In this document: piece after piece, positions 1 through 64,000 of the stretch
How the letters are laid out: each line of letters begins with the position of its first letter
Position numbering within the stretch: position 1 is the first letter of the stretch
Assembly: GCA_017544805.1 (NCBI GenBank)
Contig: JAFYDK010000089.1
Span: 62,001-126,000 of the forward strand
Origin: Bacteroidales bacterium
GTDB taxonomy: Bacteria > Bacteroidota > Bacteroidia > Bacteroidales > UBA3824
Direction: 5' to 3'
DNA length: 64,000 nt
Translations under genes and position numbers: made by a program
The notes under the pieces: model-generated
Seen by the model: only the letters and a program-made list of their open reading frames with translations
What the model was told of the DNA's origin: nothing
Database searches by the model: none

Positions 1-1
1 G

Positions 2-640
2 CTTAAAAATCATACTGTTGATTTAATACTTTCGGATTTGATGATGCCCGAGATGGACGGAAAACAATTAGCTGAGGCAGTGAAGGCGGATATTAACATT
101 TCGCACATTCCGATTATAATTTTGACGGCTAAAACCTCGAGGGATTCACAACTTGAGAGTTTCCGCTCCGGCGTTGATGATTATATTATCAAGCCTTTTG
201 ACGAGGCACTTTTGAAAGCCAAAATTTTAACGCTCGTGGAAAACCGTCGGAAATATCAGCAGCGTTTCAAATCGGATATGGATATTGAGAGTCTGAATAT
301 TCCGGAGGATTCTTCTGACAAGAAATTTATTGATAAAGCCTTGAAAATCATCAAAGAAAACTATAAAGATTCGGAGTTTGACATTTCGGAATTAGCCGAG
401 GCAATGATGGTTTCTAAGACGATGCTGAACAAAAAAATGCAGGCTTTGACCAAACAAACGGCGGGTCAGTTTATCAGAAATTACCGTTTGAAAATTGCGC
501 ATGATTTAATTATCAAAAACAAAATCACACGCAATATGAATATTTCAGAAATTGCTTACGAGGTAGGTTTCAACGACCCGAAATATTTTACGAGATGTTT
601 TACGAAACATTTCGGCACTTCGCCCTCAAGTGTTGATTAG
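2..640 (+). CDS. Hybrid two-component regulator, C-terminal part (receiver + AraC-type HTH), cut by window edge
   Basis: The reading frame is open from base 2, so the start and the sensor and kinase parts lie outside the window. The visible 212 residues begin inside a response-regulator receiver domain: residue 12 is the Asp of an L-S-D-L-M-M-P motif (the phosphoacceptor), and a Y-I-I-K-P-F motif carries the conserved Lys. After a linker comes an AraC-family double helix-turn-helix with the usual end (E-V-G-F then Y-F-T-R-C-F). Known for the family: these regulators sense an oligosaccharide in the periplasm and switch on the adjacent PUL. The gene is convergent with the galactan-type locus at 2.5-14.6 kb, which is its likely target; that is inference. 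Its TAG stop overlaps the stop of the neighbouring minus-strand gene. Confidence 0.9.
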   Translation, partial: LKNHTVDLILSDLMMPEMDGKQLAEAVKADINISHIPIIILTAKTSRDSQLESFRSGVDDYIIKPFDEALLKAKILTLVENRRKYQQRFKSDMDIESLNIPEDSSDKKFIDKALKIIKENYKDSEFDISELAEAMMVSKTMLNKKMQALTKQTAGQFIRNYRLKIAHDLIIKNKITRNMNISEIAYEVGFNDPKYFTRCFTKHFGTSPSSVD

Positions 641-2404
641 TCGATAATCTTCATTTTTTTCATCAGATACGATGCGTTGAGGTTTTGAGAAATTCCGTCT
701 TTGAGTTTGTAATCGAAAATAAGGTCGTCGCCCTGAAACGAAATTTCAAAACATTTTGCCGTAACGTTTTGAGGATAAATGTCTTTGAGGTTTCCGATTC
801 CGATGTCGTGGGTAGCAAAAATGCCGTAGCACGAATAATTGAGAAGTTTTTTAACGAATTTTTCGCTGCCTTCGTGTTTATCTTTCGAGTTAGTTCCTCT
901 TAACATTTCGTCAATGATAATAAATAATGTTTCGCCCGATTGAAGTCTTTGGATTATTTGTTCGAGGCGTTTTAATTCTGCGAAAAAATAAGATTGATTC
1001 TCTTGAACCGAATCGTTGTTGCGGATACTCGTAAAAAGTTCTACGGGCGAAAATTTGAAACTTTCAGCGCAGACAACCGCTCCTAACTGACTTAAAATCA
1101 AGTTGGTGCCTATGGTTCTAAGATATGTGCTTTTGCCTGCCATGTTAGCACCGGTTAGGATTATAAGATAATTGCAAGTGGAAAAATGAATATCGTTTCT
1201 GACGCATTTTTCGTTTTTGATTAACGGATGACCGGCGTTTTTGGCTTCCAAAACGTATTTCTCTTCGCTCGGGATAGGAAGACACCAGTTAGGATTGTTG
1301 AATTTTAAATTTGCTAAAGAGAACAAAAAGTCGTATTCTGTTATAATTTCAAACCATCTTGAAACCTCTTTTGAATATTGTTTTTGCCATTTTTCAAATT
1401 TTAAATTCATCAAAATATCGTAAAAAAATATGCCTTGACCAAAAATTGCGAATATAAAATTATGACGTTGTTCGTATTTTTGAGCAATGTTGGCCAATGA
1501 TTTCATTGCTGAAGATATTTTTTTGTCTTTGATTTCTGAAAATTTTTCGGGTACGGCGTCAATTTTTTCAACGGTTTCAAAAAGGTGGAAATATTTTTTC
1601 AACGCTTGTGTATTATCTTCGATTTTGCTGCTGAATTTTTTTGTTTTTTTTTCGTTAATTAAAACGATTGACTGTTGCACCAAAAACAATGTAAGCGGAA
1701 TGTACGGACTTAAAAAATCGTATGCTGAGAGCAAAATCGTTATAATCGTAGCGGGAATTAAGACGCAGGAAAGAATTTTGTAAAGCGGAGTTTTTGAAAA
1801 AAAAATACTCCTCTTGTGATAAGTTTTTAATGTTTTCTTTAGTGATTTCGTGGTCGAAAATTTTGCCGTAAACGATAAATTTTTGACGTGCATCAACTAC
1901 TTTTTCAAATAGTTGTGAGTTTTTTTGAATTTCAAGAATTTTTGAAATGTTTTTTTCGGGGTTGATAAATTTTTCTGCCAAAAATTCATAACCGGGTTTT
2001 GTTGCGCAGCGGTTTACTTTTTGGAAAATTGATTTGTCTCCGAAAATGTCCAAATCAAAACTGAAATTATGTCCTTTGTCCAAAAATTCTTTGCCGTCCC
2101 TAAATGCCGAATTATCGTTGTCCAATGCCTTGATTTCGTTTTTATTGACTTGAGCCATCTGAAAATTAAAAATTTTTTCGTCATGGAAACGGGCATTTTT
2201 TTGAACGAAACTAAGGAAAACTATCGTGGAAATCAGGATAATTCCGAACATTATCGGTAAAGAAAAATTTGCGGCAATAATAGCGAGTAAAGTTCCGATA
2301 AGAAATGTTAAACCTCTGAAAATATTAGTGTTACGCTCTTTGATTTTGTATTTTTCGTATTCTTGAGTATAAAACTCGGCACGTTTTTGATAAAAATTTT
2401 TCAT
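637..2404 (-). pseudogene. Membrane-associated MutS-like ATPase, interrupted by a frameshift in a poly-T tract
   Basis: Two overlapping frames together encode one MutS-family protein. The N-terminal frame (from ATG at 2404) has two hydrophobic segments and runs to about 1797. The C-terminal frame carries the MutS ATPase domain: Walker A T-G-A-N-M-A-G-K-S-T, Walker B I-I-I-D-E-M with L-R-G-T-N after it, and a T-H-D switch. The frames change at a run of nine A on the + strand (1797-1805; T9 in the mRNA sense). With eight T the whole gene becomes one 588-codon frame, exactly divisible by three. Without the change the first frame goes on for about 45 unrelated residues and stops. This may be a sequencing error, a true mutation, a phase-variable tract or slippage. 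The domain layout resembles the transmembrane MutS-like proteins of Bacteroidota rather than MutS1. An upstream in-frame ATG at 2509 was rejected because it lies beyond the terminator hairpin at 2474-2506. Confidence 0.85.
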
Positions 2405-2473
2405 TCTTTTTTCGATGTAATTTTTCACAAAATTATATAAAAAATTTTGAATTACATTATAGTCATAACAAAA

Positions 2474-2506
2474 AAAACGGACGGTAAAAACTTTTCCGTC
2501 CGTTTT
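2474..2506 (-). terminator. Intrinsic terminator of the GH35 end of the first locus
   Basis: An 11-bp perfect stem (2474-2484 with 2496-2506, core ACGGACGG/CCGTCCGT) and an 11-nt loop are followed on the minus strand by a U-rich run. It lies 18 bases after the GH35 stop, so it closes the operon that begins near 14.6 kb. Confidence 0.85.
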
Positions 2507-2523
2507 CATTCTTAAAAAAAATC

Positions 2524-4845
2524 TTATTTCTTAAATTCTGTATCTTTGATAAAAATCCTGAAATCTTTTATCAGTCCGGGATTTCCTTTTTCTTGACGCG
2601 GGATTATGCGGATTGATTTCACCGTTTCTTTTTTGCCCAAGTCAATGACTACTGCATGAGGAAACGCTACATTATCAACTGTTTGCCAATAAGTTGATTC
2701 TTGTAAATCGTAAAGTTTGTCAGCCGTGTACTCGCCCGAACGGGTCTCCTCGCTGTCGGCATAAACCACTTTCCAATCCTTGCGGTTGATAAGTTTGTTG
2801 TTTTTATCAAAAGCGTCCAACTCCGCAAACGAGGTAATATTGTCGCCTGAAAAATTATTCAAAGCCTCAATGCAAAGATAACGTCCCGTCAAAGGTTTGT
2901 CAAACTCTATTGTCTGCGGCGTTGAAACATTTTTCAATGCGTCGGTTTTAACAGGTTGCTCTTTTGAAAGGTCGAGTTTTTCGCCGTCTTTGCGGTGCGT
3001 CTGAGGTACGCTCACACGGAGCATATCCAAAATCGGTTTGTCAAGACCTTGAACTTTCGGCTCTTTCGCCCCTAAAATGTCAAGAACAATAATTTCGTTT
3101 TTGCCTGCTTTTAACCAACAACCCGGCATGTAAAGCGTTTGTTGAGGACCTATTTCCCAAATTCTGCCCAAGGCATGACCGTTTACCCAAACAAAACCTT
3201 TACCCCATGTAGAAAAATCCAAAAACGTGTCTTCGGCTTTTTCCAAAGTAAATTCACCTTTGTAATAAGCCGGTTTGTTAGTGGTTTTAGCCTCTGAATA
3301 TTTTTTGTTGATTGCAAAATCGTAATCTAACGGCAATAAGAAAACCTGCCAATTTTTCAACTCCGTGCCGCTTATTGTTACCGATTCGGTAATGCCTTTG
3401 CGGTCGTGAATGGATTTGTCAAAATTAACACGTCCCAAAGCCTCAATGTAAATGTCAAGAACGCAGTCTTTTTTCAAATTTTTATTCAAAACGAACGAAA
3501 ATTCACCTTTACGGCGGTCGAGTTCGGCAATTTTTTCACCGTCGGCAAAAACCAAAGCATAATCGTGAACTTCAGTAATTTTGATTTCCGAACCTTTTTT
3601 AACATCGTTTTCAAGTTTTTTGCGGTAAAGAATTGAACCCCAACCTTGATTGAATTTTTCCATAGGTTTGATGTCCCTGCTTTCAATAGCAGCGGGAAGA
3701 TTTTCAAAAACATCAGCGCGCTCAGTTAGCTGAAATTCAGGAACTTTTACGGCTTTTATCTGTTGAGGAATTTCTGCCAAAACTTCACCCTCTTGAAGAT
3801 ATTTTTTCATCATGTCCCTCAAAAGTGTATATTTCGGCGTTACCTGACCGTTTTCTGAAATCGGCGCGTCATAATCGTAAGACGAACACATTGCACTGTA
3901 AGCCGGATTGTTAGCACCGCCCCAAAAACCAAACGTTGTGCCCCCGTGTGTCATGTAAAGACTGAATGAAATATTTTTGCTTAACATTTCTTCAAGACCG
4001 CTGACCATAACATCAGCAGGACGAGTCTCGTGTGGACGTCCCCAATGATCAAACCAGCCGCTCCAAAATTCACTGCACATAAGCGGCGTATTCGGTCTTA
4101 ACTCTTTGAGCTTTTTGAATTGTGCATCAATATCGCTGCCCGTACCGAAATTAACCGTCCAAAGTAGGTCGTCAAGAGCGTTGTTCGTAAAATTGCTGCT
4201 CCAATCGCATTGAAACAAAGGTACTTCGTTGAAACCTGATTTTCTTACTATGTCGCGTATTGCTGAAACGTAAGGTTTGTCAGTGCCATAACTTCCGTAC
4301 TCGTTTTCAACCTGAACCATTATGATATTTCCGCCCTTTGTAATCTGTAAATCAGATAATTGTTTGCCGACTTGAGCCATGAATTTTTCAACATGTTTCA
4401 TGTAATCGGCATCAAGAGTGCGTAATTTTATGCTGTCGTTTTTGAGCAACCACCACGGAAGACCGCCCATTTCCCATTCAGCGCAAACGTAAGGACCGGG
4501 ACGGACAATGATATACATTCCGTTTTTTTGTGCAAGACGGCAAAATTCAGCAATGTCCTTATTGCCTGAAAAATCAAATTTGCCTTCTTCCATTTCGTGG
4601 TAATTCCAAAAAATGTAAATGCACAACGTGTTCATGCCCAGTGCTTTACATAATTGGATGCGGTTTTCCCAATATTCTTTGGGAATACGGGAATAATGTA
4701 TTTCTGCGGCTTTAACAAGAAACGGTTTGCTGTTTAGCAAAAACGTTTTGTCGCCCACCTCAAAAGTGCCTGTCTTGGGCTTTTTCTCGCTGCAACTTGT
4801 TAATAAAAATGCTGCGAAGAATAATAAAATTAATTTTTTTATCAT
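2524..4845 (-). CDS. GH35 beta-galactosidase lipoprotein with C-terminal F5/8-type (discoidin) domain
   Basis: 773 residues. A lipoprotein signal (L-T-S-C, Cys18) suggests anchoring in a membrane. The GH35 catalytic domain occupies roughly residues 25-340. E182 in V-E-N-E-Y-G-S-Y-G fits the acid/base and E259 in C-S-E-F-W-S-G-W the nucleophile. The middle region has the beta-sandwich features of GH35 (W-G-K-G-F-V-W-V-N-G-H-A-L-G-R near residue 560). The last about 130 residues look like a discoidin/F5-8 type C carbohydrate-binding fold ending in K-D-F-R-I-F-I-K. GH35 enzymes remove terminal beta-linked galactose. Last gene of the operon, 70 bp after a GH30 gene. The galactan substrate is inferred from the neighbours. 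Confidence 0.9.
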   Translation of the reverse strand: MIKKLILLFFAAFLLTSCSEKKPKTGTFEVGDKTFLLNSKPFLVKAAEIHYSRIPKEYWENRIQLCKALGMNTLCIYIFWNYHEMEEGKFDFSGNKDIAEFCRLAQKNGMYIIVRPGPYVCAEWEMGGLPWWLLKNDSIKLRTLDADYMKHVEKFMAQVGKQLSDLQITKGGNIIMVQVENEYGSYGTDKPYVSAIRDIVRKSGFNEVPLFQCDWSSNFTNNALDDLLWTVNFGTGSDIDAQFKKLKELRPNTPLMCSEFWSGWFDHWGRPHETRPADVMVSGLEEMLSKNISFSLYMTHGGTTFGFWGGANNPAYSAMCSSYDYDAPISENGQVTPKYTLLRDMMKKYLQEGEVLAEIPQQIKAVKVPEFQLTERADVFENLPAAIESRDIKPMEKFNQGWGSILYRKKLENDVKKGSEIKITEVHDYALVFADGEKIAELDRRKGEFSFVLNKNLKKDCVLDIYIEALGRVNFDKSIHDRKGITESVTISGTELKNWQVFLLPLDYDFAINKKYSEAKTTNKPAYYKGEFTLEKAEDTFLDFSTWGKGFVWVNGHALGRIWEIGPQQTLYMPGCWLKAGKNEIIVLDILGAKEPKVQGLDKPILDMLRVSVPQTHRKDGEKLDLSKEQPVKTDALKNVSTPQTIEFDKPLTGRYLCIEALNNFSGDNITSFAELDAFDKNNKLINRKDWKVVYADSEETRSGEYTADKLYDLQESTYWQTVDNVAFPHAVVIDLGKKETVKSIRIIPRQEKGNPGLIKDFRIFIKDTEFKK

Positions 4846-4915
4846 ATCGTTTTATTTTTTTTGCCGCTCGTTGCGGGGTCGTTCCTTTTTTTGAAAAAAA
4901 ATGGAACAAAAAGTA

Positions 4916-6418
4916 TTAATACACCACTGTAACCACGCTTTTTGCTGGAACGCTCGCAACTGTTTTAACGTCGGTTTGGCGTTTGAGTTTGTTGCCGGGG
5001 GTGTCATTTGTTAGATAAACTGCCGATAATTGTTTCGGAAATTTAACTGCTTCGTCTTGGTTGGAATAGTTGATAATCACCGAAACTACGCTACCGTCTG
5101 TGTTTTTGAATGATGACATCATCAGACCTTCAGGAGTTTCTTTAGTGGAAAGTTTTGAGAAAATCCTCTTTGCGCCCGGTCTTATAAAACGGCTGTAATT
5201 GCCTAAAACCCAAAGCAAGCGGCTGTCTGAAATTTTTCCTGATTCGTATGTTTCTTCCATAAAGTCTTCTAAAAGACCGTCTTTGTAGTCTTCGCCGACG
5301 GCACGCCACCACTGCCATGATGAGGCGTTAGCATATACCAAATCGTGATGAATCCATCTTGAAACATACAACGCCGTTGTCATGGTCGTATCAAAACCAT
5401 GTCCGCCGCCTATTTCCTCGTCGTTGCCCATGACGCACTGTTCTGTCATCCAAAATTTTACGGCAAATTTTTCTAATGTATCGCGTAAATTCTCACGCAT
5501 TGTTTTCATAAAATCCAAAGGTGTGTTTGTCCAATAACCATGACCGGCAATCATGTTTTCTACGTGTTGTAAGCCGCAGACGTTTGACGAGGAATCTGCA
5601 TTGAAAAGCGTTTGAATGGCATATCCTCTGTCAGGATTGGTTTGATGAACGCCGACCATGGCGCGGTAATCTGAGGATTCATTAACGAGAATTTTTGTTT
5701 CGAGATTTTCTCTTGTTAATGCCTCGTCCAAGGCGCGGGTTATTTTTGCAATTTCGGCATTTGTAGCGGGTGTGCCTTCTTGTTTGGGTCCCTGCCAATT
5801 CCAATGACCGTCAGGTTCGTTGACGGGACAAATATATGAAATGTCTATTTGATGTTTTTCTTTCAAACCTTTGACTGCCTTTGCCATATAATCGGCATAT
5901 TTGTCGTAACAATCAGCTTTGAGATTAAAATCACCACCTCTTCCCGTGTTGGTTGCAAGACCGTTTTCTGTAAAATATACAGGCGGTGAGTTCAAAAACG
6001 CAACAAATGTTTTTACGCCATATTCTTGGGCTTTTTTCATGAATTTTACTTGAGATCTCTGACGTGAAAAATCCCAATTTCCATCCGGCATCAAAAAACA
6101 TTCTGTTCGTGTAAACTCCTTAATTTCAGATTTATCTTCTTGATAAGCACTACCTGTGCCGAGGTTGAAACGCCAAATGCTTAGCGCAATACCTTTGGGT
6201 GAGCCGTCTTGAAAAGTTTCATTTGAAAACAGCCATTCTGCGGCTTTGTTTATAGTTTTTTCTGGCCATTTTAACGAATAACGGATTGACCAAGCATCCG
6301 ATGCGCCGAAACCGTCTATCGTTTGAAAAGTTTTTTCTTCATCAATAACAGCCTCTTGAGTGAATTTTTCCGCACAACCACTCAATAATAATGATAATAT
6401 TAAAAAGTATTTTTTCAT
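4916..6418 (-). CDS. GH30 glycoside hydrolase lipoprotein (second of two)
   Basis: 500 residues from the ATG at 6418, which gives a clean lipoprotein signal (L-S-G-C, Cys15); a longer upstream frame would read through the intergenic hairpin and was rejected. The TIM-barrel GH30 (COG5520 type) signature begins with T-I-D-G-F-G-A-S near residue 33. E201 in P-V-N-E-P-D-G is the likely acid/base and E326 in M-T-E-Q-C the likely nucleophile. The C-terminal beta domain has the G-N-Y-S-R-F-I-R-P-G motif shared with the other GH30 here and ends K-S-V-V-T-V-V-Y. The motifs around the acid/base fit the endo-beta-1,6-galactanase type better than the glucosylceramidase type; this subfamily call is tentative. 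The two GH30 proteins are diverged paralogues. Confidence 0.88.
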   Translation of the reverse strand: MKKYFLILSLLLSGCAEKFTQEAVIDEEKTFQTIDGFGASDAWSIRYSLKWPEKTINKAAEWLFSNETFQDGSPKGIALSIWRFNLGTGSAYQEDKSEIKEFTRTECFLMPDGNWDFSRQRSQVKFMKKAQEYGVKTFVAFLNSPPVYFTENGLATNTGRGGDFNLKADCYDKYADYMAKAVKGLKEKHQIDISYICPVNEPDGHWNWQGPKQEGTPATNAEIAKITRALDEALTRENLETKILVNESSDYRAMVGVHQTNPDRGYAIQTLFNADSSSNVCGLQHVENMIAGHGYWTNTPLDFMKTMRENLRDTLEKFAVKFWMTEQCVMGNDEEIGGGHGFDTTMTTALYVSRWIHHDLVYANASSWQWWRAVGEDYKDGLLEDFMEETYESGKISDSRLLWVLGNYSRFIRPGAKRIFSKLSTKETPEGLMMSSFKNTDGSVVSVIINYSNQDEAVKFPKQLSAVYLTNDTPGNKLKRQTDVKTVASVPAKSVVTVVY

Positions 6419-6436
6419 AGATTTAATTATAATATA

Positions 6437-6486
6437 ACCACGGAAATCACTAAAAAAATAAGTTCTTTTTTCGTGTTTTCCGTGGT
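6437..6486 (-). other. Intergenic hairpin between the two GH30 genes
   Basis: Stem of 13 paired positions out of 14 (6437-6450 with 6473-6486, core ACCACGGAAA/TTTCCGTGGT), loop of 22 AT-rich bases. It lies between the stop of the upstream GH30 and the start of the downstream one. It may be a partial terminator or a processing and stability element that tunes expression within the operon. It has only a weak U tract, so it is not called a full terminator. Confidence 0.65.
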
Positions 6487-6501
6487 GAAAAAAAATAATT
6501 A

Positions 6502-8241
6502 TTATTTGCAATAAACCACTGTAGTTACAGATTTTGCCGGAATTACCATATTTCCGTCGCTCATGTTGGTACGCTCAAGTTTCTTTGTCTCGTCAGTTAC
6601 GAAACGCAAGAATTTCGTGTTACCTTCAAAACCGCTGATTTGAGGTTTAATCCTGACTTTTGAGTCTGTCAAGTTAGTGTAAACCATAACAAGCGTATTG
6701 CCGTCGCCTGATAAGAAAGCTGAACCGAAGAACGATTTATCGTTGCCGCAGGTCATATCAACACGTTTGTAACCCGGACGGATAAAACGGCTGTAATTAC
6801 CTAAAACATAAAGATTTACGTTGTCAGCCCAGTTACCGCCTGTGGATACGTCCTCATCGTTAAGATCTACGTTATCAGAAACATTACTACCGACTTTTAT
6901 AAGATAAAATCTGTTTTTCTGACTCCAACGCTCCTGACCGAAAACAGTCCAGTAACTCCAAGACGAAACGTTAGCCCAAACCAAATCAGAATAAATAACT
7001 CTTGACAAATAAAGTGCATTGTCAATGTATTTTGCTGCGTCCAAGCCCGGATATTCGTCAATTACGCCATAATCTCCAAGCAACGACCATTCTGTTTGCC
7101 AAAGTCCGATGCCGGCTGCATCTGCTGCGTTGTATGCGGTTGTGCGGTAAGATTCAAGTTCTGTCCAGCCTTTGTCTTCCCAATACGAATGTACACCGAC
7201 AACTTTATGAACATGGGTCAAATTCTTTAAGGAATTGTCGCCGTTGCCGAAAAATTCAGAAATCTGATTCAAAGTACCGTCATTACATCCCGCAACAGAG
7301 GAAGATGAGTATGTTGCAGACCATTTTGCAGCCTCAGGAATCACAATTTTAGTTTTTTGATCTTCGAGTTTTTCGTCCAAATACCTAATCAAGGTTGCAA
7401 CCTCTGAATTTTGCCAGCCGCAGCCTTCCTGATTTCTGTCTTTATGGTCTTTATCAATATTCCAACTATATTGAGGTTCGTTTACGGGCGAAATGTAATC
7501 AATAGGAATTCCGGCTTCGTTAAAATGTTTTGAAACCTCAGCCATATATTCGGCAAATTTTTCATAATTCTCAGATTCGAGATTTGAATTTTCGCCGCTT
7601 TCAGAATATGTTTTGCGGTTTTTAGTCCAAAAATAAAGCGGTGAATTGGAAAACAACAGCATTTTTTCAACGCCGTATTTTTTAGCCTCGGTCATAAAAA
7701 ACTGCTGACCTTTGCATTTTGTCCAATCGTATGTTTTACCGTCGTCTTTGAGATAACATTCCGCCATTTTTGCGGTTTCAAACATGGGTTCTTTCTGATC
7801 TGCGCTGCCTGCTCCGAGGTTTACCCTCCACATCGAAAGACCTATGCCTTCCAACGCTCCGTTTGCCAAAGTATCCTGAGAGAAAAGCAGTTTTGCAATT
7901 TTCTCCTTGCCTGCGTAATTCTTGCCGACATATTCGCCTAACCAACAATTTGATGCACCGAAACCTTCGATCGTCTGATAAACCGTTGCGGCGTTTACCG
8001 TAACTTTTATCTCATCACTCGCCTTTTCATCAGCGGTATTGACAACTTTCCATTCGGTTTTTGCGTTTTCGCCGCCGTTGTTGTTTTCGCCGTTGTTGTT
8101 GCCGCTTTCGCCATTGCGTTGTGCAAGTTCTTCGGGAGAAAGTGCTGTATTGCTTTCGTTTGGTGTAATGGTCTCATGGTCGCAAGAAACCATGCCTAAG
8201 GCAATCATTGCCGCTAATAATATTGAATAATTTTTTTTCAT
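6502..8241 (-). CDS. GH30 glycoside hydrolase lipoprotein (first of two), likely endo-beta-1,6-galactanase type
   Basis: 579 residues from ATG 8241 (the upstream ATG at 8256 adds only five residues before the signal). Lipobox G-M-V-S-C with Cys20, then a Gly/Asn-rich linker (about 40-62) that holds the enzyme away from the membrane, as in surface-exposed PUL enzymes. The GH30 barrel starts with T-I-E-G-F-G-A-S; acid/base candidate E255 in P-V-N-E-P-Q-Y-S-W and nucleophile candidate E384 in W-Q-T-E-W-S. The F-S-N-S-P motif, N-L-E-S-x-N-Y and Q-E-G-C after the acid/base agree with the endo-beta-1,6-galactanase branch (GH30_5-like) as I remember it. Known for the family: cleaves beta-1,6-galactan side chains of type II arabinogalactan. 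Substrate not proven by sequence alone. Confidence 0.88.
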   Translation of the reverse strand: MKKNYSILLAAMIALGMVSCDHETITPNESNTALSPEELAQRNGESGNNNGENNNGGENAKTEWKVVNTADEKASDEIKVTVNAATVYQTIEGFGASNCWLGEYVGKNYAGKEKIAKLLFSQDTLANGALEGIGLSMWRVNLGAGSADQKEPMFETAKMAECYLKDDGKTYDWTKCKGQQFFMTEAKKYGVEKMLLFSNSPLYFWTKNRKTYSESGENSNLESENYEKFAEYMAEVSKHFNEAGIPIDYISPVNEPQYSWNIDKDHKDRNQEGCGWQNSEVATLIRYLDEKLEDQKTKIVIPEAAKWSATYSSSSVAGCNDGTLNQISEFFGNGDNSLKNLTHVHKVVGVHSYWEDKGWTELESYRTTAYNAADAAGIGLWQTEWSLLGDYGVIDEYPGLDAAKYIDNALYLSRVIYSDLVWANVSSWSYWTVFGQERWSQKNRFYLIKVGSNVSDNVDLNDEDVSTGGNWADNVNLYVLGNYSRFIRPGYKRVDMTCGNDKSFFGSAFLSGDGNTLVMVYTNLTDSKVRIKPQISGFEGNTKFLRFVTDETKKLERTNMSDGNMVIPAKSVTTVVYCK

Positions 8242-8265
8242 TGTTGTAAAAAACATTAAAAAAAA

Positions 8266-8300
8266 GCACAGAGTTTACTCTGTTCTCATACGCTCTGTGC
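8266..8300 (-). other. Intergenic hairpin between susD-like and GH30 genes
   Basis: Perfect 8-bp stem GCACAGAG/CTCTGTGC (8266-8273 with 8293-8300). A-rich bases follow on + (T-rich on the transcribed strand). Position after the SusD stop suggests an attenuator or processing site that lowers enzyme expression relative to the transport pair. Confidence 0.55.
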
Positions 8301-8313
8301 CTCAATTAAAAAA

Positions 8314-9936
8314 TTAATATCCGGGATTTTGTTCCAATACGCCGTTTGAACGTTCGATTTCCACACTCGGAATCGGAAACAGCAAATCTCTGTTTTCGTT
8401 GAAATTGATACCTTCGTCCTGCGGTTCTATTAAGTTATTGGTTTCGTACTCGTCTGTTGAAATTTGTGTGTTGTATATCACCCAAGAACCGTTAGGTCCG
8501 AACAAGTTGCAAGCCACTTTTTTACCGTTGTCGTCTGTCCAGCGGCGGATGTCATAAAGACGGTTGCCTTCCATGGCAAGTTCCAAACGGCGTTCGTTGC
8601 GGATTGCGTGTTTAAGTTCGTTGCCGGTTGAAGTAACAGCATCAAGTTCCACTCTTGAACGAACCTGATTCAAATACTTCTGAGCCTCAGCATCCTTGCC
8701 TAACTGATTCTTTACCTCGGCAGCCATCAAAAGTATGTCTGCATAACGTAAAAGTCTGTAATTCAAACCATTATAACCGTCAGCATAATAAGATGTATTA
8801 CGTTTTGCCATCGGTATATAAAGCTTTGCGTTTATACGTCCACATTTGTGGTCTTTTGCCCCGATTAAAAAACCGGTAAGTTTTTTCTCGTCATCTTTGT
8901 CCCTGTGATAAACTGTTTCATCCTCTTCTCCCGGAACAGATAATGCCCCGTTCTTTATGATCGTACAGTATTTTCTGATTTCATCACCTTCCGAATCGAA
9001 TGCGTTTTCCAAATCGGAAGTAGGTCCGCTCCATGCCCAACCGTTAGTTAAATCATCCCTTGAACCGGCTACAACAGATATCATTTCACCAGTATTATGT
9101 GCCTCGTCTGATGAATTTTGAATTTCAAAGAGACTTTCCTCGCTGTTGTTACAATCTATGCTCCAAACATCTTCAAAATTTTCAAGCAGTTTGTATTCTC
9201 CGCTGTTTATGACTTCGTCCAAATACTTTTCTGCTTCATTATATTTTTCGTGATAGAGATAAGTCTTTGCCAGCATACCCAATGCAGCACCTTTGGTTGC
9301 ACGTCCAAGCTCGTTTGATGCTATGGTCTGACTCCTGAGAGGTAAATACTCGCTTGCTTCCAAAAAGTCTTTTTCAATTTGACTGTATGTCTCATCCAGA
9401 GTTGAGCGTTTTACATCCTTTGCGTCATCTACAATTTTCATGCTTAAAACCAAAGGCAAACCTCCGAAGTTTCTTGCAAGTTCAAAATATTGATAAGCTC
9501 TTAAAAATTTAGCTTCCGCAATCATTCTGTTTTTCTTTTCCTCGCTGATATTTGTAACGTCAGGAAGATATCCCAATACAATATTACAGCGGCGGATACC
9601 TTGATAACGCGAACGCCAAAAATTAAGAATGGTGCCGTTGTCTGTTCTTCCCTGATATGTGGCAAGGTCATAATATCCGGAAGCGTCCTGACCGGTATTA
9701 TTCATCCAACTGTCATCGGTGCATATATCAGCAAGAATGTATGCGTTGTATATCTGCCACCAACTGTCAAAGTCCAATGACTCATAACAGCCGTAAATTT
9801 GTTTCAGACATTCTTCCTCGTTGTTAAAATAATTGTCTTCTATCTGAGTTCCTTTTACATCTTGCGTTAAGAAATCATCAGTGCAACCGCTCAGCGCAAA
9901 AGTTGCTATTATGCCGTATTTTAATAATTTTTTCAT
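8314..9936 (-). CDS. SusD/RagB-family outer-membrane glycan-binding lipoprotein
   Basis: 540 residues from ATG 9936, chosen over the ATG at 9966 because it gives a lipoprotein signal (A-L-S-G-C, Cys18, followed by T-D-D-F-L). Typical SusD features: an N-terminal T-Q-x6-E-x-N-Y-F-type region, the R-A-Y-Q-Y-F-E-L-A-R TPR helix near residue 150, and the C-terminal R-N-E-R-R-L-E-L-A-M-E-G-x-R-x-x-D-I-R-R-W motif, then the ending N-P-G-Y. SusD caps the SusC transporter and captures the glycan at the surface. It lies 33 bp after the SusC stop, as expected for the pair. Confidence 0.95.
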   Translation of the reverse strand: MKKLLKYGIIATFALSGCTDDFLTQDVKGTQIEDNYFNNEEECLKQIYGCYESLDFDSWWQIYNAYILADICTDDSWMNNTGQDASGYYDLATYQGRTDNGTILNFWRSRYQGIRRCNIVLGYLPDVTNISEEKKNRMIAEAKFLRAYQYFELARNFGGLPLVLSMKIVDDAKDVKRSTLDETYSQIEKDFLEASEYLPLRSQTIASNELGRATKGAALGMLAKTYLYHEKYNEAEKYLDEVINSGEYKLLENFEDVWSIDCNNSEESLFEIQNSSDEAHNTGEMISVVAGSRDDLTNGWAWSGPTSDLENAFDSEGDEIRKYCTIIKNGALSVPGEEDETVYHRDKDDEKKLTGFLIGAKDHKCGRINAKLYIPMAKRNTSYYADGYNGLNYRLLRYADILLMAAEVKNQLGKDAEAQKYLNQVRSRVELDAVTSTGNELKHAIRNERRLELAMEGNRLYDIRRWTDDNGKKVACNLFGPNGSWVIYNTQISTDEYETNNLIEPQDEGINFNENRDLLFPIPSVEIERSNGVLEQNPGY

Positions 9937-9969
9937 AATCGCTTTGTTTTTAAAACAATTGTTCATTAA

Positions 9970-12900
9970 TTAAAAGTTTAAATTAACGCCGAATAAGAAA
10001 ATTCTTGTATTCGGATATGCAACATTGTCGATACCGCTTTCGATAACAGAACCGGTTGCTGCCGTTTCAGGATCCAAACCGCTGTATTTCGTAATTGTAA
10101 AAGGATTCTGAGCCGAAACCGACAATCTTAAATTGTTAATTTTTGTTTTTTCCTGATCAAACTTGATAGTGTAGCCGAGTTGGATTTGTTTGCAGCGCAA
10201 ATACGAGCCGTTCTCAACAAACCAGTCGCTGACAGTGCTGTAGTTTTTGTTGGCATCGTTGTATGAAAGTCTGGGAATATCTGTGTCCTGACCTTCATGA
10301 TTCCAAGCCTTTTCGTATGTTCCAGCCCAAACGTTCTGACCTGAAACGCCAGAATAATAGCCTTTAGTCTTGTTGAAAATATCATTGCCGAACGTTCCGT
10401 AAAAATTCATTGCAAAATCCCAGTTTTTATAGTTTAATCCGAGATTGACGCCCATATAAAGTTTTGGAAAAGCGTTGCCGATGAATGTCCTGTCGTTTAC
10501 GTCAATAACACCGTCATTGTTTATGTCCTCAAAAATTAAATCACCAGGCATAGCTTTCGGCTGCAACAGCTCTCCGTGTTCGTTGGCATAAGAAGTAACC
10601 TCTTCCCAGTTCTGGAATATTCCGATACATTTGTATCCGTAGAATCTTGAAATTTCTGCATCAGATTCGTTGCGGATGATGAAACTGCCGCCAAAATCAT
10701 TTCTCTCTAACGGAGCGGAACTGCCAAGGTCTTTCGCTATATTCTTAACACCGGAGAGATTTACTCCCACTTCATAAGAGAAATCTTTTTTTACCTGATC
10801 ATTCCATTTCACGGAAAGTTCCCAGCCGTTTGCTTCCATACTTCCGATGTTTGTCCAAATTTCGCCGTCCCACACAGGAAGTCCGGCAACCAAAATATGG
10901 GCTTCTTTCAACAGCATATCGTGAGTTTTCTTCTTGTAGAGTTCCATAGTAACATTCAAACGGTCTTTCAAGAATCCCATATCCAAGCCGATATTATAAT
11001 CTTCAACTTTTTCCCACCGAATGTTGGGGTTTGCAGTGGAGCTTATTAAAGAACCGGTTACAACCTCGCCGTTTACAACGTAGTATGTAGGTCCTACTTT
11101 TGACAGATATGCATCGTTGCTGATAGACTGGTTGCCGACTTTACCCCAGCCGAGACGCAACTTCAGGTTGGAGAAAATATTCTGGGATTTCATAAACTCT
11201 TCTCCCGAGATTCTCCATGCCGCACTTACAGCCGGAAATGTCGCATATTTGTTGCCTTCCATGAATTTAGACGAACCGTCAAAACGGACACTTGCGGTTA
11301 AATAGTAACGTGAGTCAAAGTTGTACATTACACGTCCGAGGTATGATACAAGCGAAGAAAATTCATCTGAGCCGTCGGCATTTTCTTTGCCGGTTCCAGC
11401 CGTAACATAACGCAAGTTTTCGTTGTTGGAAGGTATGTTATCACGGCTGCCGGTAAGCCAGTAATATGAGAATTTCTCCATTGTATAACCTGCCATCAAG
11501 TTCAGGCTGTGTCTTTCTGCAAATATCTTTTGATAGTTCAAAGTGTTTGTCCAGTTCCAATCGTTCCAAATCTTGCTATTTCTTGTAGCCAGATTTACGT
11601 CTCTTGACTCTTTTGCGTCAATAAAAAACGACGGTTCAAAATTATCTGACATTCTGAATCTTGCATTATCACCGAATTGAGAACGGACTGACAATCCTTT
11701 TACAATTTCGATATTGATGTAAGGACTCATTAAAAGACCATATTCATTGGAGTGTGCGCTCATGCGTTTGAGACTTGCCACAGGATTCCATTCACTATTG
11801 TTGTTGGTGCGTGAATACCAAGAGTATTCGTTGCTAATTTCCTGATAGTCCGAGCGAAAAATAGAAGTCGTTGGATCCATTGCCATTGCCGCTCTCATCA
11901 AATCAGGAGTATCGTCCCAACGCTCGAGTTTCGGAGAGAATTCCGTACCGATTTTAAGATGATCGCTAAAGAAATTGTATTCAACATTGAGTCTGCCAGT
12001 AAATTTTTCCCAGTATCCGTAGTTGTAGTGCGAATTGGAGCGGTAATAACCGAAAGAGCCGGAATATATCATATTGTCTGTTCCGCCTTGAAATCCGATA
12101 TTGTAGTTTTGGGTTATGGCGTATTTTTCAACTGTTTCATTCCACCAATCAGTGCCTTCCGCATCTGTGATGTTGTTAATGCCTTTGTATGGCGAGACTT
12201 GATTGTCGTTGGTGTAACGGGTTTTGTAAACTTTCTCGTATTCAGAGGCTTTTGCCATACCGGGATCGCCGATAACGCTTAAACCCAAAGACGAACTGAA
12301 TTGAAACTGAACCTGACCTTTTTTACCTTTTTTAGTCGTGATAAGTACAACGCCGTTTGAAGCTCTTGTACCGTAAATAGCCGAAGCCGAAGCGTCTTTC
12401 AAGACTTCCATTGACTCGATGTCTTCGGGGTTAAGAAAGTTGATGTTGTCGCCAACGGGCATACCGTCCACAACGTAAAGCGGATTAGAACCGTTTACAG
12501 TTGTTACACCGCGGATGATAACCCTCGGTGTTGCGCCCGGCTGACCGGTCGAAGTGATTTGAACGCCGTTTACTTTTGACTGCAAAGCATTCATCGCATT
12601 ACCGGAATTGAAAGATGTAACATCTTCAGCCGAAACTGACGAAATACTTGAGGTCAAATCGGATTTTTTAGCCGTACCGTAACCGATAACCACAACCTCT
12701 TCTAAGTCTTTTGTATCATCTTGAAGTATGAAGTCGAGTTTGGTCATTCCTTCACTGATTTTTATTTGTTCGGTTCTAAAACCTAACATAGAACATTCAA
12801 CAACGGCATCTGCAGGAATGGTAATCTTATAATTACCATCAACGTCAGTTATGGTACCGTTAGTAGTGCCTTTTTCCAAAATGACGGCACCAATAAGGAT

Positions 12901-13002
12901 TTCGCCATTTTTGTCCTTTACTTTACCGGTTAATGTGATATTTTGCGCAAAAAGGCAAGTGGTAATCAACATTAACGTTAATAATGATAATATTTTTTTC
13001 AT
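9970..13002 (-). CDS. SusC/RagA-family TonB-dependent outer-membrane transporter
   Basis: 1010 residues. Signal peptide 1-19 (ends C-L-F-A-Q), then a CarboxypepD-regulatory-like domain (about 22-95, L-T-G-K-V-K-D-K-N-G-E), TonB box-like E-E-V-V-V-I-G-Y-G-T, a plug domain containing A-S-A-S-A-I-Y-G-T-R-A-S-N-G-V-V-L-I-T-T-K (20-residue core shown in part), then the 22-stranded barrel ending in aromatic Phe (V-N-L-N-F). Imports oligosaccharides into the periplasm using TonB energy, with SusD as the lid. Length is normal for the family. Third-from-top logic: it follows a SusE/F-like gene rather than starting the operon. Confidence 0.96.
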   Translation of the reverse strand: MKKILSLLTLMLITTCLFAQNITLTGKVKDKNGEILIGAVILEKGTTNGTITDVDGNYKITIPADAVVECSMLGFRTEQIKISEGMTKLDFILQDDTKDLEEVVVIGYGTAKKSDLTSSISSVSAEDVTSFNSGNAMNALQSKVNGVQITSTGQPGATPRVIIRGVTTVNGSNPLYVVDGMPVGDNINFLNPEDIESMEVLKDASASAIYGTRASNGVVLITTKKGKKGQVQFQFSSSLGLSVIGDPGMAKASEYEKVYKTRYTNDNQVSPYKGINNITDAEGTDWWNETVEKYAITQNYNIGFQGGTDNMIYSGSFGYYRSNSHYNYGYWEKFTGRLNVEYNFFSDHLKIGTEFSPKLERWDDTPDLMRAAMAMDPTTSIFRSDYQEISNEYSWYSRTNNNSEWNPVASLKRMSAHSNEYGLLMSPYINIEIVKGLSVRSQFGDNARFRMSDNFEPSFFIDAKESRDVNLATRNSKIWNDWNWTNTLNYQKIFAERHSLNLMAGYTMEKFSYYWLTGSRDNIPSNNENLRYVTAGTGKENADGSDEFSSLVSYLGRVMYNFDSRYYLTASVRFDGSSKFMEGNKYATFPAVSAAWRISGEEFMKSQNIFSNLKLRLGWGKVGNQSISNDAYLSKVGPTYYVVNGEVVTGSLISSTANPNIRWEKVEDYNIGLDMGFLKDRLNVTMELYKKKTHDMLLKEAHILVAGLPVWDGEIWTNIGSMEANGWELSVKWNDQVKKDFSYEVGVNLSGVKNIAKDLGSSAPLERNDFGGSFIIRNESDAEISRFYGYKCIGIFQNWEEVTSYANEHGELLQPKAMPGDLIFEDINNDGVIDVNDRTFIGNAFPKLYMGVNLGLNYKNWDFAMNFYGTFGNDIFNKTKGYYSGVSGQNVWAGTYEKAWNHEGQDTDIPRLSYNDANKNYSTVSDWFVENGSYLRCKQIQLGYTIKFDQEKTKINNLRLSVSAQNPFTITKYSGLDPETAATGSVIESGIDNVAYPNTRIFLFGVNLNF

Positions 13003-13037
13003 ATCTTTATATCGTTATTTATTCAAACAATAATTTT

Positions 13038-14585
13038 TTATTTAGATACTGAAGGAATAATTTTCATACGTCCCAAGTGAATATCGAAAATGATATCATA
13101 TTTACCTGTCTTAGGAATTGTAAGTTCCGCATGATTATTTACTTCCACATTGTTATTATACGAAGTAGTTGCATTTTCATAACCCAGTCTTGTATACTTT
13201 CCTGTCCAGACCCAAATTTCAGGATCATTTTTGGTCTCCGATTCTGGTTTCCAACTTGCATAATCCCACCAAACATCTGTGTGTATGATATGAGGATGGA
13301 AATTGAAAGAACCTGCTTCAAGTTCCAAACCAAGAATCTGAATAATATGCTTATTTTGGGGATTGTACTGAAATTCATATCCTTCCTTAATGTTATTAGG
13401 ATTGTCCGTCATCGCACCTATTCTGAAAGGTTGCCAGTCTATTTCTGGGTCATCCTCCCATTTACCGTCTGTAAATTTTCCCTTCTCCCAATGATTCCAT
13501 TCATTTTTACCTAATTCGTGCGGCAACGGGTCTATTGCCTCTTCAAGTGTGTAAGTTGTTTTGGCATCATAAGTACCTTCCTTTGTATTAAAAACTATCT
13601 TGTAATAAACACCTTCCTTGTCAAGAATAAGCGGTTGCGCTTCGTCCGGATTCGGGGTCAGAATTTTATTGTTTGACGGGTCTAAACCGAAACAAATAGG
13701 ATCAAACGAGTTTTTTTGCGGAATAAAGCGGATTTCAGTTCCGGCTGTTTCATTGTAGTAAAAAGCCGTGTATTCAAATTCGCCTGAATGGTTAACAAGC
13801 ATCGGAACTCCGCATACATCAGAGGTCAGGTCAGCTTCTTTCTTTACGTCGCTGAGATACATTCTTTCGTAGTCCTTGAGTTCATCCTTTGAAATGGTGA
13901 TTTCTTTTTCTACTTTGTTGTCAAAAGCATCGTATGCAGCTATTGTACCTTTGTAGTCGCGGTTTTCATCACCGAGTTCAATACGCTTTTTGTATTCATA
14001 TTCTTTGCTGTCGTTTGAAATTTCTTCGTCAATATTCAACTCAGGAAATTTTACGGTTACACGTTTAATTACTTTGTTGTCAGAAACGGCAAATTTCAAA
14101 TTGAATGATGTCATAATGACATTGATAGTACTGCTGGGTTCCGATGTGAATTTCGGATTTGTGAAATCGCCGTCCATGCTTGCGGTAAAAGTAGCCGAAG
14201 AAACATTTCCGACCAAGTCTTCAACAGTAATTACGATAGGGAACGATTCGCTTTTAAGCGTATCGGGAACGGTAAATTTGTAATCAAGGTCATAACTTTT
14301 GCAGTCAGAACCTTTAAGTTTTAAGATGTTGATAGTGTTGTTCAGAAACAAGTCTGAGTTTTTAAGATTGATAGTTTTGATACCGTCAGCATCGTCAATT
14401 TTAGCTTTTATTCTGAACTCTTTTGCAAACTCCCAGTGAATAGTTTCGTTTTCAAGAGAGATTGTTGGGTTTTGATTGTCTACGGCAGAGAAACTTTTTT
14501 CGTCGTCGCCGCAACTCGCAATTATTGCGCCTGAGAGCATAAGGGCGGCAATAAATGCTTTAGGATTAAAAAGTGTTTTTCTCAT
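13038..14585 (-). CDS. SusE/SusF-like surface glycan-binding lipoprotein
   Basis: 515 residues with a lipoprotein signal (I-A-S-C, Cys25, followed by G-D-D-E). The middle half is built of beta-rich Ig-like modules (T-V-E-D-L-V-G-N-V-S-S-A-T-F). The C-terminal half has the SusE/F-type repeats: A-Y-Y-x-V-x-F-N type strands and an end G-K-Y-D-I-I-F-D-I-H-L-G-R-M-K-I-I-P, which resembles the outer-membrane starch-binding-like domain. No catalytic motif is seen. Likely role: accessory binding of the polysaccharide at the surface. It precedes susC by 35 bp and is the first gene of the operon, whereas such proteins usually follow susD. Confidence 0.75.
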   Translation of the reverse strand: MRKTLFNPKAFIAALMLSGAIIASCGDDEKSFSAVDNQNPTISLENETIHWEFAKEFRIKAKIDDADGIKTINLKNSDLFLNNTINILKLKGSDCKSYDLDYKFTVPDTLKSESFPIVITVEDLVGNVSSATFTASMDGDFTNPKFTSEPSSTINVIMTSFNLKFAVSDNKVIKRVTVKFPELNIDEEISNDSKEYEYKKRIELGDENRDYKGTIAAYDAFDNKVEKEITISKDELKDYERMYLSDVKKEADLTSDVCGVPMLVNHSGEFEYTAFYYNETAGTEIRFIPQKNSFDPICFGLDPSNNKILTPNPDEAQPLILDKEGVYYKIVFNTKEGTYDAKTTYTLEEAIDPLPHELGKNEWNHWEKGKFTDGKWEDDPEIDWQPFRIGAMTDNPNNIKEGYEFQYNPQNKHIIQILGLELEAGSFNFHPHIIHTDVWWDYASWKPESETKNDPEIWVWTGKYTRLGYENATTSYNNNVEVNNHAELTIPKTGKYDIIFDIHLGRMKIIPSVSK

Positions 14586-14628
14586 ATTTTGCGTGATTTA
14601 AAAAAAAACGATTTTTTTCTTTTATGTC

Positions 14629-14637
14629 GCAAATATA
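14629..14637 (-). promoter_or_regulatory. Candidate -7 box (TATATTTGC) for the first glycan locus
   Basis: On the minus strand the bases read TATATTTGC, matching the Bacteroidota -7 consensus TAnnTTTG. It is 44 bases upstream of the first ATG of the operon. No good TTTG -33 element is seen at 19-20 bases, as expected for a promoter that needs an activator. Confidence 0.55.
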
Positions 14638-14665
14638 TATGCAAAAACTTAACATTATCCACAAT

Positions 14666-14729
14666 ATATCATTCAAAATGCCCATATAAATCGTTCTTGA
14701 ACGGTTTGTTATGGTATTTTGAATGATAT
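14666..14729. repeat. 64-base near-perfect palindrome upstream of the first glycan locus
   Basis: The outer arms (14666-14679 and 14716-14729, ATATCATTCAAAAT and its complement) pair over 14 bases. Inner segments CCATA/TATGG, AAA/TTT and CGTTC/GAACG pair in register with small bulges, giving about 27 pairs around a tiny loop. It lies between the stop of the ATPase gene and the candidate -7 box of the PUL. No U-run follows on either strand, so it is not a normal terminator. It may be an operator, a cruciform-forming site or a repeat-element copy. Confidence 0.8.
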
Positions 14730-14788
14730 GTAAGGGGTGGGAAATGAGTGTAAAAATAACAATAAATTAATATAGTAGGCGGAAAATT

Positions 14789-16084
14789 TTATAAGTTTTG
14801 AAAACAATTTACGGCATATAGCGGATAATTTGTCAGCCATTCTTGTTCTCTATATGGCGACATTGAAAATCTTATGCCGTGAAGTCCCTGATTTTTTTTG
14901 ACAAAAATTTTTAAACTTTTTGCTTGCAAATTTTCTTCGGCTTTTACTTCAATAGGGAAAATTTTATCGTCTTTTTGAACCAAAAAATCCAGTTCTCCTT
15001 GTGAATTATCTGCCGACCAATAGTAAATATTATTTTTTTTGTAGGTTCTGAGTTGTTGAAAAACAAATTGTTCAGTAAGTGCGCCTTTGTAATCTGTAAA
15101 AATAGCATTACCGTTGATTAATGTTTGCTGCGGTATGCCGCTTAATGCTCCAAGTAGACCTATGTCAGACATGAAGAGTTTGAACGCGGAAAAATCTTCA
15201 TACGCAGAAAGCGGCAATAATCCTTTTTTGGTACGGCTTACTTTGTAAACTAAGCCTGCATCTTTTAACCATTCGATTGCAAGTTCAAAATTTTTAGCTC
15301 TTGCGCCTTCTTTTAAAAAACCGTATATAAATTTTTTGTTTTCTTTTGAAAGTTGTCCGCTTATACTGCGCCAAACCATTCTCAATCTCGGCACTTCTTC
15401 TAACGGAGCGTGTTTTGAAAAATCTTTGTCGTAAGCCTCTAAAATATTTTCTTGTAAGTTTCTTACTAATTGCATATTATTGGTTTCTGCAAAACATTTT
15501 ACGACTTCCGGCATTCCGCCTATGAAAAAATATAGGCGTAGTAAATCTTTTAATTGGGTTTCAAACGGCGAAAGCATTTGCCAATTTTGTTGTTTGATGA
15601 CTTTAACGAATTGACCTTTTCCTACGGCCTCTAAAAATTCCCAAAACGATAGCGGATAAACATTTACAAAGTCTACTTTTCCGACCGGAAAACTGTCGTT
15701 TTGGTGAGTTGATATTCCTAATAGTGAGCCGGCTGCTATGACAGGTTGGTTCGGTAGGAGTTCATAAAAGTATTTTAGAGCGGTAACGCCTCTTTTTGCT
15801 TCTTGAATTTCGTCTAATATTAGTAAAGTTTCTTCGTCAGGAAAAATGCCTGTGGCAAGGCTTATTTCTAAAAGAATTCTGTTCATATCGAAATCTTTTT
15901 CAAACAAGTGGCTAAGTTGTGCATTTGTTTCAAAATTGATATAAATACTTTTTGAAAATGCCTTTTTTGCAAAATTTTGCATTAACCAAGTTTTACCGAC
16001 TTGACGTGCTCCTTGTAGAATAAGAGGTTTTCTATTCGGTTTATTTTTCCATTCGTAAAGTTCTTCTAATACATATCTTATCAT
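14789..16084 (-). CDS. AAA-family ATPase with C-terminal DUF4143 (AAA_14/DUF4143)
   Basis: 431 residues. N-terminal P-loop ATPase: Walker A G-A-R-Q-V-G-K-T (residues 25-32), Walker B L-L-I-L-D-E-I-Q near 93, sensor-like A-A-G-S-L-L-G. The C-terminal DUF4143 part ends with a PD-(D/E)XK-like core (G-E-L-D-F-L-V then I-E-V-K-A), a fold often linked to nucleases. These proteins occur in many variable copies in Bacteroidota and archaea; their cellular role is not settled. It stands alone, with 33-bp tandem repeats upstream and a long palindrome downstream. Confidence 0.9.
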   Translation of the reverse strand: MIRYVLEELYEWKNKPNRKPLILQGARQVGKTWLMQNFAKKAFSKSIYINFETNAQLSHLFEKDFDMNRILLEISLATGIFPDEETLLILDEIQEAKRGVTALKYFYELLPNQPVIAAGSLLGISTHQNDSFPVGKVDFVNVYPLSFWEFLEAVGKGQFVKVIKQQNWQMLSPFETQLKDLLRLYFFIGGMPEVVKCFAETNNMQLVRNLQENILEAYDKDFSKHAPLEEVPRLRMVWRSISGQLSKENKKFIYGFLKEGARAKNFELAIEWLKDAGLVYKVSRTKKGLLPLSAYEDFSAFKLFMSDIGLLGALSGIPQQTLINGNAIFTDYKGALTEQFVFQQLRTYKKNNIYYWSADNSQGELDFLVQKDDKIFPIEVKAEENLQAKSLKIFVKKNQGLHGIRFSMSPYREQEWLTNYPLYAVNCFQNL

Positions 16085-16141
16085 GGTGTTTTGTTTTTGG
16101 GGTTTAACACTGCAAATATACGCCTTAAAATTGACATTTCC

Positions 16142-16230
16142 AAAAAGTCCGACTAAAAAGTGTATCTGTAATACAAAAAGTCCGACTAAAAAGTGTATCT
16201 GTAATACAAAAAGTCCGACTAAAAAGTGTA
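16142..16230. repeat. Tandem array of a 33-bp unit, 2.7 copies
   Basis: Identical 33-bp units at 16142-16174 and 16175-16207 and a truncated third copy at 16208-16230. Each contains the odd palindrome AGTC-C-GACT and a GTAT...ATAC pair. The unit size is a multiple of three, so long shadow reading frames run through it. It ends 12 bases before the -33 element of the nth promoter. Too short and without spacers for a CRISPR. Confidence 0.95.
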
Positions 16231-16242
16231 ATGATTAAAAAT

Positions 16243-16273
16243 TTTGTTCGTTTTATTTTTTTTGTTACCTTTG
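16243..16273 (+). promoter_or_regulatory. Promoter of nth (TTTG-N19-TACCTTTG)
   Basis: TTTG at 16243-16246 and TACCTTTG at 16266-16273, separated by 19 bases, match the Bacteroidota sigma-ABfr consensus. Transcription would start about 10 bases before the nth ATG at 16290. Confidence 0.8.
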
Positions 16274-16289
16274 TTAAAAAAACAAAAAC

Positions 16290-16922
16290 ATGAATGAGCT
16301 TTATAAAACTGTAACGGATTATTTTTCTATAAAAATGCCGGTTGCGGAAACGGAGTTGAAATTTGATACGCCTTTTCAACTGCTTGTTGCTGTCAGGCTT
16401 TCCGCGCAGTGTACTGACAAAAGGGTTAATCAGGTTACGAAAGTTTTTTTTAAGGATTTTCCCGATGCTCAATCGGTTTATAATACTGATTTTGAGACAA
16501 TTTTCCCCTATTTAAAATCTATTTCGTATCCCAATTCCAAGACGAAAGACGTTTTGGGTATAGCGAAAATGTTGATTGAGGATTTTCATGGTCAAGTGCC
16601 TAAAACGGTTGATGACTTGCAAAAACTTCCCGGTGTTGGTCCTAAAACCGCTAACGTTGTGGCATCAGTGCTTTTCGGAGCTAAAGTTATGCCCGTTGAT
16701 ACTCATGTTTTTAGGGTTTCAGCTCGTTTAGGCTTGACACAAAACGCCAAAACGCCGCTTCAAGCCGAGAAACAATTGGAAAAGGGTTTTGAAAAAGATG
16801 TTTTAACACGGGCACATCATTGGCTTATTCTTCACGGTCGTTATGTTTGTAAAGCAAGAAAACCGCTTTGCCCTGAATGTGGGCTTACAGCGGTTTGCAA
16901 GTATTTTTCTACCAAATCTTAA
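16290..16922 (+). CDS. nth: Endonuclease III (DNA glycosylase/AP lyase)
   Basis: 210 residues, normal for the family. Helix-hairpin-helix L-P-G-V-G-P-K-T-A with catalytic K119, general Asp D137 in V-D-T-H-V, and a C-terminal [4Fe-4S] motif C187-x6-C194-x2-C197-x5-C203. Removes oxidised pyrimidines and cuts the abasic site in base-excision repair. The start is supported by a perfect promoter ending 16 bases upstream. The 3' end overlaps the convergent phosphatase gene by 14 bases with no terminator between them. Confidence 0.97.
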   Translation: MNELYKTVTDYFSIKMPVAETELKFDTPFQLLVAVRLSAQCTDKRVNQVTKVFFKDFPDAQSVYNTDFETIFPYLKSISYPNSKTKDVLGIAKMLIEDFHGQVPKTVDDLQKLPGVGPKTANVVASVLFGAKVMPVDTHVFRVSARLGLTQNAKTPLQAEKQLEKGFEKDVLTRAHHWLILHGRYVCKARKPLCPECGLTAVCKYFSTKS

Positions 16923-19137
16923 TGCCAATAACAGTTGTATCGTCCATTTGAACTCTTTCTTCACGCCATTTGTTGAAGAAATCAAAAAGCATTTTTTCTT
17001 GTTCTTTGAACGGGGCGTTATATTTTGAGGTCAGCAAATCACGGAAAGGTTTAGCCATGAGTTTTCTGCCTTCTTTGCCGCCGAATTGGTCTTGGTAGCC
17101 GTCGGAATAGATATAAAAAGTGGTCGGAATCGAAATATCTATTTCGTGTTTTGTGAAAACTCTTTGGTCTTCTTTCTGTATTCCGCCGATAGATTTTATA
17201 TCGCCGTTTACTTTTTCAACTTTATCGTTTTGAACTATGATAAGCGGATTTTTAGCACCGGCAAACGCTAATTTTTTAGTAGCTTTGTCGATAACGCAAA
17301 TAGCGGCATCCATACCGTCGTTGTTTTCAGTGGTTTCTTGCTGAAGCGTAGACCTTACGAGTTTGTGCAATTCGTTGAGAATCAAATCCGGCTCCGTAAT
17401 TTTCTGAAGATTAACGATTTGATTTAAGAACGCATCGCCTAACATACTCATGAATGCGCCGGGTACACCGTGTCCTGTGCAGTCGATGATTGCTACTATG
17501 AGTTTGTTGCTTTCGTCATCGGCGGCATCTTTTCTTCGGAAAAGAGATGGCGGACGTTGTATTTTAACTTCCGAAAACCAATAAAAATCACCGCTGACGA
17601 TTTCTTTCGGGTGAAAATATACGTATCCGTCAGCAAAATGCTTTTTAATGAAATCTATGTGCGGTAGTGATGCTTTCTGAATTCTTGCCGCATAGTTGAT
17701 TGATGAGGTAATTGATTGATTAATTTCCTCAATTTCATGGTTTCTGAGGCGGATTTCGGCGTTAAACTCATCCACAATTTCTTTTTGACGTAAGATTTCG
17801 TCTTTTTGCGAATTGATTTCCTCGTTTTTGGTAGTAAGAAGGTTGTTTACTTTTTTGATTTTTCTTGAGTTTAGAAAAACGTAAATCATAAACAATACTA
17901 TTAACGCAGCTACGGCGATTATAATTGAGGTTATGATTTTGTTTTTCTGCAATGTTTGTTCGTAAATTGCGAGTTCTTTTTCCTTGTCTTTCGTAGTGAT
18001 TGAAACTTGAAGCTCTGAAAAACTTTCAGCTTTTTTTGCCTCGTACAGAGAGTCGTTAGCAATAGTAAACCGTGAAAGATAATCGTATGCGCTTTCTATT
18101 TTGCCTTTTTTGTTGTTGATGTCGGCAAGTAGGAGCAGGGCTTCGGTTTTTTCTTTTAGCCATTGATTTTGATCGGCAGCCTCAAGAGCCTCCAATGCTT
18201 TTTTCTCGGCATTGCGAAGATCGTCTTTGATATAACTTATGCGGCCTAATTTGTTGTTTACAGAGGCAACGTAAGTTATATTTCCGAAATTCTGAAAAAT
18301 ATTGTAAGAGCGCATAAACATTATAAACGCTTCGTTGTAATCCTCGTTTTTGAGGTGCATTTCGCCGAGCATATAATACGTTTTTGCCATTTCGTATTTA
18401 TCACCGGCAAGACGATATTTTGTTACGGCGTTGTTAAGATATTTTTCTTCGTTTTCGTAGTCTTCGTTTTGATCGTAAACAGAAGCCATGTAACGGTAAG
18501 TCTCCGCCACAAGTTTCTGATTTTTAATGTTTTGACTTATAGTCAAAGCATCATTAAAAAAAGCTAATGCTTTGTCGTATTGATAACGGTTGAGTTCTAC
18601 CTGACCGATTCTGTCCATAGCGGCGGCATGACCTTCCATGCAAGAGCAGACCATAAAAATACTGTCGGCTTTTGTGTAATTACTCATTGCCACGTCTTCC
18701 ACATTTTGAATGAAATACGTATCGCCGTATTTTAACAATGCGTAAGCTGATTTTTCAGATTCGCCGTCGGTCAAATAGAGTGAATAGGCTTGGAAATAAT
18801 CTTCCATTGCCAGATAGTAGACTTTTTGTTCAAAATATATGTCGGCAATGGCTTCAGCCCATTCCGCTTGAACGGATTTGCTGAATTCCGATACAGCAAA
18901 CTGCATTGCTTGACCTGCATATTCCAAAGCCAAATAAGGCTCAGAAATTTTTGTCAAATCATACAATTTGCGTAAAATTTCAAGGTTTTCTTTACCTTTA
19001 ACTCCTAATTCGTAGTTCTTTTGCAACTTAGCATCCAAACTGTCCAACTGTTTAGAATCAGTATTGTCGGCATACGAAAACAGCGAACAGCACAGCACCA
19101 ATAGCAAAGTGCAAATATTATGTTTTGTCAATCTCAT
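16909..19137 (-). CDS. TPR-containing membrane protein with SpoIIE/PP2C serine phosphatase domain
   Basis: 742 residues. Signal peptide 1-23; TPR repeats through about 40-370 (for example A-Y-A-L-L-K-Y-G-D-T-Y and A-K-T-Y-Y-M-L-G-E-M); one transmembrane helix 401-423; coiled coil 425-475; SpoIIE-type PP2C domain from about 500 to the end with D-C-T-G-H-G-V-P-G-A-F-M-S-M-L-G at 552-567 and metal-binding Asp residues D516 and D552. The TPR part would be periplasmic and the phosphatase cytoplasmic. Known for the family: dephosphorylates an STAS/anti-anti-sigma or SiaC-like partner in a switch. Same layout as the SiaA-like protein at 57.9 kb, but no kinase or partner gene lies next to this copy. 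Confidence 0.92.
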   Translation of the reverse strand: MRLTKHNICTLLLVLCCSLFSYADNTDSKQLDSLDAKLQKNYELGVKGKENLEILRKLYDLTKISEPYLALEYAGQAMQFAVSEFSKSVQAEWAEAIADIYFEQKVYYLAMEDYFQAYSLYLTDGESEKSAYALLKYGDTYFIQNVEDVAMSNYTKADSIFMVCSCMEGHAAAMDRIGQVELNRYQYDKALAFFNDALTISQNIKNQKLVAETYRYMASVYDQNEDYENEEKYLNNAVTKYRLAGDKYEMAKTYYMLGEMHLKNEDYNEAFIMFMRSYNIFQNFGNITYVASVNNKLGRISYIKDDLRNAEKKALEALEAADQNQWLKEKTEALLLLADINNKKGKIESAYDYLSRFTIANDSLYEAKKAESFSELQVSITTKDKEKELAIYEQTLQKNKIITSIIIAVAALIVLFMIYVFLNSRKIKKVNNLLTTKNEEINSQKDEILRQKEIVDEFNAEIRLRNHEIEEINQSITSSINYAARIQKASLPHIDFIKKHFADGYVYFHPKEIVSGDFYWFSEVKIQRPPSLFRRKDAADDESNKLIVAIIDCTGHGVPGAFMSMLGDAFLNQIVNLQKITEPDLILNELHKLVRSTLQQETTENNDGMDAAICVIDKATKKLAFAGAKNPLIIVQNDKVEKVNGDIKSIGGIQKEDQRVFTKHEIDISIPTTFYIYSDGYQDQFGGKEGRKLMAKPFRDLLTSKYNAPFKEQEKMLFDFFNKWREERVQMDDTTVIGIKIW

Positions 19138-19223
19138 TTCAAATAAGCAGATTTTTAATCCACTTTTTTTACAGCATAATTCATGCCTTAAAGCGTTTTT
19201 TGGAAGACTTTTTTTTCTTTAAA

Positions 19224-19706
19224 TCAGTCTTTCTTATAAATCAGACATACGGCATAACAAGCGATACCGTCTTCAGTGCCGGTAAAACCGAGTTTTTCTT
19301 CAGTTGTAGCTTTTATGCTGATACAATCCTCGTCCACTTGAGCAGTTTTGGTAAGTATTTCCTGCATTTTTGGTATATAATCCTTAATTTTAGGCTTTTG
19401 AAGGCATATCGTGGAATCGATGTTAGAGATTTCATAACCTGCCTGGCGGATTATATCACAGGTTTTTTGTAATAAAATTTTGGAATCAATGCCTTTGAAT
19501 TCCTCAGACGTATCGGGAAACCAATAGCCGATGTCCCTTTTGTTAGCGGCACCGAGCAGAGCATCGCATATTGCATGAATAAGGCAGTCAGCATCAGAAT
19601 GACCGACTGCACCTTTATAATGATCTATTTTGATGCCGCCTAACCAAAAAGGCAACCCTTCTTGAAGGCGGTGAACGTCATAACCGAATCCGGTACGTAT
19701 TTTCAT
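19224..19706 (-). CDS. ispF: 2-C-methyl-D-erythritol 2,4-cyclodiphosphate synthase
   Basis: 160 residues from ATG 19706; an upstream ATG at 19733 overlaps the preceding gene and adds a non-conserved Lys-rich lead. Metal ligands D10 and H12 (G-Y-D-V-H-R) and H44, with G-H-S-D-A-D around residue 35 and the C-terminal T-T-E-E-K-L-G-F-T-G motif. Fifth enzyme of the MEP isoprenoid route: converts CDP-ME-2-phosphate to the cyclic diphosphate with release of CMP. It starts 13 bp after the leucine-rich-repeat gene and is probably co-transcribed with it. Confidence 0.97.
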   Translation of the reverse strand: MKIRTGFGYDVHRLQEGLPFWLGGIKIDHYKGAVGHSDADCLIHAICDALLGAANKRDIGYWFPDTSEEFKGIDSKILLQKTCDIIRQAGYEISNIDSTICLQKPKIKDYIPKMQEILTKTAQVDEDCISIKATTEEKLGFTGTEDGIACYAVCLIYKKD

Positions 19707-19719
19707 TTTTTTTCTTTTT

Positions 19720-21105
19720 TTAGAGTTTTGCAAATGGATAAGCGGCTTTTATTCTTTCTTTTTCGCCGTCGTTTATCTCATTTGACGATAAGTCCAAAAC
19801 CGACAAAAATTTAGAGGTTTTCATAACATCGGGAAAACCTGAAAGTTTATTTTTTGCTAAGTTCAATTCCGTTAAATTTTCAAGTTTTGAGAATGATTGC
19901 GGAATTTGAGCAATATCGTTGTAACTAAGGTTAAGGCTCTGAAGTTTAAGCAGTTTGCCGAAATCTTCCGGTAAGTTTTTCAAATTGTTGGTTGCGGCTG
20001 AAAGTTTTTCTAATCCGCTGATTTTTGTAACCGTAGCCGGCAAAGCCTCAAAACTGTTACCGTCAAGAACGAGTTCTTTGAGGTTGATTAATTGTCCTAC
20101 TTCGGGAAATTTTGAGATTTTGTTGTCAGCCAAATTCAGTTTTGACATAAAGAACAAACTTCCTAAAGATTTAGGCAGATTTGTAAGTTCGTTTTCTGAT
20201 ATGTCCAAATCCTGAATCATCTTGAGCTCACCGATAGAGGCGGGCAGGGTTGCGATATGGTTTTTGCTCAAATCCAACATTTGAAGGAAATTCATTTTTC
20301 CAATATTTTTGGGCAGAGTTGTAAGATTGTTGCCTCTGACATTAAGATAAGGCAGTTGAGCTAACTTGCAAATATCCTCCGGAAGTTCTTTCAAATTGTT
20401 GTTATGAAGGTCAAAAATCATCAACGTCTGAAGTCCGCTTACTGATGAAGGCAGTTTTTCGATTTGGTTGTCAGACATATCCAAACTTTGGAGCATCATA
20501 AAACCGCCGATACTTTCGGGCAGCGTCTTGATTTGATTTTTCGGAGCCGAAAGGTTGGTCAGCGTGGTTATTTTTCCGATATTTTTGGGTAGAGCTGTAA
20601 GTTTGTTTTCTCCCAAAACAAGGTCGGCAAGATTTTCCAATTCAGAAATTTCTTCCGGCAGACTTGTGAGTTCGTTTTGTTCCAAGTCCAACATCAAAAG
20701 GTTTTTCAGTTCTCCGATTTGAGGAGCTATCTTGCTGATTTTATTATTGTTGAGAGCCAAATATTGAAGGTTTGTCAGTTGAGAAATTCCTTTGGGTACC
20801 TCCGTAATCATATTTTCCCAAAGGTCAAGAATTTGGAGATTCGGAAAATGGAATACCTCCGGTGGAATTTCCGTAAGACCTTTTTCCGCAAGGTTTAGTT
20901 TAATAACTCTTTCAGGCGTAGCCAAGGCTTGTTCTATTGACGTAAATTCGTAGGCATCAGGTAAAAACTCGTCCGCTAAAAGTCCTTTATCATCGAGATA
21001 TTGCGGAAGAATTTTTCCTTTGTCATCAAACCATTTTTCATTTTGGGCATTTACTTGAGTTCCCAAAAACACGCTCAACAATGCAGCTGTTAAAATTTTT
21101 TTCAT
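19720..21105 (-). CDS. Secreted leucine-rich-repeat protein
   Basis: 461 residues. Signal peptide 1-20 (V-N-A-Q), a short N-terminal region, then about 16-17 repeats of 23 residues with the consensus L-P-x-x-I-x-x-L-x-x-L-x-x-L-x-L-x-x-N-x-L from about residue 60 to the end. This is the bacterial LPx-type LRR also found in Leptospira and in Bacteroidota surface proteins. No lipobox, no type IX sorting domain and no catalytic domain are seen, so it is likely periplasmic or exported. Function unknown; LRR solenoids usually bind proteins. The repeats are diverged at DNA level, so this is an old expansion. Confidence 0.9.
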   Translation of the reverse strand: MKKILTAALLSVFLGTQVNAQNEKWFDDKGKILPQYLDDKGLLADEFLPDAYEFTSIEQALATPERVIKLNLAEKGLTEIPPEVFHFPNLQILDLWENMITEVPKGISQLTNLQYLALNNNKISKIAPQIGELKNLLMLDLEQNELTSLPEEISELENLADLVLGENKLTALPKNIGKITTLTNLSAPKNQIKTLPESIGGFMMLQSLDMSDNQIEKLPSSVSGLQTLMIFDLHNNNLKELPEDICKLAQLPYLNVRGNNLTTLPKNIGKMNFLQMLDLSKNHIATLPASIGELKMIQDLDISENELTNLPKSLGSLFFMSKLNLADNKISKFPEVGQLINLKELVLDGNSFEALPATVTKISGLEKLSAATNNLKNLPEDFGKLLKLQSLNLSYNDIAQIPQSFSKLENLTELNLAKNKLSGFPDVMKTSKFLSVLDLSSNEINDGEKERIKAAYPFAKL

Positions 21106-21191
21106 GTTCTTCGTGCTTTTATATTGTCAATACAAAGATAACAATTTTTTTGTATAAAGTATTGTAGTTGTTAAGTTTTTTTTTGATTTTT

Positions 21192-22214
21192 TTATTTTTT
21201 CATTTCTTTGGTGCTCAGTAGTCCGCAAGCGGCAAAAATATCTTCCCCTCTTGAAGCTCTTATAGTTGTGATAATATTTTTTGAGTTCAAAATTTCTTGA
21301 AACTCACGGATTCTGATTTCTGAGGATGATTTGAAATCGCTTCCGGGGTGTTCGTGATAGCGGATAAGATTTACTCTTGAGGGAATGTTTTTCAAGATTT
21401 CAGCTAATTTGCGGGCGTGAGTCGGAGTATCGTTAAAACCCTGAATCATAATATATTCTGCCGAAAAACGTCTTTGATGGCGGAAGTCGTGTTTTTCGAT
21501 TTCCATTAATGCTCTTTCTAATGGTTGTGCTTTTTCGATGGGCATAATTTCAGCTCTTTCTTTAGCGAACGGGTTATGAACCGAAACGGCTAAATGCACG
21601 TCAGTTTTGTCTAGAAATTCTTTTAATGCGGGCATTATGCCTACCGTAGAGAGGGTTATTCTGTGCGGCGACATTGCAAAACCGTAATCGGAGGTTAAAA
21701 TTTCGAGGGCTTTCATGATGTTTTGTAAATTGTCCATCGGCTCGCCCATGCCCATAAAAACGAGATTTGTGAGATTGTCTTTTTCGGGCAGAGATTTTAT
21801 TTGGTTGAGAATTTGATTTACGTTTAGATTACCGGCAAATCCTTGTAAGCCTGTGTTACAGAATTTGCAACCCATTTTGCAACCGGTTTGACATGAAAGA
21901 CAGAGGGTTGCGCGGTCTTTGTCGGGAATGTAAGCTGCCTCTACGAAACGGTTTTCGCCTGAAGAAAAAAGATATTTTTTTGTGCCGTCTTTAGAAACGG
22001 TTTCTTTTACGGGAGCGGATAGACCGACAACGAATTTTTCTTCCAACAATGCTCTTGCTTTTTTGGAGAGGTTGGTCATTTGGTCGAACTCTGTAATATC
22101 TTTTTTGTAAAGCCAGTCAGCTAATTGTTTGGCTGTAAATTTGGGCAATCCTAATCCTAAAACCGTTTCTTGCAGTTCTGCTAACGTTTTTCCGAACAAA
22201 AAATCTTTTTCCAC
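21192..22214 (-). CDS. rlmN: Dual-specificity 23S rRNA/tRNA adenine C2-methyltransferase (radical SAM)
   Basis: 340 residues. Radical-SAM cysteines C112, C116 and C119 (G-C-K-M-G-C-K-F-C), the resolving Cys C330 in A-A-C-G-L-L, and the typical M-G-M-G-E-P and S-T-V-G-I-M-P motifs. Methylates A2503 of 23S rRNA and A37 of some tRNAs. The start is GTG at 22214: an in-frame TAA lies just upstream and the next ATG is 45 codons downstream inside conserved sequence. A heptamer repeat fills the space to the preceding gene. Confidence 0.97.
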   Translation of the reverse strand: MEKDFLFGKTLAELQETVLGLGLPKFTAKQLADWLYKKDITEFDQMTNLSKKARALLEEKFVVGLSAPVKETVSKDGTKKYLFSSGENRFVEAAYIPDKDRATLCLSCQTGCKMGCKFCNTGLQGFAGNLNVNQILNQIKSLPEKDNLTNLVFMGMGEPMDNLQNIMKALEILTSDYGFAMSPHRITLSTVGIMPALKEFLDKTDVHLAVSVHNPFAKERAEIMPIEKAQPLERALMEIEKHDFRHQRRFSAEYIMIQGFNDTPTHARKLAEILKNIPSRVNLIRYHEHPGSDFKSSSEIRIREFQEILNSKNIITTIRASRGEDIFAACGLLSTKEMKK

Positions 22215-22222
22215 TTTATCTT

Positions 22223-22271
22223 AATTATGAATTATGAATTATTAATTGTCAATTGTTAATTGTCAATTGTG
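22223..22271. repeat. Seven tandem heptamers (AATTnTn) filling an intergenic gap
   Basis: Seven consecutive 7-base units of the pattern AATTATG/AATTATT/AATTGTC/AATTGTT/AATTGTG cover 49 bases exactly, ending at the stop codon of the thioredoxin-fold gene. Such arrays can change length by slippage. The array lies just upstream of the rlmN GTG start, so length change would alter spacing but not any reading frame. Confidence 0.85.
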
Positions 22272-23327
22272 TTAATTGTTTGCGTTTTTCCTATAAAAAG
22301 CTTCAAAATTTTGGGTTTTGTATGCTTCTGTTGCGTAAAATTTAGAGACTAATAGTAAAAATTCCGGGGAGAAAAAATCGTTTATTTTCGATAAATAGTT
22401 GTGTTTATTATCGAAGAAAAACATCGCCGGAAATTTGTAATTATCACGCATTAAGGCATTTGTGAATTGGTTTGGCATATTTTCGCCTAATGAGACAAAC
22501 GGATGTTCTTTTAGCGGGTCAAACCAATAAATTGTATCTAAGGTTGTAGCCTCAAATCTTACGGGATAAAAATTCTCGTTGATATAATCGCAGAGTTTTT
22601 TATCTTTTAAAACGACACCTTCGTGAATAGAGGCGTTCATAGACCAATACGGGACGTATCCGCGGTATTTGTCATCAATATAAACGTCAATAAAAATCGG
22701 TTTGGGATTTTCTTTTGACAATTCGGTAATCTCTTGAAAGGTTTTCCACTGAATTTTTCCTAAAGTATCGTTTTTAGCGTTTTTAATTTTAGCGAGGTCG
22801 TTTTTGTAATGTTCGGGATATTTCAGCATGTAGAGCAGTTCAAACTCGTCCGGGTTGATATTGTCAGAGAGTTCTTCAGAGAAGTATACCAAAAGCGGTT
22901 CGATATTTTTGACATCTCTGTATCCGGGAACGGGGTAAATGTTCTTTTTTTTATCCATGTAAACTATTGTCGGATAAGACATTCGCCCCTCTAACAGATG
23001 AACGGCCAGACGGTTGTTTCTTCCGTCAGAGGTCCAAGTTTTTCCTAAAAATTTAATTGTGTCCTCGGTTTCGGCATTAAATCTAATGCAATAGAAATTG
23101 CGATTTATGTATTCAGCTAATTGTTTGTGCTGAAAAGTTGTCGCCATCATCCTTTTGCACCAGCCGCACCAATCGGTGTAAACATCAATTAAGAAAGGGC
23201 GGTTTTCAGTAGAATCAAGTTTTTCGGCTTCTTGAAATGTCAGCCATTTAATAGGACCTAAATTTTCTTGTGAAAAACCTGAAAAACAAGAGATTAAGAG
23301 TATTATGCTAAATATAATTCTTTTCAT
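22272..23327 (-). CDS. Exported protein with two thioredoxin-fold domains, the second without the redox motif
   Basis: 351 residues from ATG 23327; the longer form from 23366 was rejected because a -7 box (TAAATTTG on minus, 23364-23371) lies in it. Signal peptide 1-20. Domain 1 (about 25-165) is thioredoxin-like with W-C-G-W-C-K (C54, C57), as in DsbD-C or thioredoxin_7 proteins. Domain 2 starts about residue 188 with the same opening (I-Q-W-K-T-F-Q-E-I and I-F-I-D-V-Y) but has a Tyr/Gly-rich segment where the CxxC should be. Likely periplasmic thiol-disulfide exchange or reduction of an envelope protein by domain 1; domain 2 may bind substrate. Partner unknown. Confidence 0.85.
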   Translation of the reverse strand: MKRIIFSIILLISCFSGFSQENLGPIKWLTFQEAEKLDSTENRPFLIDVYTDWCGWCKRMMATTFQHKQLAEYINRNFYCIRFNAETEDTIKFLGKTWTSDGRNNRLAVHLLEGRMSYPTIVYMDKKKNIYPVPGYRDVKNIEPLLVYFSEELSDNINPDEFELLYMLKYPEHYKNDLAKIKNAKNDTLGKIQWKTFQEITELSKENPKPIFIDVYIDDKYRGYVPYWSMNASIHEGVVLKDKKLCDYINENFYPVRFEATTLDTIYWFDPLKEHPFVSLGENMPNQFTNALMRDNYKFPAMFFFDNKHNYLSKINDFFSPEFLLLVSKFYATEAYKTQNFEAFYRKNANN

Positions 23328-23440
23328 GTTAGTTCTTTTGTGTGTTGAAAAAAAATTTAACTGCAAATTTACTACTTTTGACGTAAAAAAACTCTAAATG
23401 TTGCAGGATTAACAAAAATTAAAATTAATGAAAAAAATAT

Positions 23441-26400
23441 TTATTGAGAAATCTCTTTTAAAAATTCGCTTGGGACTACTCCGAATTCGTCTTTAAAGCA
23501 TTGACGGAAATAATCTTCCGTTCTGATTCCGACTTTGAAAGCGACCTCTGCAATAGAATACCGTCCTTGAGATAAAAGTTTTCCGGCGGTTTGCATTTTT
23601 ATTTTTCTGATGTATTCGTTAGGGCTTATTCCTGTCAGTGCTTTTAATTTTCTATAAAGCGAACTTGTGGACATGAAATTTTTTTCGCAAAGCATCGTAA
23701 CCGAAAAATCCGGGTTTTCGATGTTTTCCAAAATGATTTTGTCGGTCTTTTCTATAAATTCCGCATCTAAAGGGTTAAGGCTTTTTATGATTTCTTCTTT
23801 TTGGCTTTTTAATGTTGATTCGGCCGTTTTAACGGGTTCTACGGGCGTTTTAGCTGAAAAAAATTCTTTTAGACGGTGTTTTTTTTCCAAAAGATTTGCT
23901 ATTCGGCTTGCCAAAAGTGTTGCGCTGAAAGGTTTCGTCAGATAACTATCAGCACCAGCCTCGTAACCTAACGTTTTGTCGTTGAGCGTATCTTTTGCCG
24001 TTAAAAGTATGACGGGGATATGGCTTGTCCGAATATCGTTTTTAATGGCTTTGCATAGTTCGATTCCGTTTTTTACGGGCATCATAATGTCCGAAACGAT
24101 GATGTCGGGAATTTTTTCTAACGCTGCTTGGATTCCTAATTTGCCGTTGTGAGCCGTTATAACCGTGTAGTTGTGCGAAAGCGAAATTCTGATGTATTCC
24201 TGAATGTCGGTATTGTCCTCCACTGATAGGACTACGGGTTTGTCGGATTGTGTTTGTTGAGAGTCGGCTTTGTGGTTTTCTTCGATGTTTTTATCTTTTA
24301 TTATTTCTTGAAGTTCCTCATTATTAGAGGTTTCGTATTTACCCTCGAGCGGTATCGAAACCAAAAATTCCGTTCCCATGCCCAAAACGCTTGAAACTTC
24401 AACTTTGCCTTGATGAAGTTCTATTAAATTTTTCACGAGTGAGAGTCCGATACCCGTACCAGAGGCTTGGTGTGCGCCCTGCTCTTGATAATAACGGTCA
24501 AAAATTTTCGGCAATGCCTCTTTGGAAATGCCGTAACCAGTATCTTTAACGCTGATAACGGCATAATTTCCTCTTTTGTAAAGTGATACTTTTATGAAAC
24601 CTTTTTCGGTGTATTTCAGTGAGTTACTTATCAAATTGTCCAAAATCGTAACTATACATTGCCTATCGAAAAGCATTTCAAAATCGTTTTCTTCACATTC
24701 ATAAATTATTTCTAAATCTTTGTTGCGGTTGAGTTCTTTGTATTTCAAAGTCTCTTGCTCAATTACTTGATTTAAAATGCCTTGCGTGATATAAAGTTTT
24801 TTGTTTTGGGTTTCTGTTTTGCGCAAATCCAAAAGATTGTTGGCAAGTTTCAGAAGTTTTTGACTGCTTTGATTTATGAGTTTAAGTTTTTTTCTGACAT
24901 TCTCCTCAAGTTTGGTATCGGTTGCCAAATCTTCCAACGGTCCTACGATAAGGCTCAAAGGTGTGCGGATTTCGTGTGCAATGTTGGTGTAAAAACGCAT
25001 TTTTTCCTCGTTGAGAGCCTCTTGTTTTTCGCGGTTTTCTTTTTCGGATTTGAGTTGGGCGCGGATATTAACTCTTCGTTTGTAAGCCTTGAAACTCAAG
25101 AAGATAGCACCTAATATCAGCAAAATGTAAAACGTATTTGCGGCTTTGGTTTGATACCACGGCGGCAAAACGATGATTCTTAAATCCGTTGTTTTGCTTT
25201 CAAAATTTTCGCTGATAAAACGTGTTTTTATTTTTAACGTGTATTTTCCGGGCGAAAGGTTTCTGAAAATTACGTTTTCGGCATCGTTTACGCGGTAATA
25301 GTTTTTTTCTGCACCTTCCAACATCGTTGCATATTCGATGATGTTGCTAAGTGCATAATTATCAACGAAAAGCGATATTGCAAAACTATTTTCGTCATGT
25401 TTTAAGACGATTTTTTCGCCGGCATTATGAATTATTTTAACGTTTTGTCTGTCAGTGCTTTCCAAATCACCAGGCAGATAAATTTTTATTTTTGCGATTT
25501 TGGCTTGAGGGGTGTTTCTTTCGGTGAGGACTTCCTCCGGGACAAAGCGGCACAAACCGGCTGCCGAGCCGAAATTCATCACGCCGTCTACGCCGTAAAA
25601 AACCGCACCTGAGGCAAACTCTCCTGAGGGTATGCCGTAATGCGAATCATAGTTTCTAACTTTTTTATATTCAGGAAGATAACAAGAAATTCCGCTGTTG
25701 GTACTGACCCAAATATTGTAATATCTGTCCTCTGAAATTGCACGGATATGGGCGTTTTTCAGACCGGCTTTTTTGGAGATGATTTTGAAATCGAAATTTT
25801 CATGTTCGGCGAACAAAACCAAACCTTCACCTGTTGCAACCCAAATGCGCTTTTGAGAATCTTCTTTTATGTAATTGACTGTGTTTGATGGAAATCCGTT
25901 GTCGGTGTCAAATTGTTTTATGACAGAAAAATCTCTGTCCAAAATGAATACTCCGCCGCCGAAAGTTCCCGCCCAAATATTCCCGTAACTGTCTTTTAAA
26001 ACGTTTCTGACAAGGTTTTGCGGCAGTTTATGAGTGCTGACGATTTGTTTTTTGTCAATATCCGCCAAAAGAATGCCGTTACTTGTTGCCACGATAATAT
26101 GGTTTTCGTCGTATGCGCAAAAACCTCTAATGTCCATACCCTCGGCAAGAGTTTGAAAGCTTTGGGTCTTGAAATCGTAAACTGCAATTCCGCCGTGAAA
26201 AGTTCCGAACCAAAGATTTCCTTTAGAATCCTTATATGCGGCTTGAACGCAGTTGCTTTTCAGCCCCGAATTTTCGGATTTATAAACGGCAATGCGTTTT
26301 CCGAACGAGAAAACATTGATTCCTCCGTCATCAGTGCCGATCCAAAGTCTGCCTTCGTTGTCGCCGATAACGGAGAGAATACTTTTGCAGTTGAGGTTTT

Positions 26401-27508
26401 TAGTGTTTTTGTTCAATGGATTTTCCGCTCTTGGCGAATAAAAAATTCCTCTGAAAACATTGCCTTTGGGATTGATAAAATTAAGACCGGCATTCCAAAT
26501 TCCCGCCCAAAAATTGCCGTTTTTGTCGGTTGTGATGCAGCGAACCGAATTGCCCGAAAGTCCTTTGTCGGAATATTCTTCTTTTAAGCGCAAGACCTCG
26601 ATGTTTTTGGTTGAAATTTGTTTTGAAAAATCTGCAATCGCTATTCCGCCATGTTCTATGGCGACCCATAAACGGCGGTTTTCTGACATTTTAATATCGT
26701 AAACGGTTTTTCCTAAACTTATTAATTCGTTGAAATCCGTGAATTTTAACGTTTCTCGATTTAAAAGTGCAAGTCCGGCCCGCGTACCGACCCAAACGTT
26801 TTGGTCAAAATCCTCATAAATCGACAAAACCTCGTTTGAAGGGAGTGATTCATTATCGCCGTCAATATGTTTTAAAAGCTTGAAACTTCCTGATTTTCTG
26901 TCATATATTCCGAGTCCTTGATGGATATATCCGATGAAAATTTCATCATGGCTGCCCTCAAGGACAGTCCAAATATTGTCGGGATTCCAATCTTTTATCG
27001 TATTGGAATTATAATGAATGAATTTTTGATTTTGTTTGTCGTAATAATCCACGCCGGACCAATAAGTTGCAATCCAAATACTTCCGTCTTTTGACGGTGT
27101 TATTTTGGTAACGGCATCGGAAATAAGGCTGTCGGGCGAGTTTTTGTCAGCGTTGAAAATGCGGAATTTCCCTTTGGAATAATCGTATGCGTTAAGACCG
27201 GCTCTTTGAGTTGCTATCCAAAGCACGGAATCGGTAGGATCGTCAAGTATACAATTCAACTCGTTGCCGCTCAGAGAGTTAAGATTTCTCTCGGATTTAA
27301 AAAATTTTTCAAATTCGTTGCCGTCAAAACGGTTCAAACCCTCTTCCGTTGCAATCCAAATGCAACCCTCTTTGTCTTGTGCGATGCTGACAACGCAGTT
27401 ATCACTAAGACCAAAGGAGGTTGTTAATTTTTTAACGTAATAGTTTTGCGCCGAAATTTTTAGCGCAAAAAGCATTAAAAAAAATATGAGTTGAAAGATT
27501 TTTGTCAT
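23441..27508 (-). CDS. Hybrid two-component system sensor/regulator of the PUL type
   Basis: 1355 residues, full length. Signal peptide 1-20; two-component regulator propeller repeats (W-I-A-T-E-E-G-L-N-R type) about 25-670; Y_Y_Y domain about 700-782; transmembrane helix about 791-807; HisKA with H845 in N-I-A-H-E-I-R-T-P; HATPase with N-L-I-S-N-S-L-K-Y (about 958) and G-T-G-I-G-L-S-L; receiver 1091-1205 with D1140 and K1192; AraC-type HTH about 1250-1353. It senses an oligosaccharide in the periplasm and activates a PUL. It is flanked by plsC (37 bp upstream) and a thioredoxin-fold gene and has no SusC/SusD neighbour, so its target is not evident; the xylan locus at 45-54 kb, which lacks its own regulator in the window, is one candidate. 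Confidence 0.95.
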   Translation of the reverse strand: MTKIFQLIFFLMLFALKISAQNYYVKKLTTSFGLSDNCVVSIAQDKEGCIWIATEEGLNRFDGNEFEKFFKSERNLNSLSGNELNCILDDPTDSVLWIATQRAGLNAYDYSKGKFRIFNADKNSPDSLISDAVTKITPSKDGSIWIATYWSGVDYYDKQNQKFIHYNSNTIKDWNPDNIWTVLEGSHDEIFIGYIHQGLGIYDRKSGSFKLLKHIDGDNESLPSNEVLSIYEDFDQNVWVGTRAGLALLNRETLKFTDFNELISLGKTVYDIKMSENRRLWVAIEHGGIAIADFSKQISTKNIEVLRLKEEYSDKGLSGNSVRCITTDKNGNFWAGIWNAGLNFINPKGNVFRGIFYSPRAENPLNKNTKNLNCKSILSVIGDNEGRLWIGTDDGGINVFSFGKRIAVYKSENSGLKSNCVQAAYKDSKGNLWFGTFHGGIAVYDFKTQSFQTLAEGMDIRGFCAYDENHIIVATSNGILLADIDKKQIVSTHKLPQNLVRNVLKDSYGNIWAGTFGGGVFILDRDFSVIKQFDTDNGFPSNTVNYIKEDSQKRIWVATGEGLVLFAEHENFDFKIISKKAGLKNAHIRAISEDRYYNIWVSTNSGISCYLPEYKKVRNYDSHYGIPSGEFASGAVFYGVDGVMNFGSAAGLCRFVPEEVLTERNTPQAKIAKIKIYLPGDLESTDRQNVKIIHNAGEKIVLKHDENSFAISLFVDNYALSNIIEYATMLEGAEKNYYRVNDAENVIFRNLSPGKYTLKIKTRFISENFESKTTDLRIIVLPPWYQTKAANTFYILLILGAIFLSFKAYKRRVNIRAQLKSEKENREKQEALNEEKMRFYTNIAHEIRTPLSLIVGPLEDLATDTKLEENVRKKLKLINQSSQKLLKLANNLLDLRKTETQNKKLYITQGILNQVIEQETLKYKELNRNKDLEIIYECEENDFEMLFDRQCIVTILDNLISNSLKYTEKGFIKVSLYKRGNYAVISVKDTGYGISKEALPKIFDRYYQEQGAHQASGTGIGLSLVKNLIELHQGKVEVSSVLGMGTEFLVSIPLEGKYETSNNEELQEIIKDKNIEENHKADSQQTQSDKPVVLSVEDNTDIQEYIRISLSHNYTVITAHNGKLGIQAALEKIPDIIVSDIMMPVKNGIELCKAIKNDIRTSHIPVILLTAKDTLNDKTLGYEAGADSYLTKPFSATLLASRIANLLEKKHRLKEFFSAKTPVEPVKTAESTLKSQKEEIIKSLNPLDAEFIEKTDKIILENIENPDFSVTMLCEKNFMSTSSLYRKLKALTGISPNEYIRKIKMQTAGKLLSQGRYSIAEVAFKVGIRTEDYFRQCFKDEFGVVPSEFLKEISQ

Positions 27509-27545
27509 AATTTTTTGTGGAAATTACAACGAAAAAAAGTTTGAT

Positions 27546-28304
27546 TTAATTTTTTTCTTCATCCGGCACGATGTCGTCTTCCGTGAGTTCGATAATTCTT
27601 TGACGGACAATTTTTGCAATATCCTCAGGTTTTAAATTTTCGTACTCTTGAACGGGAATCGGACGTCCGTATTTTACTTTCACGCGGTTAGGCGTTACGA
27701 TAAAACCGCCTTTAGGACTCAAGTCGTAAAGACCTGTTAAGCCAACGGGCAAAATAGGAGCTTTTACGATTTGTGCCATTTTGAACGGTATCTTTTTGAG
27801 TTGCTGAATTTTACCGTTTTCAGAGCGGTGTCCTTCTGGGAAAACCAAAAGGGACGCATTTTTTTCCTTCATGTTTTGTGCCGCTTTTTCAAAAGTGCGG
27901 AACGAACTCAAAATATTTTTTCTGTTAATGGGTAAAGTTCCGTATTTGCGTATAAAATATCCGTAAATCGGCCATGAAAAATGACTTTCAGCCTCTATTC
28001 CGAACGTATAATTTGGCAGCGTAGAGCATACAACGGGAATGTCGAAAAAGCTTATGTGATTCGGCATTATGATATATGACTGTTCGTAATTGAAATCTTC
28101 AGGCATTTCAACTTCGACTTTTATGAAAAGGATTTTGAACATGAACTGAAGCATTTTTTTTACGTTGCTGCATATTTTTTCCGGTTTTATAAAAAATAAC
28201 GCTATGATGTGCGATACCAATATTATAAACGCCATAGTAAACATTATGTACCACATATAAAGCGATACGAAGAATTTTCCGATAAGTTTAAAAAAGTTTA
28301 TCAT
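27546..28304 (-). CDS. plsC: 1-acyl-sn-glycerol-3-phosphate acyltransferase (PlsC family)
   Basis: 252 residues. Hydrophobic N-terminus (about 8-40) for membrane insertion. PlsC motifs: N-H-x4-D at residues 82-88 (catalytic H83/D88), F-P-E-G-H-R-S at 155-161, and the proline-containing V-K-A-P-I-L-P-V motif. Adds the second acyl chain to lysophosphatidic acid in phospholipid synthesis. The promoter with TAATTTTG lies 24 bases upstream. The hybrid regulator follows after 37 bp and may be read from the same transcript. Confidence 0.93.
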   Translation of the reverse strand: MINFFKLIGKFFVSLYMWYIMFTMAFIILVSHIIALFFIKPEKICSNVKKMLQFMFKILFIKVEVEMPEDFNYEQSYIIMPNHISFFDIPVVCSTLPNYTFGIEAESHFSWPIYGYFIRKYGTLPINRKNILSSFRTFEKAAQNMKEKNASLLVFPEGHRSENGKIQQLKKIPFKMAQIVKAPILPVGLTGLYDLSPKGGFIVTPNRVKVKYGRPIPVQEYENLKPEDIAKIVRQRIIELTEDDIVPDEEKN

Positions 28305-28327
28305 TTTTTCTAATCAATTTCAAGGCG

Positions 28328-28358
28328 CAAAATTAATACTTTTTTATAAAACCAGCAA
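28328..28358 (-). promoter_or_regulatory. Promoter of plsC (TTG-N20-TAATTTTG)
   Basis: On the minus strand TTG (28356-28358) and TAATTTTG (28328-28335) are 20 bases apart, matching the Bacteroidota consensus. The start would fall just before the ATG at 28304. Confidence 0.65.
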
Positions 28359-28373
28359 GAATATCCCTTTTTT

Positions 28374-28690
28374 TTATTCTACTATAATTTTGAAATTCAA
28401 AATTATTTGAGAGTTTTCGGTTAAAATACCGTTGTAAAATCCTTTTGGTAAATTTACGAAATTTGTATTTTTAACGTCGGAGATTTTTTTTATTAGAACA
28501 CCTAATTGGTTATAAATTAATAATGTCATATCAGAAAAACTTTCTTATTAGGATACGTTTTTTTTACAGCCTTTTTCTTAGAAATCAGTGTTATGATAAA
28601 ATCATCATCGGGGCAAACCCTAAAACTTATCGCCTTCACTGTTGAGAACCAAAGCGTAAAAAACGTGTTCTTCTTTGTTCGCAAAGTTTG
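28374..28690 (-). pseudogene. Decayed 3' end of a type IX secretion cargo gene (type A sorting domain)
   Basis: This otherwise gene-free 458-base gap (28305-28762) holds a degraded coding stretch on the minus strand. The last segment (28544-28374, stop TAA) encodes L-I-Y-N-Q-L-G-V-L-I-K-K, then N-L-P-K-G-F-Y and an end F-K-I-I-V-E, which matches the C-terminal type A sorting domain that targets proteins to the type IX secretion system. A second frame (about 28645-28526) supplies T-Y-P-N-K-K-V-F-L-I, the usual start of that domain, and a third (about 28690-28620) reads N-K-E-E-H-V-F-Y-A-L-V-L-N. Two frame changes, near 28620 and 28535, break it. No upstream body remains before the divergent pgpH gene, so this is a remnant, not a functional gene. 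Confidence 0.7.
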
Positions 28691-28734
28691 TATATTTTTT
28701 TGAAAAAAACAATATAAATGTTAAATTATTTTTT

Positions 28735-28743
28735 TATATTTGC
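28735..28743 (+). promoter_or_regulatory. -7 box (TATATTTGC) of the pgpH-type gene
   Basis: TATATTTGC lies 19 bases before the ATG at 28763 and inside the longer frame that starts at 28718, which decides for the shorter start. A clear -33 TTTG at the right distance is not seen. Confidence 0.6.
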
Positions 28744-28762
28744 TTTTTTAAAAAAAAGAAAG

Positions 28763-30898
28763 ATGAAATTTATTCAAAATAAATCTAATAGGTTTTCTTG
28801 GGCGGGTGCGTTTCGTGCCTTATTGTATGTAATTGCTTGTATGATAGTATTATACGCTATTCCTAAAGATAGCAAATTTAAATACGAGTATCAGAAAGGC
28901 AGTCCTTGGAAACATGAAAATTTGATTGCACCTTTTGATTTTTCGATTTATAAAAGCAATCAGGAATTAGAAAACGAGAAAAATGAAATTCAAAAAAACG
29001 CAAAAAAATATTTTAACAAGAATATTGAAGTTCAGCTGAAGAATTTGAATATTTTTTTGAATGATTTCAGTGCGCTTTATGCTGGATTTTCTTCGCATCA
29101 CGACACTTTGCCGGTAACGCAAAACGGCGGAGATATTTTTCATCAGTTAAAACACTTGATTTACACTTCGTTGAATCAGATTTATAACAACGGTGTTTTT
29201 GAAAACGATCAGGATTTAATAAATTCTCAAGATTCTGAAAATCAAAAATTCGTCTGCATTATTTGCGAAGGAATTACAACACAATTACCTATTAATGAGA
29301 TTTTTACAACAAAAACGGCATATATTTACCTGAATCGGGAAATTCGTTCTTTTTTGACCTTGGGTGCGGGCAAAATGACGGAGTCTGAGTTTAGAAACAT
29401 GAATTCCATGATTTCTAATTTGAGTCCTACGAAATGGATAACCTCAAACCTTGAATACGATCCCGCAACAACGGAAAAAGTTATAACCGAAAAACTCAAT
29501 TCGGTATCTTTAACGCGCGGTTTTGTTCAGAAAGGTCAGCGCATTATTTATAAAGGTGAGGTTGTTACTGAGGAGGAGTTTCAGATTTTGGAATCTATGC
29601 GCAAGGATTACGAGCAGAGCGGAAACAATTCGGGGCATAGAAATATTTTTATCGGTCAAGCTCTTTTTTATGTAATGATTTTTATGCTGATTTATATGTT
29701 TTTGAGGACTTTCAGAAAGGAGATTTTTTATCAGACGAAATATTCCGCATTGATTTTATCTCTGATAACGGTCATAATCGTATCTATCAGTATTAATATA
29801 AGATATGGTTTGGTAAATACTTGGATTATACCGTTTTCGCTTTTTGCGATTATAATAAAAACGTTTTTTGATACGAGAACGGGTATGTTTTTGCATATTA
29901 CGACTTGTGTGGCGGTGGCTATTATTATGGACAATCCGTTTGAGTATTTTATAATGCAGTTTATTGCCGGATATTTCCTTTTGATGAGTTACGAAAAGAT
30001 GAACCGCAGAAGTCAAACGTTTTTAACATCGGTGATTTGTTTCGGCATTTACGCACCTGTTTATATAAGTTATCAACTTTTCCATACAGGAATTATTGAC
30101 GAAATCAATTGGAAAAACATAGCTTTTTTGGCGGTCAATAGTATTTTGCTTTTGGTTTCGTATCCGCTTATTTACGTTTTTGAAAAGACGTTCGGACTTT
30201 TGAGCGATGTTACTTTGATAGAGCTTGCCGATAGTAACCGTCCGCTTTTAAGGCGTTTGGCTGAAGAGGCTCCGGGGACGTTTCAACACTGTATGCAGGT
30301 TGCTAATTTGGCGGAGGCGGCAATTTTTAAAATCGGCGGCAATCCGCATCTTGCCCGTACGGGTGCACTTTATCACGACATCGGAAAATTATCTTCACCG
30401 CTGTATTTTACCGAAAATCAAATAACAGGAGTAAATCCTCATGACAAACTTGATTATTTGAAAAGTGCTGAAATTATTATTAATCACGTGATTAACGGTG
30501 TTAAAATTGCAAAAGAATATCAATTGCCGACACAGATTATTGACTTTATAAAAACGCATCACGGCACTTCAAAGGCGGGATATTTTTATATAATGTACAC
30601 AAAAGAACATCCTGACGAAAAAGTTGATGAAAAATTTACATATCCCGGACCTCGTCCTATTAATAAGGAAAATGCTGTTGTTATGATGGCGGATTCCATT
30701 GAGGCGGCCTCGCGTAGCCTTAAAAAATACGACACCGAAACCATCGGAAATCTTGTTGAAAATATCGTTAATAATCAGATTGCAAACAAACAGTTTGATA
30801 ATACGAACTTGACTTTCAAGGATATAGATACGGTTAAGGAATTGTTTAAAGAAAAACTTCGGAATATCTATCATGCGAGGATAGAATATCCGAAGTAG
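28763..30898 (+). CDS. pgpH: Seven-transmembrane HD-domain phosphodiesterase (PgpH/YqfF family)
   Basis: 711 residues. One N-terminal transmembrane helix (about 19-35), an extracytoplasmic 7TMR-HDED domain (about 40-300), a block of seven hydrophobic helices (about 305-470), then a cytoplasmic HD domain with H509 (F-Q-H-C-M-Q-V-A-N-L-A), the H538-D539 pair in Y-H-D-I-G-K, and H-H-G-T-S and D-S-I-E-A-A motifs. Known for the family: hydrolyses cyclic di-AMP to pApA, so it lowers this second messenger. The start at ATG 28763 is supported by the -7 box upstream. It ends six bases before the convergent SGNH hydrolase gene. Confidence 0.93.
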   Translation: MKFIQNKSNRFSWAGAFRALLYVIACMIVLYAIPKDSKFKYEYQKGSPWKHENLIAPFDFSIYKSNQELENEKNEIQKNAKKYFNKNIEVQLKNLNIFLNDFSALYAGFSSHHDTLPVTQNGGDIFHQLKHLIYTSLNQIYNNGVFENDQDLINSQDSENQKFVCIICEGITTQLPINEIFTTKTAYIYLNREIRSFLTLGAGKMTESEFRNMNSMISNLSPTKWITSNLEYDPATTEKVITEKLNSVSLTRGFVQKGQRIIYKGEVVTEEEFQILESMRKDYEQSGNNSGHRNIFIGQALFYVMIFMLIYMFLRTFRKEIFYQTKYSALILSLITVIIVSISINIRYGLVNTWIIPFSLFAIIIKTFFDTRTGMFLHITTCVAVAIIMDNPFEYFIMQFIAGYFLLMSYEKMNRRSQTFLTSVICFGIYAPVYISYQLFHTGIIDEINWKNIAFLAVNSILLLVSYPLIYVFEKTFGLLSDVTLIELADSNRPLLRRLAEEAPGTFQHCMQVANLAEAAIFKIGGNPHLARTGALYHDIGKLSSPLYFTENQITGVNPHDKLDYLKSAEIIINHVINGVKIAKEYQLPTQIIDFIKTHHGTSKAGYFYIMYTKEHPDEKVDEKFTYPGPRPINKENAVVMMADSIEAASRSLKKYDTETIGNLVENIVNNQIANKQFDNTNLTFKDIDTVKELFKEKLRNIYHARIEYPK

Positions 30899-30904
30899 AT
30901 ATTT

Positions 30905-31591
30905 TTATAAATCTTTCTTTAAAATCTCTGAAACTTGGTCTGAAATTGCTTTCATACCTTTGATTGTGGGGTGTCCCCAATGTTTGTCGATGTTTTTGAG
31001 TTGAATATATTTAACACCGTAATGCTTGCAAATTGTTTCAGTTGATTCTACGATGTCTTTGCGTAACTCGCTGTTAATGATGAAATAAATTTTAACATTG
31101 GGATAGCGGCAAATGGCATCGTTTAGAAGTTTTGCAAGGGCGGGACGGTAAAAATAAAGATCGCCACGTGTAAAATTTTCATAACAATAATCTCCTGTTT
31201 TAACGCCTGCCCAGCTGTCGTTTGTGCTACCGAAAATTAGTAAAATATCGGGACTTCCGAGCCTTGGAAGGCGTGTTATGAACGATCTTGGAGAATAATC
31301 TTCATCGTTGTAACCGGTGTACGAAATTGTTGCACCGCTGTACGATTCGTTTTTTTCTAAAAGGAATCCTCCGTTTTTGATGAGTTGCCACCACCAAGTT
31401 TGCCTAACATCGTTTACGTCGGTGCGGTTAGTGTCAAGCTTTTGAAAATACCAAGTTTCATTTCCTTGGGGAATGTAATCCTCAAATGTTGAATACGAAT
31501 CCCCAAGAATTGAAATCCTTGGTTTAGTTTGCGCTGAAAGACTTAATGATAAGTAAATCAGCGCACTAAAGACTAAACTTCTTTTTAACAT
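30905..31591 (-). CDS. Exported SGNH/GDSL-family hydrolase
   Basis: 228 residues from ATG 31591. Signal peptide 1-20 (L-S-L-S-A-Q). SGNH blocks: S32 in L-G-D-S-Y-S, N124 in F-G-S-T-N-D-S-W, and H207 in H-W-G-H-P-T with an acidic residue upstream (D202). Such enzymes are esterases, often removing acetyl groups from carbohydrates. A frame that continues upstream to 32266 runs antiframe through the Tyr/His-rich gene, is almost all Thr/Ile, and is a shadow. No PUL genes adjoin it, so the substrate is not indicated. Confidence 0.88.
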   Translation of the reverse strand: MLKRSLVFSALIYLSLSLSAQTKPRISILGDSYSTFEDYIPQGNETWYFQKLDTNRTDVNDVRQTWWWQLIKNGGFLLEKNESYSGATISYTGYNDEDYSPRSFITRLPRLGSPDILLIFGSTNDSWAGVKTGDYCYENFTRGDLYFYRPALAKLLNDAICRYPNVKIYFIINSELRKDIVESTETICKHYGVKYIQLKNIDKHWGHPTIKGMKAISDQVSEILKKDL

Positions 31592-31616
31592 TGCAAAAAT
31601 TATAACTGAAAAAAAA

Positions 31617-32573
31617 CTATCTGTGCGAATTGAATGAGCTTCCTGAGGTTGAGGATTTTCCTGACGAACGGGAATTGCTGCCTGAACTTTTAGAGCTTGA
31701 ACCCGAAGAAGAACTCCGGCTTGAACTATTGTAGTTGCCGTGGCTTGAGGAATTTCCGTGAGAGGAACTGCTGCGGTTTGAATAATTCGATGAATTATTA
31801 TGTCCCGAATTGCCGTGGTTTGAGTAATTATTGCTGCTGCGGCTGTTTGAGTAATTACTGCTGCTGCGGCTGTTTGAATAATTACTATTGTTGCGGCTGT
31901 TTGATGACGAGTGATAACCGCTTGTTCCGTGCGAGGAATTACCTCTGTTGCTGTAATTGTTGTTATTGCCGTTATTATGACTTCTGTTGTCATAATGGTT
32001 TCCGTGGCTATGATGATGGTCATCATAGTGGTATCTGTCCCTATTGTAATAATATCTGTCCCTGTCGTAACGGTATCTGTTGTAGCCGTAATACGGTCTG
32101 TAGGGGTTGTGATAATAATAGTGACTATGATAATACGTTCTGTAACGGTACGGGTTGTAATAATACGAGTGCGTATGATAATACGGACTATGCCAGCTGT
32201 AATAACCCGGACGGTACGAATAAGTGTAGTAATGATGACGAACGCAGTTGTAATGCCAACGGTCATAAACTACGGGTCTGTACCAAGAATAATACAGCGG
32301 ATGCCAATATTCGGGAGTTGCGGCAACTGTTATGATAGTAGATGCTGCGGCAATCGTAAAAAGTCCGTCAAAATAGACCGTGGTTCTGACTCTCGGGCGA
32401 TGGAATCTTTTGATTCTGACCTCGTAGCTGTCATAAACTTCGTCTTCGATATTGTAGACTTCGGAATTGTCGTATCCGTCGTATTCATCATCGTCGTAAT
32501 ATGTATCTCTTTGTGCCCAAGCACTAAGATTCATAATCATTAAAGCCGTTATTAATAATGCAATTTTTTTCAT
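31617..32573 (-). CDS. Secreted low-complexity protein: Tyr/His/Arg-rich middle, Ser/Asn-rich tail
   Basis: 318 residues, not recognised as a family with known function. Signal peptide 1-20 (A-W-A-Q), an acidic Asp/Tyr patch (about 22-50), a short hydrophobic stretch (about 70-86), a Tyr/His/Arg/Pro-rich region (about 88-195, many Y-Y and H-Y pairs), then a Ser/Asn/Gly/His tail (200-318) with repeated S-N-Y-S-N and S-R-S-S units. The tail repeats are visible in the DNA as GCTGCTGCG-type stretches. Composition suggests an unstructured surface or envelope protein that could bind metal (many His) or cross-link (many Tyr); this is speculation. Similar composition-biased exported proteins occur in Bacteroidota. 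Confidence 0.8.
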   Translation of the reverse strand: MKKIALLITALMIMNLSAWAQRDTYYDDDEYDGYDNSEVYNIEDEVYDSYEVRIKRFHRPRVRTTVYFDGLFTIAAASTIITVAATPEYWHPLYYSWYRPVVYDRWHYNCVRHHYYTYSYRPGYYSWHSPYYHTHSYYYNPYRYRTYYHSHYYYHNPYRPYYGYNRYRYDRDRYYYNRDRYHYDDHHHSHGNHYDNRSHNNGNNNNYSNRGNSSHGTSGYHSSSNSRNNSNYSNSRSSSNYSNSRSSNNYSNHGNSGHNNSSNYSNRSSSSHGNSSSHGNYNSSSRSSSSGSSSKSSGSNSRSSGKSSTSGSSFNSHR

Positions 32574-32661
32574 GTCATTTAAGTTTTTCGTGTTTTTATT
32601 AATTAGATGTTATGATAATTAGAAATTGAATTTTTTTTGCTGTAAAAATAAATTAAAAAAA

Positions 32662-32712
32662 CTAAAAAATAAAACGGGGGCTGATTTTTTTCGCCCCCGT
32701 TTTATTTTTTAG
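32662..32712 (-). terminator. Strong intrinsic terminator after pssA
   Basis: A perfect 20-bp stem (32662-32681 with 32693-32712) with GGGGGC/GCCCCC core, 11-base loop and A/T-rich flanks. It lies 37 bases after the pssA stop and upstream of the Tyr/His-rich gene, so it insulates the two minus-strand units. Confidence 0.92.
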
Positions 32713-32748
32713 TTTAAGACGGTTTTCAAAAAAGAACGAAGAAAAAAA

Positions 32749-33585
32749 TTATTTAGTCGTCTTTTTTCTACTGTCTAACCAAAGTATGAACGAGATTAAA
32801 ATATAAAGCAGTATAATTAGCGGAATAGCAATCCATTTGAGTAGTATAATTAATATTACCGAACAGATTATGAAGTTGAATACCACTTTATTTTCTTTGT
32901 ATTTAATGTTTTTGAGTTTGAGCGAAAACATTGGCAAATTAGTAATCATCATTGATGCGATAAAAACGCACATCGGTAAAAGCCAATGCCAATTGCGGCA
33001 AACATAAACCTCAAGTCCAATAAGAGCAAACTCCAATTTGTAAGGGAAATTAACCTCCCAAATGGCGTGAGCTAATTTAAAAATCCAAAAATCTTCAGGA
33101 ACCATAGGTTCAATAAGAGCTATTGAGGCGACGAAAATTGCACAAGCCGGCGAAGCCAACCCTTTGAAACTATGCGATTGTTCGGGGTCGATGTTGAATT
33201 TAGCAAGCCTTAAAATCGCAAATACTGCAATCAGAGCTGCGCTCATTAATACTGCGATTTTCCAAAAAGGAGCATCAAACATTTTGCCGCTTATATGGAG
33301 AGCTTGTTTTAAAAGTTGATACATTATGGCAGTAGGTGCAACACCGAAACTTATTGCATCAGCCAAAGAATCAAGTTGTTTGCCTAATTCGGAGGCTGCG
33401 TGCAACAATCTCGCTGCAAAACCGTCGCTAAAATCGAATACGGCAGCAGCCAAAATAAAATATGCTGCATAAACGAGGCTTTTTTCGCCTTCCAACGCCA
33501 AAACCGTCGCCATTATTCCGCAGAATGCGCTTGAACAGGTCAACAGACTCGGCACAAATTTTAATTTACTTATAAATCTCGACAT
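32749..33585 (-). CDS. pssA: CDP-diacylglycerol-serine O-phosphatidyltransferase
   Basis: 278 residues with about eight membrane helices. The CDP-alcohol phosphotransferase motif is complete: D51-x2-D54-G55-x2-A58-R59-x8-G68-x3-D72-x3-D76. Makes phosphatidylserine from CDP-diacylglycerol and serine, the precursor of phosphatidylethanolamine, in the inner membrane. The serine specificity is inferred from overall likeness to bacterial type II PssA. The C-terminus is rich in Lys/Arg. Monocistronic, followed by a strong terminator. Confidence 0.92.
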   Translation of the reverse strand: MSRFISKLKFVPSLLTCSSAFCGIMATVLALEGEKSLVYAAYFILAAAVFDFSDGFAARLLHAASELGKQLDSLADAISFGVAPTAIMYQLLKQALHISGKMFDAPFWKIAVLMSAALIAVFAILRLAKFNIDPEQSHSFKGLASPACAIFVASIALIEPMVPEDFWIFKLAHAIWEVNFPYKLEFALIGLEVYVCRNWHWLLPMCVFIASMMITNLPMFSLKLKNIKYKENKVVFNFIICSVILIILLKWIAIPLIILLYILISFILWLDSRKKTTK

Positions 33586-33725
33586 TTTCTATTTTTCTAT
33601 ACTTGTTGTACTTTTTTAATAGCAAATATAAGACCATTTTTTTATTCAAACTTTTTATTTTGCCGTTTTTATTGGGGCAAAGTTCGTGTTTTTTTTAATT
33701 TTGTAAAAATTTATTAACGGTTTTT

Positions 33726-34778
33726 ATGAAACTTTTTTTTTACATAACGGCGTTTTTTATTTTTCTTAATGGTTATAACGCTGAGGCACAAATAGTTAAA
33801 TACGCTAACGATTATCTCTCGACAGCGGTTTTTTCTCGTGGAGTTTCTATGGGTGGAGCTGATTTTATGCTGTTTTCGGGTTCGCAATCTGTTTTTAACA
33901 ATCCTTCGGGGCTTGCTTTTGAAGATTATAAAATGGATTTTTCGTTGATGCATTCCGATTATTTTTCATCGCTTGCCTCTTTGCAACTTTTTTCGGCGGC
34001 TTTTCGTGCTGACACTTCGACTTTTTTAGGGTTCGGGGCGGTGCGTTTTGCGGTCGATGATATTCAAAATACGATTTATCTTTTTGATAACGGGAATATG
34101 GATTATTCAAGGATTTCGTATTTTTCGGTTGCTGATTATGCGTTTTTTTTCGATGTGTCAAGAAAACTTAAATTTTTTCCTGAAATTTCGTTAGGAGCTT
34201 CCATGAAACTGATTTACCGTCATCAAGGAAAATTTGCTGATGCTTACGGTTTCGGTTTTGACATAGGGGCAACTTATTCTCACAAAAAATTTTCTGCATC
34301 AATGGTTTTGAAAGATGTTACGACGACTTTTGATTTTTGGAGTGTTAACAAAAACGAGTTTGATTCCGTATATCTTTCAACGGGCAATTCAGTGCCGGAA
34401 AATTCTTTGGAAATTACTCCTGTTACTTTGGATTTAGGCGCATCGTATTATTGGAATTTATATAGTTTTAAGTTTTTGTGTGCTTTTGCCGTGAAAACTT
34501 TTTTCGATTCTGACACTTATTATTTAATACATTCAAAACATTTTTCAGCGGATTTGAGGTTAGGGTCGCAGATTTCATATTCCGATATGATTTTTTTGCG
34601 TTTTGGATTTTCAGATTTTCAGAAAAACAACAATTTAATAATCAGTAAAAAATTTTCAATGCGGCCTTCGTTTGGTTTAGGCGTAAAATTTTTCCGTTTC
34701 GGTTTTGATTATACTTTTTTCTCTGACAATTCTATCGAAAGGAATTCCAATATTTTTACCTTGAATGTCAAATTTTAA
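33726..34778 (+). CDS. PorV/PorQ-family outer-membrane barrel protein
   Basis: 350 residues. Signal peptide 1-22 (A-E-A-Q). The N-terminal motif S-R-G-V-S-M-G-G-A and the following N-N-P-S-G-L-A are the hallmark of the PorV/PorQ (FadL-like) family; the rest alternates beta strands with aromatic residues and ends N-V-K-F as barrels do. PorV shuttles type IX cargo and PorQ belongs to the attachment complex; which one this is, if either, cannot be told here (PorQ-like by size). A -7 box TAATTTTG at 33706-33713 precedes the ATG. It supports a type IX system in this organism, as does the sorting-domain remnant near 28.4 kb. Confidence 0.82.
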   Translation: MKLFFYITAFFIFLNGYNAEAQIVKYANDYLSTAVFSRGVSMGGADFMLFSGSQSVFNNPSGLAFEDYKMDFSLMHSDYFSSLASLQLFSAAFRADTSTFLGFGAVRFAVDDIQNTIYLFDNGNMDYSRISYFSVADYAFFFDVSRKLKFFPEISLGASMKLIYRHQGKFADAYGFGFDIGATYSHKKFSASMVLKDVTTTFDFWSVNKNEFDSVYLSTGNSVPENSLEITPVTLDLGASYYWNLYSFKFLCAFAVKTFFDSDTYYLIHSKHFSADLRLGSQISYSDMIFLRFGFSDFQKNNNLIISKKFSMRPSFGLGVKFFRFGFDYTFFSDNSIERNSNIFTLNVKF

Positions 34779-34785
34779 GAAAAAA

Positions 34786-34822
34786 AAAGAGTGCGAAAAG
34801 AAAAAAACTTTTCGCACTCTTT
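34786..34822. terminator. Bidirectional terminator between convergent genes
   Basis: A perfect 15-bp stem (34786-34800 with 34808-34822) and a 7-base loop, with A-run before and T-run after the stem, serving both the PorV/PorQ-like gene and the nucleotidyltransferase gene. Confidence 0.92.
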
Positions 34823-34843
34823 GGAATTGTTTTTATTAATTAA

Positions 34844-35743
34844 CTAAAAATCAGCTGGATATTCACCTTTGTCGGTTAAATCTTGGAATTTCTGAACAAC
34901 GGCGGGGCGGTCTTCTTTGTAAGTTACACCGAACCATTGAGCCTCGCTTGTCAAGACTTTGGTTTGAGCAGTTTTGTTTTTAATGAGTTTATCAACGACC
35001 CACGGAATAAGGAATTCGGCTTTTGGTTTGTCGATGTTTTCTTTGAGGAATTCTTTGAAAGCATCTTCCAAATGTTTGAAGAAACTCGGAGTGAATCCCC
35101 AGAAATTCATAGAAACGGGAGTATTTTCAGCGATTTCAGTTTTTTCCTCGCCTTCGATGAAAACGATTTTACCGTTTTCGCGGATAATTTTGGTTCTTTC
35201 AACAACGGTAGTAAGATTACCCTCAGAATCGGTGTTGCAAATACCTCTTGAAACCGTTCCGTATTCCGAAAGTGTGTTTTTAACGGGATAACCGACCATG
35301 CAATATTGATTTGTTGTGTTTTTGGGCATGGTTTTGAAGTAATTCGCAATTGTTTGATATGCTTCTTTTCCGTAAAAATCGTCAGCGTTGATAACTGCGA
35401 AAGGTTCCATAACGTTTTTTCTTGCTGCTAAAACTGCATGAGCTGTACCCCAAGGTTTTTCTCTTGTTTCAGGCAGCGTAAAACCTTCCGGTAAATCGTT
35501 TTTCTCCTGAAAACAATATTCGCAATTGATTGATTTTTTGACTTTTGAAATAATAACGTCTTTAAAATCCTTTTCGATGTCGCGTCTGATTACGAAAACT
35601 ACTTTTCCGAATCCAGCTCGTGCTGCATCGTAACACGAATATTGAAGGATTGCTTGTCCTGAAGGACCTAATTTGTCTATTTGTTTGAGTCCGCCGTAAC
35701 GGCTGCCCATTCCTGCTGCTAATACTACAAGTGTCGGTTTCAT
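34844..35743 (-). CDS. Sugar-phosphate nucleotidyltransferase
   Basis: 299 residues, one NTP_transferase domain. The nucleotide-binding loop L-A-A-G-M-G-S-R-Y-G-G-L-K-Q is at 8-21 and the metal-binding I-N-A-D-D-F-Y-G near 118. It resembles the Bacteroidota nucleotidyltransferases annotated as dTDP- or UDP-glucose pyrophosphorylase-like, but no gene next to it shows which sugar is used. A role in making an activated sugar for cell-surface glycans is likely. A good promoter lies 32 bases upstream and a bidirectional terminator downstream, so it is monocistronic. Confidence 0.88.
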   Translation of the reverse strand: MKPTLVVLAAGMGSRYGGLKQIDKLGPSGQAILQYSCYDAARAGFGKVVFVIRRDIEKDFKDVIISKVKKSINCEYCFQEKNDLPEGFTLPETREKPWGTAHAVLAARKNVMEPFAVINADDFYGKEAYQTIANYFKTMPKNTTNQYCMVGYPVKNTLSEYGTVSRGICNTDSEGNLTTVVERTKIIRENGKIVFIEGEEKTEIAENTPVSMNFWGFTPSFFKHLEDAFKEFLKENIDKPKAEFLIPWVVDKLIKNKTAQTKVLTSEAQWFGVTYKEDRPAVVQKFQDLTDKGEYPADF

Positions 35744-35774
35744 CTTTTAATTAATTTTAAGAAAATTGAATGTG

Positions 35775-35806
35775 CAAAGTTAATATTTTAATGTACTTTT
35801 GACAAA
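35775..35806 (-). promoter_or_regulatory. Promoter of the nucleotidyltransferase gene (TTTG-N20-TAACTTTG)
   Basis: On minus, TTTG (35803-35806) and TAACTTTG (35775-35782) are 20 bases apart. The 87-base gap to the divergent metallophosphoesterase ATG must also hold that gene's promoter, so the two control regions overlap. Confidence 0.8.
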
Positions 35807-35830
35807 TTTATTTTGATAATTTTAAAAAAA

Positions 35831-36991
35831 ATGAAATCAATGTTTTTTTTCTTTGCTTCCGTTCTGGTTTCTATGATACTCATTGGAGTATATATCTACT
35901 TTAGAATCAGACCGTTACTTGCAGAATCCGGCACATCAAAAGGTGTACTTTCTTTGGTATGTTTCGTCTTAGTTTTTTTTAGTTTTATAATTGGTTTTTT
36001 GCTTGAGAGAGGCGGATTTTATGCTTTAAGTTCACCTTTTACGTATATTGGCTCATGGGTTTTGGCTGCAATTATGTACTTTATGATTGTTTTTGTGTTG
36101 ATAGATTTTTTCAGGATTATCAACGCTTTTACTTTCAAAGCTGACATTTTATCGTTCAAATACGTTTTCGGGGATGAGAAAGCCAAAATGTATTCGCTTG
36201 TATCGTGCATAATCGTAGCTGTTGTTTTGATTTGCGGATATTTTAACGCTAAATTTCCCGTTCTTAAAACTATTGAATATAAGACGGAAAAAGCGATTAC
36301 GCAAAATTTTCGTTTTGTTTTGATTTCCGATGTCCATTTGGGCATGATTAATTGTGAAAGTTTTATGTCGCGGTTAAGGGATAGAATTAACGCCGAAAAT
36401 CCTGATTTTGTGGTAATTGCTGGTGATTTTTTTGACGGCGATCCTTATCCTGTGATAAATTCTAAAGTCGGAGAGATTTTACAGGAGATAAAAACGGGCT
36501 GCGGAATTTATGCCGTAAACGGTAATCATGAATGGCTTGGAAATGCTAATCTTGCCGATGAATTTCTTCAGAAACATGGAGTAATAGTTTTGAGGGATTC
36601 TGTTGCAAAATTGCCTTTTAATTGTTATGTTGTGGGGCGGGAAGATATTTCACAAAAACTTCATTCAAAGATGAAAAGAAAACCGCTTGAAGAATTAATG
36701 CAAGCAGTTGATACAAACGCATTTTCAATCGTTCTTGACCATCAGCCGCCCAAGCATTACGAAGAAGAGGAAAAAGCCGCACCTGATCTTGAACTTTCGG
36801 GACACACGCATGCCGGAGCGCAACTTTGGCCGCTGTTTTTGATAACAAAACGTATTTACGAAAACGATTACGGTTTTATCCGCAAAGGCAAATCTGATTT
36901 TTATACGACTTCCGGTTACGGCACATGGGGACCTCCGATTAGGACTTCTGCCCGTCCTGAAATGGTAGTTTTTGAAGTCTCAAAAAAATAA
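35831..36991 (+). CDS. Membrane metallophosphoesterase (YkuE-like)
   Basis: 386 residues from ATG 35831 (a TTG six codons upstream is less likely). Four to five hydrophobic helices (about 4-20, 38-60, 68-95 and 125-145) precede a calcineurin-like phosphoesterase domain (about 165-386). The metal-binding blocks are complete: S-D-V-H-L-G, A-G-D-F-F-D-G, G-N-H-E-W and S-G-H-T-H-A-G-A-Q-L-W. Relatives remove phosphate from UDP-linked lipids or act on nucleotides; the substrate here is unknown. Monocistronic with a terminator about ten bases after the stop. Confidence 0.9.
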   Translation: MKSMFFFFASVLVSMILIGVYIYFRIRPLLAESGTSKGVLSLVCFVLVFFSFIIGFLLERGGFYALSSPFTYIGSWVLAAIMYFMIVFVLIDFFRIINAFTFKADILSFKYVFGDEKAKMYSLVSCIIVAVVLICGYFNAKFPVLKTIEYKTEKAITQNFRFVLISDVHLGMINCESFMSRLRDRINAENPDFVVIAGDFFDGDPYPVINSKVGEILQEIKTGCGIYAVNGNHEWLGNANLADEFLQKHGVIVLRDSVAKLPFNCYVVGREDISQKLHSKMKRKPLEELMQAVDTNAFSIVLDHQPPKHYEEEEKAAPDLELSGHTHAGAQLWPLFLITKRIYENDYGFIRKGKSDFYTTSGYGTWGPPIRTSARPEMVVFEVSKK

Positions 36992-37000
36992 AAAAACAAT

Positions 37001-37045
37001 AAAAACCGCACTTCTTTAGGGAAAAAAAAGGAATTGCGGTTTTTT
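37001..37045 (+). terminator. Intrinsic terminator of the metallophosphoesterase gene
   Basis: AAAACCGCA pairs with TGCGGTTTT, extended by an imperfect TTC/GAA and TTT/AAA stem, followed by a T7 run at 37040-37046. It can also serve the convergent coiled-coil gene. Confidence 0.82.
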
Positions 37046-37066
37046 TATTTGTTGAACAATTTTTTT

Positions 37067-37762
37067 TTAAAAAGATAATCGTATTCCGCTTTTGTACATC
37101 ATAAAAACAAGACCGGATATTGTCAGCAGCGACATAAAGAACAAAATCCAAACCATTGCTTTGATGGATTTCAAACTTTTGCCGTTGCTTTGGGTTTGTT
37201 TCAACGCTTTGTCCTGCGTTATCAAATTGCTGAGTTTTTCGATTTCAGCATTATTTTTGTCTTGTTTTTGACTAATCTCTTTGACCTCTGACGACATTTT
37301 GTCAAGACGGGCGGGAAAATCTATACCCGAAATTTTGTCTTTCAGTTCGGTTGTGCTTTGTGCTAATTCCAAATAAGAATTTAATAAACTATCCGTTTTT
37401 TCAGTCTGTTTAAGATAAACGGATTTTACTAATTCTATTTTGCTTAACGCCTCTTGAGCGTTGTTTTTTAAGAGATTAGCCTGTTCCGAGAGTTTTTCCT
37501 CCGATGCTTTAGCGAGTTTGTTGATGGTATTTCCCATCTCGTCTTGTTTTTTCTCGGATTTCTCGTTAATCTGCTGAATATACTGCTGATATATATTCGT
37601 CAGTTTTTCCATATTTTTGGAAAATTCCTGATGAATGTTTTTCGCCTCTTTGATTACGCTGTCAGAAGCCGTTCCCGCTTGCGAAATCATTTCTGCGGCA
37701 GACTGCAAATTTTCAAGGTCTTTCTGTAATTGCAGTAACTCTTTGTCAATCAATTCTCTCAT
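37067..37762 (-). CDS. Coiled-coil protein with C-terminal membrane anchor, partner of the large helicase
   Basis: 231 residues, no recognised domain. Residues about 5-190 are almost wholly helical heptad sequence rich in Lys/Glu/Gln/Ser, with no signal peptide; one transmembrane helix at about 203-222 is followed by a short basic tail. A tail-anchored cytoplasmic rod is therefore predicted. It starts 15 bp after the stop of the RecQ-like helicase gene and must be in the same operon. A membrane partner for a nucleic-acid helicase is unusual outside anti-phage systems; the function is not known. Confidence 0.8.
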   Translation of the reverse strand: MRELIDKELLQLQKDLENLQSAAEMISQAGTASDSVIKEAKNIHQEFSKNMEKLTNIYQQYIQQINEKSEKKQDEMGNTINKLAKASEEKLSEQANLLKNNAQEALSKIELVKSVYLKQTEKTDSLLNSYLELAQSTTELKDKISGIDFPARLDKMSSEVKEISQKQDKNNAEIEKLSNLITQDKALKQTQSNGKSLKSIKAMVWILFFMSLLTISGLVFMMYKSGIRLSF

Positions 37763-37777
37763 ATCAGTTGTATTTTT

Positions 37778-40700
37778 TTATTTTCTTTCGTTAATTTTTA
37801 AAACTTCGGAATTAAACCGTTTCAACCAGTTGTGCTGAATTTTCATCAGCAGTACGGCTTGAGATTCTTCTTTTAAATCGTAATTTTCACTCGCAATCTT
37901 TTCCGTAATGCTGTCAAGATTGTTGATGAAATTTTCCTCCGATTCGTTTTCTCTTATTTGTGTCAAACCTTCACTTATCGACTGATAAGCCTCAAAACGG
38001 TTTTCATAATCGCTGTTTGCGCCCGTGAAAAGTTTGCAATAGCCGTACATTATTTTGTCAGCCGGTTTTGAATTTGCTTTTTGGTTTTCGCTGACGGATT
38101 CTCTAAGGCTTGTCAGCTCGTTTAAATTGCTTCCCGCCTTGTCTATAAGATACAAAACTCCGTCTACTTTATCGGCATTTTCGGGAATTTCGTCGCAGAC
38201 GAAACCACATTTATAACGCGATATGAAATAGTTTTGAAGGTTTTTCATAATTTCTTCCTGCGTTAAAGTGCCGTCTTTTTGTTTTTCCAAAACGGTGCGG
38301 AAAAATTTCCCCGAATCTTTTGCCGCTCTTTCGTAAAGCGGATAAATTTCCGTGTAGAAAAAATCTATCAGCGTGTCGGTGTATTTTTCAAGACTTAAAA
38401 ATTTCTCTTCCTCGATCCCGGAAAAATACAAAAGCATTTTTTCTCTTGTTAAATTTCTTTGCAAAACGGGCATGAGTTTCATTTTGTAGAAATCTTTGTT
38501 ATGTTTTGTAACATAAACCTCAATTTCTTCTTTTGCCGGATTAATCAAATAATCGTCAATCAAATCTATTTCTTTGAGTCTTGAAATTGCTCTCAAGGTA
38601 TCGGCCTTGTTTCTGAATTTGTTGTATAATTCTATGAATGCAAAGCGTTTTCCCTCGCCGAGATTTTTAATTCTTATTTCATAATCCTTTGCTAAAACTT
38701 TTTCAAACTCGTCATAATTGAAAGTCTTTGAATAGCAACGTCTTAAAATCGTAGCCGAGGTATTAGTTCCGAGTATTGAATTTAACATTTGAGCACCTTC
38801 GCGGAAAATGTCATTATAAAAAGGTATGGTTATTTTTGCCTTTTGACCTTCCATAACGGCGTCCAAAGCTGTTTGGATACCGTCGTTTTCTTCCGCAGAC
38901 TGTTCGGTTTCCATAACAGAAAGGTACGCAAGAGGATTGTCGGTAGAATTGTTAATCAAATCCAAAATAAAAGTTTGAACTTTTTCCGATATTTCCTTAT
39001 CGTACTGCATTTCAGGCATATTCAAAGAGTTGTCCTTGAAATTGATGAAGCCTAAACTTTTAGTTTTTTGTTGCGTATAAATGTACAAACTATTCGGATT
39101 GTATGCCGGTTCGGTTTCTGTTTGGATTTCAAATCCGAATTCGTTAAAAACAGCGTCAGTAACTATCTGTCTTAAAGAATATTGCGGAAATGAAACTCCG
39201 TTTAAAATTTCTTTAAGAATAGTTTTTTCTTTTTCCGGGCCGGGGTTTTGATTAAGAAGGTTTTGAAGATTAGCTGCCGTATCAAAATCCGTAGCCGTGA
39301 TGTTTTCTGCTGTTGTGAGTTTTCCGTTATTGTCCCTGATAGATTCAAAACCGGCAAAATCTTTTTCCGAAATGTTAAGCATAAGATTTACTTTAATTTC
39401 GGAATTCAAACTGCCTCTGCCATTCATTCTGCAAAAACTTTCAAGAGAAAGCGGCGGTTCAAAATAGATAATGTCAGTTAAATCCTTGATTCTTATTCCC
39501 GTTCCTATGGAGCGAGAGGCTGCAAGGATTTTTGAGGCTCCGTCTTTGAAATTCTTGAACGCTCTACGTCCCTCAAGCGCTTGAGAACTCGTGATTTGAC
39601 GGTCTAATTCTACAATGTCGCCTTCGTAATAATCGGAGTTGAAACCGCCGATTTGATGGTTTTCATTTTTGTCGAATGGACATTGCAAGGAGTAAATCAG
39701 TGCTTTTAAATTTTGATTTTTTGACTGCATCAAAATTTTTTCCGCCTGAACTTGTTTCAGTTTTTTTGCGTATGCCTGCAAATCGTCAGTGTTGCCGGCA
39801 CCTCTCATCTGAATTTCGTGAACTGACAAGTCGATTTTTCCGATATTTTCTGCATTAACTCTCTCAATACAATCAATCTGAAGTTTTTGAACTATTTCGT
39901 TTTGAATGTTTTTTTCGGGCGTTGAAGTAAATGCACCGATTCTGAGTGTATTGATGTTTTCGTCGGAAAAATTCTTCGCTATTATGTTTTTAATATCCTG
40001 ATAATAAGGCCTGAAATCCGATGTTTGAAGCGAGATTCTCTGCGCCTCGTCAAGCATTATGTAGTATATCGGAATTGCCTTAGAATCAATCTGTTTAAAG
40101 ATTTTTCTGATATACGGGTCGTGAATCAGCGAGGGCGAAAAAAACGTTATCAGGCTTCTGCCTTGCGTTACGCTGCGGGCTGCTAAATCTCTGTCCAAAG
40201 AGTTTTGGAGAGCCGGATTCAGATAATAATCGATGTCGATTTTTCTGTCCCTGAGCATATCGAATTGCATATCCATAACGGCAATCGTCGGCGACAAAAC
40301 AAAACTGTAACCCGGTTTCATTAGACACGCAAAAAGCGAAATTAATGTTTTGCCTGTACCCGGGGGCGAGATGTGCAGAAGATTGTTTCCGTTGAGAAGT
40401 TCACTGATGCTTTTTGCCTGACCTTTAAGAAAATCGTTTTTGGCGAAAAGGTTTTTTAAGAAAAATTTCAAAGCATCTTCCTGCTCGTTGAAATTCTCCT
40501 CGTTGTCATCCTCCTCCTCTTGTGGAAGCGTTAAATCTATATCGTAATGAATATAATTTGCCTTTAAAAGTTTCGTTTGAACCGATGGCGATTTTGCCGA
40601 ACGGATAACGGCATATTTTTTTGACTTCGTTTTTGGAATTTCATTGTTGAACGAAAATCTGCTTAAAACCGAAATGTCAATTAACAAATCGTATTCTTTG

Positions 40701-41860
40701 TTTTCATCAAATTCAGAAATATCCTCACGGCTGCCTTGATACAAGAGATTTAATTCCGTTTCTGCAAATTCTTGAGTATGAAAGATTTCGAGTTTAACGT
40801 TAGGAAATTTTCTGGCGCAGTTTTCGAGCGTGAAAAACTTGTTGAAATGCTGTTTCAAATCTTCTAATGCCAAGAAAGCACACGGAACGTCTCTTTCGAT
40901 GACGCCGATTTTCCAAGTTTTGGCGGTGAGCGAAAGTGCGCCCGAATTAACGGCCTCAAGAATTACTTTTTGAATTCTTGCTATTGCAAGCGGTGTTAAT
41001 GCTATCTGCAAGGCTTCAATACCGTCTTCCGAATTGAAAAGCGGAGAATTATAATTATCTCTTACAATATCGAAATACGGATTTTGCGTGAAGTAATTCA
41101 ACTCGTCTGTTTTATGCGACAAAATGTCTGATTTCTTGATAATTACCCTGCCCGTGATGTTAATTTTGTTGAGCAGTGAAGAAATCATATTTTCTCTAAT
41201 CCAGTCCGTTGTATCAACGAGCGAGTCATCAAGATTGAAACCGTAAGTGATGCAATCAGCGGTATTTTCGCTGTATGGTGCGCTGAAAGTTAAATCGCAT
41301 TTTTCATTCAAAAAATCATATTCGGGATTTGCTTTCAAGACTTTTAAATTGCGTCGGAATTTTTTTGAATATTTGAAAATATTGTCAAAATTTCTGTCAA
41401 TTTCTGCTAATTGCCAAATATAATCGCCTTGAGAGAAAACAGCTCCGTATGTTATGTAATCGTAAATGAATTGCAGTCTTGGGTCCTCAGAGGTTGATTT
41501 TTCGGCTTTTTGCCTTGGTTCTATAACGTGTAAGGCTCTGAAAACCAAGTCTTGTACTTCACGTTTGGGAATTTCTCTAAAAATAGTTCCGTCTTTGGAA
41601 ATTCTTTTGAGAGTTTTGCCGATTGTAGTTGAAAGAATATCTTCGATAAATTGCGAGGGATAAGTCGGCGTACCTCTTGAGACTATATTATATAATAGTG
41701 CGGTTGCCGCATCGGAACATTCGTCTTTGACTTCGATGTTGCTCTCCAAATCGAAATAGGAGAGTTGTTCCATCAGAAGTTTTACTTTTTTCTCGATAGA
41801 AGCATTACTCCTGAGAGATTCCATTGCGTTTGTGAAATATCCGGCTTTCAGTTGTATCAT
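37778..41860 (-). CDS. Very large RecQ-like superfamily 2 helicase (DEAQ box)
   Basis: 1360 residues. The helicase core is about residues 475-830: Walker A S-P-P-G-T-G-K-T (about 496-503), motif Ia V-L-S-P-T-I-A-V-M-D-M-Q, Walker B L-D-E-A-Q (about 603) followed by R-I-S-L-Q-T-S-D-F-R-P-Y-Y, which mirrors the RecQ D-E-A-H-C-I-S-x-W-G-H-D-F-R-P-x-Y block, motif III A-F-T-S-T, and C-terminal R-S-I-G-T-G-I-R and E-S-F-C-R-M-N-G-R-G-S (about 813, motif VI-like). There is no RecQ zinc-binding or HRDC domain. The 470-residue N-terminal and 530-residue C-terminal regions match nothing I recognise. Operon with the membrane coiled-coil gene. A -7 box TAAATTTG (41886-41893, minus) lies 26 bases upstream. 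Possible roles: DNA repair or phage defence; neither is proven. Confidence 0.85.
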   Translation of the reverse strand: MIQLKAGYFTNAMESLRSNASIEKKVKLLMEQLSYFDLESNIEVKDECSDAATALLYNIVSRGTPTYPSQFIEDILSTTIGKTLKRISKDGTIFREIPKREVQDLVFRALHVIEPRQKAEKSTSEDPRLQFIYDYITYGAVFSQGDYIWQLAEIDRNFDNIFKYSKKFRRNLKVLKANPEYDFLNEKCDLTFSAPYSENTADCITYGFNLDDSLVDTTDWIRENMISSLLNKINITGRVIIKKSDILSHKTDELNYFTQNPYFDIVRDNYNSPLFNSEDGIEALQIALTPLAIARIQKVILEAVNSGALSLTAKTWKIGVIERDVPCAFLALEDLKQHFNKFFTLENCARKFPNVKLEIFHTQEFAETELNLLYQGSREDISEFDENKEYDLLIDISVLSRFSFNNEIPKTKSKKYAVIRSAKSPSVQTKLLKANYIHYDIDLTLPQEEEDDNEENFNEQEDALKFFLKNLFAKNDFLKGQAKSISELLNGNNLLHISPPGTGKTLISLFACLMKPGYSFVLSPTIAVMDMQFDMLRDRKIDIDYYLNPALQNSLDRDLAARSVTQGRSLITFFSPSLIHDPYIRKIFKQIDSKAIPIYYIMLDEAQRISLQTSDFRPYYQDIKNIIAKNFSDENINTLRIGAFTSTPEKNIQNEIVQKLQIDCIERVNAENIGKIDLSVHEIQMRGAGNTDDLQAYAKKLKQVQAEKILMQSKNQNLKALIYSLQCPFDKNENHQIGGFNSDYYEGDIVELDRQITSSQALEGRRAFKNFKDGASKILAASRSIGTGIRIKDLTDIIYFEPPLSLESFCRMNGRGSLNSEIKVNLMLNISEKDFAGFESIRDNNGKLTTAENITATDFDTAANLQNLLNQNPGPEKEKTILKEILNGVSFPQYSLRQIVTDAVFNEFGFEIQTETEPAYNPNSLYIYTQQKTKSLGFINFKDNSLNMPEMQYDKEISEKVQTFILDLINNSTDNPLAYLSVMETEQSAEENDGIQTALDAVMEGQKAKITIPFYNDIFREGAQMLNSILGTNTSATILRRCYSKTFNYDEFEKVLAKDYEIRIKNLGEGKRFAFIELYNKFRNKADTLRAISRLKEIDLIDDYLINPAKEEIEVYVTKHNKDFYKMKLMPVLQRNLTREKMLLYFSGIEEEKFLSLEKYTDTLIDFFYTEIYPLYERAAKDSGKFFRTVLEKQKDGTLTQEEIMKNLQNYFISRYKCGFVCDEIPENADKVDGVLYLIDKAGSNLNELTSLRESVSENQKANSKPADKIMYGYCKLFTGANSDYENRFEAYQSISEGLTQIRENESEENFINNLDSITEKIASENYDLKEESQAVLLMKIQHNWLKRFNSEVLKINERK

Positions 41861-42007
41861 ATTATCTTTTTTAATACTTGCAACGCAAATTTAATACATT
41901 TTTTTCATAATAGCTCCAACAAAATGCAAATATTTTTTACAATTGAAAATATTTTAAAATTGTTAATGTATAAAAATACAATTTAACGATAAATTTATAC
42001 AGAAAAA

Positions 42008-42039
42008 TTTGGTACTTATTTTGTAAATGTATACATTTG
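42008..42039 (+). promoter_or_regulatory. Strong promoter (TTTG-N20-TACATTTG) of a small transcription unit
   Basis: TTTG at 42008-42011 and TACATTTG at 42032-42039 with 20 bases between give an excellent match to the Bacteroidota consensus. Start expected near 42046, 47 bases before the small ORF. Confidence 0.8.
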
Positions 42040-42092
42040 TAACGTGATTAGTAAACATTAGTATTAACCCTTTTTAAAAAACAATTTTGATT

Positions 42093-42233
42093 ATGAATGC
42101 AGCTATTTTATTCTTTGTATTGCTTGCTATTGTTGTGATGGCAGTTTTTAACGGTATTACTAAATTCAATGAATTTAAAAACCGTAAAAATAGTTTTACT
42201 ATTGAAGGTGAAAGTTTGGTATTTCGTGATTAA
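42093..42233 (+). CDS. 46-residue membrane peptide, faintly LemA N-terminus-like
   Basis: Short frame of 46 codons flanked by a consensus promoter and a terminator, so the unit is expressed. Residues 3-19 are a hydrophobic helix (I-L-F-F-V-L-L-A-I-V-V-M-A-V-F), followed by N-G-I-T-K-F-N-E-F-K-N-R-K-N, which resembles the segment after the membrane helix of LemA proteins (Y-N-x-L-V-x-L-R-N-x-V). LemA is normally about 190 residues, so this would be only its anchor, a truncated derivative or a chance likeness. It lies between the helicase operon and the zinc-ribbon operon, on the opposite strand to both. A small membrane toxin or a regulatory RNA are other readings. Confidence 0.55.
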   Translation: MNAAILFFVLLAIVVMAVFNGITKFNEFKNRKNSFTIEGESLVFRD

Positions 42234-42239
42234 TAATTA

Positions 42240-42538
42240 GTTATGTGAATATTAGTTGCGGATATATTGGATAAACAAGTCTTCGAACATATATTTTGAT
42301 TTTTAACACCGGCATTTTAATAAGAGGGATAGTGCCGGTGTTTTTTTATGTCTTTTAGTTTTTTTAAGTGTTTTACTTAAAAATTTATTTCTTGAAGTTT
42401 TTGGTATCCCGTTATAGTTATAAAAAAGAATATTTATACAAAATATATTTATAAAAATGTATTTTTATGCAATTTTTTGTGTAAGAGTATTCCGTAAAAA
42501 TATTGATATTGTATACAGGAATTACGTATATTGTATTG
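42240..42538. other. Gene-free AT-rich gap after the small transcription unit
   Basis: After the 46-codon ORF the sequence holds its terminator (42305-42342) and then about 200 very AT-rich bases up to the stop of the next minus-strand gene. I see no further reading frame, RNA structure or promoter match in it. Confidence 0.6.
42305..42342 (+). terminator. Terminator of the small transcription unit
   Basis: A 10-bp perfect stem AACACCGGCA/TGCCGGTGTT (42305-42314 with 42333-42342), 18-base loop and a T7 run right after. With the promoter at 42008 it defines a transcript of about 300 bases. Confidence 0.88.
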
Positions 42539-42793
42539 TTAAAAATTTGCTGACATTTTTTCTAAAATATCCACTGCAAAGGTAATATCGGCTTCAAAAG
42601 TAGAGTGGGAGAGTAGAAAATCCTTTCTGCCTTGAGAGATTTTGTTGTAAAGGTCTTTTGACATTGTTTCGACGTATGATGAAATAGCGTATTCAATGTC
42701 ATCTTTTTGCCAATCCATTTTGGAGTGGATATAAACGTTACGTTTTTGATGAAAAAAGCTATATGCCGTTTCTATGCTGTCTTTTGTTATCAT
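42539..42793 (-). CDS. Small conserved-looking hypothetical protein, last gene of four-gene operon
   Basis: 84 residues from ATG 42793, 17 bases after the stop of the zinc-ribbon gene; ATGs further upstream overlap that gene. It is soluble and helical, with a compact motif set H-Q-K-x-N-V-Y, D-W-Q-K-D-D-I-E-Y-A-I and S-x-Y-V-E-x-M that looks like a conserved domain rather than random coding. I recall similar small hypothetical proteins in Bacteroidota but cannot name a family. No catalytic motif is visible. Confidence 0.75.
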   Translation of the reverse strand: MITKDSIETAYSFFHQKRNVYIHSKMDWQKDDIEYAISSYVETMSKDLYNKISQGRKDFLLSHSTFEADITFAVDILEKMSANF

Positions 42794-42810
42794 CTGAAAA
42801 AATATTGATT

Positions 42811-43818
42811 TTAAACGAGATACCATTCCTGAAGATAGTTTTGACGGGTGCCGCAACTCGGACATTCAGTAAGAAAAGCATCTATTGAAGTACCGCAGTT
42901 TTTGCATTTTAGGGCAACTCCGCCCGCATTTTCCAAGGAATATTCTCTTTTGACATGTTTTAGTTTGAGTTTCAAATCGTTTTGGCGGCTTTTGATTTTG
43001 CCGGCATTGATGAAAACTTCACGTACCAAAACTTCTATATTAATAATTTTTTCTCCGTTGATTTCCTCTTTGGAAATCGTGGTGTAATCCACGAAATCAA
43101 AATCCAAAACGTTTTTCGTTTTTTCGCCTTCAAAATAATACTTTTGCAATTCGTAATTGAGATTGTTGAAAAAAGTATTTTTATTGATTTGAGCCGAGTT
43201 TTCCGCCCAAAATTTTTCTTGAGCGGCATTGATTTTTTCTTTGTAAATTTTTATCGGCAGGAGTATAAAAAACGAATCCAAATAATAAAAAACGTAGTAA
43301 AACGCCAAAGTTAAAAGTGCTGTCCCTATCAAAACTTTAGAAAAATCCCAACCGTTGAAAGTTCGTCCTGTGGTTTTGATGTAGATGTAACTTATTATGA
43401 AACTGATAATTATATCAATTATCAACGTGATTTTTTTGTAAGTTCCCGAGTGCATTACAAGGTCGGTGTGATATTTTGCTCCAAGATTTTTTGACTCGTA
43501 GTCCATGTTATAAGCAGTTCCGCAATAAGGGCATTCTCCGCTTTGAGAATCAATGTCAGCACCGCAATTTGGGCAACTTTTTCTCTTTGCGGGATTTATG
43601 AAAGTGTATTTGATTCTCGGGTCGAAATTGAAAAGTTTGAAAACTGAATTTCCGCCGCGCAAATAGTTTTTTTCAAGCCGTATGCCGTTTTCAATATCTT
43701 CGTTAAGCGTTGATTCTGAAGACTTTTCGATAATTTTATCACCGCTTTTGTATTTTGTGACAAGACTCAGACCAAAATCTTTGAGTCTTTTGGCATATTT
43801 TTTATCGGATAACTGCAT
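42811..43818 (-). CDS. Double zinc-ribbon membrane protein with TIM44-like domain
   Basis: 335 residues. First zinc ribbon C82-x2-C85-x10-C96-x2-C99, then two hydrophobic helices (about 129-149 and 162-187), a soluble region with the feel of a TIM44-like domain (about 195-295, starting F-W-A-E-N-S-A-Q), and a second zinc ribbon C305-x2-C308-x10-C319-x2-C322 close to the C-terminus. The N-terminal 80 residues form a separate, unrecognised module. TIM44-like domains bind membranes or partner proteins. It starts 15 bp after the preceding gene stops, so it is part of a tight operon. Confidence 0.8.
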   Translation of the reverse strand: MQLSDKKYAKRLKDFGLSLVTKYKSGDKIIEKSSESTLNEDIENGIRLEKNYLRGGNSVFKLFNFDPRIKYTFINPAKRKSCPNCGADIDSQSGECPYCGTAYNMDYESKNLGAKYHTDLVMHSGTYKKITLIIDIIISFIISYIYIKTTGRTFNGWDFSKVLIGTALLTLAFYYVFYYLDSFFILLPIKIYKEKINAAQEKFWAENSAQINKNTFFNNLNYELQKYYFEGEKTKNVLDFDFVDYTTISKEEINGEKIINIEVLVREVFINAGKIKSRQNDLKLKLKHVKREYSLENAGGVALKCKNCGTSIDAFLTECPSCGTRQNYLQEWYLV

Positions 43819-43833
43819 TTTTGTTGTTTTTTA

Positions 43834-44811
43834 TTAAACATCTTTTATTTCAAGTGTTACAACTGTTTGATTTACAAGTTGATAACAGATTTCACCGTTG
43901 GTTATTGGTGCGTAAATATTTCCGCATTGCTTGCCTTCGAGTTTAGCATAATAATATAGTAAAATGCAAATAGAAGCGCATACGGGATTAACATTGTTTT
44001 TTACGGCGAATTTTTGAAAATCACTTTCGAGGTTTTCGATTGATTTTGCAAAGCGGTATTTCACGTCTTTGAAAACGGGAGCAACCAAGTTTACTTGATT
44101 AGTGCTTAGGCTTTCAATGCTGACATTTATCATCGCAGAATTATAATTAGCAACAATCGGTAATGTTGTGTCAATGTGTTTTTTGCGGATATATTCGGCA
44201 AAGTTTTGTTTTTCTTTGTTGATTAAAACGTCTTTAGCATTGAACCCGTCTTCAAGAAATATGATTTCATCGCCGTTGCCTTGCGTGTAAAGATTTATTA
44301 AATCCATTTCGGCATATTTGTTTTTTGGCAGTTTTACGTGCATTGCCACGGCATTTGTTGTTGAGCCGGAATCGCCTGTTTTAAAGAATGTTTTGCCGGA
44401 TTTGTTGTCTTGAGGGAAACTATAACAAGAAACCCAACCCATTAACGGTCTTGTTGCAAAATTCTCATAATCAGGAGCATGAACGGCAAATTCCGTATGA
44501 ACATTGCTGTATGGTGGAATTATTAAAACTGTAAAACCGTTATCAAAACCATCTTTATAAATATTTTTGATAGTATCTTCTGTATAGACTTTTATTGATA
44601 TTTCTTCTTGAAAATCAGTAATATCGTTTACGAAGATTTTATCTTGACAGACTTGACCACCGTCAATATCCATAAAATATGGTGAAGTTCCAGCAATCCA
44701 TTCTCCTTGTGGAAGTTTAGATAATAAATCCTCGTTTCCGGCGAGTAAAAGTTTTCTGCCGGAAAGAATCAATTGAGCCGTTTCTTGTGGTGTTTTAAGG
44801 TATTTTTCCAT
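43834..44811 (-). CDS. Uncharacterised 325-residue protein of a widespread DUF family
   Basis: 325 residues, soluble, no signal peptide. Motifs: G-R-K-L-L-L-A-G-N-E near residue 18, G-E-W-I-A-G-T-S-P-Y-F-M (35-46), H-A-P-D-Y-E-N-F-A-T-R-P-L-M-G-W about 111, and a C-terminal N-G-E-I-C-Y-Q-L-V-N-Q-T. From memory, proteobacterial proteins with the same motifs (G-N-W-I-G-G-T-I-P-Y-F-M and G-E-I-A-Y-Q-L-L-N-Q-T) form a family of unknown function (I believe DUF6976); this was not checked. The C-terminal end recalls FIST-type sensory proteins. Second gene of the four-gene operon, 12 bp after the first. Confidence 0.8.
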   Translation of the reverse strand: MEKYLKTPQETAQLILSGRKLLLAGNEDLLSKLPQGEWIAGTSPYFMDIDGGQVCQDKIFVNDITDFQEEISIKVYTEDTIKNIYKDGFDNGFTVLIIPPYSNVHTEFAVHAPDYENFATRPLMGWVSCYSFPQDNKSGKTFFKTGDSGSTTNAVAMHVKLPKNKYAEMDLINLYTQGNGDEIIFLEDGFNAKDVLINKEKQNFAEYIRKKHIDTTLPIVANYNSAMINVSIESLSTNQVNLVAPVFKDVKYRFAKSIENLESDFQKFAVKNNVNPVCASICILLYYYAKLEGKQCGNIYAPITNGEICYQLVNQTVVTLEIKDV

Positions 44812-44823
44812 AATTACTTTTTT

Positions 44824-45057
44824 TTAACAGTTTAAAAAAGTTTGAATATCTATTTTAACGGCAGGTAGATTTTCTCCGATCTTGTAAACTTGATAAAGTT
44901 CAAGAGCAGCTTTTTCTACTGTGTATCCGTTTTTTCCTATTCGGACTTTGAGTTGAAGATGGCTTAACGCTATTTTGGCTGCTAAATACCTTAGCGTTAC
45001 CTGTGTTTCGCCCAAAATCAGTTTCTTCCAAATGGGATTGTCTGAATTTATTTGCAT
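44824..45057 (-). CDS. 77-residue hypothetical protein, first gene of the four-gene operon
   Basis: 77 residues, no recognised domain. It is mixed helical and beta with I-W-K-K-L-I-L-G-E near the start and C-terminal L-P-A-V-K-I-D-I-Q-T-F-L. The start at ATG 45057 is the only good one. A possible -7 box (TATTTTTG, minus, 45102-45109) lies 45 bases upstream. The next gene starts 12 bases after the stop, so it is likely a genuine member of the operon despite its size. Confidence 0.7.
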   Translation of the reverse strand: MQINSDNPIWKKLILGETQVTLRYLAAKIALSHLQLKVRIGKNGYTVEKAALELYQVYKIGENLPAVKIDIQTFLNC

Positions 45058-45126
45058 GACTTATAATGTATTTCTTGACAAAAATGTGTAAAAAAACGTT
45101 TCAAAAATAGCAACAATTTTTCTTAC

Positions 45127-45174
45127 AAAAAAAAGTTCCCGCTATAAAAATTTTATAGCGGGAACTTTTTTTTA
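45127..45174 (-). terminator. Intrinsic terminator of the xylan locus
   Basis: A 24-bp perfect inverted repeat without spacer (45127-45150 with 45151-45174), GC core GTTCCCGC/GCGGGAAC, with A8 and T8 flanks. It lies 74 bases after the GH10 stop and works on either strand; it insulates the xylan operon from the four-gene operon downstream. Confidence 0.92.
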
Positions 45175-45247
45175 TTAATTTATTATTTTTGACTTCTGAT
45201 ATTGGCAATTTTCTTGTTTTTCTTGTTTTAAAAATCCTAAGAAAAAA

Positions 45248-47572
45248 CTAATTACTCCAATCGCTGCCATTGAAATCTGTACTCAAATCTTTGCCGGCTA
45301 TACCGTCGCATACTCCCTTGTAGGCAGGTTTGCGGGTGTAATCAGCGTTAAAAAGATTTGGTTTGTCGCCTTTGAGCCAATATTCATGTTCGTCGTCGGC
45401 ATCTGTGAGTGTCCAAATGCAAATACCACCTTGTTGTGAAGCAGGGACTATGGCTTTGTATTGTTCAATCACAAATTTATACGTATCCGCCTGTGCTTGA
45501 AGCTGTTCTGCAGATGGATTTACTTTTGTTTCATCATCATGTGTATAAGAGAATGCTACGTCCAACTCGCTGATACGTACAAGTTTACCCGTTGAGGCAA
45601 GTTTTGTAAACATATTTTTTATGCCTTCTTTAGCAGCATCATTTTTGGTGTCGTCGGGGTTGAAACTCATGATATGCATTTGAGTACCGATACCGTCAAC
45701 AATGGCACTACCGTTTGTCTCGTCGATATATTTTACGTAATTGATAAGAGCCTCAAGTTTAGAATCAGAGCTTTCAAGATTGTAATCGTTGATATAAAGC
45801 ACGGCTTCTGGGTCGGCTTTGCGAGCAAATTGGAAAGCTTTTACAGCGTAATCCTTGCCGAGGAAGTAGCCCCAGTAGAAATGGTCGGATGCCCAGTTGA
45901 GGTTCAAGCCGTCGGTTTCAGATTCTGTGGGCTGTCCGTCGTCTGACATAAAACCACCGTCAACGCCACGTATTTTGCTATCGTCGCCAATTGCCTCGTT
46001 AAGAACGTCCCATTCGGTTACATTGCCTTTCTCCTTGCAGTGTGATACCATATCGGTAATCCATGTTTCCATCGCGGTAAGGAGGGCGGTTTGCTTTTCG
46101 TCGAGAGTTTTAAAAGTATATACAACTGTTGATGCTTTAGACAAAGCACGTTTAGAACTTGCCTCTTTTTCATAGATAACAAAATCATCAAAATATAAAG
46201 TTGCTTCTGCACCTCCAAATTGAAATCCAAGTTTTTGAATTAAATTATTTGTTTCAGAAAAATTTATTTCTGTTTCATATTGCATCCAAGAGGTTGTTAA
46301 ATTATACTCTTTTCCATAATATTGGTCACAAGCATCATAAGGGTCGCCTTGACCACAAATTTGTATTTTGCAGGCATCGTCGGTTTTTGCCCAAAAAGAA
46401 CAAACATAAGTCTTAGTTTCATCAAAAATATTAGCAAATTTATAAAACATTTGAGATTTCCAATTAGCGTTGCTTAAAGAAGAAACCTCTATTTTCATAA
46501 CTTTACCACGATCTGCATCTAAATCTTCGACAATCGAACCTGTATGGTACGAACCGTTTTGTGCCCAACCTGTTTCTGTATCAAACGATGGGTTTAAGCA
46601 AAGATTGGTTGGTCCAGATTTTTCTTTACCAAATTTAAATCCATCAATATACAACACTGTTTCTTCTCCTCCAAACTGAAATCCCATTTTAACAATTTGG
46701 TCATTGTCTGCTCCCAAGGTTACAGTACCTTCGTATTTCATCCACGAATTTGTAAGTGTATACGTACTACCATAATATTGGGAACACGCATTATACGGAT
46801 TTCCTTGTCCACATAACTGAATTTTACAATTTCCATCAGTTTTTGCCCAAAACTCGTATTTATATTCCTCTCCTACTTCTAATATTGAAGAAAAAGTATA
46901 AAATACCTGGGATTTCCAATTATCATCGCTTAAAGATGATACTTCAAGTTTCATTACTTTACCACGATCTGCATCTGAATCTTCGACAATCGAACCTGTA
47001 TGATATGAACCGTTTTGCGCCCAACCTGTTTCTGTATCGAAATCCGAATTAGTACAAAGATTTTCAATACCGCTATCATCACCATCTGCAATTACCTTAA
47101 CATCTGGAGATATCAAACTCTTCAAATATGTTTGCGGCTGCTGGGTGTGCCATAGCAAGTTGTGACCAAAGATTTTAACATCGGGATTCAACTCTTTGGC
47201 TTTGTCGATGAAATTGTCGATTTTGGTGAAATCCAATTTACCGTTTGACTTGCATACCGAACCAAATTTCATGGCGTTGCCGGTGACAAACTGCTGAAAA
47301 TTGTTGGCGGCAACTTTTTGATATTGTTCATCTTCAAGAAACTTATCGGCGCCAAGCCCAAGTCCGATTGTTACTCCGGGCATATATTCCGCCATATATT
47401 CTTTGATGAACTTATAATTTGCCATTGACTCATCGGTGGAAAGCGGAATTTCATCTATGGATGATATTGGCGTATGACCTTCTGGCGTGTGCCAATCCAT
47501 TTTGTCGTCGTCGCAAGATGCGAAAAGTAATGCTCCACATACTGCAACAGGTAATATTCTATTTATTTTCAT
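45248..47572 (-). CDS. GH10 endo-beta-1,4-xylanase lipoprotein split by two CBM-like modules
   Basis: 774 residues; lipobox F-A-S-C with Cys20. The GH10 barrel starts at about residue 45 (N-terminal part with F-G-H-N-L-L-W-H-T-Q-Q-P at 135-146), is interrupted by two tandem carbohydrate-binding modules (about 168-318 and 321-470, CBM4/22-like jelly rolls) and resumes at about 485. Acid/base E526 in V-L-N-E-A; nucleophile E669 in I-S-E-L-D. The same interrupted layout is known in Prevotella and Bacteroides xylanases. It cuts the xylan backbone at the cell surface for import by the adjoining SusC/SusD. The two modules share about 90 bases of near-identical DNA (46493-46583 and 46953-47043), so the duplication or conversion is recent. 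Confidence 0.95.
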   Translation of the reverse strand: MKINRILPVAVCGALLFASCDDDKMDWHTPEGHTPISSIDEIPLSTDESMANYKFIKEYMAEYMPGVTIGLGLGADKFLEDEQYQKVAANNFQQFVTGNAMKFGSVCKSNGKLDFTKIDNFIDKAKELNPDVKIFGHNLLWHTQQPQTYLKSLISPDVKVIADGDDSGIENLCTNSDFDTETGWAQNGSYHTGSIVEDSDADRGKVMKLEVSSLSDDNWKSQVFYTFSSILEVGEEYKYEFWAKTDGNCKIQLCGQGNPYNACSQYYGSTYTLTNSWMKYEGTVTLGADNDQIVKMGFQFGGEETVLYIDGFKFGKEKSGPTNLCLNPSFDTETGWAQNGSYHTGSIVEDLDADRGKVMKIEVSSLSNANWKSQMFYKFANIFDETKTYVCSFWAKTDDACKIQICGQGDPYDACDQYYGKEYNLTTSWMQYETEINFSETNNLIQKLGFQFGGAEATLYFDDFVIYEKEASSKRALSKASTVVYTFKTLDEKQTALLTAMETWITDMVSHCKEKGNVTEWDVLNEAIGDDSKIRGVDGGFMSDDGQPTESETDGLNLNWASDHFYWGYFLGKDYAVKAFQFARKADPEAVLYINDYNLESSDSKLEALINYVKYIDETNGSAIVDGIGTQMHIMSFNPDDTKNDAAKEGIKNMFTKLASTGKLVRISELDVAFSYTHDDETKVNPSAEQLQAQADTYKFVIEQYKAIVPASQQGGICIWTLTDADDEHEYWLKGDKPNLFNADYTRKPAYKGVCDGIAGKDLSTDFNGSDWSN

Positions 47573-47599
47573 TTTTAAAAATTCGTTTTTATAGGTTAT

Positions 47600-47629
47600 T
47601 GAAGAGACGCACCTCGATACGTCTCTTCA
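47600..47629 (-). other. Intergenic hairpin between the glycan-binding and GH10 genes
   Basis: 10-bp perfect stem TGAAGAGACG/CGTCTCTTCA (47600-47609 with 47620-47629) and 10-base loop, 28 bases upstream of the GH10 ATG. No U run, so more likely an mRNA processing or stability element than a terminator. Confidence 0.65.
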
Positions 47630-47638
47630 TAAACATTA

Positions 47639-49051
47639 TTAAAAATCAGAAACAGTTGTAGATTTAATGTTTACAAAACGGAAATTGTCAACATAAATCA
47701 ACTGCTTACATACGTCGGCTTTATAAACTAAGTCGTCAGAAATTTTAACATCCGTATTGACGAAACCCATGCCGATATTAGGATATTTGAGCGCGGCGTG
47801 GTCTTCCACGAACTCGCTAAACAAAGGAGTATTCTTGGCCTCAATTTCAAATTTGTATTTTGAAAATTCCGAAAGTGGAATTGTCACAGTCTGCCATCCA
47901 TCGGTTTTAAAAGCAGTTGTTGTGCCATCTGAATTGAGCCAAGGAACATACGCATAAACCATCGCAGATTTGCTTTTTAGTTCGTCGCTTCCATAGCCAC
48001 TAAAATTGTAGTTATTACCAAGAACAATCTCGATTTGACCCGTTAAATTCCATTCTTCAGGAACGTAAATGTCGAATTGGAAACCGACTTCTGACAGCGG
48101 TGTGCTTATACCATCAGTCCAGTTTTCTGCCACCCAATCGAGTGTACGGTATTTTTCATTGCCGTCGCCTGCTGTCCAAACTTCACTAGCGCGAGATTTG
48201 CCGCCTGCTATTTGTCCATCTGCATCAATAAGGCGTTGTGGTATTATTTGACACACTTTGCCATAGATTCCAAGCGGGTCGTCCACAAGGTCTTCGTCGT
48301 TAATCATGCTACCAGTTTCGCTCCACGACCAAAAACCATGATCGCCATTGCCATCAAAATTGAGCAACATTCCGTGAGTGTCGTTGAAATATGCGCCCGA
48401 AATTGCTTGACCATTTGCACCTATTATTGTGATAGTTCCGCTTTCGGTAACACCCTCTGGCATTACGAATGTAAACCACTCGCCCGATTCGTCTTCGGGT
48501 GCATTCACAATGTTTTCGGTAACGGAAATGTCGCCGGGCAATATCACTTCTGAAACTTCTTCAAGATTAACGCCCGAAACTTTCACCGTTTCGCCAATCT
48601 TAGGTATTGACGGTGAAATTGAAGTAATTTTGGGCGATGCAGCTCGTATTACAAAATCGTAAGAATACGTTCCACTGCTTTTAACAAACTGAATTTTGTT
48701 TCTAACACTTTCGTCGGCATCAGCAACTGGTGTTGTACCCGAAAGAGAGAAAATAATGTTGTTGTCGGTAACGAGTGCAGAGTTGAAAAAAGTTTCGTAG
48801 CCGTTGACGAGCAGTTTTAATGTGCCGCCGAATCCCGAACCGTCAAGCCTTAATGTTTGTCCCAAACGTGCAAATTCTACTTCACGTTCTTTGTGTCCCG
48901 TAGTATCATCTATGTTGAGCAGATATACTTTATTTACGGTAACAGGACCGCTGCCCTCGGGATATGAACTGCCGTCTTCGTCTTTGCAGGACGAATATCC
49001 CAAAATCAAAGTCGAGACCGCTGTCGTATATAATATTTTTTTTATGTTCAT
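47639..49051 (-). CDS. Surface glycan-binding lipoprotein (SGBP-B type, IPT/TIG domains)
   Basis: 470 residues. Lipoprotein signal ending Y-S-S-C (Cys22). Two Ig-like IPT/TIG modules (about 38-130 and 135-225; S-P-K-I-T-S-I-S-P-S type strands), then a C-terminal glycan-binding domain (about 226-470) with aromatic residues (D-H-G-F-W-S-W-S, W-V-A-E-N-W) of the kind that stack on sugars. It resembles the SGBP-B proteins of xyloglucan and xylan loci. Non-catalytic; it helps capture xylan before GH10 cleavage. It lies between SusD and GH10, the standard position. Confidence 0.85.
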   Translation of the reverse strand: MNIKKILYTTAVSTLILGYSSCKDEDGSSYPEGSGPVTVNKVYLLNIDDTTGHKEREVEFARLGQTLRLDGSGFGGTLKLLVNGYETFFNSALVTDNNIIFSLSGTTPVADADESVRNKIQFVKSSGTYSYDFVIRAASPKITSISPSIPKIGETVKVSGVNLEEVSEVILPGDISVTENIVNAPEDESGEWFTFVMPEGVTESGTITIIGANGQAISGAYFNDTHGMLLNFDGNGDHGFWSWSETGSMINDEDLVDDPLGIYGKVCQIIPQRLIDADGQIAGGKSRASEVWTAGDGNEKYRTLDWVAENWTDGISTPLSEVGFQFDIYVPEEWNLTGQIEIVLGNNYNFSGYGSDELKSKSAMVYAYVPWLNSDGTTTAFKTDGWQTVTIPLSEFSKYKFEIEAKNTPLFSEFVEDHAALKYPNIGMGFVNTDVKISDDLVYKADVCKQLIYVDNFRFVNIKSTTVSDF

Positions 49052-49076
49052 AATAATTTTTCAGATTTGTTTTTTA

Positions 49077-50819
49077 TTAATTAAAAAGCGTTGATTCGTC
49101 TGTTTCCCGTTCAGCAAAAGTCCATGCACGCGAGGGTTCGTTGAGTGCAGGGTTTTTGGCCGTTTCCGTGTCAGGATAACGGAGCAATAATCTGCTTGCA
49201 TCGGCAGGAAATACGCCGTTGCCTTTATCAGAATTAGGTTCGTATGCTTCCTTATTAGTATCGTATTTGTATCTGCGATTTCTATCCTGAGAGTTGAGAT
49301 AATTTACAACCTCTTGCTGTTGATAGTATGCACGGCGTACAAGAAAATACCAATACAAACCTTCAAAAGCGGTTTCAAGGCGGTATTCATGGCGGAGTTT
49401 CTCGTATGTAATTTTATCAACGGGGTTGAGCCCTGCACGTAAGCGTATTTTGTTGAAATATTCCAATGCCGTAGCATCCGTAGTGGAAGTTTCGTTGCCC
49501 ATGGCAGCGTCTGCATAGTTGAGATAAACTTCGGCGAGCCGCATCATGTGCGTATTGATACCTGAGGATTGCATGTAACTTACACCGTTATCTTCGTGAG
49601 TGCCTACAACATATTTTTTGATGTTGGCACCGTCGGTGGAGGCACTTTCGGTAACGCCGTAAATGTAGCCGCCGTTTTTAACGTTAAATTCGGGATATTC
49701 GTTGCCATATTCGGCAATACATTCTCTCATGCGGAGATCTTTGCCTGCCTCGCCGGGGAAAAGCGTTGCAAAATTAAATGTTCCGTCTTCTGTATCAAGA
49801 CGGTGAAACTCTGCATACAAATCCCATGAAACGCAGGTTGCAGTGCCCCAACCGCCTTGGTCGGTAACCATTGTACTCCAACCGAAAAACTGTGTGATGT
49901 CTTGATTGCAACCCCAACCGATAGAGGCCGTAGAACCCTCAATCCATTGAAGTTGGAAAATATCCTCAGCGCAGTTGTTGTTTTCGATTTTGAAAAGGTC
50001 TGCATAATTGTCCATCAAACTGTATGAGGATTTGTCGATAACATATTGAGCAGCCTTTTTTGCGAGGTCGAGGTAATATGTATTGCGCATACCGTCGTTA
50101 AAATCGGTTTTAACATTAGAGCCGTTGTACTGTCCGTCTGTCGTAATGCCTGCCATAGAAAGATAAACTCTCGAAAGCATTGCCGCAGCAGAATATTTGT
50201 TTACTCTGCCTACTGCCGAAGATTTTTCGGGCAGGTTTTTAACACCGAATTCAAGGTCGCGGATTGCAAATTCAAATACATCGGCACGGTTGTGCGGTGC
50301 AACAACGTAAGAATTAACAAGTGCGCCGGTGTTTTCGTACAAAACGACATTACCCCAAAGAGATGCTAAATACCAATATGCAGTGCCCCGCATAAAACGG
50401 GCTTCGGCTATCGCTTCGTTTTTGGCGTCCTCACTTATTCCCGTGGCATATTCTTCGATGTTGTTGATAACATTATTTGATTGTGCCACAACGGAATACA
50501 AAGCCGACCAACCTTCGTAAAGACCTTCGGTAGTACCGCCGTCGTTAAAATTGGTGAAAAATTTAATATAATCACTCCATTGAGCGGTAATGTTGTTGGA
50601 TCTGCCGTCGCCCATTGAGTAATAAAGTTTTCCGTTGAAGGAGTTCCACACATAATTATAAAGTGTGGCAGTTGCCTTTGATAATGCCTCGTCGCTGTCG
50701 AAGAACGTTACAACATTGGTGCTTGAAGTATTTTCCTGATCAAGAAAATCGTCAGAACAACCTGATAATGTGAGCATACCCGCCGCTATGAGACTTAGAT
50801 ATTTTATTATGTTTTTCAT
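49077..50819 (-). CDS. SusD/RagB-family lipoprotein of the xylan locus
   Basis: 580 residues from ATG 50819 (seven codons inside a longer frame), giving lipobox L-S-G-C with Cys21 followed by S-D-D-F-L-D-Q. SusD hallmarks: A-R-F-M-R-G-T-A-Y-W-Y-L-A near residue 140, N-Y-A-D-A-A and R-A-G-L-N-P in the C-terminal half, and an end rich in acidic residues. It pairs with the upstream SusC (28 bp between the genes) and binds xylan oligosaccharides, as judged by the GH10 in the operon. Confidence 0.94.
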   Translation of the reverse strand: MKNIIKYLSLIAAGMLTLSGCSDDFLDQENTSSTNVVTFFDSDEALSKATATLYNYVWNSFNGKLYYSMGDGRSNNITAQWSDYIKFFTNFNDGGTTEGLYEGWSALYSVVAQSNNVINNIEEYATGISEDAKNEAIAEARFMRGTAYWYLASLWGNVVLYENTGALVNSYVVAPHNRADVFEFAIRDLEFGVKNLPEKSSAVGRVNKYSAAAMLSRVYLSMAGITTDGQYNGSNVKTDFNDGMRNTYYLDLAKKAAQYVIDKSSYSLMDNYADLFKIENNNCAEDIFQLQWIEGSTASIGWGCNQDITQFFGWSTMVTDQGGWGTATCVSWDLYAEFHRLDTEDGTFNFATLFPGEAGKDLRMRECIAEYGNEYPEFNVKNGGYIYGVTESASTDGANIKKYVVGTHEDNGVSYMQSSGINTHMMRLAEVYLNYADAAMGNETSTTDATALEYFNKIRLRAGLNPVDKITYEKLRHEYRLETAFEGLYWYFLVRRAYYQQQEVVNYLNSQDRNRRYKYDTNKEAYEPNSDKGNGVFPADASRLLLRYPDTETAKNPALNEPSRAWTFAERETDESTLFN

Positions 50820-50847
50820 AATTATTTTCAATTTTTTCAATTTTTAA

Positions 50848-53800
50848 TTAAAACTGAACGTTTACACCGAATGTAACAATTCTCGGAGACGGATAACGTC
50901 CGTAATCGAGACCGTTTAAGAGTGCGTTACCGTACATACAGCCGACTTCCGGGTCGTAACTAGAATATTTTGTCCAAGTGTACACGTTTTGAAGATTGGC
51001 ATAAACTCTGACGTTTTCGAGTTTAACTTTCTTAACCCATTCTTTTTTGAGAGTGTAACCCAAAGCGATATTTTGCAAACGGATATATGAACCGTCTTCT
51101 ACATAGCGGTCGCTTTGACGGTTGTTGTCGTTGACTGCGGAACTTGTCAAAAGCGGATATTTAGAATCCGTATTTACAACTCTTACGTTTCGATAATCGT
51201 TTGATGGCAAATTCGGGTCGATAACCTCTAATCTTGCGTAATTGTTGGCATCGGTGAGCAGATTTCCGTTTTCACGGACATTTTTTAGATAGTAGTTGTT
51301 GAGGTTGAAGACATCGTTACCATAACTTCCATTGAAATAAATGGTTAAGTCAAAACCTTTGTAGGAGAAAGTATTACCAAAACCGAATGTAAAATCAGGA
51401 TTAGGATCTCCAATTACAGTTTGGTCTTGATCATCGATAACGCCATCTTCGTTGATGTCCTCAAAAATATAATCACCAATGAAAACACCTTTTTCGCCGA
51501 TTGCTGCACCTTTTGGGATTGCTACTTGCTTGATATTGCCCTCGGCATCACGATAATAAAAATCTTCTGCTTTGTCGAATCTGCCGATTACTTTGTAACC
51601 GTAGAATTGTCCTACTGGCGCACCTACAACGGATTTGGTAATTGTCCAAGTGCCTGAGCCGAATGAAAACTGACCGGGAACCATTCCTGATTCGGAATCA
51701 AGTTCTACGATTTTGTTTTTGTTGTGGGAAAATACTACGCTGGTTCTCCATTGAAAACCTTTTTTGTCGATGTTAATTGTATTGAGAGTAAATTCTACGC
51801 CTTTGTTTTCCATTGAGCCGATGTTAGCCCACGGTTTTGAAGCCGCTCCGTTACCTTCCGTTCCGAGCATTGCGGGAAGCGCAATTTCGAGCAAAAGGTC
51901 TTTGGTCTTTTTGTAGTAATAGTCGAAAATAAATTCGATTCTGTTGTTGAAGAAATTCAAGTCTAAACCGGCATTAACCGAATTTGTAGTTTCCCATTTA
52001 AGTTCGGGATTGGCAGTGTTGGAAGACAAAACGCCAGTTCCCCACGGTGTGGATTTTGAAGCCAAAAGCGAAATATATTGCCAATCGCTGACATTTTGGT
52101 TACCCGTAGAACCCCAGCCGAGACGGATTTTCATATTATTCATCTTTATGCTTTCAGCAAAGGATTTGATAAATTCTTCGCCCGTAACCTTCCATGCCAA
52201 CGCTGCCGAGGGAAACCAACCCCAACGGTTGTCTTCGTAAAATTTAGAAGAGCCGTCGCGGCGGAGAGTGAAGGTGAGCATATATTTTTCGTCAAACGAA
52301 TAAAAAAGTCTGCCGAAATATGAGAATAATGAAGTGTTGTTTTGCGAACCCGTTCCCGTGGAAGCGGCTCTGTCGCCTGCGCTCGGATCGTGTACGCTGT
52401 TGCTTGTAAAACCGCTTGCATTAGAGGCCTGACTCTCCCAGTGCGAATGGCTCATTTCTTGCCCTAACATTGCATTAAGGCGGTGTTTTTCTTGAAGCGT
52501 TACGCTGTAATTCAAGATGTTACGCCAACTCCAATAAGAAGTTGTGGTGTTAGTCCAAGTGCCTTCTCTTTCGTCGCGGTTGAGATAATCGCTAAAATAA
52601 TAATCGGGCTTATAAAGATAAAATTTGTTGGTATTGTAGTCGGCTGAAAGTTCGGTTTTGAAAGTAATGCCGTTCCAAATATTGAAATCCAAAGCCTCGT
52701 TGATACGGAAATTAAGTTTTTTGTTGTAATTTTCGTTGAGGTTGGCAAGTGCGATAGGATTTGGGGGCATATATCGACCTTGACCGTCGCTGTTGTCGGC
52801 TGCGCCGTAACTGCCGTCAGCGTTTGAAACGGGAGAACTCGGCTGCGACCTTATGGTGCTTAATATAATGCTGTTGTCTGATCCTACTTCTTGCTTTGAA
52901 TCAGTAAGTGAGAATGACAGAGAATTTTTTACCCATTTTTTAACTTGACTGTCCATATTGCCGCGGAGTGTCAAGCGGCGGAAACCCGAACCTACGGCGA
53001 TACCGTCTTGATTCATATAACCTGCACCCATGGCGTAAGTATTTTTTTCGTTACCGCCCGTAACGGAGAGGTTGTGGCTTTGCATAAATGCGCTGTTGTC
53101 GAAAAGTGCCTCTTGCCAATCAGTTCCTTCGCCCAATGCGCTAACATTGATGAATTGGTTTGAACCGCTTCTGACACCTGCTTCCGCTCTTGCATTGTGA
53201 ATAGTGGCATATTGCTGCAAATTCATCATATCGAGCTTTTGGGCCATTTGTTGCCAACCTACATAGCCGTCGTAGGTGATTGTAGCCTCGCCCGATTTGC
53301 CGCGTTTGGTGGTAATCATAATAACACCGTTGGATGCTCTTGCACCGTAAATAGCCGTTGCCGATGCATCTTTGAGCACGTCCATAGATACGATGTCAGA
53401 AGGGTTGATTGAGGCAAGCGGGTTGTTGGACGATGTCGGGTCGCTCGCATCTGCTCCAGCCGGATCAACAACAACACCGTCGATTACGAAAATCGGTTGG
53501 TTGGTGGCATTAAGAGAGTTAGTACCGCGGATACGGATACTTGTAGAAGCACCCGGCGTACCAGAGTTGGCAGAAATCTGCACACCAGCGGCACGTCCCT
53601 GAAGCACTTGGTCTACACTTGTGGGAACACTTCTACCAATTGCTTTTTCGTCTACCGAGACTACCGAACCTGTCAAGTCGGAACGTTTCATCGTGCCGTA
53701 ACCCACCACGACTACTTCTTCCAAAGCCTTGGTGTCTTCTTCCATGACGACTTTTACGTCAATCATATTCCCTGAAACGGGAATTTCGTTGGTAATATAA

Positions 53801-54036
53801 CCGATAAAAGTAAAATTTAAAATGCTTTTGTCGGTGACGGAAATAGAAAAATTACCGTCGATGTCAGAAATAGTACCGTTTGTAGTACCTTTTTCAATAA
53901 TGCTGACTCCTGGCAGTGGTGAACCTGCCATATCCGTAACCGAACCAGATACGGATACTTTTTGCGCCGCGGCTATAATCGGCACATAAAGAAAGAGTAG
54001 CATGAACACAATTTTGACAAATTGTTGCTTTTTCAT
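50848..54036 (-). CDS. SusC/RagA-family TonB-dependent transporter of the xylan locus
   Basis: 1062 residues. Signal peptide 1-24 (A-A-A-Q), CarboxypepD-regulatory-like domain (about 27-110, V-S-G-S-V-T-D-M-A-G-S), TonB box-like E-E-V-V-V-V-G-Y-G-T, plug domain with A-S-A-T-A-I-Y-G-A-R-A-S-N-G-V, 22-strand barrel ending V-N-V-Q-F. It is about 50 residues longer than the SusC at 10-13 kb. First gene of the xylan operon. Its regulatory region carries three TGTAACA-type boxes and a -7 element. Confidence 0.96.
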   Translation of the reverse strand: MKKQQFVKIVFMLLFLYVPIIAAAQKVSVSGSVTDMAGSPLPGVSIIEKGTTNGTISDIDGNFSISVTDKSILNFTFIGYITNEIPVSGNMIDVKVVMEEDTKALEEVVVVGYGTMKRSDLTGSVVSVDEKAIGRSVPTSVDQVLQGRAAGVQISANSGTPGASTSIRIRGTNSLNATNQPIFVIDGVVVDPAGADASDPTSSNNPLASINPSDIVSMDVLKDASATAIYGARASNGVIMITTKRGKSGEATITYDGYVGWQQMAQKLDMMNLQQYATIHNARAEAGVRSGSNQFINVSALGEGTDWQEALFDNSAFMQSHNLSVTGGNEKNTYAMGAGYMNQDGIAVGSGFRRLTLRGNMDSQVKKWVKNSLSFSLTDSKQEVGSDNSIILSTIRSQPSSPVSNADGSYGAADNSDGQGRYMPPNPIALANLNENYNKKLNFRINEALDFNIWNGITFKTELSADYNTNKFYLYKPDYYFSDYLNRDEREGTWTNTTTSYWSWRNILNYSVTLQEKHRLNAMLGQEMSHSHWESQASNASGFTSNSVHDPSAGDRAASTGTGSQNNTSLFSYFGRLFYSFDEKYMLTFTLRRDGSSKFYEDNRWGWFPSAALAWKVTGEEFIKSFAESIKMNNMKIRLGWGSTGNQNVSDWQYISLLASKSTPWGTGVLSSNTANPELKWETTNSVNAGLDLNFFNNRIEFIFDYYYKKTKDLLLEIALPAMLGTEGNGAASKPWANIGSMENKGVEFTLNTINIDKKGFQWRTSVVFSHNKNKIVELDSESGMVPGQFSFGSGTWTITKSVVGAPVGQFYGYKVIGRFDKAEDFYYRDAEGNIKQVAIPKGAAIGEKGVFIGDYIFEDINEDGVIDDQDQTVIGDPNPDFTFGFGNTFSYKGFDLTIYFNGSYGNDVFNLNNYYLKNVRENGNLLTDANNYARLEVIDPNLPSNDYRNVRVVNTDSKYPLLTSSAVNDNNRQSDRYVEDGSYIRLQNIALGYTLKKEWVKKVKLENVRVYANLQNVYTWTKYSSYDPEVGCMYGNALLNGLDYGRYPSPRIVTFGVNVQF

Positions 54037-54191
54037 AATAACTCTTAATGATTTTGATTAAACAATTTTTTTTAGTAATTATAATAAGTGTAAAAAAGTA
54101 AGTCTTAAATCGTATAAAATTATGCCGCAAGTTATTAACAATTTTTTAATATAGGCAATGAAAAGTTAATTTTTTATATTAGAAAATGTAA

Positions 54192-54199
54192 CAAAATTA
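54192..54199 (-). promoter_or_regulatory. Candidate -7 box (TAATTTTG) of the xylan locus
   Basis: Minus-strand TAATTTTG fits TAnnTTTG, giving a leader of about 150 bases. The 16-bp inverted repeat at 54201-54240 covers the -33 region, and no good TTTG is found at 19-20 bases. Confidence 0.5.
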
Positions 54200-54200
54200 T

Positions 54201-54240
54201 ACAAAAATGTAACATTTTTGGGGCAATGTTACATTTTTGT
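54201..54240. promoter_or_regulatory. Inverted repeat with ATGTAACA boxes in front of the xylan susC
   Basis: Perfect 16-bp arms (54201-54216, ACAAAAATGTAACATT, and 54225-54240) with an 8-base spacer. A third copy of AAAATGTAACA lies at 54183-54193 in direct orientation. It abuts the candidate -7 box, where a regulator would act, and starts four bases after the rarA stop, so it could also work as a weak terminator. Confidence 0.6.
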
Positions 54241-54243
54241 AGT

Positions 54244-55518
54244 TTATTCAGTTTTATATTTGTTTTCCCAAAGTCTTTTTATCGTATCTTTTGCTTTTTG
54301 TTCGGCGGGATTTTCTTGCGGAATGTAGAAGGTGGTTCCCGAAATTTCTTCCGGTAAAAATTCCTGTTTTACGAAATTTCCTTCGTAATCGTGGGCGTAT
54401 TTGTATTCTTTTGCATAACCGAGTTGTTCCATAAGTTTGGTCGGTGCGTTTCTTAAATGTAACGGAATTGCTAAGTCGCCGGTTTTTTGAGCGAAATCCA
54501 TTGCCGCATTAATTGCCATATAAGCCGAATTGGATTTGGGCGAATTAGCCATGTAAATTACACATTCTGCCAACATAATCCTTGATTCGGGGTAGCCGAC
54601 TGTATTAACGGCTTGAAAACAAGCGTTTGCCAAAAGCATTGCGTTAGGGTTTGCGAGTCCGATGTCTTCAGAGGCCGAAATTACAAGACGCCGTGCAATG
54701 AATTTCAAATCTTCGCCGCCGTTCAACATTCTTGCTAAATAATAAATTGCAGCATTGGCATCGCTTCCGCGTATGGATTTGATGAAAGCAGAGATTATGT
54801 CATAATGCATTTCGCCTTTTTTGTCGTAAATCGAGGTGTTTTTTTGAAGACGTTTTGAAACTATTTCATCGTTTATAACAATTTCATCGCTTGTTTCGGC
54901 ATTGATAACGGTTTCCAAAACGTTCAAAAATTTTCTGGCATCGCCGCCGCTTTGACGGAAAAGTGCCGTTGTCTCTTCGATTTTAATGTTTTTTTCTTTC
55001 AAGACAACATCTTGGGTTAAAGCTCTGTTAAGAAGTTCTTCCAAATCGGCTTTTTCCAAGGGTTTTAGAACGTAAACCTCGCATCTTGAAAGTAAAGGAG
55101 AATTTACTTCAAAGGACGGATTTTCCGTTGTTGCACCGATTAACGTTATTATTCCTTGTTCCACGGCACCAAGTAGTGAGTCTTGTTGCGACTTGTTGAA
55201 ACGGTGAATTTCGTCAATAAAAAGTATAGGCGAGGGATTGCTGAAAAGAGTTTGGCGTTTTGCACTATCCAAGACCTCACGCACTTCTTTTACACCGCTT
55301 GAAATCGCACTAAGGGAAAACATTTGACGGGAAGAGGATTTTGCTATAATTTTAGCTAATGTGGTTTTTCCCACGCCGGGAGGTCCCCAAAGAATTATGC
55401 TTTGAATCCTGCCCGTTTCAATCATGTTTCTAATAATTGCACCTTTTCCGACAAGGTGTTTTTGTCCGATGTATTCGTCTAAATTTTTTGGTCTTAATCT
55501 TTCTGCAAGCGGTTGCAT
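54244..55518 (-). CDS. rarA: Replication-associated recombination protein A (MgsA/RarA AAA+ ATPase)
   Basis: 424 residues from ATG 55518; a longer frame from 55659 reads through the upstream gene's terminator and was rejected. The family opening R-L-R-P-K-N-L-D-E-Y-I-G-Q, Walker A G45-P-P-G-V-G-K-T52, Walker B I-L-F-I-D-E-I-H-R-F-N-K, sensor G-A-T-T-E-N-P and the C-terminal MgsA domain (A-Y-M-A-I-N-A-A, P-L-H-L-R-N-A-P-T-K) are all present. Acts at stalled replication forks. Length is normal. Confidence 0.96.
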   Translation of the reverse strand: MQPLAERLRPKNLDEYIGQKHLVGKGAIIRNMIETGRIQSIILWGPPGVGKTTLAKIIAKSSSRQMFSLSAISSGVKEVREVLDSAKRQTLFSNPSPILFIDEIHRFNKSQQDSLLGAVEQGIITLIGATTENPSFEVNSPLLSRCEVYVLKPLEKADLEELLNRALTQDVVLKEKNIKIEETTALFRQSGGDARKFLNVLETVINAETSDEIVINDEIVSKRLQKNTSIYDKKGEMHYDIISAFIKSIRGSDANAAIYYLARMLNGGEDLKFIARRLVISASEDIGLANPNAMLLANACFQAVNTVGYPESRIMLAECVIYMANSPKSNSAYMAINAAMDFAQKTGDLAIPLHLRNAPTKLMEQLGYAKEYKYAHDYEGNFVKQEFLPEEISGTTFYIPQENPAEQKAKDTIKRLWENKYKTE

Positions 55519-55550
55519 AAAAAATCTTTTTTTTTGAAAATAAAAAAAAC

Positions 55551-55584
55551 GTAACGGCTCAAAAAGAAAAATCCGAGCCGTTAC
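55551..55584 (-). terminator. Terminator between the methyltransferase and rarA genes
   Basis: GTAACGGCTC/GAGCCGTTAC 10-bp stem (55551-55560 with 55575-55584), 14-base loop, and T-rich bases after it on the minus strand. It lies after the methyltransferase stop, inside the longer rarA frame, which supports the shorter rarA start. Confidence 0.88.
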
Positions 55585-55643
55585 TTTTTTTTTTAATTTT
55601 ATGATGATAATATTTTTTTTAAAAGATGTTAAGGGAAAAAAAA

Positions 55644-56870
55644 TTACGACCTGTCGCATTGAGCGTTAAGTATTCTCCAACTTTGATCGACAGGGTTTTC
55701 AATCAGTTTTTCCAAATAATGGTATTTGATACCGAATTTATTTTTTATGGCATCAATTTGTTTTTGGATTTTAGCTTTGTTTTCCTCTGATGGCATCTCG
55801 CCTTTTTCAGCAGTTATAATTATATTTTTTGAAGTATAATCATATTCGATAAATTCAAAAACTTTGGTTTTATAACCGAATTTGTTGAGGATAAGAGCAC
55901 GCAAGGCGTCGGTTATCAATTCTGCCTGACGCTCCAAAAGTATACCGTATTTCATAGCCGGTTCGAGTACGTTGTTTTCGGTGATTTTCATCTGCGAGCG
56001 TATTTGACGGTGGCAACACGGAGCGGCTACGATTACCTTTGCATTGGCTTTGATACCAAGATAAAGTGCATCGTCGGTAGCTGTATCGCAGGCATGAAGC
56101 GCAATCAAAAGGTCAAGGTCTTCGGCTTTGAAATCGTTGATATTGCTTTTTATGAATTTTAATCCGCCGAAAAGTGCTTTTTGAGCGGTGTTGTTGCAAA
56201 ATTTAACGAGATTTTCCTGAGTTTCAACACATTGCATATCAACATCAAGTTCTCTTGTGTTGGAAAGATAATCGTATGTGGCAAATGTCAGATAACCTTT
56301 TCCTGATGCCAAATCAACGGCTTTTACGGGTTTGGAATCCTTGAAATTATCCGTTAAAGAATCTATGATTTCAACAAATTTTTCAACTTGTTTGTATTTT
56401 GCGCTCATGCTCGGAATTATCTCGCCTTTTTGGTCGGTAATGCCGAGGGATTTTAGATATACGTTGTTTTTGGTTTCCAAAAGACGTTTTTTAACGTTGT
56501 CGTGGCTACCATCGGCGGCTTGGGCAAACGTCGGTTTTTGTTTGTAAAGTTTTGGAATTCTTTTGTTGTTGAATTTCAGTTCAATGTCTTCTTTCGTCGT
56601 GTAAAGGATTATATCTAAAAAATTGTTGCCTATCATCGACTGAAGCTGTTTTGTAGCCTCTTCCACGCTGAAATTTTTCGTTACGTCGTTCCGGTCGTAT
56701 TTGTAAACGAATTGCAAAGAGGGTTGGTCTTGCAATTTTACGTACTTGACGATAATCTTGTTCATTTCCTGATTCTCAAGTACTCTTTTTGACAGGATAA
56801 GTTTTACAAAAATGCCTTTGTAAACCGAAGAACTTACTTTGTCGGTAAATTCTTTTATAACTTTGTCCAT
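55644..56870 (-). CDS. Class I SAM-dependent methyltransferase (Methyltransf_32-like)
   Basis: 408 residues. The N-terminal about 175 residues form a separate domain. Then the methyltransferase: glycine-rich motif I A-V-D-L-A-S-G-K-G-Y-L-T-F, motif II-like A-L-H-A-C-D-T-A-T-D-D-A-L and the A-P-C-C-H-R-Q motif typical of the GSTCD/C-terminal methyltransferase_32 family. The substrate is not shown; relatives are annotated as tRNA or small-molecule methyltransferases without proof. It precedes rarA and has its own terminator. Confidence 0.82.
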   Translation of the reverse strand: MDKVIKEFTDKVSSSVYKGIFVKLILSKRVLENQEMNKIIVKYVKLQDQPSLQFVYKYDRNDVTKNFSVEEATKQLQSMIGNNFLDIILYTTKEDIELKFNNKRIPKLYKQKPTFAQAADGSHDNVKKRLLETKNNVYLKSLGITDQKGEIIPSMSAKYKQVEKFVEIIDSLTDNFKDSKPVKAVDLASGKGYLTFATYDYLSNTRELDVDMQCVETQENLVKFCNNTAQKALFGGLKFIKSNINDFKAEDLDLLIALHACDTATDDALYLGIKANAKVIVAAPCCHRQIRSQMKITENNVLEPAMKYGILLERQAELITDALRALILNKFGYKTKVFEFIEYDYTSKNIIITAEKGEMPSEENKAKIQKQIDAIKNKFGIKYHYLEKLIENPVDQSWRILNAQCDRS

Positions 56871-56957
56871 GATGTTTTTTATAATATTAATTAAATTTGG
56901 TTAAAATAAAAAATTATCTTTATTTGACTGCAAAAAATCACACCGTAAAGATTTTAC

Positions 56958-57701
56958 TTAAATGATTTTTGAAGTTTCAAATTCCGCTCTAAAAACGCAT
57001 TTTCCCTCAACCGTCATTTCCGTTTGAAAAATTTCGGGTTCCGGGTTTTGTATATTGATTTCAATTTGCTGATTATAAAGCACTTCTTTTATAAAATTAA
57101 CGTCGGCTTTCTTGATTTTATTGTTTTTGAAAAAATCCAGATCAAACATATCAAGTGTCATCTCCAAATATTTCATGCTGTAAAGATGAGTGTTGATGTC
57201 AATGAAAGAATACGTTATTTTTCTTGTTGCGCTCATTTTGGGGTTTTGAATCGAAAATCTCAAATGTTTGTATTTTTCGATTTCCTTTTCATTGTTTTCT
57301 ATCAAATCAAAAACACCGGGAAAAACTTCGTTTAAGAAAACGGGTCTTCGTGTTAATGTGTTGATAATGAGCCATTCAGAAGATACCTCTGCTATTTTTT
57401 CGTTATTGGGACCGGTTACGATAAAATCTCTTTTGCAGGCGATTTTGCTGCAATCGGAGATTTTTGTGGTAACCAAAACCTCTTGATTGACCCTCGGCAT
57501 ATCAAAAAATTCAAAATGAAGTCCCGACATTACCCAAGTCAAACCTTGCTCGGCTAAAGTTTGCATCGAAATTCCTAATTCTATCGCATGCAAACCCGCT
57601 GTATCCAAAATATAGTTGCCTAATTTTGGTATTGAAAGTTTTCCGGTATAATCCGAATCGTTGTAATTTATTCTGTATTTATTGTTAAAAACTTTTACCA
57701 T
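56958..57701 (-). CDS. Acyl-ACP thioesterase (double hotdog)
   Basis: 247 residues from ATG 57701. The longer frame starts with TTG at 57719, and a -7 box TAAATTTG (minus, 57722-57729) right upstream argues for the ATG. Two hotdog folds: the first with Y-N-D-S-D-Y-T-G near residue 13 and the second with D-I-N-T-H-L-Y-S-M-K-Y-L-E, the N-x-H motif of plant-type FatA/FatB enzymes. Releases free fatty acids from acyl-ACP. It stands alone, divergent to the SiaA-like gene. Confidence 0.88.
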   Translation of the reverse strand: MVKVFNNKYRINYNDSDYTGKLSIPKLGNYILDTAGLHAIELGISMQTLAEQGLTWVMSGLHFEFFDMPRVNQEVLVTTKISDCSKIACKRDFIVTGPNNEKIAEVSSEWLIINTLTRRPVFLNEVFPGVFDLIENNEKEIEKYKHLRFSIQNPKMSATRKITYSFIDINTHLYSMKYLEMTLDMFDLDFFKNNKIKKADVNFIKEVLYNQQIEINIQNPEPEIFQTEMTVEGKCVFRAEFETSKII

Positions 57702-57853
57702 TTCAAGTTTTTTTTCCAACCCAAATTTAATTATTTTTTCTTTATCGAAAAGTTATTTTTTGTGAAAAAAAAATTATTTGCATTTCAAAATTCTGAATTT
57801 CAAGTTATTAAACGTCAAAAAAAAAATTTTTTTATAATATATTTTACATTTGT

Positions 57854-57885
57854 TTTGTTTCGGACTGAAATTTGTTGTAATTTTG
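57854..57885 (+). promoter_or_regulatory. Promoter of the SiaA-like gene (TTTG-N20-TAATTTTG)
   Basis: TTTG at 57854-57857 and TAATTTTG at 57878-57885 with exactly 20 bases between. It falls inside the longer frame from 57762, so translation begins at the ATG at 57924. Confidence 0.85.
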
Positions 57886-57923
57886 GAAGTTGGTTTTTAA
57901 CAAAAAACTATTCTAACAATTAT

Positions 57924-59708
57924 ATGTACGGCAAGGGCACTATATTAATATTATTGTTGATGTTTTTTATGGTTTTTCCGAATTGGGGTTATGCTAAGGG
58001 TGATCCGGAATTGGAAAAATTGGAAAGTCTTTTGAAGGCAGCCTCTACAGATAATGAGAGGGTAAAAATTGGGATTGACATTTCAAATTATTGTTTGAAA
58101 TTAAACAATCCTAAATATGAAACATACGCAAATAATGCCATTAAATTGTCGAAGAAATTGCGTCTGGATGAGCAAACGGCTGCTCTTTATTCTATTATTG
58201 GTGTTTATAATTACAAAAACAATAATTATAAAAAAGCCGTTTCCGCTTTTGAAAGCGAATATTCGTTGTGGAAAAAACATCAAAAGGCAAAACCGAGGGC
58301 TACGGCTTGTTATTATTTGGGTTTTTGTTATGAAAAATTAGGCAACAGCCGTAAGGCCAAAAAGTATTACGATGAGGGTTTGTCACTTGCTCAAAAACTT
58401 GGCAATAAGGATCTTACCGAAAGTCTGACACGTTCGTTGTCTGATGTTTCGGCAAAGCAAAAAAATTACAAAGAGGCATACGATTATCTTAACAGATATT
58501 TGAGAGCCGAAAATAAAAGATTTCAACAGGAATTTGCACTTTTGCAGGATTTTTCCGAGCAGCAGTCAAAACTTATTGACGAAAAGGATTCAACTATTGA
58601 AGTCGTTGAAAATCAGAAAGAAATCCTTAAATCCGAAAAGGAAAAACTTGACTCGATTGCTGCTGCTCAAAGAGTGGAAATTCAGCTGACCACTATGAGA
58701 AACATGGTTCTTGCAAAAGAAAAAACTGTGGTGGAATTGCAAAATAAAATTCTTATAGGCAGCGTTGTAAGTGTAGGTGTGTTTTTGATTCTTTTTTTAA
58801 TGCTTTATTTCAAGAAAAAGAAATACAACAAGGCTTTGCTTGAGAAAAACACTGAAATTGAAAACAAAAACAAGGAAATTAACCGTCAGAACGAAGAAAT
58901 TAAGGCTAAAAATCTCGAAATTAGCAAGAGTTACGAGGTTATTAACCTTAAAAACAAAGATATAACAGATAGTTTGACATACGCCGGCAAGATTCAGAAA
59001 GCACTTTTGAGGGATTTTGCTAATTATTCCGGCTTGATTAACGATTACTTTATTTTTTATGCGCCCAAGGATATTGTCTCCGGAGATTTTTATTGGGCGC
59101 ATAGGGTAGGGGACAAATTCGTTTTTACAGTCGGCGACTGTACGGGACATTCCGTTCCGGGAGCTTTTATGAGTATGTTGGGTATCGCGCTTTTAAATCA
59201 AATTGTGGCTCAGCAACAAGAGGTTGTAGCTTCAAAAATTTTGGAGCAGATGCGTAGTTCGGTGAAAACTTATTTGGGTCAGACGGGTCTTAACGAAGAG
59301 CCGAAAGACGGTATGGATATGTCGCTTTGTGTTTGGGACATGAAAACGGGTCAGGGTAATTATTCTGGAGCTTACAATCCGCTTTGGCAGGTGCGTAAAA
59401 ACGAAATTTTTACTTTTAGTGCCATAAAATGTCCCGTAGGTATACATGCGAGGGAACTGCCTTTTGAGGATTATTTTTTCAAAATCGAGAAAGGCGACAG
59501 ATATTATATGTTTTCTGACGGATATTCCGATCAGTTCGGAGAAAATTCGCAGGAAAAATTCAAAATGTCGCGTTTCAAAAAGTTGATTTTGGAGACATCA
59601 AATCTTTCGATGCAGGAACAAGGCGATCGTATTGCACGAAATTATTATGGTTGGAAAGGCAATTTTATACAAATTGACGATGTTTGTGTCTTGGGAATCG
59701 AGATATAA
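57924..59708 (+). CDS. SiaA-like TPR membrane protein with SpoIIE/PP2C phosphatase domain
   Basis: 594 residues from ATG 57924, chosen because the promoter ends at 57885. Hydrophobic signal or anchor 6-24, TPR-like helices about 45-190, coiled coil about 200-275, transmembrane helix 277-297, coiled coil 300-345, PP2C/SpoIIE domain about 372-594 with G-D-C-T-G-H-S-V-P-G-A-F-M-S-M-L-G (404-420) and Asp-rich metal sites. Together with the next two genes it matches the SiaA (phosphatase) slot of the SiaABC module: it would dephosphorylate the SiaC-like protein. Unlike Pseudomonas SiaA (HAMP-type sensor), the input here is TPR-based. Confidence 0.9.
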   Translation: MYGKGTILILLLMFFMVFPNWGYAKGDPELEKLESLLKAASTDNERVKIGIDISNYCLKLNNPKYETYANNAIKLSKKLRLDEQTAALYSIIGVYNYKNNNYKKAVSAFESEYSLWKKHQKAKPRATACYYLGFCYEKLGNSRKAKKYYDEGLSLAQKLGNKDLTESLTRSLSDVSAKQKNYKEAYDYLNRYLRAENKRFQQEFALLQDFSEQQSKLIDEKDSTIEVVENQKEILKSEKEKLDSIAAAQRVEIQLTTMRNMVLAKEKTVVELQNKILIGSVVSVGVFLILFLMLYFKKKKYNKALLEKNTEIENKNKEINRQNEEIKAKNLEISKSYEVINLKNKDITDSLTYAGKIQKALLRDFANYSGLINDYFIFYAPKDIVSGDFYWAHRVGDKFVFTVGDCTGHSVPGAFMSMLGIALLNQIVAQQQEVVASKILEQMRSSVKTYLGQTGLNEEPKDGMDMSLCVWDMKTGQGNYSGAYNPLWQVRKNEIFTFSAIKCPVGIHARELPFEDYFFKIEKGDRYYMFSDGYSDQFGENSQEKFKMSRFKKLILETSNLSMQEQGDRIARNYYGWKGNFIQIDDVCVLGIEI

Positions 59709-59771
59709 AACGGTCAAAATCAGATTGCTGCAATAATTTTCAGTTTTTTTCAAAAAAAAATTGAAAACTTG

Positions 59772-59803
59772 TTGTGATTACCGAAAAATATATTTTATAT
59801 TTG
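59772..59803 (+). promoter_or_regulatory. Candidate promoter of the SiaB-like gene (TTG-N21-TATATTTG)
   Basis: TTG at 59772-59774 and TATATTTG at 59796-59803. The spacing of 21 bases is one longer than ideal. The transcript would start about 20 bases before the ATG at 59832, so siaB-siaC can be read apart from the phosphatase gene. Confidence 0.6.
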
Positions 59804-59831
59804 CAAAGGCAAAAACAACTCTTAAATTACT

Positions 59832-60401
59832 ATGGATTTTTTGGGAAGACACGAGTGTATGTTGCGTTTATCGACTGATATTCAAGACATACGAGGGAAA
59901 AACATAATGCTGTACAAAGGAGCTTTTGGTGTAGTGCCTTTCTCTATGATTGAGACCTATTGCGACCAATTAATTGAGCAGGGGGCTTTAGTCAGAAAAA
60001 AGGTGAGGTTTGTTTTTGTGGAATTAGCACAGAACATCAATCGTTACTCCGTGGATAGAGACAATGACGAAGGTGTAGGTTTCATTTCGATATGTCAATC
60101 GAATGACGGCTATGCTATCGTTAGTGGCAATATGACTTCTGGGCAAAATCATAAGCGGTTGATGGATAGGCTTGTGACCATAGCTTCGTTGAACAACGAC
60201 AAAGAGGAGTTGCACTTGTACAAACGCAGGCTGATGAAAGAAGGTGTTGCTTTTTCGGAGAATGCCAACATCGGTTTGGTTCAGAGTGCTATTGTGGCTT
60301 GTTCGAGGTTTTATTATGAGTCAGTCAAAACGGATGGGGATAAATATTTCATTACCCTGAAAATAGAGATTAAAGTTCCTGAATTAGGAAATTTATACTA
60401 A
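59832..60401 (+). CDS. SiaB-family protein kinase (DUF6272)
   Basis: 189 residues, one domain. It starts with M-D-F-L-G-R-H-E and contains F-V-E-L-A-Q-N-I-N-R-Y-S (about 62-73), the histidine-kinase-like N box of SiaB proteins, followed by V-S-G-N-M-T-S. In Pseudomonas SiaB phosphorylates SiaC on a Thr; here it should do the same to the next gene's product. It is followed by the SiaC-like gene after 32 bases. Identification rests on motif and gene order. Confidence 0.85.
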   Translation: MDFLGRHECMLRLSTDIQDIRGKNIMLYKGAFGVVPFSMIETYCDQLIEQGALVRKKVRFVFVELAQNINRYSVDRDNDEGVGFISICQSNDGYAIVSGNMTSGQNHKRLMDRLVTIASLNNDKEELHLYKRRLMKEGVAFSENANIGLVQSAIVACSRFYYESVKTDGDKYFITLKIEIKVPELGNLY

Positions 60402-60433
60402 CTTTTTTTTAACAAAGGTTTTTAATAAAAATT

Positions 60434-60814
60434 ATGGATAATATACATATACCGGGTTCGCATGACGGATATTTCGTACCGACTGTTGATTTTAATTATC
60501 AAAACGGTGTTTGCGAAATTTCAGGTGAGTCTTTTTTGGAGGAAACTAATGTTTTCTATGCCCCGTTGATTTCATGGATTAGGGAGTATACGAAGACGGG
60601 TTTGCCTTTGGTTTTCAATTGTAAACTTACGTATTTTAATACGAGTTCAACGAAGAGTCTTTTGGATATTTTTAAGATTTTGAAGAAATACGAAACCGAA
60701 GGCGGTCAGGTTACGGTAAATTGGTATTATGATAACGAAGACCTTGATTTGGAAGAGGCTATTCAAGATTATATTACCGATACAGGCTTGAAAATCAATA
60801 TGATAAACTTTTAA
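60434..60814 (+). CDS. SiaC-family regulatory phosphoprotein (DUF1987)
   Basis: 126 residues. Motif Y-F-N-T-S-S-T-K-S-L-L at 68-76, where SiaC carries its phosphorylated Thr (T70 here, or a neighbouring Ser/Thr). N-terminal I-P-G-S-H-D-G-Y-F-V-P-T-V-D-F and a C-terminal acidic helix fit DUF1987. In Pseudomonas unphosphorylated SiaC binds and activates the diguanylate cyclase SiaD. No GGDEF protein is encoded nearby, so the effector in this organism is unknown. Confidence 0.9.
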   Translation: MDNIHIPGSHDGYFVPTVDFNYQNGVCEISGESFLEETNVFYAPLISWIREYTKTGLPLVFNCKLTYFNTSSTKSLLDIFKILKKYETEGGQVTVNWYYDNEDLDLEEAIQDYITDTGLKINMINF

Positions 60815-60919
60815 AAAAAGTTTATAACATATTTTCAAGATAAAGATTTTTTGGATTTTCCTGTTTATAAGTCTTTTATTAATAAGGGATGACTATAACG
60901 GGAAAATCTTTTTGTGTCT

Positions 60920-61579
60920 TTAATAATGCTTATATGACTTGTCTACGATTCTAAAAGATGCTCCTACCGTTAATAGAAGGCATCTGTTTCGAATATTGAT
61001 TCCTTTTTCCTTGGAAATATTTCTTAGTCCGTGTTCGTATGTTAATGAAACATTGACTTTTACGTTATCTCTGCCGGTTTCGATGCCGAATCCTAAGAGA
61101 TTGCCGTAATCGAATTTTTTGTATTTATAATCGCCCGTTTGATTGGCAGCAACGGCAAAATAATTTCCTATGCAGACGTACATTATTTCTAACGGCGGGA
61201 TATAAAATCTTAAACTCGGGCGGAAACCTCCGTAATATATTGATGTTTCAATTTTTTCGTGTGTGTGTTTAAGGCGATATTTTTCGCCTTTTCCTGCATA
61301 ATAAATTTCGCCGAAAATTTTGAAAGTGTTTATTGTCGGGGGTAGTAGAGCAAAGGGCAAATCATAACCGTAGGCGACACCGGCGACCGTTCCGAGTTGA
61401 ACTTCAGAGAGTTTTTTGCCGTTTTCACCGTTATTGAAAGCGGAGTTTATTGCTCCTCCGAAATTAAATTCCAAATATCTGTCTTGTGCAAAACTTTTTG
61501 CCAAAAACAGCGTATTAAAAAGAGAAGCAATAAAAACCGTTTTAAAAAAAGTTATCCTAAAAAATTTGCTTTTGAGCAT
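60920..61579 (-). CDS. Outer-membrane beta-barrel protein
   Basis: 219 residues. Signal peptide about 1-32 (K-S-F-A-Q) followed by alternating amphipathic strands rich in Tyr/Phe/Gly (E-F-N-F-G-G-A-I-N-S, G-F-R-P-S-L-R-F-Y) typical of the small 8-stranded barrels of Bacteroidota. The last strand (L-L-L-T-V-G-A-S-F-R-I-V) is followed by a short polar tail. Role unknown. Its ATG lies 28 bases inside the end of folP, so it is probably translated by coupling. Confidence 0.78.
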   Translation of the reverse strand: MLKSKFFRITFFKTVFIASLFNTLFLAKSFAQDRYLEFNFGGAINSAFNNGENGKKLSEVQLGTVAGVAYGYDLPFALLPPTINTFKIFGEIYYAGKGEKYRLKHTHEKIETSIYYGGFRPSLRFYIPPLEIMYVCIGNYFAVAANQTGDYKYKKFDYGNLLGFGIETGRDNVKVNVSLTYEHGLRNISKEKGINIRNRCLLLTVGASFRIVDKSYKHY

Positions 61580-62406
61580 ATTTTTACCGCTTGATAAGCT
61601 GGTTTAACCTCGTGAACACGTAAAATATTAGCGCCTTTGTTCAGAGCAATCGTGTTCAGAGCCGTAGTTGCCTCTAAAGCTTCCTCCGGCGTTATATTCA
61701 ATAACTTAAAGAGCATGGATTTTCGTGAAATTCCCACCAAAATCGGCTTTTGAAGAATTTTAAAACTATCCATTTGACTCATAAGTAAATAATTTTGATC
61801 AAGATTTTTTGCAAAACCGAATCCCGGGTCAAGTATAATGTCATTGATTCCCATGGCCTCGGCTTTTTTGCTCTGACGGATGAAAAAATCCGTAATTTCA
61901 GCTATAATATCTTGATAATCACAGAATTGTTGCATATTTTGAGGATTTCCTTTCATGTGCATTAAAATATATGCTGCATGATATTTTCCTACTGTTTCAA
62001 AGATTTTTTCATCGAGCATACCGCCCGAAATATCATTGATAATAGCAACGCCGTATTTATCAAGACAAAATTCCGCAACTTTGCTTCTAAAAGTATCAAC
62101 GGAAATAATTGCTTGCGGAAAATTATCCGTTATTATTTTCAGAGCGAAATCCAATCGTCTGATTTCTTCTTCTTGGGGTATGTTTTCACAACCCGGTCTT
62201 GTGCTGAAAGCTCCTAAATCAATGAATGTTGCACCTTCTGAAAGGTGTTTTTGCGTTTTTTCAATGATTTCTTTTTCGCTGTTGCATCTGCTTTGGGAGT
62301 AAAAAGAATCGGGAGTGGCGTTTACGATTCCCATTATTTTCGGCTCTTCCAAACTGATAATTTTACCGTTGCAACAGAGCGTGAATTTTTTTTCTAATGT
62401 GTCCAT
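61552..62406 (-). CDS. folP: Dihydropteroate synthase
   Basis: 284 residues from ATG 62406, one base after the SPOR gene stop; a longer frame overlaps that gene. Motifs M-G-I-V-N-A-T-P-D-S-F (first DHPS signature), D-L-G-A-F-S-T-R-P-G, D-P-G-F-G-F-A-K and G-I-S-R-K-S with a C-terminal R-V-H-E-V-K. Joins 6-hydroxymethyl-7,8-dihydropterin diphosphate with p-aminobenzoate in folate synthesis; target of sulfonamides. Other folate genes are not in the window. Confidence 0.97.
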   Translation of the reverse strand: MDTLEKKFTLCCNGKIISLEEPKIMGIVNATPDSFYSQSRCNSEKEIIEKTQKHLSEGATFIDLGAFSTRPGCENIPQEEEIRRLDFALKIITDNFPQAIISVDTFRSKVAEFCLDKYGVAIINDISGGMLDEKIFETVGKYHAAYILMHMKGNPQNMQQFCDYQDIIAEITDFFIRQSKKAEAMGINDIILDPGFGFAKNLDQNYLLMSQMDSFKILQKPILVGISRKSMLFKLLNITPEEALEATTALNTIALNKGANILRVHEVKPAYQAVKICSKANFLG

Positions 62407-62407
62407 A

Positions 62408-63343
62408 TTACTCTTTCGGAACAACTTCGTTGATTTGTGGTACACGTTTTCCGTTGCGGTAGGCTACAACGAATGCTCCTTTTACGCCCATTTTCTTTAT
62501 AGCTTCAGCTGCCTCTTCATACGTGTTATAATAACCAACTGAGTATCTGTATATTCCGTTGTCTTCTTCGTTGTTTATAATTTCTTTTTGGGGGTAAATT
62601 TCTCTTAATTTTTTCAATGACAGTGGCACTAGGTCGGCAGCAATCTGAACTTTGAAAATTATTCTTTCAGTGCTTTCTACTGCTACCGGAGCTTCGTCAA
62701 AACTGCTGTAATCCGGTTCAGAATCGAGTCTATCCGTAGTTTCAGAAGGTTGGTCAAACCAGCCTAACAAAACAGCGTATGTCTGAATTTGTTGAGAAAT
62801 GGCTTCTTTTTGTTGTCTTGAAGCCTCTTCTTTGAGTTTTGCGACCTTTTTTTGATCAGCTTTTTTGTCCTTCGGGACTTTTTTTAACGTAGCGGCGGCA
62901 GCTGACCAAGAGTTAGTTGCCTCTTGAGTCAGACTTTGAGCTGCTTCTCTTTTTTTGTCGGATGCTGATGAAGCTAAATCAGCGATATTTGCGGCATAAA
63001 TTCCGTAAATTGTTGAGTTGGCTTTTTCGTAAGAGTTATAAGCCGAGATTTTTTGAGCGATAAGAGGTGTTTCAATGCTTTCCGCCTGTTTAAGCAGTTT
63101 TTTTGCTTTTCCTTTTGCAAGACCTGCCGCTTGTGATTTTAATTTATCAGCCTCGGCTTGTTTTTTGGCACATTTTTCCAACGAAGCCTCGGCTTTTGCA
63201 ATTTGTTCTTCTGCTTCAGTGAGTTGTGTTACTTGAGCATCCGACAATTGTTCTTTGATTGCTTCCGTCTGATCCAATTCTTGAGCATTTGTCAATGTTG
63301 TCAATGAAAATGCTAAAAATGCGGTTAAAATAAGTTTTTTCAT
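62408..63343 (-). CDS. Exported SPOR-domain protein with long coiled coil
   Basis: 311 residues from ATG 63343. Signal peptide 1-20 (L-T-N-A-Q). Residues about 22-190 are Ala/Lys/Glu/Gln-rich heptad coiled coil; about 225-300 form a SPOR domain (I-I-F-K-V-Q-I-A-A then Y-R-Y-S-V-G-Y-Y-N-T-Y-E-E-A) that binds denuded peptidoglycan glycan strands. Likely a periplasmic envelope or division-related protein. It overlaps into an operon with folP (1-base gap), an order that is not functionally obvious. Confidence 0.87.
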   Translation of the reverse strand: MKKLILTAFLAFSLTTLTNAQELDQTEAIKEQLSDAQVTQLTEAEEQIAKAEASLEKCAKKQAEADKLKSQAAGLAKGKAKKLLKQAESIETPLIAQKISAYNSYEKANSTIYGIYAANIADLASSASDKKREAAQSLTQEATNSWSAAAATLKKVPKDKKADQKKVAKLKEEASRQQKEAISQQIQTYAVLLGWFDQPSETTDRLDSEPDYSSFDEAPVAVESTERIIFKVQIAADLVPLSLKKLREIYPQKEIINNEEDNGIYRYSVGYYNTYEEAAEAIKKMGVKGAFVVAYRNGKRVPQINEVVPKE

Positions 63344-63438
63344 TTTTGTCAAATTAATGGTTTTTTCTTATAATATATTGTAATGCAATAAGAGTTCCAT
63401 TATTTGTTAAAATAATTAAAAATTCTCAAGCCAAACAA

Positions 63439-64000
63439 TTATAATGAAATTGTTTTTTCCAATTCAGCGGCTTTGGCTTTGAGTTTTTTAACGGCGATTT
63501 TTAATAATGCTGCAAAAAAGCCTAATACCAAACCTTCTAAACAATATAATATTATGGTTGTAATTTTTGGAAAGGCCGGAGCATTATTGATTGAGTGGCT
63601 TTCTACGAGTTTGAATTTATCGTTGGTAATATCAGATAATTGTTCTGTCAGAAGACCTTTTCTTGCAGATGTTTTTTTGTTATCGTCCAAAATTGATTTT
63701 ATGATTCCAGAAATAGGTTCACCTTGATTGAGGATAATACCTTTGCCTTCCAATCCGGTTTCTTTTATAAAATATTGATTTTCGTTACTATTTTGCAATC
63801 TGCTGATAGCGGCTTTAGTAAGCGAATCCATATTTGCGGTTTGGGTTTTAAGGTCTTCTAATTGCGATTTAATACCGGCCGACATTGTTAAAAGTCTGTC
63901 AGTAATGTATGAATTGTTGTTAAGATAGTTAAAAATAGCTTTTTCTGCATTGTCCAAAACGGCATTGTCTTTTACATAAAGAGTTACTTCAAAAAACGGG
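63439..64000 (-). CDS. Wzz-like membrane protein, C-terminal part, cut by window edge
   Basis: The frame is open to the end of the window, so only the last about 187 residues are seen. Mostly polar helical sequence (coiled-coil-like about residues 25-80 of the visible part) with G-E-P-I-S-G-I-I-K-S, then a hydrophobic helix (T-I-I-L-Y-C-L-E-G-L-V-L-G-F-F-A-A-L-L) close to the C-terminus and a short Lys-rich cytoplasmic tail. This fits the Wzz/chain-length-determinant layout, in which a periplasmic coil ends in a second transmembrane helix. The N-terminal half that would prove it is missing, so this call is tentative. Confidence 0.55.
   Translation of the reverse strand, partial: PFFEVTLYVKDNAVLDNAEKAIFNYLNNNSYITDRLLTMSAGIKSQLEDLKTQTANMDSLTKAAISRLQNSNENQYFIKETGLEGKGIILNQGEPISGIIKSILDDNKKTSARKGLLTEQLSDITNDKFKLVESHSINNAPAFPKITTIILYCLEGLVLGFFAALLKIAVKKLKAKAAELEKTISL

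Follow-up and report, generated by a model that had tools for sequence, protein, structure and literature searches.

The window analysed here is a stretch of 64,000 nucleotides from a 3.05 Mb Bacteroidales metagenome-assembled genome (MAG) of a rumen bacterium, whose named relatives include goat, sheep and deer MAGs. It contains two adjacent open reading frames on the reverse strand, the first encoding a RecQ-like protein of 1,360 aa and the second, starting 15 bp further on, a protein of 231 aa (Table 1), both exactly where an earlier sequence-only reading of this DNA had placed them. A second, independent MAG (G016) has this pair too, in matching surroundings and at 97% identity.

Upstream of the giant gene lies a divergent 46-aa open reading frame (42093-42233, +) whose product is hydrophobic near its N-terminus; a GC-rich hairpin (42306-42341) and a run of T come after it. 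This arrangement is conserved in G016. An uncharacterised gene group at 42539-44811 (-), also upstream and on the same strand as the giant gene, encodes a DUF6976 protein (3e-112), then a zinc-ribbon protein with hydrophobic segments, then the product of a small open reading frame. The region at 45248-54036 (-), as read from its open reading frames, looks like a xylan utilisation locus with a GH10-like xylanase carrying tandem carbohydrate-binding modules, followed by SusD/SusC-sized genes.

Table 1. Features of the gene pair, with positions in the window
Feature	Position	Strand	Basis
Giant protein (1360 aa), related to RecQ-like helicases, nuclease degenerate	37778..41860	-	ORF, Pfam, motif alignment
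N-terminal region, residues 1-184, family-specific	41309..41860	-	Profile A1 matches this family only; no PDB sequence match
Degenerate DUF559/Vsr-like PD-(D/E)XK region, residues 185-245	41126..41308	-	Alignment to intact DUF559 of distant members
Conserved block, residues 246-345, best-kept part of disarmed clade	40826..41125	-	Mean identity 43% versus helicase 22%
IERDVPC signature, residues 321-327	40880..40900	-	Motif alignment
RecQ-like helicase core, residues 461-830	39371..40480	-	Pfam, NCBIfam, fold match
Walker A PGTGKT, kept	40346..40363	-	Motif alignment
Walker B DEAQ, kept	40040..40051	-	Motif alignment
Motif III FTSTP (canonical LTATA lost)	39917..39931	-	Motif alignment
Motif VI RMNGRGS (canonical QEAGRAGR; Q and second R lost)	39410..39430	-	Motif alignment
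C-terminal region, residues 831-1360, mostly helical	37781..39370	-	No credible PDB profile match; model
Partner, 231 aa, tail-anchored helical rod	37067..37762	-	ORF, hydrophobicity, helical periodicity
Partner-family signature FPARLD	37301..37318	-	In 29/49 partners, strict pattern
C-terminal transmembrane segment of partner, residues 204-222	37097..37153	-	Hydrophobic stretch

The giant protein and its anchored partner

Pfam matches in the giant protein were limited to DEAD (residues 480-653, 3e-12) and Helicase_C (739-815, 4e-7), with neither an RQC nor an HRDC domain, and the NCBIfam RecQ model TIGR01389 matched residues 467-818 only, scoring 87.4 bits against a cut-off of 640.2. PADLOC models of DpdF (8e-23) and PsyrT (9e-20) likewise matched the core only. 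About 465 residues before the core and about 540 after it lie outside the Pfam and NCBIfam matches. These data bear out the sequence-only reading, which had described a RecQ-like protein devoid of RecQ accessory domains, with about 1,000 residues of unfamiliar sequence and with core motifs mirroring RecQ; both of these motifs, DEAQRIS and DFRPYY, are present. The RecQ motifs I and II are represented by GTGKT and DEAQ, while motif III reads FTSTP and motif VI RMNGRGS, which do not correspond to the RecQ TAT and the QxxGRxGR arginine finger.

Two features had escaped the earlier reading, namely the degeneration of helicase motifs III and VI and the presence of a remnant nuclease domain preceding the helicase. 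The nuclease of distant members aligns as VDFALE...LEVDGPHH...D..R, and the window protein reads CDLTFSAPYSENTADCITYGFNLDDSLVD at this place, so that the first D is kept and the E-x-D-G and H are lost.

The N-terminal profile A1 matches the window protein at E 3.5e-188, the window protein itself being part of A1. The sequence-only reading had suggested profile and structure searches of both termini. Structure prediction supported the RecQ-like core alone and shed no light on the two ends, and neither end gave a credible match when searched as a profile against the PDB. No C-terminal phosphoribosyltransferase (PRTase) was recognised by Pfam. The AlphaFold models of residues 1-465 and 458-1360 were of poor quality, with a mean pLDDT of 45 and 48, respectively; the likely cause is that no more than nine close sequences were usable. 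Neither model lends structural support to DNA binding. Fold matches of the N-terminal part, including phosphoribosyltransferases and methyltransferases, had E values above 0.02 and were rejected.

The partner has a single hydrophobic stretch close to its C-terminus, consistent with the membrane anchor assigned to it earlier. An anchored rod is encoded directly downstream of the giant gene in all 49 loci with an untruncated partner, that is, loci with a relative of the N-terminal region in which the contig end does not cut the partner off. This pairing spans Bacteroidales to Rhodothermota and includes plasmids of Salinibacter, Haliscomenobacter, Rhodothermus and E. coli. The two-gene unit described in the sequence-only reading is upheld, and is much more widespread than the window alone could show. 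Without their last 30 residues, the partners show a 100-degree hydrophobic periodicity with a power of 1.54 versus 0.31 (s.d. 0.02) in shuffled sequences, and a proline content of 0.6%, as would be expected for long amphipathic helices. ZorA matches of the partner reflected weak coiled-coil similarity (E 0.18 or worse). The window partner has one short anchor and no effector domain recognisable by Pfam. The proposal that it is a membrane effector found no support, because in the intact relatives the nuclease lies in the giant protein. The partner looks more like a tether, and its constant pairing with the giant gene suggests that the rod may hold the giant protein at the membrane.

Intact and disarmed members of the family

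The family alignment comprises 53 members, of which 20 have canonical helicase motifs (PTGGGKS, DEAH, TATA, GMGI and QEAGRAGRD, or near variants) and 33 are disarmed. In distant members a DUF559-type nuclease is located between the N-terminal region and the helicase. Its E-x-D-G signature is absent from all 33 disarmed members; the script pattern matched 20/20 intact ones, convincingly in 19, since L125 passes it by chance (KLEVNEI). Walker A and the DE of Walker B are each present in 20/20 intact versus 21/33 disarmed members, motif III in 20/20 versus 4/33, and the RxGR of motif VI in 20/20 versus 6/33. The loss of helicase motifs is graded among the disarmed members, all of which are Bacteroidales: the four scored motifs are all missing from six of these members and all present in G033 and G100, so the motor is not useless throughout the clade. 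Within the window genus, motif III and RxGR are missing from all 15 members, and Walker A and DE are retained in all 15, so that ATPase activity may remain.

The window protein, without ExDG, motif III and RxGR, falls outside the intact class, which is defined by D...ExDG together with canonical helicase motifs. Its match to the N-terminal profile A1 and the tail-anchored helical partner directly downstream place it in the same unnamed module. On a tree constructed with the nuclease and helicase columns left out, the 33 disarmed members form one clade (SH-aLRT 95; 85/91 without long branches), and each helicase motif underwent at least four to six changes on the tree. Some genomes contain both kinds of copy, as in G001 (intact L046 on C37, disarmed L048) and G279 (intact L108 on C143, disarmed L099); in most genomes with a disarmed copy the searches found no intact one.

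Distribution, selection and genomic context

In the window genus the pair is present in 17 of 18 genomes, and the lone genome without it is 64% complete. The tally for the order is 29 of 295 genomes and 19 of 183 genera, and in three other carrier families all complete and clean genomes have the pair (3/3, 1/1 and 2/2). Conservation as a core gene of the order, which according to the sequence-only reading would speak against a defence role, was therefore seen at the level of the genus only. The phylum sample yielded 9 carriers among 394 other genomes, all with the intact class, and the intact form occurs in 7 of 5,426 E. coli genomes, on plasmids and chromosomes. No relatives of the family were found on viral contigs. 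In the gene tree, members cluster by family and genus, as expected of vertical descent. The genes flanking the pair in the genus (zinc ribbon, SecDF, thioredoxin reductase) are present in most or all members but spread over other contigs, which fits general rearrangement and movement of the pair equally well.

For the helicase, mean pairwise identity is 49.7% in the intact class versus 22.1% among disarmed representatives, and for the nuclease 41.1% versus 22.2%. This relation is reversed in the block of residues 246-345 (32.4% versus 43.1%), and the IERDVPC signature is retained in nearly all disarmed members. For closely related pairs in the window genus, whole-gene dN/dS is 0.04-0.13, and it is low in each domain, the degenerate nuclease region included, as well as in the partner. 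The giant protein is thus still under constraint, but what is being preserved is not a nuclease any more and probably not an ordinary helicase.

As the sequence-only reading had stated, no recognised defence genes flank the pair: the ten flanking proteins gave no convincing match to PADLOC models, the sole matches being between Cas3-type models and the HD domain of a 7TM-HD protein. These ten include no dpd gene products, and no DprA-like neighbour was found at the window. Judged by reading their sequences, many neighbours in the window genus look like housekeeping proteins (Nif3-like, SecDF, alanyl-tRNA synthetase, thioredoxin reductase). A single subclade (G003, G005, G006, G013, G015 and G017) has the pair directly downstream of the bona fide recQ gene.

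Among the intact relatives, L125 adjoins Azaca (ZacB, ZacC) and BREX (BrxC) genes, L126 adjoins a type I specificity subunit and a DrmD-like helicase, the Salinibacter member lies beside type I restriction genes, and the E. coli PSS-10 copy lies within a type I restriction island that also contains insertion sequences. Neighbours matched 266 PADLOC models for the intact class (137 proteins) versus 41 for the disarmed one (134 proteins), these being counts of models and not of proteins; some large neighbours, among them several housekeeping-like ones of the disarmed set, were omitted. The co-occurrence with defence genes in islands that was to be checked is therefore observed for the intact relatives, together with a patchy distribution, and not at the window, whose clade is core-like.

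Interpretation and relation to known systems

The earlier proposal of a defence system is upheld as regards origin by the intact relatives, and weakened for the window itself by the near-universal presence in the genus, the tree following the lineages, the lack of defence neighbours, and the loss of the nuclease signature and two helicase motifs. It is plausible that the intact class, rare and found on plasmids and in defence islands, is a defence system. A defence role is right for the likely ancestry of the window pair, and possible but less likely for its present function. In this lineage the cutting site is lost and the motor damaged, yet both genes are intact and under strong selection, a combination that hints at the repurposing of a former anti-phage machine.

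The best explanation, on which our confidence is evenly balanced, is that the intact form of the module is a nuclease-helicase tethered to the membrane, and that the window pair is a member of the module which has been domesticated and enzymatically disarmed. In the intact form, the long amphipathic rod encoded by the small gene would sit in the inner membrane via its C-terminal anchor and hold the giant protein there, where the DUF559-like PD-(D/E)XK nuclease and the RecQ-like motor would meet and degrade incoming DNA. In the Bacteroidales clade, the nuclease signature was lost once, near the base, and the motor was eroded repeatedly afterwards. The window genus has kept the ATP-binding motifs and lost the coupling residues (motif III, plus the Q and the second R in motif VI), so that the window protein most likely acts as a switch that binds ATP and DNA but neither unwinds nor cuts. 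The parts most closely guarded by selection are the anchored partner, the N-terminal region and the block around IERDVPC, and the present form, a core trait of these lineages, may be a membrane-bound scaffold for DNA or protein. More tentatively, a captured mobile defence module may have lost its nuclease and then its motor, becoming a vertically inherited non-enzymatic membrane-DNA scaffold, for example a nucleoid or replication tether.

A continuing anti-phage function, in line with the sequence-only reading, in which the giant protein would be an ATP-dependent sensor of foreign or damaged DNA, the membrane partner or a recruited factor the effector, and the nuclease dispensable, seems rather unlikely. 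It accords with the defence islands occupied by intact relatives, the Walker A and B motifs retained across the window genus and a membrane partner that is never lost, but not with the near-universal and apparently vertical inheritance in the genus, the paucity of defence models among neighbours, or the single short anchor of a partner devoid of a recognisable effector domain; moreover, some relatives have lost Walker A and B entirely, leaving no sensor motor. The coexistence of intact and disarmed copies in G001 and G279 would suit a decoy or immunity role, in which the disarmed copy would bind the partner of mobile intact copies, or their DNA targets, and so protect the cell against these copies or against their regulation. 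This is improbable, as no intact copy was found in most genomes with a disarmed one, and the disarmed copy always comes with its own partner.

That the giant protein is a functional RecQ-type helicase for repair, with additional domains, is highly doubtful: a separate RecQ gene is located on the same contig (G000:C57:27537), RQC and HRDC are missing, and motifs III and VI are degenerate in 15/15 genus members, against which stand Walker A, DEAQ and the RecQ-like fold matches. Hardly any credence can be given to a decaying pseudogene pair, which the loss of catalytic motifs in many relatives might suggest, since the purifying selection evident from dN/dS contradicts it, the frames are full-length and the partner is kept.

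These data extend the list of likely defence systems by an architecture in which two genes encode a membrane-anchored nuclease-helicase, and document a clade in which both enzymes are disarmed yet the pair is strongly selected as a core trait. The domestication of immune machinery into cell biology thereby becomes directly testable in bacteria. The data also caution that a helicase label alone does not mean a working motor. If the module was indeed captured as outlined above, bacteria would offer an example of a cellular pseudoenzyme derived from a defence machine.

In the open-access literature no account was found of the pair, of a DUF559 and RecQ combination, or of RecQ with a tail-anchored or membrane defence partner. 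Housekeeping RecQ helicases share the core, and differ from the window protein in the accessory domains and in motifs III and VI. The RecQ-like core is also common to DpdF of the Dpd 7-deazaguanine DNA modification and restriction system (PADLOC PDLC02868/02864/02861). PDLC02868 matches the nuclease and helicase of intact L033 and L046 at 1e-112 and 1e-106, so PADLOC may label such loci DpdF, whereas the DpdF model NF041063 gives the window protein 19.9 bits against a cut-off of 550; the label looks like a lumping of a broader helicase class. In PsyrTA/RqlHI, RqlH is a protein of about 690 aa with a C-terminal PRTase, encoded in a two-gene operon with the DprA-like RqlI (PMC4670107). The likeness lies in the RecQ-like helicase and in the DprA/ShosA gene upstream of the E. 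coli plasmid homologue; the window lacks both a DprA neighbour and a PRTase match. ShosTA (DprA-like ShosA, PRTase ShosT) is fused or adjacent in the E. coli family member and absent at the window. The E. coli form (L033:5161-11284 and L127:11075-17162) consists of a DprA/ShosA gene, a 1,558-aa fusion of HAD, PRTase-like (ShosT), DUF559 and RecQ-like domains, and a 162-aa tail-anchored protein annotated merely as hypothetical.

Hachiman couples a helicase to a nuclease (PMC12278908), and the intact form is alike in functional outline. HamA and HamB are separate proteins, and Hachiman is not known to have a tail-anchored partner. Zorya combines the ZorAB membrane motor with the nuclease-helicase ZorD, a similar idea of a membrane-associated nuclease-helicase, and differs in its ZorA and ZorB motor genes, which are absent here. 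The defence library detects only the nuclease-helicase part of the module, as DpdF or PsyrT. Judged by sequence, the window pair is related to the RecQ, DpdF and PsyrT/RqlH helicases but fails the tests that define each of them.
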